From the IMG/VR virus record IMGVR_UViG_3300024433_000024, positions 1-35,756 of that record: a stretch of 35,756 bases of DNA. One strand, 5' to 3'. The position numbers were made by a program, and so were the translations under genes. The DNA is from a virus. A model generated the notes under the pieces. It ran no database searches. It was not told the origin of the DNA and saw nothing but the letters and a program-made list of their open reading frames with translations. Of this stretch, positions 1 through 35,756 are shown piece by piece (within the stretch, counting starts at the first letter, position 1; the number at the start of each line of letters is the position of its first letter).

Positions 1-414
1 CTGCATTATGATCTTCGCTATCTCACTCGCCAACGGGTAGAATACTGCTGGCGATTCTTGGAGATCGACGAAATCTTTTCCCGTGATGCACAGTTGATCG
101 CCGTCCACAAACGCTTTCATATCCCAACCTCTTCTCAAGGACGGGATCGTAAAGCTACTCATCATTACCGGCACACCATCTATGCTTGCCACCTGCTTGC
201 CAAGCAATGCCTGAACGAGAGCCGAATGTTCCAAAATGAGCTCCTTGACACGAAAAGTTATCGCATCGTCACCACTCATCACCGACACCTTTATGATAGG
301 ATCGGACGCAGCAATTGCAGCGAGGGCAGCTTTCAACGTAAGTTTATCATAATCGTCAATCTCGACCTGCATTGGTTGACAACCAACGTCAAACCTGATA
401 GTTACCTCGAGCAT
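1..414 (-). CDS. Partial small phage protein, apparent in-frame fusion (3' end beyond window)
   Basis: An open frame runs leftward from an ATG at 414 (good ribosome site GGAAGG six bases upstream) off the window edge with no stop, giving 138 residues. The first 98 residues (MLEVTIRFDVG...) are of unknown family. The last 40, from an in-frame ATG at 120, are identical to the start of the small gene at 34888-35079. In the right-hand copy that module begins its own gene directly after the stop of an unrelated gene, so here either the stop of the upstream gene was lost or the junction is a recombination or assembly product. If the genome is circular this is an alternative allele of 34888-35390. 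No function is recognised. Confidence 0.6.
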   Translation of the reverse strand, partial: MLEVTIRFDVGCQPMQVEIDDYDKLTLKAALAAIAASDPIIKVSVMSGDDAITFRVKELILEHSALVQALLGKQVASIDGVPVMMSSFTIPSLRRGWDMKAFVDGDQLCITGKDFVDLQESPAVFYPLASEIAKIIMQ

Positions 415-441
415 TTGTACCTTCCTTTCTCGCCCATCGTT

Positions 442-669
442 TTACCTTTCTATCGTTAGATTGTGCTCCACCAATAAATCGCGACGTTCTCGCGCCCAGA
501 CTAGTTTTCCACTACGCTTGATGGCATAGACGTACTTTTCGACGTTTACCAGACCGGAGGTGAAATGTTTTCTAACCTCCTCGACTTGCTCTTTGGTCAA
601 TTCACCAAAAAATCTGATTTGCTGTGCTGGAAGCGCAAATTTATTGCCATACCATCGTTTGACGTTCAT
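442..669 (-). CDS. Small conserved hypothetical protein (75 aa), left copy
   Basis: 75-residue basic protein starting MNVKRWYGNKF; the ATG at 669 has the ribosome site GGAGG six bases upstream. A longer upstream frame exists, but it covers the conserved non-coding stretch 670-808 and is rejected. The protein is co-linear with 35391-35618 and differs only by scattered substitutions, mostly conservative (for example E/S, V/I, KH/EK). That pattern indicates selection on protein sequence, so the gene is real. No known domain is seen; the centre (residues 28-50) is a probable charged helix followed by beta strands. It is the last gene of a leftward run of small accessory genes. Function unknown. 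Confidence 0.7.
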   Translation of the reverse strand: MNVKRWYGNKFALPAQQIRFFGELTKEQVEEVRKHFTSGLVNVEKYVYAIKRSGKLVWARERRDLLVEHNLTIER

Positions 670-871
670 TACAGTTCCTCCAAAATGGGAAGCGGCGGTT
701 GTGGCCCGCGACCAAAAAACCCAGGCCCCTCTCAGGAACAGGTTTCCGGCCCGCTTGCGCGCGCTTCCCTCGCTTAAAGCGAGAGGGAGACCACGATCCG
801 GCTCTCTGCTGTTGACCTCAGCGTTCCCAGTTAGCCAGGCCGCAGCGATCCCTCCCGTTAAAGCCAAAAGA
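670..871. other. Non-coding spacer with inverted repeat
   Basis: No convincing gene is seen. The part up to 808 is nearly identical to 35619-35756. It includes the dyad CTCGCTTAAAGCGAG near 769-783, a GC-rich run (GCTTGCGCGCGCTTCCC) and a GGAACAGGTTTCC near-palindrome. High identity in a non-coding block suggests a function such as RNA structure, a processing site or a recombination point that guides module exchange. No T-tract follows on either strand, so it is not a simple terminator. Confidence 0.5.
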
Positions 872-1057
872 TCAATCCCTCTCCCACAGGTAAAACACCA
901 TATAGCCTACAATCGACACCGGCCACAGGAACGCAAAGACCCAACACAACCAGGTCTCCCGCAGAAAGGCGCGTATCCGATAGTCCACGACGAAATATAG
1001 ACCCATAGCTACACAGACATACCAAAGGAAAAGGATGATCGCGTATATTGCAGTCAT
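872..1057 (-). CDS. Small two-helix membrane protein
   Basis: 61 residues from an ATG at 1057 that overlaps the stop of the upstream gene (TAATG), implying translational coupling; an upstream in-frame start at 1099 would overlap that gene and is less likely. Two hydrophobic segments at about residues 3-24 and 35-57 are separated by a short basic linker (YRIRAFLRET), so the likely topology is a hairpin in the inner membrane. It sits in the leftward small-gene run after the 159-residue protein. The size would suit a holin-like or superinfection-exclusion protein, but nothing in the sequence decides this. Confidence 0.65.
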   Translation of the reverse strand: MTAIYAIILFLWYVCVAMGLYFVVDYRIRAFLRETWLCWVFAFLWPVSIVGYMVFYLWERD

Positions 1058-1536
1058 TATGCTACCGATTCCGCAAAAGCTATCGCCATCTTTTTGCAAT
1101 CCGCCAAAGTCTTGGCCTCGAATCCAATGGGAAGGCTCACATCGGCTTCGGGATGATCGCGCAGGTACTCATCTGTCCATCCCGAGGTGGCACATAGATG
1201 ATCCTCGCTGTCCACGATGTCACCGATGCCAAAACCGTAAAGGGCCCGGTGAGACCAACCATACCACTTTTGTTCCGCTTCACAAAAGCCAATGGAGCAA
1301 ACATGTCCACGCCTTCCCTTTGCCTGCGGCCCATCGGACGGGATGATCTCTGGTTTGATGCCCCGCTTCACGACCAGATAATGCGCACACCGGCCGTTGC
1401 CGATGTAGTATCCATCCGGCGTATAAGCTGATTTCATCACCATTCCGCCTGGTACACCTCCTGCCTCTTCTTCCGTCAACTTTTCTACCCTGATTTCGTA
1501 TCCGGCTTTGTAGTGCCGGACTAGTACCACTTCCAT
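1057..1536 (-). CDS. Conserved phage hypothetical protein (159 aa)
   Basis: Starts at the ATG at 1536 with AGGAG seven bases upstream. The central part (about residues 33-115: YTPDGYYIGNGRCAHYLV, then CSIGFCEAEQKWYGWSHRA, then GFGIGDIV) resembles a widespread family of small phage proteins that I know only as hypothetical. Conserved Cys, Trp, His and Gly residues in that core suggest a compact, possibly metal-binding fold. The C-terminus is helical. It is transcribed leftward with its neighbours and its stop overlaps the start of the membrane protein. Function unknown. Confidence 0.75.
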   Translation of the reverse strand: MEVVLVRHYKAGYEIRVEKLTEEEAGGVPGGMVMKSAYTPDGYYIGNGRCAHYLVVKRGIKPEIIPSDGPQAKGRRGHVCSIGFCEAEQKWYGWSHRALYGFGIGDIVDSEDHLCATSGWTDEYLRDHPEADVSLPIGFEAKTLADCKKMAIAFAESVA

Positions 1537-1538
1537 AA

Positions 1539-1709
1539 CTATCTCCTTTCCTCCTCGACAGTGAGCAAATCCAACAATCGGTGCAACGCCTCCTCATCTA
1601 TGGCGACCAGCGTCGTGTACAATTTCCTCGCCGCGTACTCTGCCAAATATTCACCGATTACCGGAGCCATAATGTCCGTTAAAATTTGGACTGCTTGTTC
1701 TTCGGTCAT
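1539..1709 (-). CDS. Small acidic helical protein (56 aa)
   Basis: A frame of 56 residues (MTEEQAVQILTDIM...) from the ATG at 1709, with GGAG in AGGAGAGT just upstream. It ends two bases before the next gene, whose ribosome site lies in its last codons. It is acidic, lacks Cys and is predicted almost wholly alpha-helical, with amphipathic spacing of Leu, Ile and Val. Tight packing between neighbours on the same strand is the main support. No family is recognised. Confidence 0.6.
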   Translation of the reverse strand: MTEEQAVQILTDIMAPVIGEYLAEYAARKLYTTLVAIDEEALHRLLDLLTVEEERR

Positions 1710-1740
1710 ACTCTCCTATCTTTCTACTATTTACATCTGG

Positions 1741-2094
1741 TCAAAAACGCGCGTTCAGGATGTCCGACAAACTCGACAATAATCCCTTCCTGCTTGGCGT
1801 GCACATCGGGAAAGGTGCTGGCGGGTTATTCCGCCAATAAATAACGTTCTCCCGCGCCGCTGCGGCCAACTCCCGCACAGACCCACCAGCCCTAGTCTGA
1901 AAAACGTCAAGAGGACACGTGACGGCCACGGGCAATCGCGCCGATTGTGGTCGCGCATCGAGTGAGGGAAGCAATCCTTCAGCACCGGCCAATAAATTCC
2001 GCACCTGGTCAACACTGCCCGTCGCCTCGATAGTCCGGGTCGTGGTTGTGCCATCGATTACGATAGTCTCAGTCAAGATGATAGTTGCGTTCAT
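1741..2094 (-). CDS. Hypothetical protein (117 aa)
   Basis: The start is the ATG at 2094, which overlaps the stop of the FtsK-like gene (ATGA) and follows GAGGTGG; a longer upstream frame lies inside that gene and is rejected. The N-terminus is beta-rich with repeated Thr (IILTETIVIDGTTTTRTIEATG), followed by a helical part with VDQVRNLLAG and a Pro-rich tail. No catalytic motif is visible. Coupling to the FtsK-like gene suggests a partner role or simple co-expression. Confidence 0.6.
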   Translation of the reverse strand: MNATIILTETIVIDGTTTTRTIEATGSVDQVRNLLAGAEGLLPSLDARPQSARLPVAVTCPLDVFQTRAGGSVRELAAAARENVIYWRNNPPAPFPMCTPSRKGLLSSLSDILNARF

Positions 2095-3692
2095 CGCACC
2101 ACCTCTTGACAGTCTGGACACAACCCGTCCACCGCGCAATCGCTACACACCGCAGCCCCACAGGCCGCGCAAGTCGTGATCGTGATTCCACGTGGAAAGC
2201 TGTCAGTGTCCCGATTGCAAAAGTCGCAAAAGTCAGGACTGCCCGCTACTACTACTATAGAATCACCCGCTACCGCGTCTGTCGCACTTGTAGCACCCTC
2301 GCCGGTAGTAGTAGCACCCTCTACAATCGTTTTAACCAGATCGTGCGCCTTGCCTCCGGTGTAACCAAAGACCGCGCGCTCGATTGCCCGCATACTTGCG
2401 CCCTGGTTATGGAGTTCGATCACTTGTGCAATCTGGTCGGGATCCCCACTGGGCGGTCGCGCTGTGATCGGCTCTGGCATAGCCAACTTTGGCCCGCCAT
2501 TGCCCAATACCCGCACAAAGTCCTCGCGTGACACAAACGGCCCTTGCACCTCTAACATTTCCCGGCCCGTCAGTTTCGCCCACGCCCGTCCCTTGTCGTG
2601 CAAGTCTCCCGCCGCGCTGTCATCCAGGACGACGCGCGAGGAGGTGGGGGAGGTCCTAAAACATAACCTGGTAGAAAAGTTGTCCCGCACCTGGGTATCT
2701 ACCACGCTATGTTTTGCCGATTGGCCGGCTAACAGGATGTAAACGCCATATTGCCGCGCCGTTTGCACTGCCGTCCGCAAGGGCTTCCCGATGCCCGTCT
2801 GGTTCAGCAAGTTCGTGCCCTCATCGAGCACGACCACCCAGGGGGGGATATTCGCTCCCGTCGCCTCGTTGTACTCGATTAGTTTGGTCGCAAGCGGGGC
2901 GTTGTTTTCGTACAGATCGCGCCGCTGTTGGATCTCGCTGCCCACCGCATCCAGGACGGCCGCCGCGTCTTGGGTCGTCCGCGCCACTGGGTATCTGAGT
3001 TTACCCCAACCGCGCAGCACGTTAAACTCGCTGCCGTTAATGTCGATTGCAACCACCTCGACCGGCTCGCGTGCTTTGGCGATTTGCCACAAGAACGAAC
3101 GCAGCCAGGTGGACTTGCCCCAACCGCTCGCGCCCACGGTCAGGACATGCATTAAGTTGTTGAGCGAATCAGATACTACCTCTAGCCCGTTCTCTGTAGG
3201 ATGTGCACCCACCACCAGATCGTGGATAGTAGGCTGCCGATCTCTGAACAAATCGACCAAGCACACCGACGTGGGCCAAACGGGCGCCGGTGTCGTACTT
3301 TCCTCCAACTGCGCCAGGGCTTTGGATGCCTGGGGGATGCCACGCATGGCCAGGAGCATCCTATGGATCGAATCGATCTTGAGGCGCATGGGATCGAGAT
3401 AGATCGTCCTCAGTTGGGTGAAAACCTCGCCCGTATCCAGATTGCGATACGTCCCATCGGCATCCAGCGTGACGCCCAGGCTGCCGCTTTCATTCGGCTC
3501 GAAACGCCGGACGGCATGCAGCTTGACACTTTGTTCGAGATCGGCCAGCGTTACTCTGTCTTGCTGCAAAGCAAGCCAACGGCTGTACCAGTCATCGTAG
3601 ACCTTCCGGCCTACCTGGTACAGCACCGCCGCGCCGGTCGCGCTGCCCACGACGACGCCCGTCGTTTTCAAAAATTCAAAAAATGGATCCAT
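2091..3692 (-). CDS. FtsK/HerA-type DNA-pumping ATPase with C-terminal zinc fingers
   Basis: 533 residues. A hydrophobic N-terminal stretch (about residues 10-27) may be a weak membrane anchor. The P-loop is G-A-S-G-W-G-K-S-T (187-195) and Walker B is W-V-V-V-L-D-E (285-291), in the FtsK/SpoIIIE/HerA arrangement, with conserved 'AIDING' and 'LLAGQSAKHS' elements between and after. A short HTH-like region follows (about 418-455). The last 50 residues hold four CxxC pairs (C-D-F-C, C-A-A-C, C-S-D-C, C-P-D-C), a zinc-binding tail not usual in FtsK. Such ATPases move double-stranded DNA in plasmid transfer, conjugative elements and segregation. In a phage that has its own terminase, a segregation or plasmid-transfer role is inferred. 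It is the first gene after the repeat array at 3785-3876. Confidence 0.85.
   Translation of the reverse strand: MDPFFEFLKTTGVVVGSATGAAVLYQVGRKVYDDWYSRWLALQQDRVTLADLEQSVKLHAVRRFEPNESGSLGVTLDADGTYRNLDTGEVFTQLRTIYLDPMRLKIDSIHRMLLAMRGIPQASKALAQLEESTTPAPVWPTSVCLVDLFRDRQPTIHDLVVGAHPTENGLEVVSDSLNNLMHVLTVGASGWGKSTWLRSFLWQIAKAREPVEVVAIDINGSEFNVLRGWGKLRYPVARTTQDAAAVLDAVGSEIQQRRDLYENNAPLATKLIEYNEATGANIPPWVVVLDEGTNLLNQTGIGKPLRTAVQTARQYGVYILLAGQSAKHSVVDTQVRDNFSTRLCFRTSPTSSRVVLDDSAAGDLHDKGRAWAKLTGREMLEVQGPFVSREDFVRVLGNGGPKLAMPEPITARPPSGDPDQIAQVIELHNQGASMRAIERAVFGYTGGKAHDLVKTIVEGATTTGEGATSATDAVAGDSIVVVAGSPDFCDFCNRDTDSFPRGITITTCAACGAAVCSDCAVDGLCPDCQEVVR
2186..2197. repeat. Palindrome TTCCACGTGGAA (copy 1, inside the FtsK-like gene)
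   Basis: Shares 16 bp (GTGATTCCACGTGGAA) with the copy at 7344-7355. In both places the codons spell P-R-G-I-T-I, so part of the match could be protein-driven, but the two proteins are unrelated. Candidate ParB site. Confidence 0.5.
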
Positions 3693-3784
3693 TTCCCGCC
3701 TCTTTTTAATCTAGCGTCACTCTCCTGGACGCTTTCTAAGCACTGAAAATCAAGTTATGGACTCTGATATGCCCATATCGAGAC

Positions 3785-3876
3785 TAGGCCACCCTATGGG
3801 CTGGCCCATAGGCTGTCCTATAGGCCACCCTATGGGCTGCCCTAGGCCACCCTATAGGCTGGCCTAGGCTACCTTA
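3785..3876. repeat. Iteron array, candidate centromere of the ParA/RHH system
   Basis: The gene-free gap 3693-3931 contains nested repeats of about 22 bp of the type TAGGCCACCCTATGGGCTG. Units begin at 3785, 3821, 3843 and (shortened) 3865, with a divergent insert (ATAGGCTGTCCTA) at 3808-3820. Three units share TAGGCCACCCTA exactly, and each unit contains internal dyads (CCTATGGG, CCTATAGG). The array lies just downstream of the RHH gene, the position of a parC/parS-type centromere in some small-ParA partition loci. An operator for the FtsK-like gene is the alternative. Confidence 0.7.
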
Positions 3877-3931
3877 GAACAGACCTCACTAGAAACCCGC
3901 AGAGATCTATCCGCAAAATTCTTGACCTCAT

Positions 3932-4282
3932 CTATTCAGGCTCCCACGGCAAAAGCAGCATCTCGGCGGAGCGGTGATAAAATTGAGAACTATCACCTGG
4001 CCGTTGTACATCTCCGTCCTCGATTGCACGCATCAAATAACTTATGGCATAAGTCATGAGATCCGAGTTCCGCACTCCCCAACGTTCGGCCTCAGCTATG
4101 ATCGCATCTTTCCATTCTGAGGAGGGTAACGTCAATGTCACCTTGCGCATAGATCGTCCTCGCTCATGTGGTGTGATTTTGGTCTTACGCTTTGGCGTTT
4201 TTGGCTCAGGCTCTCGAACTCCAGACCTGCTCATTAAAAAATCAATCGGCTCGTCGCCAAGATCTTTGATATTACGTCGCAT
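3932..4282 (-). CDS. Ribbon-helix-helix partition partner (ParB-like of small ParA systems)
   Basis: 116 residues. The ATG at 4282 (GGAGG seven bases upstream) overlaps the end of parA by 11 bases; a GTG one codon earlier is possible. A basic, flexible N-terminus (PKTPKRKTKITPHERGRS) precedes a ribbon-helix-helix core: strand MRKVTLTLPSSEW, then helix KDAIIAEAERWG, then helix RNSDLMTYAISYLMRAIED. This matches the architecture of ParG/omega-type centromere-binding proteins, whose basic tail often stimulates the ParA ATPase. Gene order parA-RHH followed by an iteron array supports the assignment. The sequence does not show whether it also represses parA. Confidence 0.75.
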   Translation of the reverse strand: MRRNIKDLGDEPIDFLMSRSGVREPEPKTPKRKTKITPHERGRSMRKVTLTLPSSEWKDAIIAEAERWGVRNSDLMTYAISYLMRAIEDGDVQRPGDSSQFYHRSAEMLLLPWEPE

Positions 4283-5018
4283 CACTTACCCTCCAAACTA
4301 ATGCAGCATACTCTTGCGCCGCCCGCGACCTGGAACGTTTCTCCCAGATCGTCAATCCTTCCGCCGCGCATTGTTCCAAGACCGTCGCCCGGTGGATGGG
4401 TTTCAAGATTGCCTTGTCGTCGTATTTGGCACGGAGATCGACCAACGTCGCCCGGCTCTCCGTGGTCACACTATCGAAAAACGTCGGTAAAATTCCCAAC
4501 ATGCTGCCCTGCCAGCCGTACCGCGTTTTCAACGTGGCCAGCGTTTCCATCGTCCTGACGACGCCCTCGGTACACAGATAGTTCGTCGCCGTAGGCACGA
4601 TGACCAGATCGGACGCGCAAATCGCTGCCTCCTGGAGGCCGCCTACAGAGGGAGCCGTATCGAATACCATAAAGTCCACGCCATTCAACCTGGCCAGCCG
4701 TTCGCTGATGACGCCCAAGTTGAATCCCTCCGCATAGAGCACGATTTGCGCCGTGGCGGTGCGCTTGTTGCCGGGCAGCAGCCATAATCCCTTCCGGCCT
4801 GTTTTGCGTACTACATCCACCGGCGATTGTTCATCCACCAGCAAACGATAGATTCCCGGTTCATGTTTCATTCCCAACGAGATCGCGCACTGGCCTTGCG
4901 GATCCAGGTCAACCAACAGCACCTGGCAGCCCTTGAGAGCAAGACCATGCGCCAGCGTCACCGCTGTCGTAGTCTTGCCCACGCCCCCCTTTTGGCTTGC
5001 AACCGTGATAGTTAGCAT
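4272..5018 (-). CDS. parA: ParA-type partition ATPase
   Basis: 248 residues from the ATG at 5018 (GGGCGGG upstream); an upstream in-frame start at 5078 would run into the inverted repeats and is less likely. The deviant Walker A motif K-G-G-V-G-K-T-T-T is at residues 10-18, with its signature first lysine. Walker A' is D-L-D-P-Q-G-Q (about 36-42) and Walker B is V-F-D-T-A-P-S (about 118). There is no N-terminal HTH, so this is the short type that relies on a separate DNA-binding partner, as encoded next to it. It drives segregation of the plasmid or prophage DNA over the nucleoid. Flanking arrays at 3785-3876 and 5041-5290 are the natural candidates for centromere and operator. Confidence 0.92.
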   Translation of the reverse strand: MLTITVASQKGGVGKTTTAVTLAHGLALKGCQVLLVDLDPQGQCAISLGMKHEPGIYRLLVDEQSPVDVVRKTGRKGLWLLPGNKRTATAQIVLYAEGFNLGVISERLARLNGVDFMVFDTAPSVGGLQEAAICASDLVIVPTATNYLCTEGVVRTMETLATLKTRYGWQGSMLGILPTFFDSVTTESRATLVDLRAKYDDKAILKPIHRATVLEQCAAEGLTIWEKRSRSRAAQEYAALVWRVSDAT

Positions 5019-5040
5019 TTTTACCCGCCCTTCATTTTTT

Positions 5041-5290
5041 TCAACTGTCAGTAGGTCCCGACAGTTGACGACAGTCATGTGTCGTCATGTGTCATACGTC
5101 ATATGACAGTTAAAAGCCGATTCTGTCAGACCTGGGGACACTTATGACATGACGACAGTTGTAATATTTTAACTGTCGTCAGTGTCATGCTGTCGAGGAG
5201 TACGACAGTTCCCCTATTTTAGTGTCATATGGCACATGACACATGACGACAGATCATAAGTGTCATAAGTGTCATGTACCATATGACAGT
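5041..5290. repeat. Dense cluster of TGTCAT/GACAGTT repeats; candidate origin or operator-centromere
   Basis: More than a dozen copies of TGTCAT/ATGACA and ACTGTC/GACAGT in both orientations fill 250 bp between parA and the DUF3987-like gene, whose 3' end they enter. Clear elements are perfect 10-bp arms GACGACAGTT (5151-5160) and AACTGTCGTC (5171-5180) around an AT-rich spacer; 9-bp arms TCAACTGTC (5041-5049) and GACAGTTGA (5060-5068) just upstream of parA; and two copies of CATATGACAGTT. Such clusters are typical of iteron origins or of partition operators. The AT-rich spacer inside a perfect dyad is compatible with an unwinding point. Confidence 0.75.
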
Positions 5291-6840
5291 TCGTTCTCTC
5301 TATTCAAGCGATAGTACATCGCCTTACCTTTTTGTTTGCTCTCCACCAGATCAGCTTCTTCCAAATCAAGCAAAGCTACCTTGGTTTTGCTGCTTTGCAT
5401 ATTCAATCCCCGGTAAATATCCCGTGCTGTATTCCATTCGTCTTCCGATGCATCCAACCACATCAAGATTTTAGTCTCGGCTTCATTTTGCCTCGATTCG
5501 GCCAACATTCCAGGTAGGCGATGTGCACTAGCCCGGCAGGTCTCGATAAAGTTTTGTGCCCGTGCCCAATGTTTGAGTGCGATTACTGGCGCACCGACAC
5601 CGTTCCAATCGAGCGCAGCCAGGAGGATGCTCACTTTGAGCGTGTGCTCGGCTAACCGGCCATAGACTCCCCACAGGCGAATGTCTACGGAGGTGGGGGG
5701 AACGAGCAATGTGTGCATTGTTGCCTGAAGATACGTTTGGTAGGCTTTGAAGACTCCCTCGCCTAGACCCACGCCGAGTGGTTTTGCTGGTTTCTGATAC
5801 GTTGATTCTGGCAGGTCATCTTCGCATAGCCGAGACAAACGATCTTGTATAGCTTTCGGCATCTCGGTCCGCGTCCGACTGGGCATTTGCCATATTGGTC
5901 CACTTTCCGGCGTTATTAACAGAAAGCGCGGCCACAGCCCAGTGTACCACAACGTATCCACATCGGCCTTTTTCAAATGCCAGGGGGTTGTTGCTCCTAG
6001 AAATGTCCAATATGCGTTTCTGACTGTCGAGCGTCCGGTGCCCCTTGTCTGTCTGCTAATGTACTCGCTGCAATCGTATAAGCGCAGCAAAGCCTCTCCC
6101 ATTCCGATGTTATAATCTTTACTCAGTCCCACAAATAGAGAGGATGCCTCGTCCAAGCATACGCCGCGCTGAGCTGCGTATGCTTGCCCTTTTTGCCAGT
6201 CTGCCATGTCTAATCCATCGAGCATCACTGGTTGCTTTCCGGCTAGTTCGTCCATCATCGCTTCTGGCGTCATTTCGCCAGGCAGCAATAGGTAACGCAT
6301 TACCAGTCCGGCCAGAAAGCGAGGGATGTTCAAGCCGGTGGACTTAGCGTACAATGTGGTAGGTGCGATCTGTAGTATGGCCAGATTCGGGAACAAGTCT
6401 TTGTGTGCCAGACGCAGCACCAAGCGCCTGGCAATGGCCAGGCTGACCAGCCACAATCCTCCGGCCTCGTGGAAAATGTCAGGTGTTAGTGGACTAACGG
6501 ACTTCGCGTAGCTGATATACTGATCTAACCAAATCCCTACACCTTCAGCCAGGCCGTCCGCCATTCTTGCCGACGACGGCAGAGAGGGCACCAACGAGAA
6601 CGAAGGTTTTTTGCGTGGTGACCGTCGTGGGTTTTGTTCTAAAATCGTTTTTAAGATCGTCTCGCCATCGCTCATCTCTGCGCACATTTCCTGCAGCACC
6701 GTGATTCGCCCACGTCCATCTGCGTCACTCACGGCCTGCGCAATCCGCAACCACGGCGTCGGCAGGTTTGCGATCAAGTCATCTTCGACGTTCATCCCGG
6801 CCACCATCCGGGCGATGATCCAGGCATGCTGTGTGTCCAT
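5272..6840 (-). CDS. DUF3987-like replication protein (helicase-like, degenerate P-loop)
   Basis: 522 residues, start ATG at 6840 with AAGGAAGG upstream. The layout resembles the DUF3987 proteins that accompany primases in phages and plasmids: an N-terminal helical region, a RecA-like centre and a C-terminal winged helix (about 455-515, KILMWLDASEDEW... to AMYYRLN). The expected Walker A position reads APTTLYAKSTGL, which lacks the usual GxGKS/T. The Walker B-like segment GVCLDEASSLF is preserved. ATP hydrolysis is therefore doubtful, or uses an altered loop. It lies directly after the primase in the same transcript and is probably its replisome partner. The family name is from memory. Confidence 0.6.
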   Translation of the reverse strand: MDTQHAWIIARMVAGMNVEDDLIANLPTPWLRIAQAVSDADGRGRITVLQEMCAEMSDGETILKTILEQNPRRSPRKKPSFSLVPSLPSSARMADGLAEGVGIWLDQYISYAKSVSPLTPDIFHEAGGLWLVSLAIARRLVLRLAHKDLFPNLAILQIAPTTLYAKSTGLNIPRFLAGLVMRYLLLPGEMTPEAMMDELAGKQPVMLDGLDMADWQKGQAYAAQRGVCLDEASSLFVGLSKDYNIGMGEALLRLYDCSEYISRQTRGTGRSTVRNAYWTFLGATTPWHLKKADVDTLWYTGLWPRFLLITPESGPIWQMPSRTRTEMPKAIQDRLSRLCEDDLPESTYQKPAKPLGVGLGEGVFKAYQTYLQATMHTLLVPPTSVDIRLWGVYGRLAEHTLKVSILLAALDWNGVGAPVIALKHWARAQNFIETCRASAHRLPGMLAESRQNEAETKILMWLDASEDEWNTARDIYRGLNMQSSKTKVALLDLEEADLVESKQKGKAMYYRLNRENELSYGT

Positions 6841-6855
6841 ATTCCTTCCTTTATT

Positions 6856-7923
6856 CTACCCGCCCAACTTTGCCAACTCGAACTCGACCCAGGCACGGAC
6901 GTTGCCGTCGTACTTTGTCAGGAACTCGTTTGGATCGTCCCCGGCCGGGACTTGCACCGAACGGAGGCGTCTCGATAACGCCCGCCATTGCTCGGTGCCA
7001 CGTGCTCCAGCTTGATCTGGATCGAAGCGTACCAGGATATGATGCGCCATTAAAAAGTGCCCCCACCAAGGGCGTAATGTTTCCGGCCAGATACTAGCTG
7101 TCCCTGTGCTGACCACATCCACCAGGTCGTTTGCTTCTTGCCAGATAGTCAAGGCATTGAATTCGCCTTCGTCCAGGAAGAGCGTTTGGTGCTGGCACAA
7201 CCAGTCAACGCCATATAGACCTGCTCCACTATATCCGTCTGGTACACGGAGCTTGACGTACTTGCCCCATCGGTCGGCGCGGCCTCGGCATACCTTAACG
7301 TATCTCAGCGTTTCGCCATTCTCGCTGAAACAAGGGATGGTGATTCCACGTGGAATCCACATAGCGTGGCGACGACCGTCGTCTGGAGATGTGATTCCCC
7401 AGTTCTCTAACTGCTCGTATCGCTTTTTTTTCGGTTGGAATCCCAACCGCCATAACCATAGAGTATCATTCGTAAAGCCGCGCTTGTAGAGATACGTTCT
7501 GGCTCGCTCGCCCACGTCCTGCCATAGCAATGCTTGGCAATCGTGAACCAACGCCAACGCCCGGTCTTGCCACACTTCCGGTGGCATCCGATGTGAGATT
7601 GCTAGCCTGAGCAATGGCTGTATGCGTCCGCTTGGTTTGGGCAAGTCACTCGCGCCCAAACGGTGACATGCTTCTAGGAAGACCACGTGGTCGTGTTGTA
7701 TCACCCAGTCGATCACGTTTCCCCCAGCTCCACAGCCAAAGCACTTCCACTTTCCGTTATCGGGCGTCACTCCCAGACTCGGCGTTCGCTCGCGCCCACC
7801 TGCATGAAAGGGGCAGCGAAAGAACAGCCAACGCCCAGATCGTTTTGTAGGTGGGCCCAGGTCGTGTTCTATCAGAGCTGATACGTCTACGTTTTGCAAA
7901 ATCGCATCACGATCGACAGTCAT
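6856..7923 (-). CDS. DNA primase, CHC2 zinc finger plus Toprim
   Basis: 355 residues. The N-terminal CHC2 zinc finger has Cys37, His40, Cys61 and Cys64 (FFRCPFHAGG, then KWKCFGCGAGGN), as in DnaG. After a linker, the Toprim core shows LFLDEGEFNALTIWQ (about 245-260, catalytic Glu) and the RFDPDQAG acidic motif (about 300). The C-terminal helicase-binding domain of DnaG is absent and the protein is short, as in phage and plasmid primases. It makes RNA primers for phage or plasmid replication together with the next gene. A promoter-operator region lies just upstream; the start ATG at 7923 has only a weak ribosome site. Confidence 0.88.
   Translation of the reverse strand: MTVDRDAILQNVDVSALIEHDLGPPTKRSGRWLFFRCPFHAGGRERTPSLGVTPDNGKWKCFGCGAGGNVIDWVIQHDHVVFLEACHRLGASDLPKPSGRIQPLLRLAISHRMPPEVWQDRALALVHDCQALLWQDVGERARTYLYKRGFTNDTLWLWRLGFQPKKKRYEQLENWGITSPDDGRRHAMWIPRGITIPCFSENGETLRYVKVCRGRADRWGKYVKLRVPDGYSGAGLYGVDWLCQHQTLFLDEGEFNALTIWQEANDLVDVVSTGTASIWPETLRPWWGHFLMAHHILVRFDPDQAGARGTEQWRALSRRLRSVQVPAGDDPNEFLTKYDGNVRAWVEFELAKLGG
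7344..7355. repeat. Palindrome TTCCACGTGGAA (copy 2, inside the primase gene)
   Basis: Second intragenic copy, about 5.2 kb from copy 1 and 5.0 kb from copy 3. The three copies bracket the replication and partition block. Candidate ParB site. Confidence 0.5.
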
Positions 7924-7944
7924 TTTAGAAAATCCCAGTCACGC

Positions 7945-7992
7945 TATAGGCACAATAACATACATTATAGTGCCTACACGGAGCACAAAAAA
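7945..7992 (-). promoter_or_regulatory. Promoter and operator of the primase-ParA operon
   Basis: An inverted repeat with arms TAGGCACAATAA (7947-7958) and TTATAGTGCCTA (7965-7976), 11 of 12 positions matching, contains a perfect leftward -10 box TATAAT (7969-7964). A T-rich -35 region lies 16-18 bp upstream (around 7987-7992). The dyad covers the -10 box and start point, as expected of a repressor-controlled early promoter feeding primase, the DUF3987-like gene and parA. The rest of 7924-8137 shows no gene, only T-rich tracts and an AAAAGAGCTCTTTT dyad. Confidence 0.6.
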
Positions 7993-8137
7993 TGGTCTCC
8001 GAGAGCCAGTGCGGTGGTGTGCGACTGCCCTCGGCTGGCGTTATGCCCCAAAATCGGAAGGAAAAGAGCTCTTTTTTTGAAAGTATCTTTGTCTTTTTCT
8101 TGTTGTGCTTTGGTATTACTACACGAAACGGTTTTTA

Positions 8138-9349
8138 CTACACTCCGGGCAAAGTCTCTTGTTGTAGTCGTGCCCGTTTCCGTTGCTGACCCGTGGGCAT
8201 CAAGGCCATTGCCGCTGCCTTGATGCCCGGATCGTCGGGATCGTCCAGTACCCGATCGGTATAAATCTGGGTCACTGCCAAACTCGAATGACCCAGCAAA
8301 TGCATGATCTCCAACAAATCAACTTTTTTCCTCGCCGCTTTCATCTGTTCGACTCGCAGCCTGGCCCCGGCATGCCGCAATCCGTGAATGTGCGCTTTCT
8401 CAGGAGCCACACCCGCCCGCCGCGCGTACTTTTTGAGAATTGCATTGACAGTGGTATTGGCCAGAGGTTTGGAGTGATCACTCTCGTAACCGGTGATGCG
8501 CGCGATACGTGTCGGGTCGATCTGAATAAAGATGTGATCGCCCGCTTGCATCTCATCGAGTGGCCGGTCGTCGGCTACCAGGTACGCGCAAATGGCCTGG
8601 TACGCCATTCTCTCCAGGACAGCGCGACGAATGTCGCCACCCTTGTACTGGTAAGTGACGTTAAAATCGCCGTCGTCCCGTTCCTGGATTTCCCCCCAGC
8701 GGATGCCGATGACCGCCGAAAAGCGCAGACAGGTAGTGGCAATCGTATAGAGGAGGGCAAAGTCCCTTTTCCCTCTCAGGCAACCGGTATTGATTGCGCC
8801 GAGGATCGCTTTTAGCTCTGTCGTCGAGGGATATTGCGCGCGGCCGTAAGGTGAAACCTTGACCCGCTCGATAACGTTGAACGGATTGCCCACCCCGGAT
8901 TGCCCAGGGTGGCTAAGTTCCCACAAAGACACAAATTCGCCGGTCGCTTTTTGCAGAAGATACTTGTGAATGACAAAGTTGTAGAACTCGGAGAGAACGG
9001 CGAGCTTGCGGTTGCGCGTTGCATCGGCTAGTGGGCCGCGTCCCGTCTTGGTACATTTGCCTTCCGTGGCCATCCAATTGTCATATTCGATAGCCATCGC
9101 CGGCGAGACATTCCAGGGACTAGAACAGGCCCATTTGAAAAAGGCACGCAGATCGGACTTGTACGCAATCGCCGTATTCTGCGATCCCGACTTGCGCAGC
9201 TTGCTACTCAAAAACGCATCTTTGGCTTGCTCCCAGGCCAGCCACAAGGCTGCTTCGTCGAATACGATAGCACCGGGGAAAAGCGTCTCGATTTGTCGAA
9301 TGGCCAACGTGGCCGTGTTGGTTTCTACGATTTCAGACTCTATTGACAT
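8138..9349 (-). CDS. Tyrosine recombinase (first of two)
   Basis: 403 residues. An N-terminal SAM-like core-binding domain lies at about 38-135. The catalytic domain has the complete set: Arg209 (TTCLRFSA), Lys236 (YQYKGGD), His322 and Arg325 (IHGLRHAG), His354 (LLGHSS) and nucleophile Tyr363 (QIYTDR). It is intact and probably active. Its start overlaps the end of parB by 10 bases, so it is co-expressed with the partition protein. That position, within the maintenance operon and away from the attP-like sequence, suggests a dimer or multimer resolvase for the plasmid form. A role in integration cannot be excluded. Confidence 0.9.
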   Translation of the reverse strand: MSIESEIVETNTATLAIRQIETLFPGAIVFDEAALWLAWEQAKDAFLSSKLRKSGSQNTAIAYKSDLRAFFKWACSSPWNVSPAMAIEYDNWMATEGKCTKTGRGPLADATRNRKLAVLSEFYNFVIHKYLLQKATGEFVSLWELSHPGQSGVGNPFNVIERVKVSPYGRAQYPSTTELKAILGAINTGCLRGKRDFALLYTIATTCLRFSAVIGIRWGEIQERDDGDFNVTYQYKGGDIRRAVLERMAYQAICAYLVADDRPLDEMQAGDHIFIQIDPTRIARITGYESDHSKPLANTTVNAILKKYARRAGVAPEKAHIHGLRHAGARLRVEQMKAARKKVDLLEIMHLLGHSSLAVTQIYTDRVLDDPDDPGIKAAAMALMPTGQQRKRARLQQETLPGV

Positions 9350-11292
9350 TCTTTTTCCTCAAATGGCCATTCGATAGCCTTAGGCCAGCCATACCAAGGT
9401 TTCTTCCCTTTGACATATTTATCCCAGCTAACGCGAATCCATCGTTCGTCGTCTCCCGTCGCCGGGTTGTAAAGTGTGAAAATCTCTCGACTTTTTGTTG
9501 CTTTTCTTTCGCTCGCGGCCGCGCTCAATAACGTCGCGATCCGCGCATCGCTCCATTCATCCCACGTATTCAGAACATAGCGCAGCAATTTATCCAAATC
9601 GTAATGTTTGTCTCGAGGGCGTGTGTAGGGCAGCCAACGTAACATCGACCACATTCCAGACAGACTATTGCCGTATGCAGTGAAGCCACTAATCATCGTT
9701 CGCAGCCAGCGGATCACCGTGTTTTTACGTTCCTGTTTATCCTCGGCAAACGTGATCCAGCCCGTAGCCACCAAGTCAGGCGCGTAGGCAAAACGAAACA
9801 TTTCGCATCTGGGCACGATGCAAACGGCGGTCTGGACTTTTTGACCATCCACGTCTGTCCCATCCTCGATTTGAATCAAAGCCCAGAATTCTGGTCGCGA
9901 CTTATACTTGTCGATTGGATGATTGGCTATCTCACACTCGCCATCGTGATTCAATTCACAAAAGGTGCACCACTGCGCTTGAAAGTGATCGGTGACCAAA
10001 GGACAGGTCGCACCGTCATCTGCTTGCTCACAGACCTGGCGAAACGCCGCCAAGCGCTCACGGTGCTTATCTCGTTCTCGTGTGATGCTTTTTGCCTTTC
10101 CGTGCTCTATTCTGCGTGTCGCTGCTTCTACCAATTGCACATAATCGCTGACACTTTCGACGTAGGAAAAGTCACCCTCTTGTACTTTGGAGTCTGTCAA
10201 ATCGAAACGATAGTACGGCCGCAAGCCAATGGCTACTGCGTCGGTAGGCAAAATACAATCCCGACACGTCGTCGGTGATGACTGGCCAATCCAACGCTCG
10301 CACGGCGATTGCCAGCCATCGAATGTCTCTTGGGGTGCATCCACGCCAAAAAAGATGCAATTCTTACAAATGCGCCGAGTAGCCTGGGCAACTTCGTCTG
10401 TCCACCAATTCGAGTAAACTACGTAGTAACCCCAGCCGGCCGGATCACGTAATAGCCCTATAATTGTCTTAATGTCAGACATACCGACAAACGACTTTTT
10501 TCCCAACAATTTACGTGCGCTCGAATTTCGCTCTGTATCCAAGAGCCGCTTCACTGCCTGGCTGAGTATTTCCTTAGGTTGTGTCTCCAGGAGGTGGCGG
10601 ATAACGATTTGCCCATTGCGTTCGTCGGCTGCTATTGTTTTCTCCTCGACACCGGCGAACCGCTCGGGGTCCAAAAATTTCTTGATCTGCCGTCCTACGT
10701 TTTCTACTTGCCGACTGGTCAGCGGTATCCCTTTTTGCTGAATTGCCTCCAGGTGGGTCGCCGCTGTTTCCTGTACAGGCACAGGCAAACCGCTCAGCGC
10801 CCTGGCGTGGGCAAAAGTGAATACGCGCGTATTCACCATCTCTTGTATCCGAGGAGCCACGTTCAGGAGCGCTAACCGTTGTTGTACCCAGCCTTGGCTC
10901 TTGTTCAATTGTCTGGCCAGTTGCCGTTGGCTGTACCCGTGCAACTCCATGAGACTTTGCAGCGCATTGGCTTCTTCCAGTGGAGTCAAATCTTCTCGAT
11001 GCAAATTGTCAACGATTGCTATCTCACATAGCGCCTTCTCATCGCCATGTTTCACCTGGCAAGGTGCCGAGTCCCACTCGAGCAATTTCATGGCCAGCCA
11101 GCGTCGTTCGCCGGCGATTAAATCATACCATCCCGGTTCGCTATTCACCGCTACCAACAGCGGATTCAGCAATCCCCTTTCGCCAATATCCGCCGCCAGT
11201 TCAGCCACCGAAGCCAATGTGACTCTCCCCTTCGTTCGTGGTTGAAACTTTCCTGGCCTAATAGTGTTTATTTTGATGTCTACGATTTCCAT
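9340..11292 (-). CDS. parB: ParB/Spo0J-like protein with long cysteine-rich C-terminal extension
   Basis: 650 residues, about twice the usual ParB length; ATG at 11292 after AAGGAG. Residues 1-110 form the ParB N-terminal CTP-binding domain (GERR at 61-64; NLHREDLTPLEEA at 96-108). An HTH follows (about 115-140, YSQRQLARQLNKSQGWVQQ). Residues about 250-650 match no family I know and hold many Cys and His residues (for example ICKNCIFFG, TTCRDCILP, WCTFCELNHDGECEIANH), implying one or more zinc or Fe-S sites. The first part suggests clamp formation at CACGTG-centred parS-like sites, of which several occur in this genome. The extension may be a regulatory or effector domain. There is no cognate ParA next to it. 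Confidence 0.85.
   Translation of the reverse strand: MEIVDIKINTIRPGKFQPRTKGRVTLASVAELAADIGERGLLNPLLVAVNSEPGWYDLIAGERRWLAMKLLEWDSAPCQVKHGDEKALCEIAIVDNLHREDLTPLEEANALQSLMELHGYSQRQLARQLNKSQGWVQQRLALLNVAPRIQEMVNTRVFTFAHARALSGLPVPVQETAATHLEAIQQKGIPLTSRQVENVGRQIKKFLDPERFAGVEEKTIAADERNGQIVIRHLLETQPKEILSQAVKRLLDTERNSSARKLLGKKSFVGMSDIKTIIGLLRDPAGWGYYVVYSNWWTDEVAQATRRICKNCIFFGVDAPQETFDGWQSPCERWIGQSSPTTCRDCILPTDAVAIGLRPYYRFDLTDSKVQEGDFSYVESVSDYVQLVEAATRRIEHGKAKSITRERDKHRERLAAFRQVCEQADDGATCPLVTDHFQAQWCTFCELNHDGECEIANHPIDKYKSRPEFWALIQIEDGTDVDGQKVQTAVCIVPRCEMFRFAYAPDLVATGWITFAEDKQERKNTVIRWLRTMISGFTAYGNSLSGMWSMLRWLPYTRPRDKHYDLDKLLRYVLNTWDEWSDARIATLLSAAASERKATKSREIFTLYNPATGDDERWIRVSWDKYVKGKKPWYGWPKAIEWPFEEKECQ
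10817..10836. repeat. 20-bp perfect palindrome GTGAATACGCGCGTATTCAC (copy 1)
   Basis: This perfect palindrome lies inside the parB coding sequence (codons for V-N-T-R-V-F-T). Its central 18 bp recur exactly at 34097-34114, next to a terminator at the other side of the genome. An 18-bp palindrome shared by two distant places is most simply a binding site for one protein. See the separate finding. Confidence 0.8.
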
Positions 11293-11372
11293 CGATTACT
11301 CCTTATTTGCCTTTTCGAGGTGAGGCCGGGTTCGCCACGCCCGACCCCACCCACAGGAAGGAGGAAAAACCG

Positions 11373-11395
11373 AAAAAAGCAGGGCCTATACCTGC
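11373..11395 (-). terminator. Rho-independent terminator after the zinc-ribbon gene
   Basis: On the minus strand the stem GCAGG...CCTGC with a seven-base loop is followed by TTTTTT. It overlaps the stop codon of the gene at 11386-11583 and would separate the short leftward transcript from parB. No clear promoter is visible in the 11293-11372 gap, so parB may depend on read-through. Confidence 0.65.
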
Positions 11396-11583
11396 CTCTT
11401 CTTACATACTATTTCAAATAATGAAAGATGTGACCGCGTGCTCCGACATTCCGAACAGCGATACAATTCCAACGGTATCATGCCTTCAGGCACTTCTTGA
11501 TGTCCGACCCACGTAAACGTCGCCCTCTTTTTGCACGCCGGGCAAATGGTCAGAATTTTAAGTGGTACAGTTTTCGTTATCAT
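11386..11583 (-). CDS. Small zinc-ribbon protein (65 aa)
   Basis: 65 residues with two CxxC pairs: C-P-A-C near residue 14 and C-S-E-C near residue 43. This is a simple zinc ribbon of the kind found in small phage regulators and rubredoxin-like folds. It starts three bases after the stop of the RHH gene and ends inside a terminator, so the two form a bicistronic leftward unit from the strong promoter at 11865-11893. Such an early product opposite the repressor may be regulatory (Cro-, anti-repressor- or antitermination-like). This is inference from position only. Confidence 0.7.
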   Translation of the reverse strand: MITKTVPLKILTICPACKKRATFTWVGHQEVPEGMIPLELYRCSECRSTRSHLSLFEIVCKKRQV

Positions 11584-11585
11584 TG

Positions 11586-11810
11586 TTACATCTCTCCCAT
11601 CTTGGGAGGGGATATATTTGAGAGTTCCAACTGGCCAGCCTCGATGAGGTCTTGCCTCTGCTGCGACGTGTTGGTTCTCGAATCGAGGTAAAGATTGATG
11701 ATTCGTCGCAATAAACTGGACACTGTGCGATCTTGGTTAGTCGCTTCAGCTACGAGCACGTTGTACATTTCGGTCGTAGCCACAAAACTAATTGTTTTTG
11801 GTTTCGACAT
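11586..11810 (-). CDS. Arc/MetJ-type ribbon-helix-helix regulator
   Basis: 74 residues. The strand KTISFVATTEMYNVLVAEATNQ leads into helices RTVSSLLRRIINLYLDSR, the usual RHH pattern, followed by a short polar tail. It is the first gene leftward of the divergent control region, in the place of cro, facing the repressor-like gene. It is probably an early transcriptional regulator that binds the dyad at 11892-11918 or sites near it. An antitoxin was considered, but no toxin-like partner is seen; the next gene is a zinc ribbon. Confidence 0.75.
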   Translation of the reverse strand: MSKPKTISFVATTEMYNVLVAEATNQDRTVSSLLRRIINLYLDSRTNTSQQRQDLIEAGQLELSNISPPKMGEM

Positions 11811-11864
11811 AGTATCTCCTACTTGAAAAGGCTTTTTTCTTTTGAGTTAAGAAAACCTTCCTCA

Positions 11865-11893
11865 AGTATATCATAAGTTCTGTGATTTGTCAA
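11865..11893 (-). promoter_or_regulatory. Strong sigma70-type leftward early promoter
   Basis: The minus strand reads TTGACA (11893-11888), a 17-bp spacer and TATACT (11870-11865), close to consensus. It drives the RHH and zinc-ribbon genes, with a leader of about 50 nt. Its -35 box touches the left arm of the operator dyad at 11892-11918, so a bound repressor would block it. Confidence 0.8.
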
Positions 11894-11918
11894 TAGTTCT
11901 TTACTATTAAGAACTATT
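11892..11918. promoter_or_regulatory. Operator dyad in the divergent control region
   Basis: Perfect 10-bp arms AATAGTTCTT and AAGAACTATT around a 7-bp spacer. It overlaps the leftward -35 box and the -35 region expected for the rightward repressor promoter, whose -10 TAAAAT is at 11935-11940. This is the arrangement of a lysis-lysogeny switch in which one protein represses leftward transcription and may regulate its own gene. Confidence 0.75.
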
Positions 11919-11946
11919 TCTTTAGAAAGCATGGTAAAATTTCCTT

Positions 11947-12312
11947 ATGATGAAGAAAAACATACACACTTTTTGGCAATGGATAGAATCTCGAATGATG
12001 CAATTTGATATATTTTCAATTGCCGAACTCGAGAGGCGCGCTGATGTCGGCGTGGGTACTATCAATAAACGGAAACTCGCTTATGAACTTCCTACTATCA
12101 AAACAGCAACAGGGATGTGTCAAGCGCTGCGTGTCTCCTGGGTAGAATTATGGACACACGCCGGTCTCGTAGACCATATCTCGAATGGACAATTGACTGG
12201 TCTGGATTTTGAGATCTACCAGATCGTCAAAGATACCGACGACGATTTCAAACGAGCGGTACTTGAATCTATTGAGATATGGCTTGCCGTACATAAGCGA
12301 GGAATCAAATAG
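11947..12312 (+). CDS. HTH (XRE-like) repressor candidate
   Basis: 121 residues, one of only two plus-strand genes. An HTH region is seen at about 22-60 (FSIAELERRADVGVGTINKRKL, then TIKTATGMCQALRVSWVELW), similar to XRE/cI N-termini. The C-terminal half is helical, with no peptidase S24 motif, so RecA-dependent cleavage is unlikely. No Shine-Dalgarno precedes the ATG, while a -10-like TAAAAT ends seven bases before it, so the mRNA may be leaderless, as for lambda cI from PRM. It lies opposite the RHH/zinc-ribbon early unit with an operator dyad between them, and is the likely prophage repressor. Confidence 0.7.
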   Translation: MMKKNIHTFWQWIESRMMQFDIFSIAELERRADVGVGTINKRKLAYELPTIKTATGMCQALRVSWVELWTHAGLVDHISNGQLTGLDFEIYQIVKDTDDDFKRAVLESIEIWLAVHKRGIK

Positions 12313-12324
12313 TTCCACGTGGAA
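12313..12324. promoter_or_regulatory. CACGTG-centred palindrome TTCCACGTGGAA (parS-like, copy 3)
   Basis: It starts directly after the stop codon of the repressor gene. The same 12-bp palindrome is at 2186-2197 and 7344-7355. It differs from the common bacterial parS core TTTCACGTGAAA by one symmetric pair. It is the only copy outside coding sequence and is proposed as a site for the encoded ParB. Confidence 0.6.
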
Positions 12325-12367
12325 ACAACCGGAGATCACAAAGCCCGCATCGTTGTGATGCAACTCT

Positions 12368-12406
12368 AGGTCACACGGATAGGCTCAAACTCGAACCGCG
12401 TGACCT
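12368..12406. other. Inverted repeat beside the attP-like sequence
   Basis: Arms AGGTCACACGG (12368-12378) and CCGCGTGACCT (12396-12406), 10 of 11 matching, enclose a 17-base loop. With repeated ATCACAA/GTCACAAGG motifs near 12333, 12424 and 12482 and the inverted CCTTGTGG near 12510, it may supply arm-type sites for the integrase or excision factors. Confidence 0.5.
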
Positions 12407-12430
12407 GGGGTAAAAGTGCGCAGATCACAA

Positions 12431-12474
12431 GGTTTGGGTCCGTGAGGTCCGGGGTTCAAGTCCCCGCGCCCCGA
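12431..12474 (+). other. attP candidate: 3' half of a tRNA-Pro(TGG) gene
   Basis: The sequence fits the anticodon loop TTTGGGT (anticodon TGG), a variable region, a perfect T-arm (CGGGG / TTCAAGT / CCCCG, 12450-12466), the acceptor strand CGCCCCG (12467-12473) and discriminator A (12474). The matching 5' half (CGGGGCG...) is not upstream and no CCA follows, so this is a tRNA fragment. Phages that integrate into tRNA genes carry exactly such a 3' portion as attP to restore the host gene. It lies 220 bp upstream of the integrase. The rest of 12325-12693 contains no gene. Confidence 0.75.
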
Positions 12475-12693
12475 CTGAGGGTCACAAGGACGGCAAAAAC
12501 GGCAAACCTTGTGGCCTCTAGTCATTAAAAACCGTTCAAATCCTGAATTTCCTTTCTATTCTGGCGCACATGGTTCTCCGTTCCGGTTTGAGAAAACGAA
12601 GATTCTCGTTATTGTTCCTACACGCTAACATTCTCAAAAGTCATCGAGGGCTTTAATCTCGCTCGGCGTGCCGAGCAACTCTCACTACATACG

Positions 12694-13593
12694 TTGGCCG
12701 ACTACAACAACTCGTTCCGCAAATTCCAGGCTTATCTCGACGGCAAGGATCCACCAATCGACGAAATCACCGTCCGCCAGGTGCGCCAGTTCCTAGATCA
12801 CCTCGGCACAATTGTCGTCGCACCGGCAGGCATCGCACGGCGACCAGCGAGACCGCTGAGCAAAAAGACGATCCTCAATATCCACACCGGTCTCTCTGCG
12901 CTCTGGACGTGGGCAATTAGAGAGGAGTATGCGAGCGACCACATCATTCGCCGCATTAGACCAGCCAAGCCAGAACAAAAAGCGATCGATCCTATGTCCA
13001 GAGAAGACATTGAACTCCTCATATCCGCTTGTGATTATTCCCGTCCATACATCCGGCCAGGAAAAAAGCAGTGTTCGCACGCCCGGCCTACCGCCGAGCG
13101 TGACAAGTTGGTCATCCGTTTTCTATTGGACACGGGCGTTCGGGTTAGCGAATTATGCGGCCTGTGCATCAAAGACATCGATCTGCGAAACAATCGCGTC
13201 AAGGTCTTTGGCAAAGGGGCCAAAGAGCGCATCATTCCCATCGGCAAGCGGCTCTGCAAGGCTATCTGGCGTTACCTGGCTGCCCGTCCGGACGCCGATC
13301 CGGACGATCCATTTCTTCTGAACAACACAGGAGAGGATAGCATAAATCGCTTCTCTGTACGCCGAGTGCTGAAACGCCTGGGCGAGCGGGCCGGTGTACG
13401 AAACGTCTATCCCCATCGTTTCAGGCACACGTTCGCGCTTAGCTACCTTCGCAACGGTGGCAGTGAATTTACGTTGACGCGCATCCTCGGCCATAGCACT
13501 ATGGAGATGACCCGGCGCTACGCTAAAATCGTTCAATCCGACGTTCAGCAAGCGCACAAACGAGCAAGCCCGTTAGATAACTGGAAACTATAA
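12694..13593 (+). CDS. XerC/D-like integrase, start codon problematic
   Basis: 299 residues from a TTG at 12694. The catalytic set is complete: Arg150 (DTGVRVSEL), Lys174 (GKGAKER), His241 and Arg244 (PHRFRHTF), His267 (ILGHS) and Tyr276 (RRYAKIV). The core-binding domain clearly begins earlier: codons 12625-12693 read on in frame as a typical N-terminus (LTFSKVIEGF...ARRAEQLSLHTLA), yet no ATG, GTG or TTG precedes them after the stop at 12589. An ACG at 12622 sits where an ATG would be expected. The true start may be non-canonical, or the start was lost by mutation. It is the probable integrase for the adjacent attP, and a terminator follows. Confidence 0.85.
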   Translation: MADYNNSFRKFQAYLDGKDPPIDEITVRQVRQFLDHLGTIVVAPAGIARRPARPLSKKTILNIHTGLSALWTWAIREEYASDHIIRRIRPAKPEQKAIDPMSREDIELLISACDYSRPYIRPGKKQCSHARPTAERDKLVIRFLLDTGVRVSELCGLCIKDIDLRNNRVKVFGKGAKERIIPIGKRLCKAIWRYLAARPDADPDDPFLLNNTGEDSINRFSVRRVLKRLGERAGVRNVYPHRFRHTFALSYLRNGGSEFTLTRILGHSTMEMTRRYAKIVQSDVQQAHKRASPLDNWKL

Positions 13594-13597
13594 ACAC

Positions 13598-13620
13598 AAA
13601 GCCCCTTCACGAGGGGCTTT
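13598..13620. terminator. Bidirectional terminator between integrase and tail genes
   Basis: A perfect 9-bp stem AAAGCCCCT / AGGGGCTTT with loop TCACG, A-rich on one side and T-rich on the other. It lies between the plus-strand integrase and the converging minus-strand structural operon and would stop both. Confidence 0.9.
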
Positions 13621-13640
13621 ACTTTATTCAGGTACACTAC

Positions 13641-13847
13641 TTACGTCTCAAACTCTGTGAGCTTTTTTTCGATCCACGCTATCGCACTGAGTGCCTGCTT
13701 CATACGCGCCATGGCCTGTTCGGCTAATTGATCGTTACCGATGTCCTGTGCAATCTCGGCATCGTACTTGGCATCAATGTACGTATTTTGCCAAGTGGCC
13801 AATTTACTGCGCAAAATGGACAAGTGTCGCTCAATTGAGATGTCCAA
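13641..13847 (-). CDS. Small coiled-coil protein at the end of the tail operon
   Basis: 68 residues starting at TTG 13847, with GGAGG seven bases upstream inside the end of the fibre gene (17-base overlap). It is almost entirely helical with heptad-like Leu, Ile and Ala spacing (HLSILRSKLATWQNTYIDAKYDAEIAQ) and no Cys or transmembrane segment. As the last gene after the fibre it could be a fibre-assembly chaperone, or unrelated. Function unknown. Confidence 0.6.
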   Translation of the reverse strand: MDISIERHLSILRSKLATWQNTYIDAKYDAEIAQDIGNDQLAEQAMARMKQALSAIAWIEKKLTEFET

Positions 13848-15501
13848 GTGCTGCCTCCTCTAGTGTCTCTATGCGTTCCGCCAACTGGACGATAGCGCGA
13901 ACGTTTACGGATATTTGTCCAGAGAGGGAGCGGCCCGGAATCAGTTCCTTTCTCCGTTCATAGTTGTCCCTCTCCTTTTCAGTCGGCGTCCACCCAACGG
14001 GCATCGCTTCGCGAGTCTTCTTGTCGTACCAGCGGCGATAAGGGACTTGCCTGGCTACACCCTCGATCAAAGAAGCGTGATCGATCTTGCTCCAATCTTG
14101 CCCCGGCTCGATAGATGCCGGATCGTCACGGATAGCTTTCAATGCACTGACGGCATCACCGCGAAAGTGCAATGACCGGTCGATTAGTTGATCGGCACTA
14201 ATGTCCCCCTCGAAGTAATTCATCACACCCGCGCCGCCGTCCTGGTAAATGCCATAGTGGTTACCAGTTCGCACGTCTATTAGGGTATTGATCACAGAAC
14301 CGGAGACAGTACCAGCGTCGACGTCAACTTGGACGACCAGTCCAACTGCGTCCCCGCTGATCGTTCCCCCGTCCATATCCAGGAATACCATTAGAGCTAT
14401 TCCATCGTCCGTCACCGTGCCACCGTTCATATCCAGCATGAAGTAGCAACCGAAAGCATCATTGTTGACCGTGCCCTGGGTCATGTAGACACGACCATAC
14501 AAGCCAGCTAGATCGTTCACTGTTCCACCAGATTGGTTAAGATTGGCAGCCGCAAATACAGAATACAGGTTGAACGCTCCCGTTCCCCCAGTCTTTTCCA
14601 CGTAGCTGTAGAAATTGTAATAGCCTGCGCTTATAGTAGCACCGGTATTGGATATTTGAACTAACGGCGCAGTGCCCGCCCCACCTCGCCCAAGTCCCAG
14701 ATGACCATCACTCGCCCTCACCACTATGACGTTGTTACCAGCGTTGTCTTCCGCACGGAAGTCTATGTCCGCCCCATCCTGGTTGACGACCACTTCGCGT
14801 TGGTCGTTTGTAGTGACAAACGTCAAGTAATCGTCGTTGCCCCCTATATCTCGTATGACCAGTGCGGCCCCTACGTTATCCATCAAGATCAAGTTCCCTG
14901 CTGAATCGATGGTGAGAAATTTGGTGAGTGTACTGTCGTACAACGATATTCCAGAGTTACCACCGGCACCACACATCTCGATGATCAACTCTGACTTGCC
15001 TGCTACTGCGTCGTCGTCCAGATAGATGCTGAACGTGTCATCGTTCGTGCCGCCAATGACCTTGAGGGCAGGTGAATCGCCAGCCCCATCGTCCAATTGC
15101 AAATCTTTGAGGACGCTGATATTGCCCGCTGTGTCCACGTCCACCGCCTGTGGGTCGCCGTCGCTGGCCCACAGTTCGGAGATTTTGCCGATCTCAGCGC
15201 GCAAGCTGGGCACGTGAGACCCACCGCTGTCCTCGGCAAATCCAGCCAGGATCCAACTGTTGCGCTGTCCGTCGGTCAGTCTCTTGACCCACACGTAATC
15301 GTTGACGGCTATCTCGTATACCGTCGCCGCGCCCGCCGCTTCGACGTAGACCGTCTCGCCCGTGCTTTCGATCTCGCACTTGATGCCCACCGTCGCCCGA
15401 TTGGTGACCGAGGTCACCTTAGCCCGGAACAAACGGCTCTTCTCAAATGCCGTCTGGCCCATCTTGGCAGCCATCAAACTACCAAATTCGTTTCCTCTCA
15501 T
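13831..15501 (-). CDS. Tail fibre / receptor-binding protein
   Basis: 556 residues. The start ATG at 15501 overlaps the upstream stop (ATGA). An N-terminal domain (1-90) of OB-like beta structure probably attaches to the tail tip. A long Gly/Asp/Asn-rich beta region follows, with degenerate repeats (about 320-425: S-G-G-T-V-N-D, T-Q-G-T-V-N-N-D, N-G-G-T-V-T-D-D, D-G-G-T-I-S-G-D, D-A-G-T-V-S-G-S, spaced about 19-21 residues), suggesting a trimeric beta-helix. The C-terminal 100 residues (HFRGDAVSALKAIRDDP... to SVNVRAIVQLAERIETLEEA) end in a coiled coil like the tail-spike chaperone/trimerisation regions. This is the most likely host-range determinant. Confidence 0.75.
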   Translation of the reverse strand: MRGNEFGSLMAAKMGQTAFEKSRLFRAKVTSVTNRATVGIKCEIESTGETVYVEAAGAATVYEIAVNDYVWVKRLTDGQRNSWILAGFAEDSGGSHVPSLRAEIGKISELWASDGDPQAVDVDTAGNISVLKDLQLDDGAGDSPALKVIGGTNDDTFSIYLDDDAVAGKSELIIEMCGAGGNSGISLYDSTLTKFLTIDSAGNLILMDNVGAALVIRDIGGNDDYLTFVTTNDQREVVVNQDGADIDFRAEDNAGNNVIVVRASDGHLGLGRGGAGTAPLVQISNTGATISAGYYNFYSYVEKTGGTGAFNLYSVFAAANLNQSGGTVNDLAGLYGRVYMTQGTVNNDAFGCYFMLDMNGGTVTDDGIALMVFLDMDGGTISGDAVGLVVQVDVDAGTVSGSVINTLIDVRTGNHYGIYQDGGAGVMNYFEGDISADQLIDRSLHFRGDAVSALKAIRDDPASIEPGQDWSKIDHASLIEGVARQVPYRRWYDKKTREAMPVGWTPTEKERDNYERRKELIPGRSLSGQISVNVRAIVQLAERIETLEEAALGHLN

Positions 15502-16997
15502 GAGCTATTCTCCCCGAGGTCGGGCGGATTTTGATTTGCTCGCGTGATGGTATGGAAACTCCCCCGCCAGGTACCCATTCCAGGATCGATTTCGTAATCC
15601 ATTGCGGTTATGTAGGTATCCTCCACGCTGAGAGCAATGCCCGTATTGGTCACTCGATTTGAATCCGGCGTGAACGTCACCGCTATCCAGTTGTACAAGT
15701 CGAGAACCGGCATAGCGAACACACGAAAATCACACTCGGCGGTTGGCTGCAACTTGTACCAATATCGACCTGCCCAGGTTTTTAAGGTGGACGGGGAGTC
15801 ACAGATCAATCCACTCACTTCCTCGATTCGCCCATCCAGTCGATTTACGTCGCTCGGCCAACGTGCCCAGATTTCCTCCAGGTCACTGTTCAACGCCGTG
15901 AACACGACCTGGCCCACGGTAAAATCAGGCGGATTCGGCGGATCGCCTTGTGGATCGCCATAAGTTTGGTGCACCACGGCAATGCTATCAAAGAGTGAAG
16001 TCGTGATCGTAAACTGGGAGCTGACCGTTCCTCCACGCACGTCGGGATCCTGGATGAGATAAAAGTCTCCCTGGCGACTGCAATAGATATTGCAGAAGGT
16101 ACGCTGGGCGACGTCGGCGCACACGTCCCAGATTGGCCCTGGGCTAATTTTCAAATTGGCCGGGCTATTGTCGTCGTTGAAAAAGTGGACGTTGTGCCGA
16201 TGGTTAAACTTGCAGCCGGTGAGAATGTACCACACTGCGTCCATCACCTTAAAGTCAGAGATGACGATCTCCTCGCCGGTGTCCGACTTGGAAAAATAGA
16301 GGTCGCACACTTGCCCGTATCCGAGCATCTTTTCAGGCGAGATCAAAGTAATCTCGAGATACGTCTGTCCTGAATCTTCGTGGACGCGCCGCAACCGGTC
16401 GACGTAGCCGTAGAATACGCCATTCGACCAGCGATAGCCACCGAATGTATCTTCTGAGCCGTTCCAGTACATATCGATCTTGAGCACGATGCCCTTTTGT
16501 CGCTCCAGGCCGGTACAATCGCCGTATGCCCGGATCGTCATCTCCCAGCCGCCAGCGCCGACGTCGGCGTGAAAACCGGTCACCTGACCAACGTTGACCT
16601 CACTAGCACCATAAACGACGTAGGCATAATTAGTTGCGGCACTGCCACTTGTAGTGAGATTGATCGTTGCCGTGCCCGATCCGCTGGCCGGTGCAGTGTA
16701 CGTGCATTGATTCCCATTCGGCGTGATGCTCCCACTACCCGATAACGTCCAGGTGTGACCGGTCGCGGCCGCGCCGCCACGCTGGATCGAAGCGTCGCCG
16801 TACAGCACGATGGACGCAGAGTTATCGATCCAGGAGTGACGGGGAAAAACGTTCACCATATCGAAAAATGTGTACGAGGAATCAGGAGTGAACGAACCGA
16901 TGCTTTCGACGTTGTAGACGGGGAAGGACACAAATCGGCATGCCATACGTTGATGTGCCGATTTTAATTTGTTGACTTGTGCACCGGTAAGAGCCAT
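15498..16997 (-). CDS. Tail-tip/hub protein (large minor tail protein)
   Basis: 499 residues, ATG at 16997. It sits between the small tail-tip gene and the fibre, where siphophages encode the distal-tail and hub (Tal/gpJ-like) proteins. It is mixed beta with an inserted immunoglobulin-like segment (about 80-140: HTWTLSGSGSITPNG to NYAYVVYGASE), which resembles the Ig-like domains often found in tail proteins. The central part (about 190-240, IDMYWNG...DRLRRVHEDSGQTYLEITLISPEKMLGYGQ) and the C-terminal beta region are probably the hub core. No lytic domain or metal-peptidase motif was seen. Confidence 0.6.
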   Translation of the reverse strand: MALTGAQVNKLKSAHQRMACRFVSFPVYNVESIGSFTPDSSYTFFDMVNVFPRHSWIDNSASIVLYGDASIQRGGAAATGHTWTLSGSGSITPNGNQCTYTAPASGSGTATINLTTSGSAATNYAYVVYGASEVNVGQVTGFHADVGAGGWEMTIRAYGDCTGLERQKGIVLKIDMYWNGSEDTFGGYRWSNGVFYGYVDRLRRVHEDSGQTYLEITLISPEKMLGYGQVCDLYFSKSDTGEEIVISDFKVMDAVWYILTGCKFNHRHNVHFFNDDNSPANLKISPGPIWDVCADVAQRTFCNIYCSRQGDFYLIQDPDVRGGTVSSQFTITTSLFDSIAVVHQTYGDPQGDPPNPPDFTVGQVVFTALNSDLEEIWARWPSDVNRLDGRIEEVSGLICDSPSTLKTWAGRYWYKLQPTAECDFRVFAMPVLDLYNWIAVTFTPDSNRVTNTGIALSVEDTYITAMDYEIDPGMGTWRGSFHTITRANQNPPDLGENSS

Positions 16998-17003
16998 TGC
17001 CGT

Positions 17004-17357
17004 TCATCCTACGATGATGATGCGCATGGTGACCTGTTGCACGACCTCACCCTGGTAGACTGCTTGCGGATGTTCGGCGTATGCAGTCACCGAACGCCAG
17101 GACGACCACGAGCCTCCGGAGGCGTGCGGGGGAATGACGAACGTGCCGCTCGAATCCTTGTTCGTATTGTACCGGTCACGGAGATCGATCCAACTCGCCA
17201 GAGTGATGTTATTCCAGGCCAGAGTACCAGCTTCGCGTCCCTGTGCAACCGGTTTGCCGTCCGCCATTTGGCCAACCGTGGATGGGTATTCCGGCGTGTA
17301 GCTGTCCGGGTCTGGCCCTGAGATGAGCGAATTCCAAGCCTTAAAATAACTGCTCAT
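17004..17357 (-). CDS. Small tail protein, probably distal-tail/tip associated
   Basis: 117 residues. The start at 17357 overlaps the stop of the tape measure gene (ATGA). Placement directly after the tape measure gene fits a distal-tail or tip-completion protein. The sequence is beta-rich with many Trp, Tyr and Ser residues (SGGSWSSWRSVTAYAEHP) and ends in a hydrophobic strand (QQVTMRIIIVG). No family was recognised with certainty. Confidence 0.6.
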   Translation of the reverse strand: MSSYFKAWNSLISGPDPDSYTPEYPSTVGQMADGKPVAQGREAGTLAWNNITLASWIDLRDRYNTNKDSSGTFVIPPHASGGSWSSWRSVTAYAEHPQAVYQGEVVQQVTMRIIIVG

Positions 17358-18988
17358 CTCGCCCCCCAGGCCGCCGATGGACGCATGCCCATTCCGGTTA
17401 CCATCTCTGTGTTATTGCGTCCGATCTCCCGGTTCGTGTACGCCTGGATCGCGCCACTGTCGTCCACGGAAACGATGACCTCTACTTGCTGGGAGCCGCC
17501 TATCCCGGCGATCTTGGAGAACCATTCACGACCCATCTCTTCGCCGCCAAACATCTTCCCCAATCCGTGCGCTCCAACAGCGGCAAATTGCTGCAAGTTA
17601 GCCATACCCTTTTCTTGCCCCCACTTGGAGCGGGCAATGGCCTCATATCCGAGACCCCCTACCGCAGCTCCGGCCAGCCCGGCCAACGCCACACCGCCGG
17701 CAGCCAGCCCGCCAGCCCCGGCAGCCGCGCCCGCTACCCCAGTCCCACCGGCGGCCGCCGTTCCTGCCCCTGCCGCTGCCCCACCACCGCCCAGCGCACC
17801 ACCGAGCATCTTGGCTGCCCCGCCGAGTAGTGCCTTGCCACCGCCCAACGGGCCTAACGCCATAGCCCCACCGATGAGCAACTTTTGCGCCCATTCCGGC
17901 ATATTGAGAAACGATTCGATCAAACCTTGGACCGTACCCGCGATATTGCCGATGGACGCGGCGATTTTGTCCAGGCGTTCCGGCGTGAGCCATTCCAGGA
18001 AACTTTTTACGGCGGTCACCAACAAGTCACCGATCTTCTCGGCCAGGGCCACCACTTTGTCCTCGTTTTTGGTCAACCAGTCGATCAACGTGCTCAGTGC
18101 CTCCACTACCTTGTCCAACACGCGCATGCCGACCGTCTCTCGAAAAATATCCCACGCCGCTTTCAGTTTGTCGATAGCGATCTTGGCCGGTGCGGTGGCC
18201 ACGGGGATCATGTCCAACGAATCGAGAGCCTTGTCTACCGCTTCCGCACTTGCCCCTATTTCCTCCAGGCTCTCAGCAGCAGTGCTGGCCTCGCGCCGGA
18301 CGACACTAGTGTACATTCCCAGGCCTTGCTCGCTGACAGAGATCGCCGCCTCTGTAGCAGCGCGGATCTTTTCCTCGGACTTGCCGAGTTGTTCTGCCGC
18401 TGCCTCCATATTCCCGGCCATCATCTCGTTGACGATGCCGATCTGCTCGGCAGCCGTCAAGTCGGGGCGATACCTGGCCACCTTTTTGATGGCCGACAAG
18501 TACGAATCCCACTCTTTGGTGGTCAGCTTTTTGCCTTGCGCGCGAAACGATTCCGCCAGGTTGGTGGCGTTGCCGTACAACTCGGCCAAATTCACGCCGG
18601 TATCTTTGGCCACGCGGCGCATATCGTCCATCATCCTGGATGCCTGCGCTCCCGATCCGGTCAGATTGGCCAGGGCAGCTTCGGTGCTCTCGGCGGCGAG
18701 GGCCGGTTGGATGAACGCCTCGAACAGTCCACGTGCGGCGTTGGCGACGGTGTTCAGTGCCTCTTTGAAAAAGAACAGCTTTTGCGTCAGACCTTCCAAC
18801 GCTTTAGCCCCGCGTTCGCCCATCGCTTTTAACGCCGATCCTGCCCGTTTTGCCACGCCAGGTATCTTTTTGATCGCGCCCGTTGCCTTACTGACAGAAC
18901 GGGCAACCTTGCCGGTCGCCTGGCTCACGCGCTCTTTTGCAGTTAGTTCGATACCCAGTTCTTTATCGGGCACGCTTTGGACCTCCAT
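17354..18988 (-). CDS. Tail tape measure protein
   Basis: 544 residues, ATG at 18988, inside the last codons of the frameshifted chaperone frame. It is helical throughout the first 340 residues with Ala-rich repeats (AAESTEAALANLTG...MDDMRRVAKDTGVNLAEL...), typical of tape measure proteins. A hydrophobic Gly/Ala-rich stretch follows at about 365-445 (GGAMALGPLGGGKALLGG...). No peptidase or lysozyme domain is seen. Tape length predicts a rather short siphophage tail (about 80 nm if roughly 1.5 angstroms per residue applies). It follows the G/GT chaperones as in lambda. Confidence 0.88.
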   Translation of the reverse strand: MEVQSVPDKELGIELTAKERVSQATGKVARSVSKATGAIKKIPGVAKRAGSALKAMGERGAKALEGLTQKLFFFKEALNTVANAARGLFEAFIQPALAAESTEAALANLTGSGAQASRMMDDMRRVAKDTGVNLAELYGNATNLAESFRAQGKKLTTKEWDSYLSAIKKVARYRPDLTAAEQIGIVNEMMAGNMEAAAEQLGKSEEKIRAATEAAISVSEQGLGMYTSVVRREASTAAESLEEIGASAEAVDKALDSLDMIPVATAPAKIAIDKLKAAWDIFRETVGMRVLDKVVEALSTLIDWLTKNEDKVVALAEKIGDLLVTAVKSFLEWLTPERLDKIAASIGNIAGTVQGLIESFLNMPEWAQKLLIGGAMALGPLGGGKALLGGAAKMLGGALGGGGAAAGAGTAAAGGTGVAGAAAGAGGLAAGGVALAGLAGAAVGGLGYEAIARSKWGQEKGMANLQQFAAVGAHGLGKMFGGEEMGREWFSKIAGIGGSQQVEVIVSVDDSGAIQAYTNREIGRNNTEMVTGMGMRPSAAWGAR

Positions 18989-19450
18989 AGTACCAGGCTA
19001 AAAACTGATACCATTGCCGATAGTCAGATTCGATCAAAAATGTCTTCAAGTATCGAGGGTGAGGGATGCCCAACTCGCGACACAACAGAAACCCAAATCC
19101 CTCATCCTCGCTCAAGCTTCCCCCGGCGATCCAGCCTCCGGTTCGATGATGCCAGAGAGTTCGAGAATCCGGTCAGAGATTTTGGAGAGGGGGCCCAGGG
19201 GTTTGGCCATGAGCAGCTTGTATTGCCCTGGCGCAAATTCCGGTTGCACACATCCAGCTTCGACGATCAAGGCCGTCAATTGCACTTCGCGAAGTTCACC
19301 GGTTTTACGATTCATGGCTTGCCGTTTGGCCCGTTCCAATTCTGCCGAGGTGATCGCGCGCACTTTGACCATCCCGCCCCATTCCGGCAACTCGACGTCG
19401 TCTTCCGGCAAGGCTGCCTCGATGATGTTAGAAAGCGTAAGATAATCCAT
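18963..19450 (-). CDS. Tail assembly chaperone GT-type product by -1 frameshift
   Basis: The upstream frame (19450-19112) ends ...S-P-G-E-A. A run of five G (19124-19120 on the minus strand, CCG GGG GAA) lets the ribosome slip back one base and continue as G-G-S-L-S-E-D-E-G-F... for about 52 more codons to a TAA at 18965-18963, with no other stop. The extension (LCRELGIPHPRYLKTFLIE, then YRQWYQFLAWYYGGP) is typical of the T domain of lambda-like GT proteins and of its homologues. It overlaps the tape measure start by 26 bases. The frameshift is inferred from frame openness, T-like sequence and position. Confidence 0.75.
19112..19450 (-). CDS. Tail assembly chaperone (lambda gpG-like)
   Basis: 112 residues, ATG at 19450. 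A small, mainly helical protein with the residues usual in this family (DYLTLSNIIEAALPEDDVELPEWGGMVKVRAITSAELERAK, then LIVEAGCVQPEF). It lies between the tail tube and tape measure genes, the canonical place for G/GT chaperones that load the tape measure protein. Most ribosomes should stop here; a minority extend into the T frame. Confidence 0.8.
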   Translation of the reverse strand: MDYLTLSNIIEAALPEDDVELPEWGGMVKVRAITSAELERAKRQAMNRKTGELREVQLTALIVEAGCVQPEFAPGQYKLLMAKPLGPLSKISDRILELSGIIEPEAGSPGEA

Positions 19451-19494
19451 CGTTCCCGCCTCTCTACGTTCTAAGACGCTCCCAGAGAGCTTCT

Positions 19495-19518
19495 GCGACT
19501 TTTCACGTGAAAAGTCGC
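19495..19518. promoter_or_regulatory. 24-bp perfect palindrome centred on TTTCACGTGAAA
   Basis: The gap 19451-19554 contains a perfect 24-bp dyad (GCGACT on the left, AGTCGC on the right) whose central 12 bp equal the common bacterial parS core TTTCACGTGAAA. No T-tract follows on the minus strand, so a terminator is unlikely. Candidate ParB site, or a hairpin in the mRNA that sets chaperone levels. Confidence 0.6.
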
Positions 19519-19554
19519 CGTATTCCCGCTCAGAAACGTTCTAGGAGAGTATCG

Positions 19555-19944
19555 TCACGAAATATCGGCCAACGCGCCATTACCACCGACGTTGATGGAC
19601 ACGCCATTGAGTGCCGCACCCGAAACGGTCTTGGTAAAATTCAGCACAATTCCTGCGCCGGTGCGTCCTTTGGCATTGTCTTCGTCGGTGTACAGGTATA
19701 GCGTCGCCGCCGCACCCACGGACAACAGCGACAATAGTTCGGTATCGCTTTCGTCCAAATCGACTTCCAGCGTCGCCGTCCAATCGGTGTGGCCGGTGAT
19801 CCGGCCAGTATGATCTTGTCCGAGCGGCTTTTGTGTATATTCGTCCACGCTCTCGTTTAGCGTCCAACTGTTGACGTTACCGATTGCCGTCTTCGAGGTC
19901 GCGCCGAGTTTAACTCTCCCATCTTTTCCAGCTAAAACACTCAT
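19555..19944 (-). CDS. Major tail tube protein
   Basis: 129 residues starting MSVLAGKDGRVKLG. Beta-rich throughout, with the pattern of small siphophage tail tube proteins (NVNSWTLNESVDEYTQKPL, then TDWTATLEVDLDESDTELLSLL, then GAGIVLNFTKTVSGAALNGVSINVGGNG). It lies directly upstream of the chaperones and tape measure gene, the canonical order. It forms the hexameric rings of the tail tube. Assignment is by sequence style and position. Confidence 0.8.
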   Translation of the reverse strand: MSVLAGKDGRVKLGATSKTAIGNVNSWTLNESVDEYTQKPLGQDHTGRITGHTDWTATLEVDLDESDTELLSLLSVGAAATLYLYTDEDNAKGRTGAGIVLNFTKTVSGAALNGVSINVGGNGALADIS

Positions 19945-19945
19945 C

Positions 19946-20626
19946 TTATTTTCTCCTTGGATCTAGCCGTTCTCGATGCTCCACGATCGGAGGGGGCAAC
20001 GGCTCGATGATATGAAAACCACAATTCTTGCCAGACTGACCGCGTTCGACCACACGCAAGTGGTTTACCTGTGCGTCTACCACGGCAAATTTGAATCCCA
20101 ATTGGTGGCAGGCAAACGTGAAAGCGATGTCACTCCCATACTTGGATGGTTCGCCTCCTTGCCAGGTCACAACGCCTGGCTTAACCAGACGATTTTGCAA
20201 CGTAAACCACGGGCGCGGCACACTATCAAAGACGTGCCGCTGAATGAGGATGCAACCTGTACCGCACCAGGTCACACGGCCCGCGCCGTCTCTGGTCACG
20301 GTCGGATACGTCTTGCCGCTGATGTTCTTTGGCAACCCGACTGGGTAATCGACGACGGCAATGTCGGCCGGCGTATAGAGCGCGTCCACCATCTTGACCA
20401 GCGTACCTGGCCCGGGCTGCATGTCCTCCTCTACGAGCCAAATCGCGCTCGCGCAGGTAGCCAACGCTCGTTCAACGAGTTCGTTGAAACAATCGGGAAT
20501 CGGCAAATCGTGTGTGAACAGCCAACCTACCCAATCATCGCCGATAGACCACGACTCTCGCAATACGGCCTCCACGGTTCGGCTGTGAATGAGGCCCCGC
20601 GAGGGCGTCGCCGCTACTACTTTCAT
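19946..20626 (-). CDS. GT-A fold glycosyltransferase (family-2-like)
   Basis: 226 residues. The ATG at 20626 overlaps the methyltransferase stop (ATGA), and a longer upstream frame is rejected. The N-terminus VVAATPSRGLIHSRT is typical of a nucleotide-sugar-binding GT-A fold. The metal-binding DxD-like motif is E-E-D (66-68, IWLVEEDMQPG), and a later W-C-G-T-G-C/YGSDIAFTFACHQLG segment corresponds to the acceptor side. It transfers sugar to an unknown acceptor. Placement inside the tail operon, coupled to a methyltransferase, suggests modification of virion protein, phage DNA or host surface glycans; the sequence does not decide between these. Confidence 0.75.
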   Translation of the reverse strand: MKVVAATPSRGLIHSRTVEAVLRESWSIGDDWVGWLFTHDLPIPDCFNELVERALATCASAIWLVEEDMQPGPGTLVKMVDALYTPADIAVVDYPVGLPKNISGKTYPTVTRDGAGRVTWCGTGCILIQRHVFDSVPRPWFTLQNRLVKPGVVTWQGGEPSKYGSDIAFTFACHQLGFKFAVVDAQVNHLRVVERGQSGKNCGFHIIEPLPPPIVEHRERLDPRRK

Positions 20627-21159
20627 TCTCGAACTCCTAAAACGTACTTGGGCCGAAAGTCTGTCTTTGCCCTGGGCACGATCAACCCATCTGCGGATTG
20701 ACACCAAATGCCACCGTTGCCCATCGTTTCCGCCCGTTTTACGCTGTAAAGATGCCTGTGAAACATGCTGTCATCCAGGATGGGCAACGACCACAACGAC
20801 GTTCCCTCGATACACTCTAGCAAAGCCGTCGGATCTCTCGTATGCTCCAACACCTCGAACAGCACGTACACTTGAGCGTCGGGCAACCACCCTTCGACGT
20901 CCCCGGCCTGGAAACGCAAGTTTTCCGCATGGAAATGTTCCTTGCAAAAACGGATGGTCTCCAGATCGATGTCCACGCCCACGACACTCTGCGCTATCCA
21001 GGAGAGCATATACGAACCATAACCACAGCCACAGCCCAGATCGGCCACCGTCTTGCCCGCTACGAATTGCATCGCCCAGGCGTAACGTTCGACGTGATGG
21101 TGCAAGATGATGCCGCTCTCTGGATTCCAGGGCACGACTCGTTCACCGGTATAGTCCAT
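20623..21159 (-). CDS. Class I SAM-dependent methyltransferase
   Basis: 178 residues from the ATG at 21159, overlapping the upstream stop (TGATG). Motif I is D-L-G-C-G-C-G-Y-G (40-48), the acidic ribose-binding residue is in V-D-I-D (62-65), and a post-core FEVLEHTRDP segment matches UbiE/sugar-methyltransferase-like families. There is no DNA-methylase (D/N/S)PPY motif, so a base methylase is unlikely. Coupling to the following glycosyltransferase suggests that both act on one glycan or small molecule. It is an unusual insertion between tail-completion and tail-tube genes. Confidence 0.8.
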   Translation of the reverse strand: MDYTGERVVPWNPESGIILHHHVERYAWAMQFVAGKTVADLGCGCGYGSYMLSWIAQSVVGVDIDLETIRFCKEHFHAENLRFQAGDVEGWLPDAQVYVLFEVLEHTRDPTALLECIEGTSLWSLPILDDSMFHRHLYSVKRAETMGNGGIWCQSADGLIVPRAKTDFRPKYVLGVRE

Positions 21160-21623
21160 CACATCAATTCCGCCGTAACCAATGTGATCTCGGCGTGGTT
21201 GCAAAGCACGCTGCCAAAGATGCGCATGTCCATCGCCAGGTTGGCCGGTTCACGGTACAGAGTAATGGAACGTTCATTGAGCACTGCGTCACCGTCCAGG
21301 GCCTCCACGACGTCCTCGGCGAGGTCGGCCAGCGTCTTGTCCGTCGTCGCTGAATCATCCAGGCCGAGATAGCCATCGAGCCGCCAGGTGTAGACTCGAA
21401 CGATGTTATTGCCCGTGCGTCCAATGGAGGTCTCGGTTTGCGTGAATCCCTGGAACGTGATCTCCCAACCGCGTATCTGGACGGTGCTATCGATCGTCGT
21501 CTTGAACAAGTCCAAAAAGTCACCCCATGTGCTCGCCCAGCGTTTATAGTCGTGCGTTTTGCCCTTGTCGGTCACGCTATCGAGGACGACCTTGATCCGC
21601 GCTCTGTGTGTCGCGACGCTCAT
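21159..21623 (-). CDS. Tail terminator / tail-completion protein
   Basis: 154 residues, ATG at 21623 overlapping the stop of the HK97-gp10-like gene. Alternating strands and helices (THRARIKVVLDSV, then VQIRGWEITFQGFTQT, then IVRVYTWRLDGYLGLDD, then KTLADLAEDVVEAL) resemble lambda gpU/HK97-type tail terminators, which cap the tail tube and join it to the head. Gene order (connector, gp10-like, terminator) supports it. Similarity is judged by eye only. Confidence 0.6.
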   Translation of the reverse strand: MSVATHRARIKVVLDSVTDKGKTHDYKRWASTWGDFLDLFKTTIDSTVQIRGWEITFQGFTQTETSIGRTGNNIVRVYTWRLDGYLGLDDSATTDKTLADLAEDVVEALDGDAVLNERSITLYREPANLAMDMRIFGSVLCNHAEITLVTAELM

Positions 21624-22126
21624 TTTGCAAGCTCCTGCAGGAATTGGGCCAGTTCATACTCCCAAATCTGGTCGATCTCTTTGCCACCCTTTGCCCGATC
21701 AAACGCCTTTTTGACCATAAAGACGCCCGCTACCGGACTCTTGGCGATAGCCCACGCAACCTGCCGCGCCTCTTTGCCCGATGCGATCCCCTTGCGCACG
21801 ACCCACAGCATGATTGCGTCGATAGCCCGTTTCCCTGGATGTGGTATCGCCTTGCGTCCTAATTCCACCGGCCAACCGTAAGCCAGCGGAGAAACGACTC
21901 GCCCATACAAGTTTGGGACTTGCCCATAGATGTCTTTGGCAAAGCTGGCACGCAGCACACCAAAACTGACCGGCGTCTCGGACGTGATCCATTCCAGCAA
22001 CAAATCGAGGCTACCGTCCATCGCCGCCGTCATTCGTTCGTTCAACAGATCGGGGGCGCCTTCCATTTGCTCGGCAAATCGTTCCCACTCGGACGTGTCC
22101 ACCGAGATGCTAAAATCCTCGCTCAT
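21620..22126 (-). CDS. HK97 gp10-like head-tail protein
   Basis: 168 residues from ATG 22126 (ATGA overlap with the connector gene); a much longer upstream frame covers the connector gene in another frame and is rejected. The N-terminus SISVDTSEWERFAEQMEGAPDLLNERMTAAMDGSLDLLLEWITSETPV and the central LRASFAKDI are characteristic of HK97-gp10-like putative head-tail joining proteins. The C-terminus contains GKEARQVAWAIAKS, common near the end in this family. Confidence 0.75.
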   Translation of the reverse strand: MSEDFSISVDTSEWERFAEQMEGAPDLLNERMTAAMDGSLDLLLEWITSETPVSFGVLRASFAKDIYGQVPNLYGRVVSPLAYGWPVELGRKAIPHPGKRAIDAIMLWVVRKGIASGKEARQVAWAIAKSPVAGVFMVKKAFDRAKGGKEIDQIWEYELAQFLQELAK

Positions 22127-22851
22127 CGAGCGTACTTTCCTCGAAAAAGGAACTGGCGACCTGACGGCCAGACGGCCTCGGTGTCCAGGTCTACGAACTC
22201 GCCCGCTGGCTCGATTGCGCCGCCTTCTTCGACGATGCCCATATATTGGTTGTAGAGCGCGAAGAACTCTTGCGCCCTGGCTGCGAAATCCGTGGATTTG
22301 GATGATTGCGCCGCGCTGTCGGCGGCGATGGTCGAATCCTTGGATTGCGCGAACTTTGTGGCGATCTCCAGGCAACACAAGCCCGCCGCCCAATGGCAGA
22401 TCGCGTAAAAGTCGCCGGTGGGCGTCGTCGTCACTTCCGGATCGCCACTCCATTTGTAGGACAAAGTGTACGTGATACGCATCGCCTCGCTCGCCACTGG
22501 AGCGTGACTGGGCAACCACAGATAGCGCGTATCGCTGGCCCAGTAATCGTCTTGCCAGTCCTCCGGGTCGAGGTAGATCGGCGTTTCGTCGTCGGCGATA
22601 GTGGCCGCCGGATACTCGATCTTTGTGATGCGGCTAAACCCTTCCACCCATCCCGATAGTTCCGAGGCGATGCCATAGTATTTGCCCCCGTCGCCGGTCA
22701 CGTCGTCGACCTGGGCGTCCGGTTTATCCTTGCTATACTTTTCTACAGCCGCTTTGACCGCCGCGTCCACCGATGCCGAAGCAAAGATGTCAGCATCGGA
22801 CGTGAGAAGGATGCCCACTTGGGTGTTAAACGTGGTGAGCGCCGTCGACAT
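22123..22851 (-). CDS. Head-tail connector / head-completion protein
   Basis: 242 residues, ATG at 22851. An N-terminal helical part (ADIFASASVDAAVKAAVEKYSKDKPDAQ) starts like the gp6/gp15-type connectors, followed by beta strands with Trp and Tyr residues, then a helical C-terminus (FYAICHWAAGLCCLEIATKFAQSKDSTIAADSAAQSSKSTDFAARAQEFFALY). The latter is a pattern I associate with phage DUF4054 or gp6-like connectors. Position before the gp10-like gene agrees. Confidence 0.6.
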   Translation of the reverse strand: MSTALTTFNTQVGILLTSDADIFASASVDAAVKAAVEKYSKDKPDAQVDDVTGDGGKYYGIASELSGWVEGFSRITKIEYPAATIADDETPIYLDPEDWQDDYWASDTRYLWLPSHAPVASEAMRITYTLSYKWSGDPEVTTTPTGDFYAICHWAAGLCCLEIATKFAQSKDSTIAADSAAQSSKSTDFAARAQEFFALYNQYMGIVEEGGAIEPAGEFVDLDTEAVWPSGRQFLFRGKYAR

Positions 22852-22859
22852 AGTTCACC

Positions 22860-23135
22860 TCAGATAAAAGCAACTTGCACATTTGGTGTCGTGCCAGTGA
22901 TGGTAGCATAAATACCTTTCGCACACACAATCGGGTGCGCCGGGCAAAAGCTATCACTCAGGTTCGCCGCGACGCCGAGTTTGGCCACTACCGTGCCGCT
23001 GCCCTCCGTATTGTCATAGATCGTCACCGTCGCCGCGTCCGCAGCCCCACAAATATTGACGGCGACCAGCGCGCCACTCGATGCCTTGACCGAACCGCTT
23101 GCAGTGAGTGCCTTGTGTCCAACTGACGCAAACAT
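22860..23135 (-). CDS. Small beta-rich head protein
   Basis: 91 residues. Mostly beta strand with Ala, Val and Gly (GHKALTASGSVKASSGALVAVNICGAADAATVTIYDNTEGSGTVVAKLG). The layout resembles small phage proteins encoded between decoration and connector genes, perhaps a capsid accessory or decoration protein. Its start directly follows the stop of the E3-binding-like gene. No family is assigned. Confidence 0.6.
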   Translation of the reverse strand: MFASVGHKALTASGSVKASSGALVAVNICGAADAATVTIYDNTEGSGTVVAKLGVAANLSDSFCPAHPIVCAKGIYATITGTTPNVQVAFI

Positions 23136-23567
23136 CTATAGCACCTCCTCTTCCGGCGTTGGCTCTTCCGGCGTTGGCTCTTCCGGCGTTGGCTCTTCCG
23201 GCGTTGGCTCTTCCGGCGTTGGCTCTTCCGGCGTTGGCTCTTCCGGCGTTTCCGGTTCGACAATTTTCTTTATATCCAAAACCGTGATTCGCCCGTCTTT
23301 GCCCGTACCGGTGATGGTCGTCAGATCGATGTCGTGAACTTGTGCCAACTTGAACGCTGCCAGCGTGTACTTGAAATCGCCCTGGTCGATAGCTATTTCC
23401 TTCGGCTTCGATAACTCTGAAAGCGGCACGGTATACTTGTAACCGGCAACCATCACGATCACGATACGATCACCGTAAACTCGGTAGGATAGCCAGCCTC
23501 CACGCACATCCTTGTCTTGCCGTTGGAGCAGGGCGAGCGCATTGCGCAAAATTTCTCGTTCGTCCAT
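23136..23567 (-). CDS. Head-region protein with E3-binding-like domain and PTPEE repeat tail
   Basis: 143 residues. Residues 1-65 are unknown. Residues about 70-103 (LAQVHDIDLTTITGTGKDGRITVLDIKKIVE) match the peripheral subunit-binding (E3-binding) motif of 2-oxoacid dehydrogenase E2 proteins, with its hallmark Asp-Leu...Gly-Thr-Gly...Asp-Gly-Arg-Ile and Asp-Ile/Val. The remainder is a tandem P-T-P-E-E repeat ending EEEVL. Such small helical domains (E3-binding, HeH/SAP-like) also occur in phage structural proteins as docking modules, with acidic Pro-rich tails as flexible linkers. A role in linking head parts or binding a host factor is inferred. Confidence 0.65.
   Translation of the reverse strand: MDEREILRNALALLQRQDKDVRGGWLSYRVYGDRIVIVMVAGYKYTVPLSELSKPKEIAIDQGDFKYTLAAFKLAQVHDIDLTTITGTGKDGRITVLDIKKIVEPETPEEPTPEEPTPEEPTPEEPTPEEPTPEEPTPEEEVL
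23149..23250. repeat. 15-bp tandem repeat (about 7 copies) encoding P-T-P-E-E
   Basis: The unit CTCTTCCGGCGTTGG is repeated with almost no variation, including at third codon positions. That indicates recent slippage expansion rather than selection for the peptide alone. Copy number is expected to vary between isolates. Confidence 0.9.
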
Positions 23568-23570
23568 CGA

Positions 23571-24584
23571 TCATCCCTCCCCTACCGACCAGACAGCCAG
23601 AACCATCGGATCGTCGGCCCGGGTCCCACTCTGCGTGATCGTAAGCGTACAAATGGTATCTTTGGCCACATAGTCGGGGGCCGTCGTCGGTTCCAGCCAG
23701 TTCGGATCGCCGCTATCGCCGATCTGCGCCGCCGCAGCCACTGCCCCGCCCGCAACCGTTAACGTAGTCGCGTTCGAGTTGCTGCCAGACGCCTTGCTGC
23801 CCAGGTATTGCACAGGAAACGGGAACTCTTTTACCCAGGCCGCCGTGGTCGCGTCGCCGGTCTGCATGAGGGTCGTCACGATCACCCTATCGGCCAGTCC
23901 CTTAAAGTTCGCGCCTCCCTCGCCCACAGCGAAAAAGGCCAGGATACACGGATCATCGCCGCGCGTGCTGCCCTGGGTGATAGTGAACGTGTAAGCCGTA
24001 TCGGGATCGGCGTAATCTGGTGTGCTATCCGGCGTGATCCATTCCGGATCGCCGCTGTCGCCGATAGCCGCCGCTGCCACCGCTGCCCCACCGGCCACGG
24101 TGATGGTCGTGTCGTTGGCATTGCTGCCGGACGCCTTGAGACCCAACAACTGCGTGGGAAAGGGAAATTCTACCACCCACGCGCCGTCCGTGGCGTCGCC
24201 GGTCTGGTGCAAACACACACATATCAAGTTCTCGCCCAAGCCGACAAAGTTAGATCCGCCCTCGCCGACCAGGAAAAACAGTATGGCCAGCGGATCGTCG
24301 CCTGGCGTGTCGCCCTGGGTGAACGTGACGGTGTAGACCGTGTCGGCAGCGGCATAATCCGGCGTAGAATCCGGCTGCGTGTACGTTGGGTCACCGCCCA
24401 GGCCAAAGGTGGCCGCTGCGAGGGTCGCCCCACCGGCGACGGCGATGGTACTGTTCTTGTCCGCGTTGCTCACACAGTGTTTGATGCCCAGCAATTGAGT
24501 AGGGAATGGAAATTCCAACACCCAATCCGCCGTCGTACAATTTCCTGTCTGTGAGAGCGTCACGGCTATGATTCGTTCGTTCAT
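23571..24584 (-). CDS. Internally triplicated head (decoration-like) protein
   Basis: 337 residues made of three tandem units of about 113 residues, starting near 1, 117 and 230. Each contains the marks V-T-L-x-Q-T-G, W-V-x-E-F-P-F-P, an A-G-G-A-x-x-A-A-A stretch, G-D-P-x-W/Y, a P-D-Y-A/V-x-x-D-T segment and T-Q-G/S-x-T-x-x-D-D-P, ending V-G-E-G. The ATG overlaps the stop of the CHAT-like gene. Position after the capsid gene and before the connectors suggests a capsid decoration or head-fibre protein. Three covalently joined domains could replace a homotrimer. Function is inferred only. Confidence 0.6.
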   Translation of the reverse strand: MNERIIAVTLSQTGNCTTADWVLEFPFPTQLLGIKHCVSNADKNSTIAVAGGATLAAATFGLGGDPTYTQPDSTPDYAAADTVYTVTFTQGDTPGDDPLAILFFLVGEGGSNFVGLGENLICVCLHQTGDATDGAWVVEFPFPTQLLGLKASGSNANDTTITVAGGAAVAAAAIGDSGDPEWITPDSTPDYADPDTAYTFTITQGSTRGDDPCILAFFAVGEGGANFKGLADRVIVTTLMQTGDATTAAWVKEFPFPVQYLGSKASGSNSNATTLTVAGGAVAAAAQIGDSGDPNWLEPTTAPDYVAKDTICTLTITQSGTRADDPMVLAVWSVGEG

Positions 24585-25120
24585 GTGATCATCTCCTTAT
24601 CGAGAACGTGAAAGCCCAGCGCGTCGCGGTCGGACGCGCGCCAGGCAGTTGTTACGAGCCGCGCCTTTGCCACTGTCAATGCCCGCCTGGCGGACAGACC
24701 CAGTTTGAGCACTCGGATGATCCAGCGCACCATCAAGTCGGTGCCCAGAACACGGTTGCTCGCCGCATAATTCTTGCCATAACCGGCGATGACTATGCTG
24801 GCCCTCGATCTGTAGAACTCTCGCGCCATTTCCGTCTCCGCGCCGTAGCAGTTTGCTACCACCACGATTGCGCCGGTCAGGTCGGCTTGCGCAATCTGGC
24901 CTCGCGTGAGAGCGGGCGAGATTCTTCCATCTTGATCCTCGCCAAACCACAGATCGCCGCCAGGTATCCCGTGTAACCGGAAGTAGAGCAAGTCATATCC
25001 TTCCATCCACGACGGTTGAAACGTTTCGACCGTGACCGGTGGTGACGTGATCGGTGTTACTCCGGTCGCCCGTCTTACGCTGTTACAGGCAGACACGACG
25101 CAATAGGCAAAAACGTTCAC
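24581..25120 (-). CDS. CHAT/caspase-like putative cysteine peptidase
   Basis: 179 residues from GTG 25120, overlapping the upstream stop (TAGTG) with GGAG nearby; a TTG at 25150 is a longer alternative. The pattern is that of a compact caspase-hemoglobinase/CHAT fold: strand plus His50 (YDLLYFRLHGIPGG), then LTRGQIAQADL, then strand plus Cys91 (GAIVVVANCYGAET), then a helix and strand (ASIVIAGYGKNYAAS). His and Cys are spaced as the catalytic dyad of that clan. Its target is unknown. It is tightly coupled to the membrane-anchored protein upstream and the triplicated protein downstream. It could be a virion maturation peptidase or a host-directed effector. Confidence 0.6.
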   Translation of the reverse strand: MNVFAYCVVSACNSVRRATGVTPITSPPVTVETFQPSWMEGYDLLYFRLHGIPGGDLWFGEDQDGRISPALTRGQIAQADLTGAIVVVANCYGAETEMAREFYRSRASIVIAGYGKNYAASNRVLGTDLMVRWIIRVLKLGLSARRALTVAKARLVTTAWRASDRDALGFHVLDKEMIT

Positions 25121-25782
25121 TAATTGTCGCTCCGTGAAACCTCGAGCCAATTCGTACCGTCAAACCATAGTACAAGTACATCATATTGACCTCCAGCCCA
25201 CGCTGCGCTGAGTTTAGTGGTACCACTATCCGCCAGATTGATCGTGTTACTGGACTCATTTGTCAATAACAAAAAATCACCAGCAGTTGCTCCACCTGTG
25301 GCAATAGTCGGCGTTACTTCAGTAGTTGCCGTGATGACCTGACATGTGCCGGTAGGTGTAAACGAAGTTGTATTTGCCACTTGAATGCTGCTTTGTGCTC
25401 CTACCCGTAAATCATCCGCAATCACAGCATCGCCATCGGAAAGTGTCATTCCACCAGCGGTGACCGTCACTCCGCCGGCGGTGATCGTTGCCCCACCCGA
25501 AGTCACCGTCAATCCTCCGGAAACAATGCGCAACCCACCACCATCGTCCACGTAGACGACGGGTGTGGTCGCATCCTGCAATTCCCAGATACGTCCAGTC
25601 CCATCCTGGTTAGCGACGAAAACGGGCGTTGCCGTTCCTCCGGTATCCGACAAGTGCAAACTGCTCAGATTGGTGACGCCCATCTCCTGGATGTCTGCGC
25701 CTGCGCTGGTCAACGCAACAATCGAAACGATCAACGCGAGCACGATGCCCCCGGATAGGCCGATTTTCCATTTTTTATCCAT
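25120..25782 (-). CDS. Membrane-anchored (or secreted) beta-repeat protein
   Basis: 220 residues, ATG at 25782 after TGGAGG. The N-terminus MDKKWKIGLSGGIVLALIVSIVALTSAGA is a signal peptide or signal anchor. A repeat region (about 83-118: GGLTVTSGG, ATITAGG, VTVTAGG, MTLSDGD) forms likely short beta-solenoid coils. The C-terminal beta domain (LLLTNESSNTINLADSG to WFDGTNWLEVSRSDN) resembles a domain seen in head-fibre and tail-fibre proteins. A signal anchor is unusual among virion genes; it may be a lysogenic conversion surface protein. It is the first gene after the capsid terminator. Confidence 0.6.
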   Translation of the reverse strand: MDKKWKIGLSGGIVLALIVSIVALTSAGADIQEMGVTNLSSLHLSDTGGTATPVFVANQDGTGRIWELQDATTPVVYVDDGGGLRIVSGGLTVTSGGATITAGGVTVTAGGMTLSDGDAVIADDLRVGAQSSIQVANTTSFTPTGTCQVITATTEVTPTIATGGATAGDFLLLTNESSNTINLADSGTTKLSAAWAGGQYDVLVLWFDGTNWLEVSRSDN

Positions 25783-25802
25783 CTTACCTCCAGGTAAAAA
25801 GA

Positions 25803-25823
25803 GGGCGGACGGTTAGCCCGCCC
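25803..25823 (-). terminator. Terminator after the major capsid gene
   Basis: On the minus strand the stem GGGCGG...CCGCCC with a nine-base loop is followed by TCTTTTT. Genes further left in the structural operon need read-through, antitermination or a promoter; no clear promoter is seen in the short gap. Confidence 0.8.
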
Positions 25824-25842
25824 ATCAAATTCTGCTCTAGTT

Positions 25843-28311
25843 CTAGCTTACATTGTTCTTGTGGAGAGGACGGAAGTCGCTCACCGGCGCACAGTCATAG
25901 GTCGAACTGTAACGGTAGGTCAGCATCCGCACCTTGTAGCGCAGTGTGTCGTTGGTGAACATTGCGCCCCGCGTCTCGTTGTCGGACGTGTACAGCTCGG
26001 GCACACGGTTTCCACGGTAGAACAAAAGCCAGATCGCTGGAAAGCGTTCCTTATTACCGACGATGGCCCAGTTGTCGACATCCGTCCAATCGGGAACGAC
26101 GACTACCTCGAACGTCTGATAGTACGGGTTGGGATCGTTGTTTGCCGATCCGGGAATGTCTTCCGAATTGCGAATCTGCAATGCTTGCGCCCGCAGATCG
26201 ACCGGCACGAGCAAAAACTTGGGTTCGACGAGCAGTTTCGCTCCCGTACCCTGGTCGCCTGCCTGTTGTTTCATCAGGGCCGTCGCCGCCGCATCGAATG
26301 AAGTGTAGCTCAGAGCCGCCGTCAACAGGTTAGCGTGTCCACCGCTGGTCGTCGTTGCCGTGGCGTTGAACAGATTGCCCGGCGAACCGACCAGAAGTGG
26401 CCCGGCGTGAGTGTTGACGGTGAACACACCGCCAACGAGAGCCGAGAGGGTGTTGTACCAGGAGTCGGCCAGGAGCTGGGGGATCGCCCGCACCTTATTC
26501 ACCTTGTCGCGCAAGAGGGTTTCCATGGTGATGCCCACGTAATTCCCTTTTTTCACGAACGCGGCCGTCTCCTCTTCGTCCACCCACGATAGTTCGGTGT
26601 AAGCGTGTCCTTCGTCTACGACCGATAGAATTCCCAGGCCAAACACGCGAACGAGCGTCGCCGCGTCTATGGTATCCACCTCCTCGGTGCGCACGAGGGG
26701 ATCCCACCACTGGTGACGCGCTTGAAAGTCGGCAGCCAGGATGACGTTGACGGCGTTTTTGACGATGCTGGACATCGTACTGGTCGTCGCTGCCTCGTAA
26801 AAGCGGCTGTTCTGAGCGAACGGATCGCCAAAGGCATTGTAGACCCATTCCGAGAGCCGCCGCGTCGTGCCGCGCACCCGTCCGCCCTTAGTCCACGCCT
26901 TGTACGATTCAGGCAATCGTTCCTGTACATAATCGTCTTTGATGGATTCCAACGAGCGATAGAGGGAGTTGCCCGCTACCAGGCGCAGAAACTCTACGGC
27001 GCGCCAGTCGCTCTCGTCCATTCCGACGCTGATCGGCGCAGACGGCCCCGCGCCCTGGATACGGCCACTGCCATCCCTGGCCGCAACCACAGTTTTGACG
27101 TTTTCGATCATACGCTTCGACTCCTCGAGATCGAACGTTTTGCCAGCAAACGCCTGTTCGACGACCTGGCGTGCATCGGCTGCCAGCTTAGCCGCGTCCA
27201 ACTGGTCGCGCAATGCGATCTTGCACTCCAACCGGCGCACCGCTTCCAATGCCGACGGCTCTTCTTCCGCTACGATCTCATCGGCGGCCACCTGCGCGGC
27301 GTGAGCCGCTGCCTGGGCCACGTCGGCCGGACTGGCTTCGGGCGGTGCATCCTCGGCTGCTTCTTCCGCCGCCGCGACCACCTCCTCTATCGCCTCTTCC
27401 GGTTCGACCTGCTCTTGTCCTTGATTCGCTGCGAGGGCTTCCTTGATCAAGGCACGAATTTCGTTGATCATTTCTTCGGTCAGTGCCATTTTAGCCTCCT
27501 GTTGTGTTGCGGCAATGAGACGGTTAAAGCCCCCGCCTGCCGCTGGGTCCGTTACCAAATCGACTGAAAAAATCTTTTTGAATCCCGAAATGACCGGTTG
27601 GCGTTTGCCCTCGATGGTCGCCTCCCGGCCTTTCGGTATCGTATCGATGGACAACCCGATGGTGTCCAGGATATCCACGTCGTGTGCATCTTTGAGCTTA
27701 CCCGCCAGGACACGGTCGGAAACTTTCAAAATGCCCCGCAGTTTGCGTTTACTGCCATCCCAGCGCGGTTGTACGATTGCGCCGAGCCATTCCGTGCGCA
27801 CGGAGCGCATCCCGGCCCGTTGCTCAAACTCAGCATCGGTCAAATGATTGTCGTAAACTTTTATACCGTCCCATTGTGGGACAGAATCGCGCAATCCTTC
27901 ACAAAGGTAAAACCGCCCATTTTTGCTCCTGATATACTCCTGACCGTCTACCATCACGATGTCGGCGGGCGTCTCGGCTCCGATGATGGTCACATCCCAT
28001 TCACGGCCCTGGAAATCCGGCCCACGTGGACGGATCGTAGCTTCCAGGTATTCTATCCGGCGTTGGGATTCGCCGTCCTTGGCTTTGATCGCCCCACAAA
28101 TCTTTTCGGCGCGCTCTTGCGAGTATCCACGCTTCTTTTGATCGGCGATACATTGATCCCAGGAATAGTCTTCTTCCAAAGCGCGCCCCTCGACGATGCT
28201 CGTGTAACAGATAGCGATGGCAGTTTCCTTGTCGTACCCATCCGCCATTACTCGTTGGACGCATCGATCCATATCGCCGGTCTTTGTCGCCGGTACGTTT
28301 GGATATGGCAT
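25843..28311 (-). CDS. Fused prohead protease - scaffold - major capsid protein
   Basis: 822 residues. Residues 14-75 hold two Cys-motif helices (DRCVQRVMADGYDKETAIAICYTSI; DQCIADQKKRGYSQERAEKIC), common at the N-terminus of phage protease proteins. Residues about 88-265 resemble the assemblin-fold prohead protease, with candidate His156 (YDNHLTD) and Ser221 (IGLSIDTIPKG) and the typical D-L-V-T-D-P-A-A-G-G end. Residues about 275-400 are an Ala/Glu-rich scaffold-like helix. About 430-822 is the capsid domain (for example SWVDEEETAAFVKKGNYVGITMETLLRDKVNKVRAIPQLL). An internal ATG at 27489 (Met275) has AGGAGG five bases upstream, so a separate scaffold-capsid product is probable. The start at 28311 overlaps the upstream stop (TAATG). 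Confidence 0.85.
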   Translation of the reverse strand: MPYPNVPATKTGDMDRCVQRVMADGYDKETAIAICYTSIVEGRALEEDYSWDQCIADQKKRGYSQERAEKICGAIKAKDGESQRRIEYLEATIRPRGPDFQGREWDVTIIGAETPADIVMVDGQEYIRSKNGRFYLCEGLRDSVPQWDGIKVYDNHLTDAEFEQRAGMRSVRTEWLGAIVQPRWDGSKRKLRGILKVSDRVLAGKLKDAHDVDILDTIGLSIDTIPKGREATIEGKRQPVISGFKKIFSVDLVTDPAAGGGFNRLIAATQQEAKMALTEEMINEIRALIKEALAANQGQEQVEPEEAIEEVVAAAEEAAEDAPPEASPADVAQAAAHAAQVAADEIVAEEEPSALEAVRRLECKIALRDQLDAAKLAADARQVVEQAFAGKTFDLEESKRMIENVKTVVAARDGSGRIQGAGPSAPISVGMDESDWRAVEFLRLVAGNSLYRSLESIKDDYVQERLPESYKAWTKGGRVRGTTRRLSEWVYNAFGDPFAQNSRFYEAATTSTMSSIVKNAVNVILAADFQARHQWWDPLVRTEEVDTIDAATLVRVFGLGILSVVDEGHAYTELSWVDEEETAAFVKKGNYVGITMETLLRDKVNKVRAIPQLLADSWYNTLSALVGGVFTVNTHAGPLLVGSPGNLFNATATTTSGGHANLLTAALSYTSFDAAATALMKQQAGDQGTGAKLLVEPKFLLVPVDLRAQALQIRNSEDIPGSANNDPNPYYQTFEVVVVPDWTDVDNWAIVGNKERFPAIWLLFYRGNRVPELYTSDNETRGAMFTNDTLRYKVRMLTYRYSSTYDCAPVSDFRPLHKNNVS
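27489..27500 (-). promoter_or_regulatory. Internal ribosome binding site in the capsid polyprotein gene
   Basis: AGGAGG (27500-27495) lies five bases before the in-frame ATG at 27489-27487, at the boundary between protease and scaffold domains. It would give a nested protein of residues 275-822, comparable to nested protease/scaffold genes in lambda (C/Nu3). Confidence 0.75.
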
Positions 28312-29225
28312 TACGCTGCCCTCCGTTTCAGTTCCGCCGCGATTCGCCCGTCCAGGCTGCTACCCACGCGCCCAAGCGCGGGATGATGGGTAATCGATCT
28401 GCAACGGCAATTGATCGTCTCCTCAGGTGGACCATTTGGATCGCCCGGGTACATCAATTTTGCCCGTTTGGGACCGATGATAAATGGTTCATCCACCGGG
28501 ATCGGGCGATCTTTGTAAAAAATGTGCGCCTGCAAATGGGACCTGCGCGTGTGCACGTCGCCTGTTCCCAACCAGCTTTTAGTCAGGCCAGGTATGCGCC
28601 GCGCACTCTGTCGTTGCTGGCTGAACGTGCTCAGATTGAAAGTGCGTTGCATCTCGGTGCGCAGATCGGTCTCGGCGCGGGCGGCGATTCCCTCGACCGG
28701 ATCGTGCCTCTTTTTCCACACTCCGGTTCGCGCCTCGATGCCCAGGTCTTGGGTGATGAGTTTCATCGCGTCCACCGGATTCTTTTGTCCCAGGACGGCC
28801 AGCCGCACTTGCTGGTCGATCTTGGCACGTATTTCGTCCGAAATCTGTTTGATGAGCCGCGCCGAAAAATCCAACACAGTGTTGAGCTGCGCCGTGGACG
28901 GCTGAAAAAAGATGCCTCCGATGCCAATCTTTTGAAAAGGCGCCGTGACCGATTCGCCCCCGGCCTGGTAAGTCTGCTCGAACGCCGTGCGCACTTCGGT
29001 CTGTAATCGCACCTCGAACTCGCCGATCAATCGTTCCAGGCCACGTCTCATCTGGTCGAGGCGAAAAGTCTCGAACCCGCCGGCAGTCGTGATCTCTGCT
29101 GCCACCTGCGAGCGCAATTCCTTCATCATGGCCAACATCCGTTTGATGGTCGTATCCTCCAACGAGCCGTAGCGGTTGGCTATGGCGTTCAATTCGTCGA
29201 GATATTGCTGTTTAGGAGTTGGCAC
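28311..29225 (-). CDS. Mu gpF-like minor head protein (SPP1 gp7 family)
   Basis: 304 residues. Long N-terminal helices (EDTTIKRMLAMMKELRSQVAAEI...). The C-terminal domain shows the family signature: RTEMQRTFNLSTFSQQRQ, then WLGTGDVHTRRSHLQAH, then MYPGDPNGPPEETINCRCR, with conserved His and Cys residues. These proteins act in head morphogenesis and are usually next to the portal gene, as here. Its start lies 14 bases inside the end of the portal gene. Confidence 0.88.
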   Translation of the reverse strand: MPTPKQQYLDELNAIANRYGSLEDTTIKRMLAMMKELRSQVAAEITTAGGFETFRLDQMRRGLERLIGEFEVRLQTEVRTAFEQTYQAGGESVTAPFQKIGIGGIFFQPSTAQLNTVLDFSARLIKQISDEIRAKIDQQVRLAVLGQKNPVDAMKLITQDLGIEARTGVWKKRHDPVEGIAARAETDLRTEMQRTFNLSTFSQQRQSARRIPGLTKSWLGTGDVHTRRSHLQAHIFYKDRPIPVDEPFIIGPKRAKLMYPGDPNGPPEETINCRCRSITHHPALGRVGSSLDGRIAAELKRRAA

Positions 29226-30810
29226 TTGTGGTCACCTCATCGGGCACGGCCAGGCCGTGCATCATGTACCAATCGTTTGCATCTTGGGCGACGTTCAACC
29301 CATCCTGTTCGGCCTGCCCATCCACGGCCGCAACCTCTTCTTGCGGATTGATCTCCACGTCGATCTCGGCCATCATTTTGGCCCACGCCTCGGCAGCGTG
29401 TTCCCTGGTCATCCAACCGCGATCCACGGCCACCATCAAAGCCGTACTCATGGCGCTGGCAGCGGTCGAAACTTGCACCAAATCCTTGGTCGTCATTTCC
29501 GGCATCTGCAAATCGACTTTGGTATCGTCGGCAGTTGGCTGCCAGCGTCCGGCGAGTTCGGCCTGGTCACGGACGAAGGTCAGCATTTCTATTACCATAT
29601 CTTTTGCCGCGTCCTGGTCGGTTTCCATCGTCCGCCAGGTGGGATCGCCCTGCGCCTGCGCCGTGGCCCGGTTCGTTTCGTCGCCGTAACCGTACCACGA
29701 CTTGGGCAAACCGAGGCCACCCAGGATGAACGTCAGCAATTCCTTGCCCGTCTCGATGCTGCCCGCTTGTTTCAGATCGGGCGCGGTCGGGTTCCACGTC
29801 TCCCGGTCGTTGTGGACGTTGATGCTGCCCTTTTTGGGCGGATTCTTTCTGATTTCGTTGGCCCGTATCTTGATCCGTCCTTCGTCCGCGCCTTGGATAG
29901 TCACGTCCGTGAAGAAATAACCGGCTAGGTTCTCGCGATCGGCCAGGTCAAAGAACACACTTTCGTCCTGGTCGATCCAATCGGCTACTTGCAGCAAATC
30001 CGTGTAACCCCGCGCCTGGTTGGACAAGTCATTTCGAGAAAAATAAAAGCACGAACCGCTGTACTCGCTCAGCCCATATGCCTCTAGCATATCGGCTTCC
30101 CAATCTTCGAGCAACGCCTGATCGTGCATCACTAATTTGCCGGGATATAGCGGTGGGCGCGCCCGACCATCGTCGTATTCGATCCCGTCGTCTTCACGAA
30201 TGATGCGATAGACGCGGTGGGCGTGTTCCATCCGTCGCCACGGTTCGTCGCCTACGGATTTCTGAATCTTGAGCACGACCGCCCATTTTTCGAGCACGTT
30301 GTCAGGGTGCTGAACGACCTTTTCGATCTCGGTCGGATCGATGTAACCCAATTTGACGCGGCCGTCGGTTTTACGCACAAAGACGGGGAATAATTGCTCG
30401 CCGAGTAAGTGGAGTTGGAGGACGTATTTTTTGAGCCGGGAGGACAACTTGTTGACCCGCCAGAAATCATCGACGATGCTCTGCAATGCTTCGTCGTCGG
30501 CTTTGGGGACGACGCCACGGCCCAGCTCGTAATCGCGCTTGATCTGCAAATAGCGTTTGGCTACCGGACTCATCAAGAAAATGCGCCAGGCGATATTGAG
30601 TACCTGGTCATAGTCCAGCCCGCCAAAATCGCGCACGCTGCCCGCCGTCGCCCGCCGGTAGCCGTATGATTTCAGGTCACCGCTCGGCGGTTCGTCGTTT
30701 CCACCCTCGAATCCGGCCTCGAAAGCGCGAGTCACTGCTGCTTCGTGCTCCGAGCGGGTGATCAGGCCCAACCGTTCTACGATTCGTCGTCCTAGATTCT
30801 TTCTGGCCAA
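29212..30810 (-). CDS. Portal protein
   Basis: 532 residues between the terminase and gpF-like genes, the canonical portal place. Features match portal proteins: an N-terminal RDFGGLDYDQVLNIAWRIFLMSPVAKRYLQIKRDYELGRGVV, then a central LLGEQLFPVFVRKTDGRVKLGYIDPTEIEKV, a helical stem around WEADMLEAYGLSEYSGSCFYF to YTDLLQVADW, and a C-terminal FILGGLGLPKSWYGYGDETNRATAQAQGDPTWRTMETDQ. It forms the dodecameric DNA channel. The last 60 residues are acidic. It overlaps terminase by 19 bases. Confidence 0.85.
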   Translation of the reverse strand: MARKNLGRRIVERLGLITRSEHEAAVTRAFEAGFEGGNDEPPSGDLKSYGYRRATAGSVRDFGGLDYDQVLNIAWRIFLMSPVAKRYLQIKRDYELGRGVVPKADDEALQSIVDDFWRVNKLSSRLKKYVLQLHLLGEQLFPVFVRKTDGRVKLGYIDPTEIEKVVQHPDNVLEKWAVVLKIQKSVGDEPWRRMEHAHRVYRIIREDDGIEYDDGRARPPLYPGKLVMHDQALLEDWEADMLEAYGLSEYSGSCFYFSRNDLSNQARGYTDLLQVADWIDQDESVFFDLADRENLAGYFFTDVTIQGADEGRIKIRANEIRKNPPKKGSINVHNDRETWNPTAPDLKQAGSIETGKELLTFILGGLGLPKSWYGYGDETNRATAQAQGDPTWRTMETDQDAAKDMVIEMLTFVRDQAELAGRWQPTADDTKVDLQMPEMTTKDLVQVSTAASAMSTALMVAVDRGWMTREHAAEAWAKMMAEIDVEINPQEEVAAVDGQAEQDGLNVAQDANDWYMMHGLAVPDEVTTSANS

Positions 30811-32372
30811 AGTACGCTCCTATGTTCACGGCGATAGTCGGCGACCGGAACGTCTACCGTTTCGCCCACCGCCGGACCTCCCAACGCGCCCAGCATTTGC
30901 ACCGCCCCACTCACACCGTCCACCTGGTCGTCGTGGCTGCCACGCGGAAAAGCCAACGCTTCGCTGACAAAAGTATTGTTCCAAGGTGCCCTGAGCATAT
31001 AGATCAAGTCGTCCTCGATGCGACTGGCCCACACGTTGGCCCTGACTTCCTTGCCGCCCACGTCGCGCGGGTTCACGCTTCGGATGGTCAGACCCTGGAG
31101 CTTTTTGTCGCGCTGCAATTCCTGGAAATAACCACCCTGTTGGCCGGCGACCTCGATGCCCTGCTCGACGGTGACCCCATCGGCCAGCATCACTTGCACC
31201 ATTCGAGGGCGCGCATCGGCCCACGGCCCACGGAAGCGCGCTATATCCAGGATGTAGACGCGGCCGCGCTGCGGATCGCGGCCCACCTTGCCGCCGACGA
31301 TAAAATCGGCACGCTCGCGGCCGCTCACGGCCAGATCCCAATAACGCACCACACGTAAATACGCCGGCACTTCGCCCACGATCCGTATCTTGTGCGCCTT
31401 GATCATCGCCCCTTCCAACTGGCGAGGGCGTTGCTGGTAGAGGGCATCCCACTCGTAGCCGCCGATGTTCGCCTGGTTACTGCGTAACGTCGCCAAGTCA
31501 TACTTTTCCGGCCAGAGAGGTTCGCCCGGCGTGCGTCCCAGTGGATCGACCGCACGCCACCATCCATTTTGGCAAGCCTTGATGACCTCATCTGCCTCGA
31601 CGTGCTCGGCCCACTCCTCGGCGATAGCTGGCAAACAGAGCACCGTCCACCGGTCGGCTCCCTCCTCGGTGATCATCCTCTTGAGCAAACGCCCGGCCAG
31701 GTCATCTTCGTGCCAGCGCGTGTGCATCACGACAATGGCCGCCCCTTTTTCGAGGCGCGTGTAAGCGGTGGACGTATACCACTTCCAGATCGTTTTGCGC
31801 CGGACGCGGCTTTCGGCGTCGGCGCGATCGCGCACCGGATCGTCGATCACCAGCAAGTGTGCGCCGCGACCGGTGATCCCGCCGCCCACGCCAGCGGCCA
31901 CCAAACCGCCGTGGTGACCGGCCACGTTCCACGCTTCGACGCTGCGGCTGTCGTCGGCGATGCGCACTTGATCCGTTTGCCCACTCTTGTCGCCGAACAC
32001 GGCGCGATAGCGCGTATCCATCATTAGATTGCGCCCTTGCCGGGAAAAGTCCATCGCCAAGTTGCCATTGTAACTGGCGATGATCACTCGTTTGTCGGGG
32101 TTGCGTCCTAAGAACCAGGTGGGGAAGAGCACGCTGACGTTGAGGGATTTGCCGTGACGGGGAGGCATAAAGACCATCAAGCGGCCGATGCCCTTCGCGC
32201 CGTTGGTGGCCACGAACTGCTCGACCCCTTGCAAATATTCGGCCAGTATGTGGTGGTGGATTGTATCTTGCCAACCTCTGAACACGTAACGGGCATAGTC
32301 GTAGTACAATCGCCGCGCCAGTTCCCGGCGGGCGATCTCTCGCGTAGCTTGCCGACGTGCGTCATCCACCAT
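30792..32372 (-). CDS. Terminase large subunit
   Basis: 526 residues. The ATPase has Walker A P-P-R-H-G-K-S (70-76) and Walker B H-L-L-V-I-D-D-P (about 172), with the coupling segment AAIVVMHTRWHEDDLAGRL following. The nuclease half starts near VVRYWDLAVSGRERADFIVG (first Asp) and carries SHDDQVDGVSGA near 492 as the late acidic residues. All hallmarks of a headful-type TerL are present. It overlaps the small subunit by 11 bases. Packaging by this enzyme fits a circularly permuted genome. Confidence 0.93.
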   Translation of the reverse strand: MVDDARRQATREIARRELARRLYYDYARYVFRGWQDTIHHHILAEYLQGVEQFVATNGAKGIGRLMVFMPPRHGKSLNVSVLFPTWFLGRNPDKRVIIASYNGNLAMDFSRQGRNLMMDTRYRAVFGDKSGQTDQVRIADDSRSVEAWNVAGHHGGLVAAGVGGGITGRGAHLLVIDDPVRDRADAESRVRRKTIWKWYTSTAYTRLEKGAAIVVMHTRWHEDDLAGRLLKRMITEEGADRWTVLCLPAIAEEWAEHVEADEVIKACQNGWWRAVDPLGRTPGEPLWPEKYDLATLRSNQANIGGYEWDALYQQRPRQLEGAMIKAHKIRIVGEVPAYLRVVRYWDLAVSGRERADFIVGGKVGRDPQRGRVYILDIARFRGPWADARPRMVQVMLADGVTVEQGIEVAGQQGGYFQELQRDKKLQGLTIRSVNPRDVGGKEVRANVWASRIEDDLIYMLRAPWNNTFVSEALAFPRGSHDDQVDGVSGAVQMLGALGGPAVGETVDVPVADYRREHRSVLWPERI

Positions 32373-32922
32373 TAGTCGTCTCCGGCCCGGCCTCGATAGC
32401 CCGCAGCTCCTCGATGCTCAATTCAGCCTCGCCGCCGTCCACTATCTCTGCCCCCAGGCGGATCGATTGTCGCGGCATGTAATCGCCCAGCATCTCCAGG
32501 GCCAGTTTCCGGTCGGCGTGGCTGCGACTGTCGGGATTGCTGGCCGATTCGATTAGCGCGGCGTAGATCTCGGGGCGGTGTTTGAGTAACGCCGACTTGG
32601 CCAAAATGGCGATTGCGGCATCCATCGCCGGATTTTGTTTCCAATCGTGGATACGGCGATCGGTGGTCAGGCCGAGGACCTGGACGGCCAACTCGTTTTG
32701 CGTCTTGGGTTTACGTTTGTCCTTGGGCAGTGCCGCCCATAGCATATAGACCGCCTTTTTCCACGTCCAGCCTTCGGCAATCAACCGCCAATAGTCGTCC
32801 ATCCACGGCATATAGCCCTCTTCGGCCTCGAAGATGCGTCGCGCCTCGATGCTGCGCAGCTGCGCTTCGTCGTAGACGTTTATTTGTCCTTCTATTCCCG
32901 GAAAACTTTGTTGTTCATTCAC
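32362..32922 (-). CDS. Terminase small subunit
   Basis: 186 residues from GTG 32922 (GGGAG ten bases upstream). Directly precedes terL. A helical DNA-binding N-terminus (WTWKKAVYMLWAALPKDKRKPKTQNELAVQVLGLTTDRRIHDWKQN) reads like an HTH. A coiled middle (AILAKSALLKHRPEIYAALIESASNPDSRSHADRKLALEMLGDY) matches a common phBC6A51-type or TerS-like pattern. It recognises the packaging start. The palindrome GAGTGATCACTC lies over the ribosome site. Confidence 0.8.
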   Translation of the reverse strand: MNEQQSFPGIEGQINVYDEAQLRSIEARRIFEAEEGYMPWMDDYWRLIAEGWTWKKAVYMLWAALPKDKRKPKTQNELAVQVLGLTTDRRIHDWKQNPAMDAAIAILAKSALLKHRPEIYAALIESASNPDSRSHADRKLALEMLGDYMPRQSIRLGAEIVDGGEAELSIEELRAIEAGPETTNGG

Positions 32923-32923
32923 C

Positions 32924-32935
32924 GAGTGATCACTC
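32924..32935. promoter_or_regulatory. Palindrome GAGTGATCACTC upstream of the terminase start
   Basis: A perfect 12-bp palindrome between the Shine-Dalgarno and start codon of terS. The same 12-mer occurs once more, at 8472-8483 inside the first recombinase gene. The upstream gap (32936-33019) shows no gene. Possible regulatory or pac-related site, but chance is not excluded. Confidence 0.4.
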
Positions 32936-33019
32936 CCTCAGCGTCACGCAGATAGCGGGCGGGTATTTGCAGCCAGCACTTGGAGAGTCACCGGCCACAG
33001 ATTGCTATCTGCGCGACGC

Positions 33020-33475
33020 TCAGGACACGATCGACACTTTTCCGTCTCCCTCACGTAACGCCATCGCCAGGTGATTGATGCGCTCCGTCTGGGCGCGGAC
33101 GACTTCGCTGACGTCGCGCAAGACCTCGATGAACCGCGCATCGTGCCGTTCGTACCGTTCGACCAGATCGTACAAACGGTTTTGGAGCTGCCTGCGCTCC
33201 AGATGCGCGTCATCCAGAGACTGGCGGTAAGCAAGCAGCATATCTTTCAGAGCCAGGATGGTATCCAGCCGTTCCGCTTCCCCGGCTTTGTGCTCGCGCG
33301 TCTCCCGTTCTCGCTCTTGCTCCCGTCGCAAACGCCGCGCTTCGGCCCACGTGGGCCAGATGCGATCTACGAGTTTGCCCGTTGCCGCTGCAATCTTGCC
33401 CGCGTTGGTCAGAACGAGTACACCCAGGAGCGCCCAGAAACCATACTTGTTCCACAGCTCCAGCCAGTCGCTCAC
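33020..33475 (-). CDS. Membrane-anchored coiled-coil protein (lysis or stator-like)
   Basis: 151 residues. One hydrophobic segment (about 10-32: YGFWALLGVLVLTNAGKIAAATG) is followed by a long charged coiled coil (about 43-135, REQERERETREHKAGEAERLDTILALKDMLL...). The topology resembles i-spanins and several phage-encoded hemolysin-XhlA-like proteins. It is next to the holin-like gene and upstream of terminase, so a role in lysis or membrane attachment is inferred. No lytic enzyme domain is present. Confidence 0.6.
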   Translation of the reverse strand: MSDWLELWNKYGFWALLGVLVLTNAGKIAAATGKLVDRIWPTWAEARRLRREQERERETREHKAGEAERLDTILALKDMLLAYRQSLDDAHLERRQLQNRLYDLVERYERHDARFIEVLRDVSEVVRAQTERINHLAMALREGDGKVSIVS

Positions 33476-33481
33476 GACCGA

Positions 33482-33757
33482 TCACCGTTTGAGCAGTTTT
33501 TTGGCCAGGTCGTACACGCCGGTGGCCGCCAGGCCGCCGCCGATGCCGACGACGACGATCTCGATCCAGGGCAGAGCGACGGCCGGAATGAGGTCTTTTT
33601 GAATCGCCTGCGCCAGCCCGACCAGGGTCGCGCCCAGGCCGATGGCCAACGCCTCGCTCCAGCGGCCGGTCACCCCGAACCTCTTTGCCGCTTCGACGAT
33701 GCCCAGCGTCAAGATCAACACCGACATCCCACCAATCGTAAATGCGCTAAAATCCAT
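33482..33757 (-). CDS. Holin-like small membrane protein
   Basis: 91 residues from ATG 33757 (AGGAGG upstream; a GTG one codon earlier is possible). Hydrophobic segments at about 8-22, 36-55 and 62-83 and a basic C-terminus (DLAKKLLKR) fit a phage holin. It is the first gene after the leader terminator at 33784-33810, the place where lambda has its lysis genes, downstream of a late promoter and terminator. Confidence 0.65.
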   Translation of the reverse strand: MDFSAFTIGGMSVLILTLGIVEAAKRFGVTGRWSEALAIGLGATLVGLAQAIQKDLIPAVALPWIEIVVVGIGGGLAATGVYDLAKKLLKR

Positions 33758-33783
33758 CACACCCGCCTCCTATGAAAACGAAA

Positions 33784-33810
33784 AACGCCCACCTTCACAG
33801 GTAGGGCGTT
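33784..33810 (-). terminator. Leader terminator upstream of the late genes
   Basis: On the minus strand an 11-bp stem with one bulged base (AACGCCC-A-ACCT paired region, loop GTGA) is followed by TTTTTCGTTTTC. It lies between the strong promoter at 34020-34047 and the holin gene, so late transcripts must read through it. Confidence 0.85.
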
Positions 33811-33853
33811 CGCGCTACCGGCGCTGGTGGGCGAGGTTAGACGGCCGTAGCCG

Positions 33854-33991
33854 TCAACGTGGCCATTTATGCCATTTAATCAAGTGTTCGAGGTGGTAAC
33901 GACGGGCCAGCCAACGGACGACGTAGATCAACGTGCGAATGATCGCTTCTACGAGATCCCTGACTTCTTTTTCTCCATCGTTCTCACTCAT
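33854..33991 (-). CDS. Possible 45-aa basic peptide in the late leader
   Basis: An ATG at 33991 (GGGG six to nine bases upstream) opens a 45-codon frame ending TGA at 33856-33854. Residues 10-45 are strongly basic and amphipathic (LVEAIIRTLIYVVRWLARRYHLEHLIKWHKW). It lies entirely inside the short leader RNA between promoter and terminator. It may be a small membrane peptide, a leader peptide or only RNA sequence. Confidence 0.45.
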   Translation of the reverse strand: MSENDGEKEVRDLVEAIIRTLIYVVRWLARRYHLEHLIKWHKWPR

Positions 33992-34019
33992 CTGTACCCC
34001 AGGTCACAAAGTTTCCTAC

Positions 34020-34047
34020 ATCATACCATAAAATGGGGGATTGTCAA
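34020..34047 (-). promoter_or_regulatory. Strong sigma70-type late promoter candidate
   Basis: Minus strand TTGACA (34047-34042), 16-bp spacer, TATGAT (34025-34020). Transcription would start near 34013 and meet the terminator at 33810-33784, giving an RNA of about 230 nt unless antiterminated. It lies just downstream of the terminator of the preceding unit. Confidence 0.8.
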
Positions 34048-34070
34048 GTTTTCCTCGATAAAAAGAAAAA

Positions 34071-34091
34071 GGGCGGTCACGAAGACCGCCC
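34071..34091 (-). terminator. Terminator after the 92-aa gene
   Basis: A perfect 8-bp stem GGGCGGTC / GACCGCCC with loop ACGAA; on the minus strand it is followed by TTTTTCTTTTTATCG. It ends the transcript from the promoter at 34856-34884. Immediately upstream lies the palindrome at 34097-34114. Confidence 0.92.
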
Positions 34092-34096
34092 ATAAC

Positions 34097-34114
34097 TGAA
34101 TACGCGCGTATTCA
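34097..34114. repeat. 18-bp palindrome TGAATACGCGCGTATTCA (copy 2)
   Basis: Exact match to the core of the palindrome at 10817-10836 in parB, including one further base (C) on the right. It lies between the stop of the 92-residue gene and the terminator at 34071-34091. Candidate protein-binding site. Confidence 0.8.
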
Positions 34115-34126
34115 CCGCGCGCACAT

Positions 34127-34405
34127 TCACCACACCAAAGCTGCGCTGGGGGCGAGCAGGTCGGAGCGAGGCACGTTGGCCAGGCTACCGGCCAGCATCC
34201 ACACGGCTACCAGGTCGGCGTCGTCCAACACCTCGATCATCGCCGGCAGTTCCAACCGTGCCCGGACGATCTCTTCTTCGTCCACTTTTTGTCCCTTGCC
34301 ATAGGCGCCCTCGAAAGCCAGGAAGAGACGAAAGCGGTGCGCTTGTTTTTGACCTTCGTCGTTGAGCTGATACCGGACGTAGACGTATCCTTTTTCTTCA
34401 TCCAT
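34127..34405 (-). CDS. Hypothetical protein (92 aa)
   Basis: 92 residues, ATG at 34405, overlapping the end of the upstream gene by 8 bases. The first 35 residues look beta-rich (KGYVYVRYQLNDEGQKQAHRFRLFLAF) and the rest helical and acidic (VDEEEIVRARLELPAMIEVLDDADLVAVWMLAG). No known motif. Last gene of its transcript. Function unknown. Confidence 0.65.
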   Translation of the reverse strand: MDEEKGYVYVRYQLNDEGQKQAHRFRLFLAFEGAYGKGQKVDEEEIVRARLELPAMIEVLDDADLVAVWMLAGSLANVPRSDLLAPSAALVW

Positions 34406-34691
34406 CGTAGGCTACTCCATTATAGGCCAGGGTGGCCATCGCGTAAGAGATGTCCAGCGTCTCGCGCAGGTCTCGAGGCAGCGCGGCGACGTCCACGTCG
34501 TGTCGTGGCAACAGGTGACCGGACAACAACCCACTCTCGAAACGCAACGTTTCGCGCAACTGGTAGAGATTTTGTCCGGCTTTGTCCAGGCGGGCCAGGA
34601 CTAGCTCTTGCAGCAGTTCCATCTGCATCTCTGCATCGGCTACCAGGTTGGCCTGGTACTTGGTCAACTTTCTCGACTTTCCTTTGATCAT
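34398..34691 (-). CDS. Hypothetical helical protein (97 aa)
   Basis: Start chosen at the ATG at 34691 (AAGGA 11 bases upstream). A GTG at 34718, directly after the leader stem, would add nine residues (MFLDKGIRK). The N-terminus is very basic (MIKGKSRKLTKYQANLV) and the rest helical with many Leu (MQMELLQELVLARLDKAGQNLYQLRETLRFESGLL). This could be a nucleic-acid-binding regulator. It is the first gene after the structured leader. Confidence 0.6.
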   Translation of the reverse strand: MIKGKSRKLTKYQANLVADAEMQMELLQELVLARLDKAGQNLYQLRETLRFESGLLSGHLLPRHDVDVAALPRDLRETLDISYAMATLAYNGVAYDG

Positions 34692-34722
34692 TTTGCGTAT
34701 TCCTTTATCCAGAAACACAAAA

Positions 34723-34849
34723 GTCCCCTAGCAGTTTCGCCGGGAGTATGCAAACTCTGACGGCGTTCTTCGACCACTAGGGGACCTTTGCCAACAATAT
34801 GAGATTGTAAACCGGCACAAAAAATGCCGTCTTCGAGTCTGCATACTCA
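34723..34849 (-). ncRNA. Structured leader or small RNA with paired hairpins / operator pair
   Basis: Starting about one base from the predicted start site, the minus strand carries GAGTATGCAGACTC (34848-34835). Ninety-one bp away, centre to centre, it carries the matching GAGTTTGCATACTC (34757-34744). Each can fold alone (GAGT/ACTC stem) with loops complementary over five bases, and together they form a long duplex strengthened by GACGGC/GCCGTC. A crossing stem GTCCCCTAG (34785-34777) / CTAGGGGAC (34731-34723) is followed by TTTTGTGTTT, like a terminator. The order A-B-A'-B' means pseudoknot or mutually exclusive folds. As DNA, the two dyads could equally be looped operators, the first lying at +1. 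Confidence 0.6.
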
Positions 34850-34855
34850 CCTACA

Positions 34856-34884
34856 ATTATAGCACAGGTGAGGGGCAAAGTCAA
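34856..34884 (-). promoter_or_regulatory. Strong sigma70-type promoter of the 34691-34127 unit
   Basis: Minus strand TTGACT (34884-34879), 17-bp spacer, TATAAT (34861-34856). It lies in the gap just after the stop of the gene at 34888. The predicted start near 34849 coincides with the first dyad of the structured leader, so repression at +1 or RNA-based control is likely. Confidence 0.85.
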
Positions 34885-34887
34885 GGA

Positions 34888-35079
34888 CTATTCGCTCCCA
34901 ATCTTCAGACTCGAACGAATGTCACGCAAATTTTCCATAGGCAAAGCCTGAAATCCACTCTGCATTATGATCTTCGCTATCTCACTCGCCAACGGGTAGA
35001 ATACTGCTGGCGATTCTTGGAGATCGACGAAATCTTTTCCCGTGATGCACAGTTGATCGCCGTCCACAAACGCTTTCAT
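34888..35079 (-). CDS. Small conserved phage protein (63 aa)
   Basis: The ATG at 35079 follows the upstream stop by one base (TAGAATG); a GTG at 35094 would add five residues and overlap the upstream gene. Sequence MKAFVDGDQLCITGKDFVDLQESPAVFYPL then a helix (ASEIAKIIMQ) and polar tail. The first 40 residues are identical at nucleotide level to 1-120. It looks like a compact beta-alpha module. No family was recognised. Confidence 0.65.
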   Translation of the reverse strand: MKAFVDGDQLCITGKDFVDLQESPAVFYPLASEIAKIIMQSGFQALPMENLRDIRSSLKIGSE

Positions 35080-35080
35080 T

Positions 35081-35386
35081 CTAGTTGTCCTCACTTCTTT
35101 CGTCTCCGGCCGGTAATTCCCGTTCGGGCAGGACGACGCCCCACACCGTGATCGGGCGTTTCTCCAGCACGTTCACCGCCCGTCTCGCTACTTCCTCGGC
35201 CACCGGCGTGATCGAATAGATTGCAGACGCGCCATAGAATCGCGTGAACGGCTCTTGGCCACCCGTCCCGGGAACGTCCACGCGCAAGAATGTGCCCCCA
35301 GCGATGGGCTGCTCGGTCACCCGGCCGGCGATTTGCGCGTGGCCAAACAGTTCTACGATTGCCCAGATTTCAAAAGTTTCGCTCAT
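35081..35386 (-). CDS. Conserved phage protein of unknown function (101 aa)
   Basis: The ATG at 35386 is followed by FEIWAIVELFGHAQIAGRVTEQPIAGGTFLRVDVPG, then FTRFYGASAIYSITPVAEEVARRAV. This is the pattern of a small protein family found in many phages and prophages, known to me only as hypothetical. In the left copy of the repeat this whole gene is replaced by an unrelated sequence, which marks it as a swappable accessory gene. The tail after residue 80 is variable and acidic. Confidence 0.75.
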   Translation of the reverse strand: MSETFEIWAIVELFGHAQIAGRVTEQPIAGGTFLRVDVPGTGGQEPFTRFYGASAIYSITPVAEEVARRAVNVLEKRPITVWGVVLPERELPAGDERSEDN

Positions 35387-35390
35387 CGTT

Positions 35391-35618
35391 CTACCTTTCT
35401 GTTGTCAGATTGTGTTCCATCGATAAATCGCGACGTTCTCGCGCCCAGACCAGTTTTCCACTACGCTTGACGGCATAGACGTACTTTTCGACGTTTACCA
35501 GACCAGCGGTGAACTTTTCTCTAACCTCCTCGATTTGCTCTTTGCTCAATTCACTAAAAAATCTGATTTGCTGTGCTGGAAGCGCAAATTTATTGCCATA
35601 CCATCGTTTGACGTTCAT
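35391..35618 (-). CDS. Small conserved hypothetical protein (75 aa), right copy
   Basis: Same length and start as the protein at 442-669; the ATG at 35618 has GGAGG upstream. Differences are scattered and mostly conservative, as between two alleles or recent paralogues. It is transcribed leftward ahead of 35081-35386. Function unknown. Confidence 0.7.
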   Translation of the reverse strand: MNVKRWYGNKFALPAQQIRFFSELSKEQIEEVREKFTAGLVNVEKYVYAVKRSGKLVWARERRDLSMEHNLTTER

Positions 35619-35756
35619 TACAGTTCCTCCAAAATGGGAAGCGGCGGTTGTGGCCCGCGACCAAAAACTTAGGCCCCTCTCAGGAACAGGTTTCCGGCCC
35701 GCTTGCGCGCGCTTCCCTCGCTTAAAGCGAGAGGAAGGCCACGATCCGGCTCTCCG

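Follow-up and report, generated by a model that had tools for sequence, protein, structure and literature searches.

C4/CI-type RNA switches are known from phages P1 and P4 and from enterobacterial prophages, and they make up a single Rfam clan. Among plasmid antisense RNAs, CopA/CopT and ColE1 RNA I/II act through kissing loops: their rods end in hairpin loops that are complementary to each other. In P1 C4 (RF01695, with c4-a1b1 as RF03163), a promoter, a1b1, a 77-nt stem-closed antisense RNA, a2b2 and icd follow one another on a single transcript, with a2b2 at the ribosome site of the small ORF icd according to the P1 annotation. In P4, the CI antisense domain is flanked by a complementary seqA upstream and a complementary seqC downstream (PMC4825925), and in the Gifsy-1 IsrK–STnc1160–orf45/anrP system an upstream RNA opposes a downstream element, so that a small ORF's ribosome site becomes free (PMC4825925). 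The leader analysed here is read from the minus strand of an IMG/VR phage record of 35.8 kb, the whole of which (35,756 nt) we call the window, and it carries three matched elements, A, B and C, ahead of a small gene. The original prediction held that no family with such a layout was known, which was too strong, since P1 C4 and P4 CI share the A-B-C layout. We consider the leader a probable C4-like antisense switch (probability about 0.68) belonging to a new, sequence-unrelated family, and by analogy with the described systems we infer its action in trans, its processing and its role.

All parts of the leader are read on the minus strand, from a promoter, TTGACT-17-TATAAT (34884–34856), that matches the consensus at 11 of 12 positions and has a TG (TGTGC) before its −10 box, to the start codon (ATG, 34691) of a 97-aa gene, which sets the 3′ limit. 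Element A, a hairpin at the 5′ end (GUGAGUAUGCAGACUC, 34835–34850), is a putative target copy, or decoy, that pairs with element B, the apical hairpin GAGUUUGCAUACUC (34744–34757), an anti-Shine-Dalgarno sequence predicted to pair with either A or C. The inverted arms GAGTATGCAGACTC (34848–34835) and GAGTTTGCATACTC (34757–34744) are complementary at 13 of 14 positions and lie 91 bp apart, start to start; the A:B stem is lengthened by S1b, in which GACGGC (34826–34831) pairs with GCCGTC (34765–34760; GCCGUC in the RNA, from fold prediction). A second stem, S2, joins GCAAAGGUCCCCUAGUGGU (34773–34791) to ACUGCUAGGGGACUUUUGU (34717–34735) over 19 bp, and it contains the crossing stem in which GTCCCCTAG pairs with CTAGGGGAC (34731–34723), followed by TTTTGTGTTT. 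S2, which is supported by covariation and folding and is not a conserved terminator, closes a 75-nt rod domain (34717–34791), the proposed antisense RNA, and the same rod is predicted in relatives. In the rod state, CGCCG of the S1b 3′ strand is predicted to pair with CGGCG below the B hairpin. Directly 5′ of the rod lies a hairpin, H2 (ACAAU...AUUGUU, 34793–34808), recognised by eye and unscored, and H2-like ACAAC/GUUGU hairpins were seen by eye in most relatives. A third copy of the motif, GGAATACGCAAA (34703–34692), overlies the Shine-Dalgarno sequence of the downstream gene and forms element C (GGAAUACGCAAA, 34692–34703), which is assigned by its complementarity to B. The putatively controlled gene is a small ORF (34398–34691) of 97 aa from the ATG, or 106 aa from a GTG at 34718, and its product belongs to no known family. 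Every element that had been described beforehand (the promoter, the dyads, GACGGC/GCCGTC and the crossing stem) is thus present, on the minus strand, and folds beyond shuffled chance; the layout stood as drawn but was incomplete, the third motif copy over the Shine-Dalgarno sequence and the conserved rod having been missed.

The predicted folding energy is −52.2 kcal/mol (z −4.55) for the 135-nt leader, a stability reached by 1 of 200 shuffled sequences, and −41.6 kcal/mol (z −4.50) for the part ending at the second dyad, reached by 0 of 200; the plus-strand fold is unremarkable (z −1.67). The two folds differ, the shorter RNA forming one long A:B hairpin with S1b and the full leader forming S2 around B. 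These folding predictions leave pseudoknots out, and a pseudoknot holding both S1 and S2 is possible because their core strands do not overlap.

Searches with the leader DNA and with the downstream protein gave no relatives, while a search with the large terminase (TerL) did recover them. Scanning the records of the TerL relatives for a promoter followed by a long stem yielded three leaders of the same plan and different sequence, in all of which a third copy of the A motif covers the Shine-Dalgarno sequence of the next gene (GGAGCCGGAAAA-ATG, GGAGTCGGAAAC-ATG and GGAGACGCGAA-ATG). An A-B-C detector gave more members with near-constant spacing relative to the start codon, C at −9 to −13, B at −60 to −70 and A at about −156 or −175; with the spacing fixed, 12 start codons passed in 0.48 Mb searched on both strands, and none passed in six dinucleotide shuffles. 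A covariance model, R1, was built from an 11-member alignment on S2 only, with A outside the model, and it found six further members (G016b, G017b, G466a, G466b, G486a and G486b), all six of which carry an A complementary to B as well as a C complementary to B. In total the family comprises 17 distinct instances in about 12 related uncultivated phages; an eighteenth instance (G061) has a key identical to that of G008b, and G473 is a second record with the two leaders of G014. Detector matches L195, L235 and L147(+) were dropped as having either no such spacing or no rod, and L390 (G476, 12874–12996), a weak R1 match (E 1.5e-6) with no recognisable A-B-C set, is perhaps a diverged or broken family member. 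Among bacterial genomes, the S2 pattern gave 35 matches, none with a convincing A-B-C order; the pattern of the short type returned known members and chance matches and nothing else, isolate phages and plasmids gave no match, and a 14-mer was too short for use in scanning viral sequences. In a host search of 400 genomes from the phylum of an Anaerolineae MAG, neither TerL nor R1 matched, with 9 candidates scored per genome for R1. A published description of the family was not found in the open-access literature, a scope that leaves out most subscription journals. In one relative (L141, G008, 4314–6887), the TerL match is split in two by an ORF with LHPYVLGAWLGDGSS, which by its sequence looks like an insert resembling an intein or a homing endonuclease.

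Comparison of the members revealed extensive compensatory change. In A4, a MAFFT alignment in which 11 members are compared from the rod to the start codon, S2 spans 14 consecutive column pairs with 99.3% of cells paired and double changes in 11 of the 14, and B:C spans 11 column pairs with 98.3% paired and double changes in 8; sliding the alignment by one to three columns lowered pairing from 98.9% to 35–45%. Across all 17 sequences, A:B was paired in 92.4% of cells, with a score of 0.926 against 0.22 shuffled and at most 0.13 slid and double changes in 12 of 14 pairs, and B:C was paired in 97.3% (0.787 against 0.17 shuffled and at most 0.10 slid). Double-change cells numbered 82 for A:B against 22 shuffled and 53 for B:C against 13 shuffled, with edge pair columns weak and kin sequences counted separately, and the A:B counts are inflated because the register of A was picked by complementarity. 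Over a 10-mer, B and C have no mismatch in 16 of 16 other sequences and two in the window. The sequences of A, B and C vary while their pairing is kept, a three-way complementarity across 17 sequences, and this comparative evidence marks the leader as an RNA device built on three matched sequences, in which B would pair with either A or C. Strong compensatory change in the homologues bears out the original prediction of an RNA element that has a crossing stem and paired hairpins whose loops are complementary, and so the outcome that it had named as its refutation was not observed.

The same variation bears on whether A and B are instead two DNA operators for a looping repressor, as had also been proposed. 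Both are near-palindromic, with one mismatch each (consensus GAGTATGCATACTC), and they form the sole pair of this kind in the window, 91 bp apart with the first at the transcription start. However, A, B and C change in concert with their complementarity maintained, C is a half-dyad placed exactly over the Shine-Dalgarno sequence, S2 covaries with G-U pairs included, and B always sits at the rod tip; the operator reading is therefore unsupported, and we find it hardly credible.

In all 17 leaders the −10 box is preceded by TG plus one base and lies 5–11 nt before A, so the transcript should start with the A hairpin in every case. The S2 domain measures 70–81 nt across members, and a rod built of an outer stem of 13–21 pairs and a middle stem, and tipped by the B hairpin, is predicted in 13 of 13 folded sequences, at −39 to −55 kcal/mol, with the four others looking alike. 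Predicted A:B pairing amounts to −22 to −31 kcal/mol, or −40 to −54 kcal/mol for the full stem, whose S1b extension is predicted in 13 of 13 examined sequences, and B:C pairing amounts to −19 to −23 kcal/mol, except in the window (−8.4 kcal/mol, owing to its two mismatches). B:C is the weaker of the two pairings in 12 of 13, and thus the default in cis could be ON. A prefix ending at B is predicted to fold as A:B in 13 of 13, with 9–10 of 10 pairs formed. At full length, the energies of the A:B and S2 states differ by no more than 5 kcal/mol in 8 of 13 (−59.2 and −61.6 in the window, −81.8 and −82.0 in G002), and S2 is favoured by 7–12 kcal/mol in five; the completed rod with B at its tip is at least as stable as the A:B state in 11 of 13. 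Such energies would suit a purely cis leader switch, with A:B on and B:C/S2 off and with transcription speed, ribosomes, a protein or a ligand as the trigger, since A:B and S2 are near-isoenergetic in most members, early A:B folding is obligatory, A:B outweighs B:C, and every part lies on one transcript. No conserved core resembling a ligand pocket was seen, though, and the behaviour of the keys also speaks against a switch confined to cis.

The leaders G003, G008a and G008b are 92–97% identical outside the key and only 67–71% identical within it, A, B and C having changed together, so that the key is replaced wholesale between near-identical leaders. Two cassettes with different keys occur in each of six genomes (G008, G014, G016, G017, G466 and G486). 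When each B was paired with every C, the cognate C gave the best pairing in each row except that of the window, at −19 to −23 kcal/mol against mostly −6 to −13 kcal/mol for non-cognate pairs. The B of the window pairs with its own C no better than with foreign C elements; its own translational block may therefore be weak and its lock partly eroded, and the window is best read as a family member with a weak C arm. Wholesale change of keys and two keys per genome are expected of recognition between molecules rather than of a ligand pocket, and a purely cis switch appears unlikely to us.

For the C4-like antisense switch that we prefer, sequence, covariation and fold predictions show a transcript that begins at hairpin A, continues through the S2-closed rod with B at its tip and ends with C on the ribosome site, B being complementary to both A and C. 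During transcription A would capture the emerging B, which would leave C free; once S2 was completed, the rod would display B at its tip. The rod, either alone or as a 70–80-nt RNA cut from the transcript, might then pair B with C and block ribosome binding, and it might also bind the A of new transcripts, whose own B would in consequence no longer be captured. Translation would then be limited to the earliest transcripts in a cell; later ones, or the transcripts of a superinfecting phage whose key is identical, would be shut off, and switches with different A/B/C keys would be deaf to each other. We infer the antisense step of the rod and the counteraction by A from P1 C4, P4 CI and Gifsy-1 IsrK. 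A broader proposal, which we put forward tentatively and at slightly less than even odds, is that these leaders are antisense-RNA locks that evolved as a family of their own, with keys that can be exchanged and that diverge between near-identical backbones under selection for superinfection immunity or incompatibility; phages of the group would carry two mutually deaf cassettes, each guarding a small protein that is not an antirepressor.

A terminator/antiterminator, in which S2 terminates transcription unless A:B forms, or an HK022 put-like RNA, whose hairpins modify RNA polymerase, had been suggested for the same stems. In the window S2 does end in UUUUGUGUUU, and A:B and S2 are energetic alternatives. 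However, S2 is conserved in relatives that have no U-run: it ends in GGGCUCGCGCCAUCG in G003 and G008a/b and in GGGCUUGUGCUAUCG in G014a, and the terminator reading is accordingly unsupported. The U residues that close S2 pair with its 5′ strand, and the position of C over the Shine-Dalgarno sequence would be left unexplained by either mechanism. Put-like antitermination is disfavoured further by the want of positive evidence, the window having no Rfam match of any kind, and we judge this pair of explanations very improbable. Premature Rho termination following a translational block is possible.

The controlled proteins are 61–148 aa long, and several belong to one family with the pattern V-x-L-x4-C-x-L, the others being unlike it. 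The first downstream proteins gave no meaningful family match in Pfam or PHROGs and include no recognised antirepressor, and the predicted structure of an 82-aa controlled protein (pLDDT 82) matched no fold in the PDB. The cassettes are stand-alone units close to tail genes or TerL, in some cases with TerL on the other strand. This setting, with two cassettes per genome in six phages, would fit a type I toxin-antitoxin-like or superinfection-exclusion cassette, a movable accessory gene made up of a promoter, an RNA lock and a small harmful protein, and the P1 gene in the corresponding position, icd, carries the annotation of a cell-division inhibitor. Type I antitoxins, however, are not on the same transcript as their gene, whereas the lock here shares its transcript with the gene, and no antisense promoter was noticed in the leader of the window. 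The proteins, moreover, match no toxin family, and the one predicted structure matches no known fold. Such a cassette is possible though doubtful; being a statement of role, it is compatible with the C4-like antisense switch.

Several further features were noted in the window. On the minus strand at 34091–34020, a strong terminator (GGGCGGTC..GACCGCCCTTTTT) is followed by a second near-consensus promoter, TTGACA-16-TATGAT, upstream of a holin-like gene. The palindrome GTGAATACGCGCGTATTCAC occurs twice, within a parB-like ORF (10816–10835) and just beyond a terminator (34096–34115), and it is a candidate parS for the phage's own ParA/ParB; an inverted-repeat cluster around TGTCATATGACA (5077–5291), upstream of a parA-like gene, represents possible operators or a partition site. 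At about 12447–12476, a tRNA 3′-end-like sequence, GGTTCAAGTCCCCGCGCCCCGA, lies near a tyrosine integrase gene (12694–13593, plus strand) and is a candidate attP, and a second integrase-like gene lies at 8138–9349. A tandem repeat with a 15-bp period (23133–23267), present in seven overlapping copies, encodes a run of PTPEE units in a small protein from the structural region. The ends of the record (1–806 and 34960–35754) are repeats of each other, 94–100% identical but not exact copies, which would suit the assembly of a circular or permuted genome, about 34.95 kb long, from two strains.

Compared with the described systems, the leader shares with P1 C4 a stem-closed 70–90-nt domain containing a stretch complementary to a small ORF's ribosome site on the same transcript (B:C being weak in the window) and a second target copy upstream of this domain, near the promoter. 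It differs from P1 C4 in having one contiguous key of 11–14 nt (17 of 17) instead of two short keys (a′ and b′), in a rod unlike that of C4 with the key in an apical hairpin, and in the lack of a recognised antirepressor among the first downstream proteins. The C4 model RF01695 did not match the window or 13 relative loci, while the controls P1 and P4 matched at 68.8 and 74.9 bits; RF03163 and the isrK model RF01394 matched neither the window nor its relatives but did match the P1/P4 controls, and R1 in turn matched neither P1 nor P4. With P4 CI, the leader shares complementary targets on both sides of the antisense domain; P4 CI, however, matches both RF01695 and RF01394 and is described as acting by premature transcription termination, whereas here C covers the Shine-Dalgarno sequence. 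As in IsrK, an upstream RNA would oppose a downstream RNA and free the ribosome site of a small ORF, although IsrK is a separate short RNA made by its own terminator, and no conserved terminator was seen here between A and the rod. Complementary loops at the tip of a rod are shared with CopA/CopT and ColE1 RNA I/II, which are transcribed from opposite strands, whereas A, B and C lie on one transcript. The 17 naturally diverged matched sets offer a ready test of how the specificity of RNA immunity evolves and a source of orthogonal translation locks, and the small proteins under control add new candidates for factors in phage decision or exclusion. What is new here is the three-part logic with an unrelated sequence and fold, in other phages and often twice per genome: the leader works like C4, yet it lies outside the C4 family as Rfam defines it.
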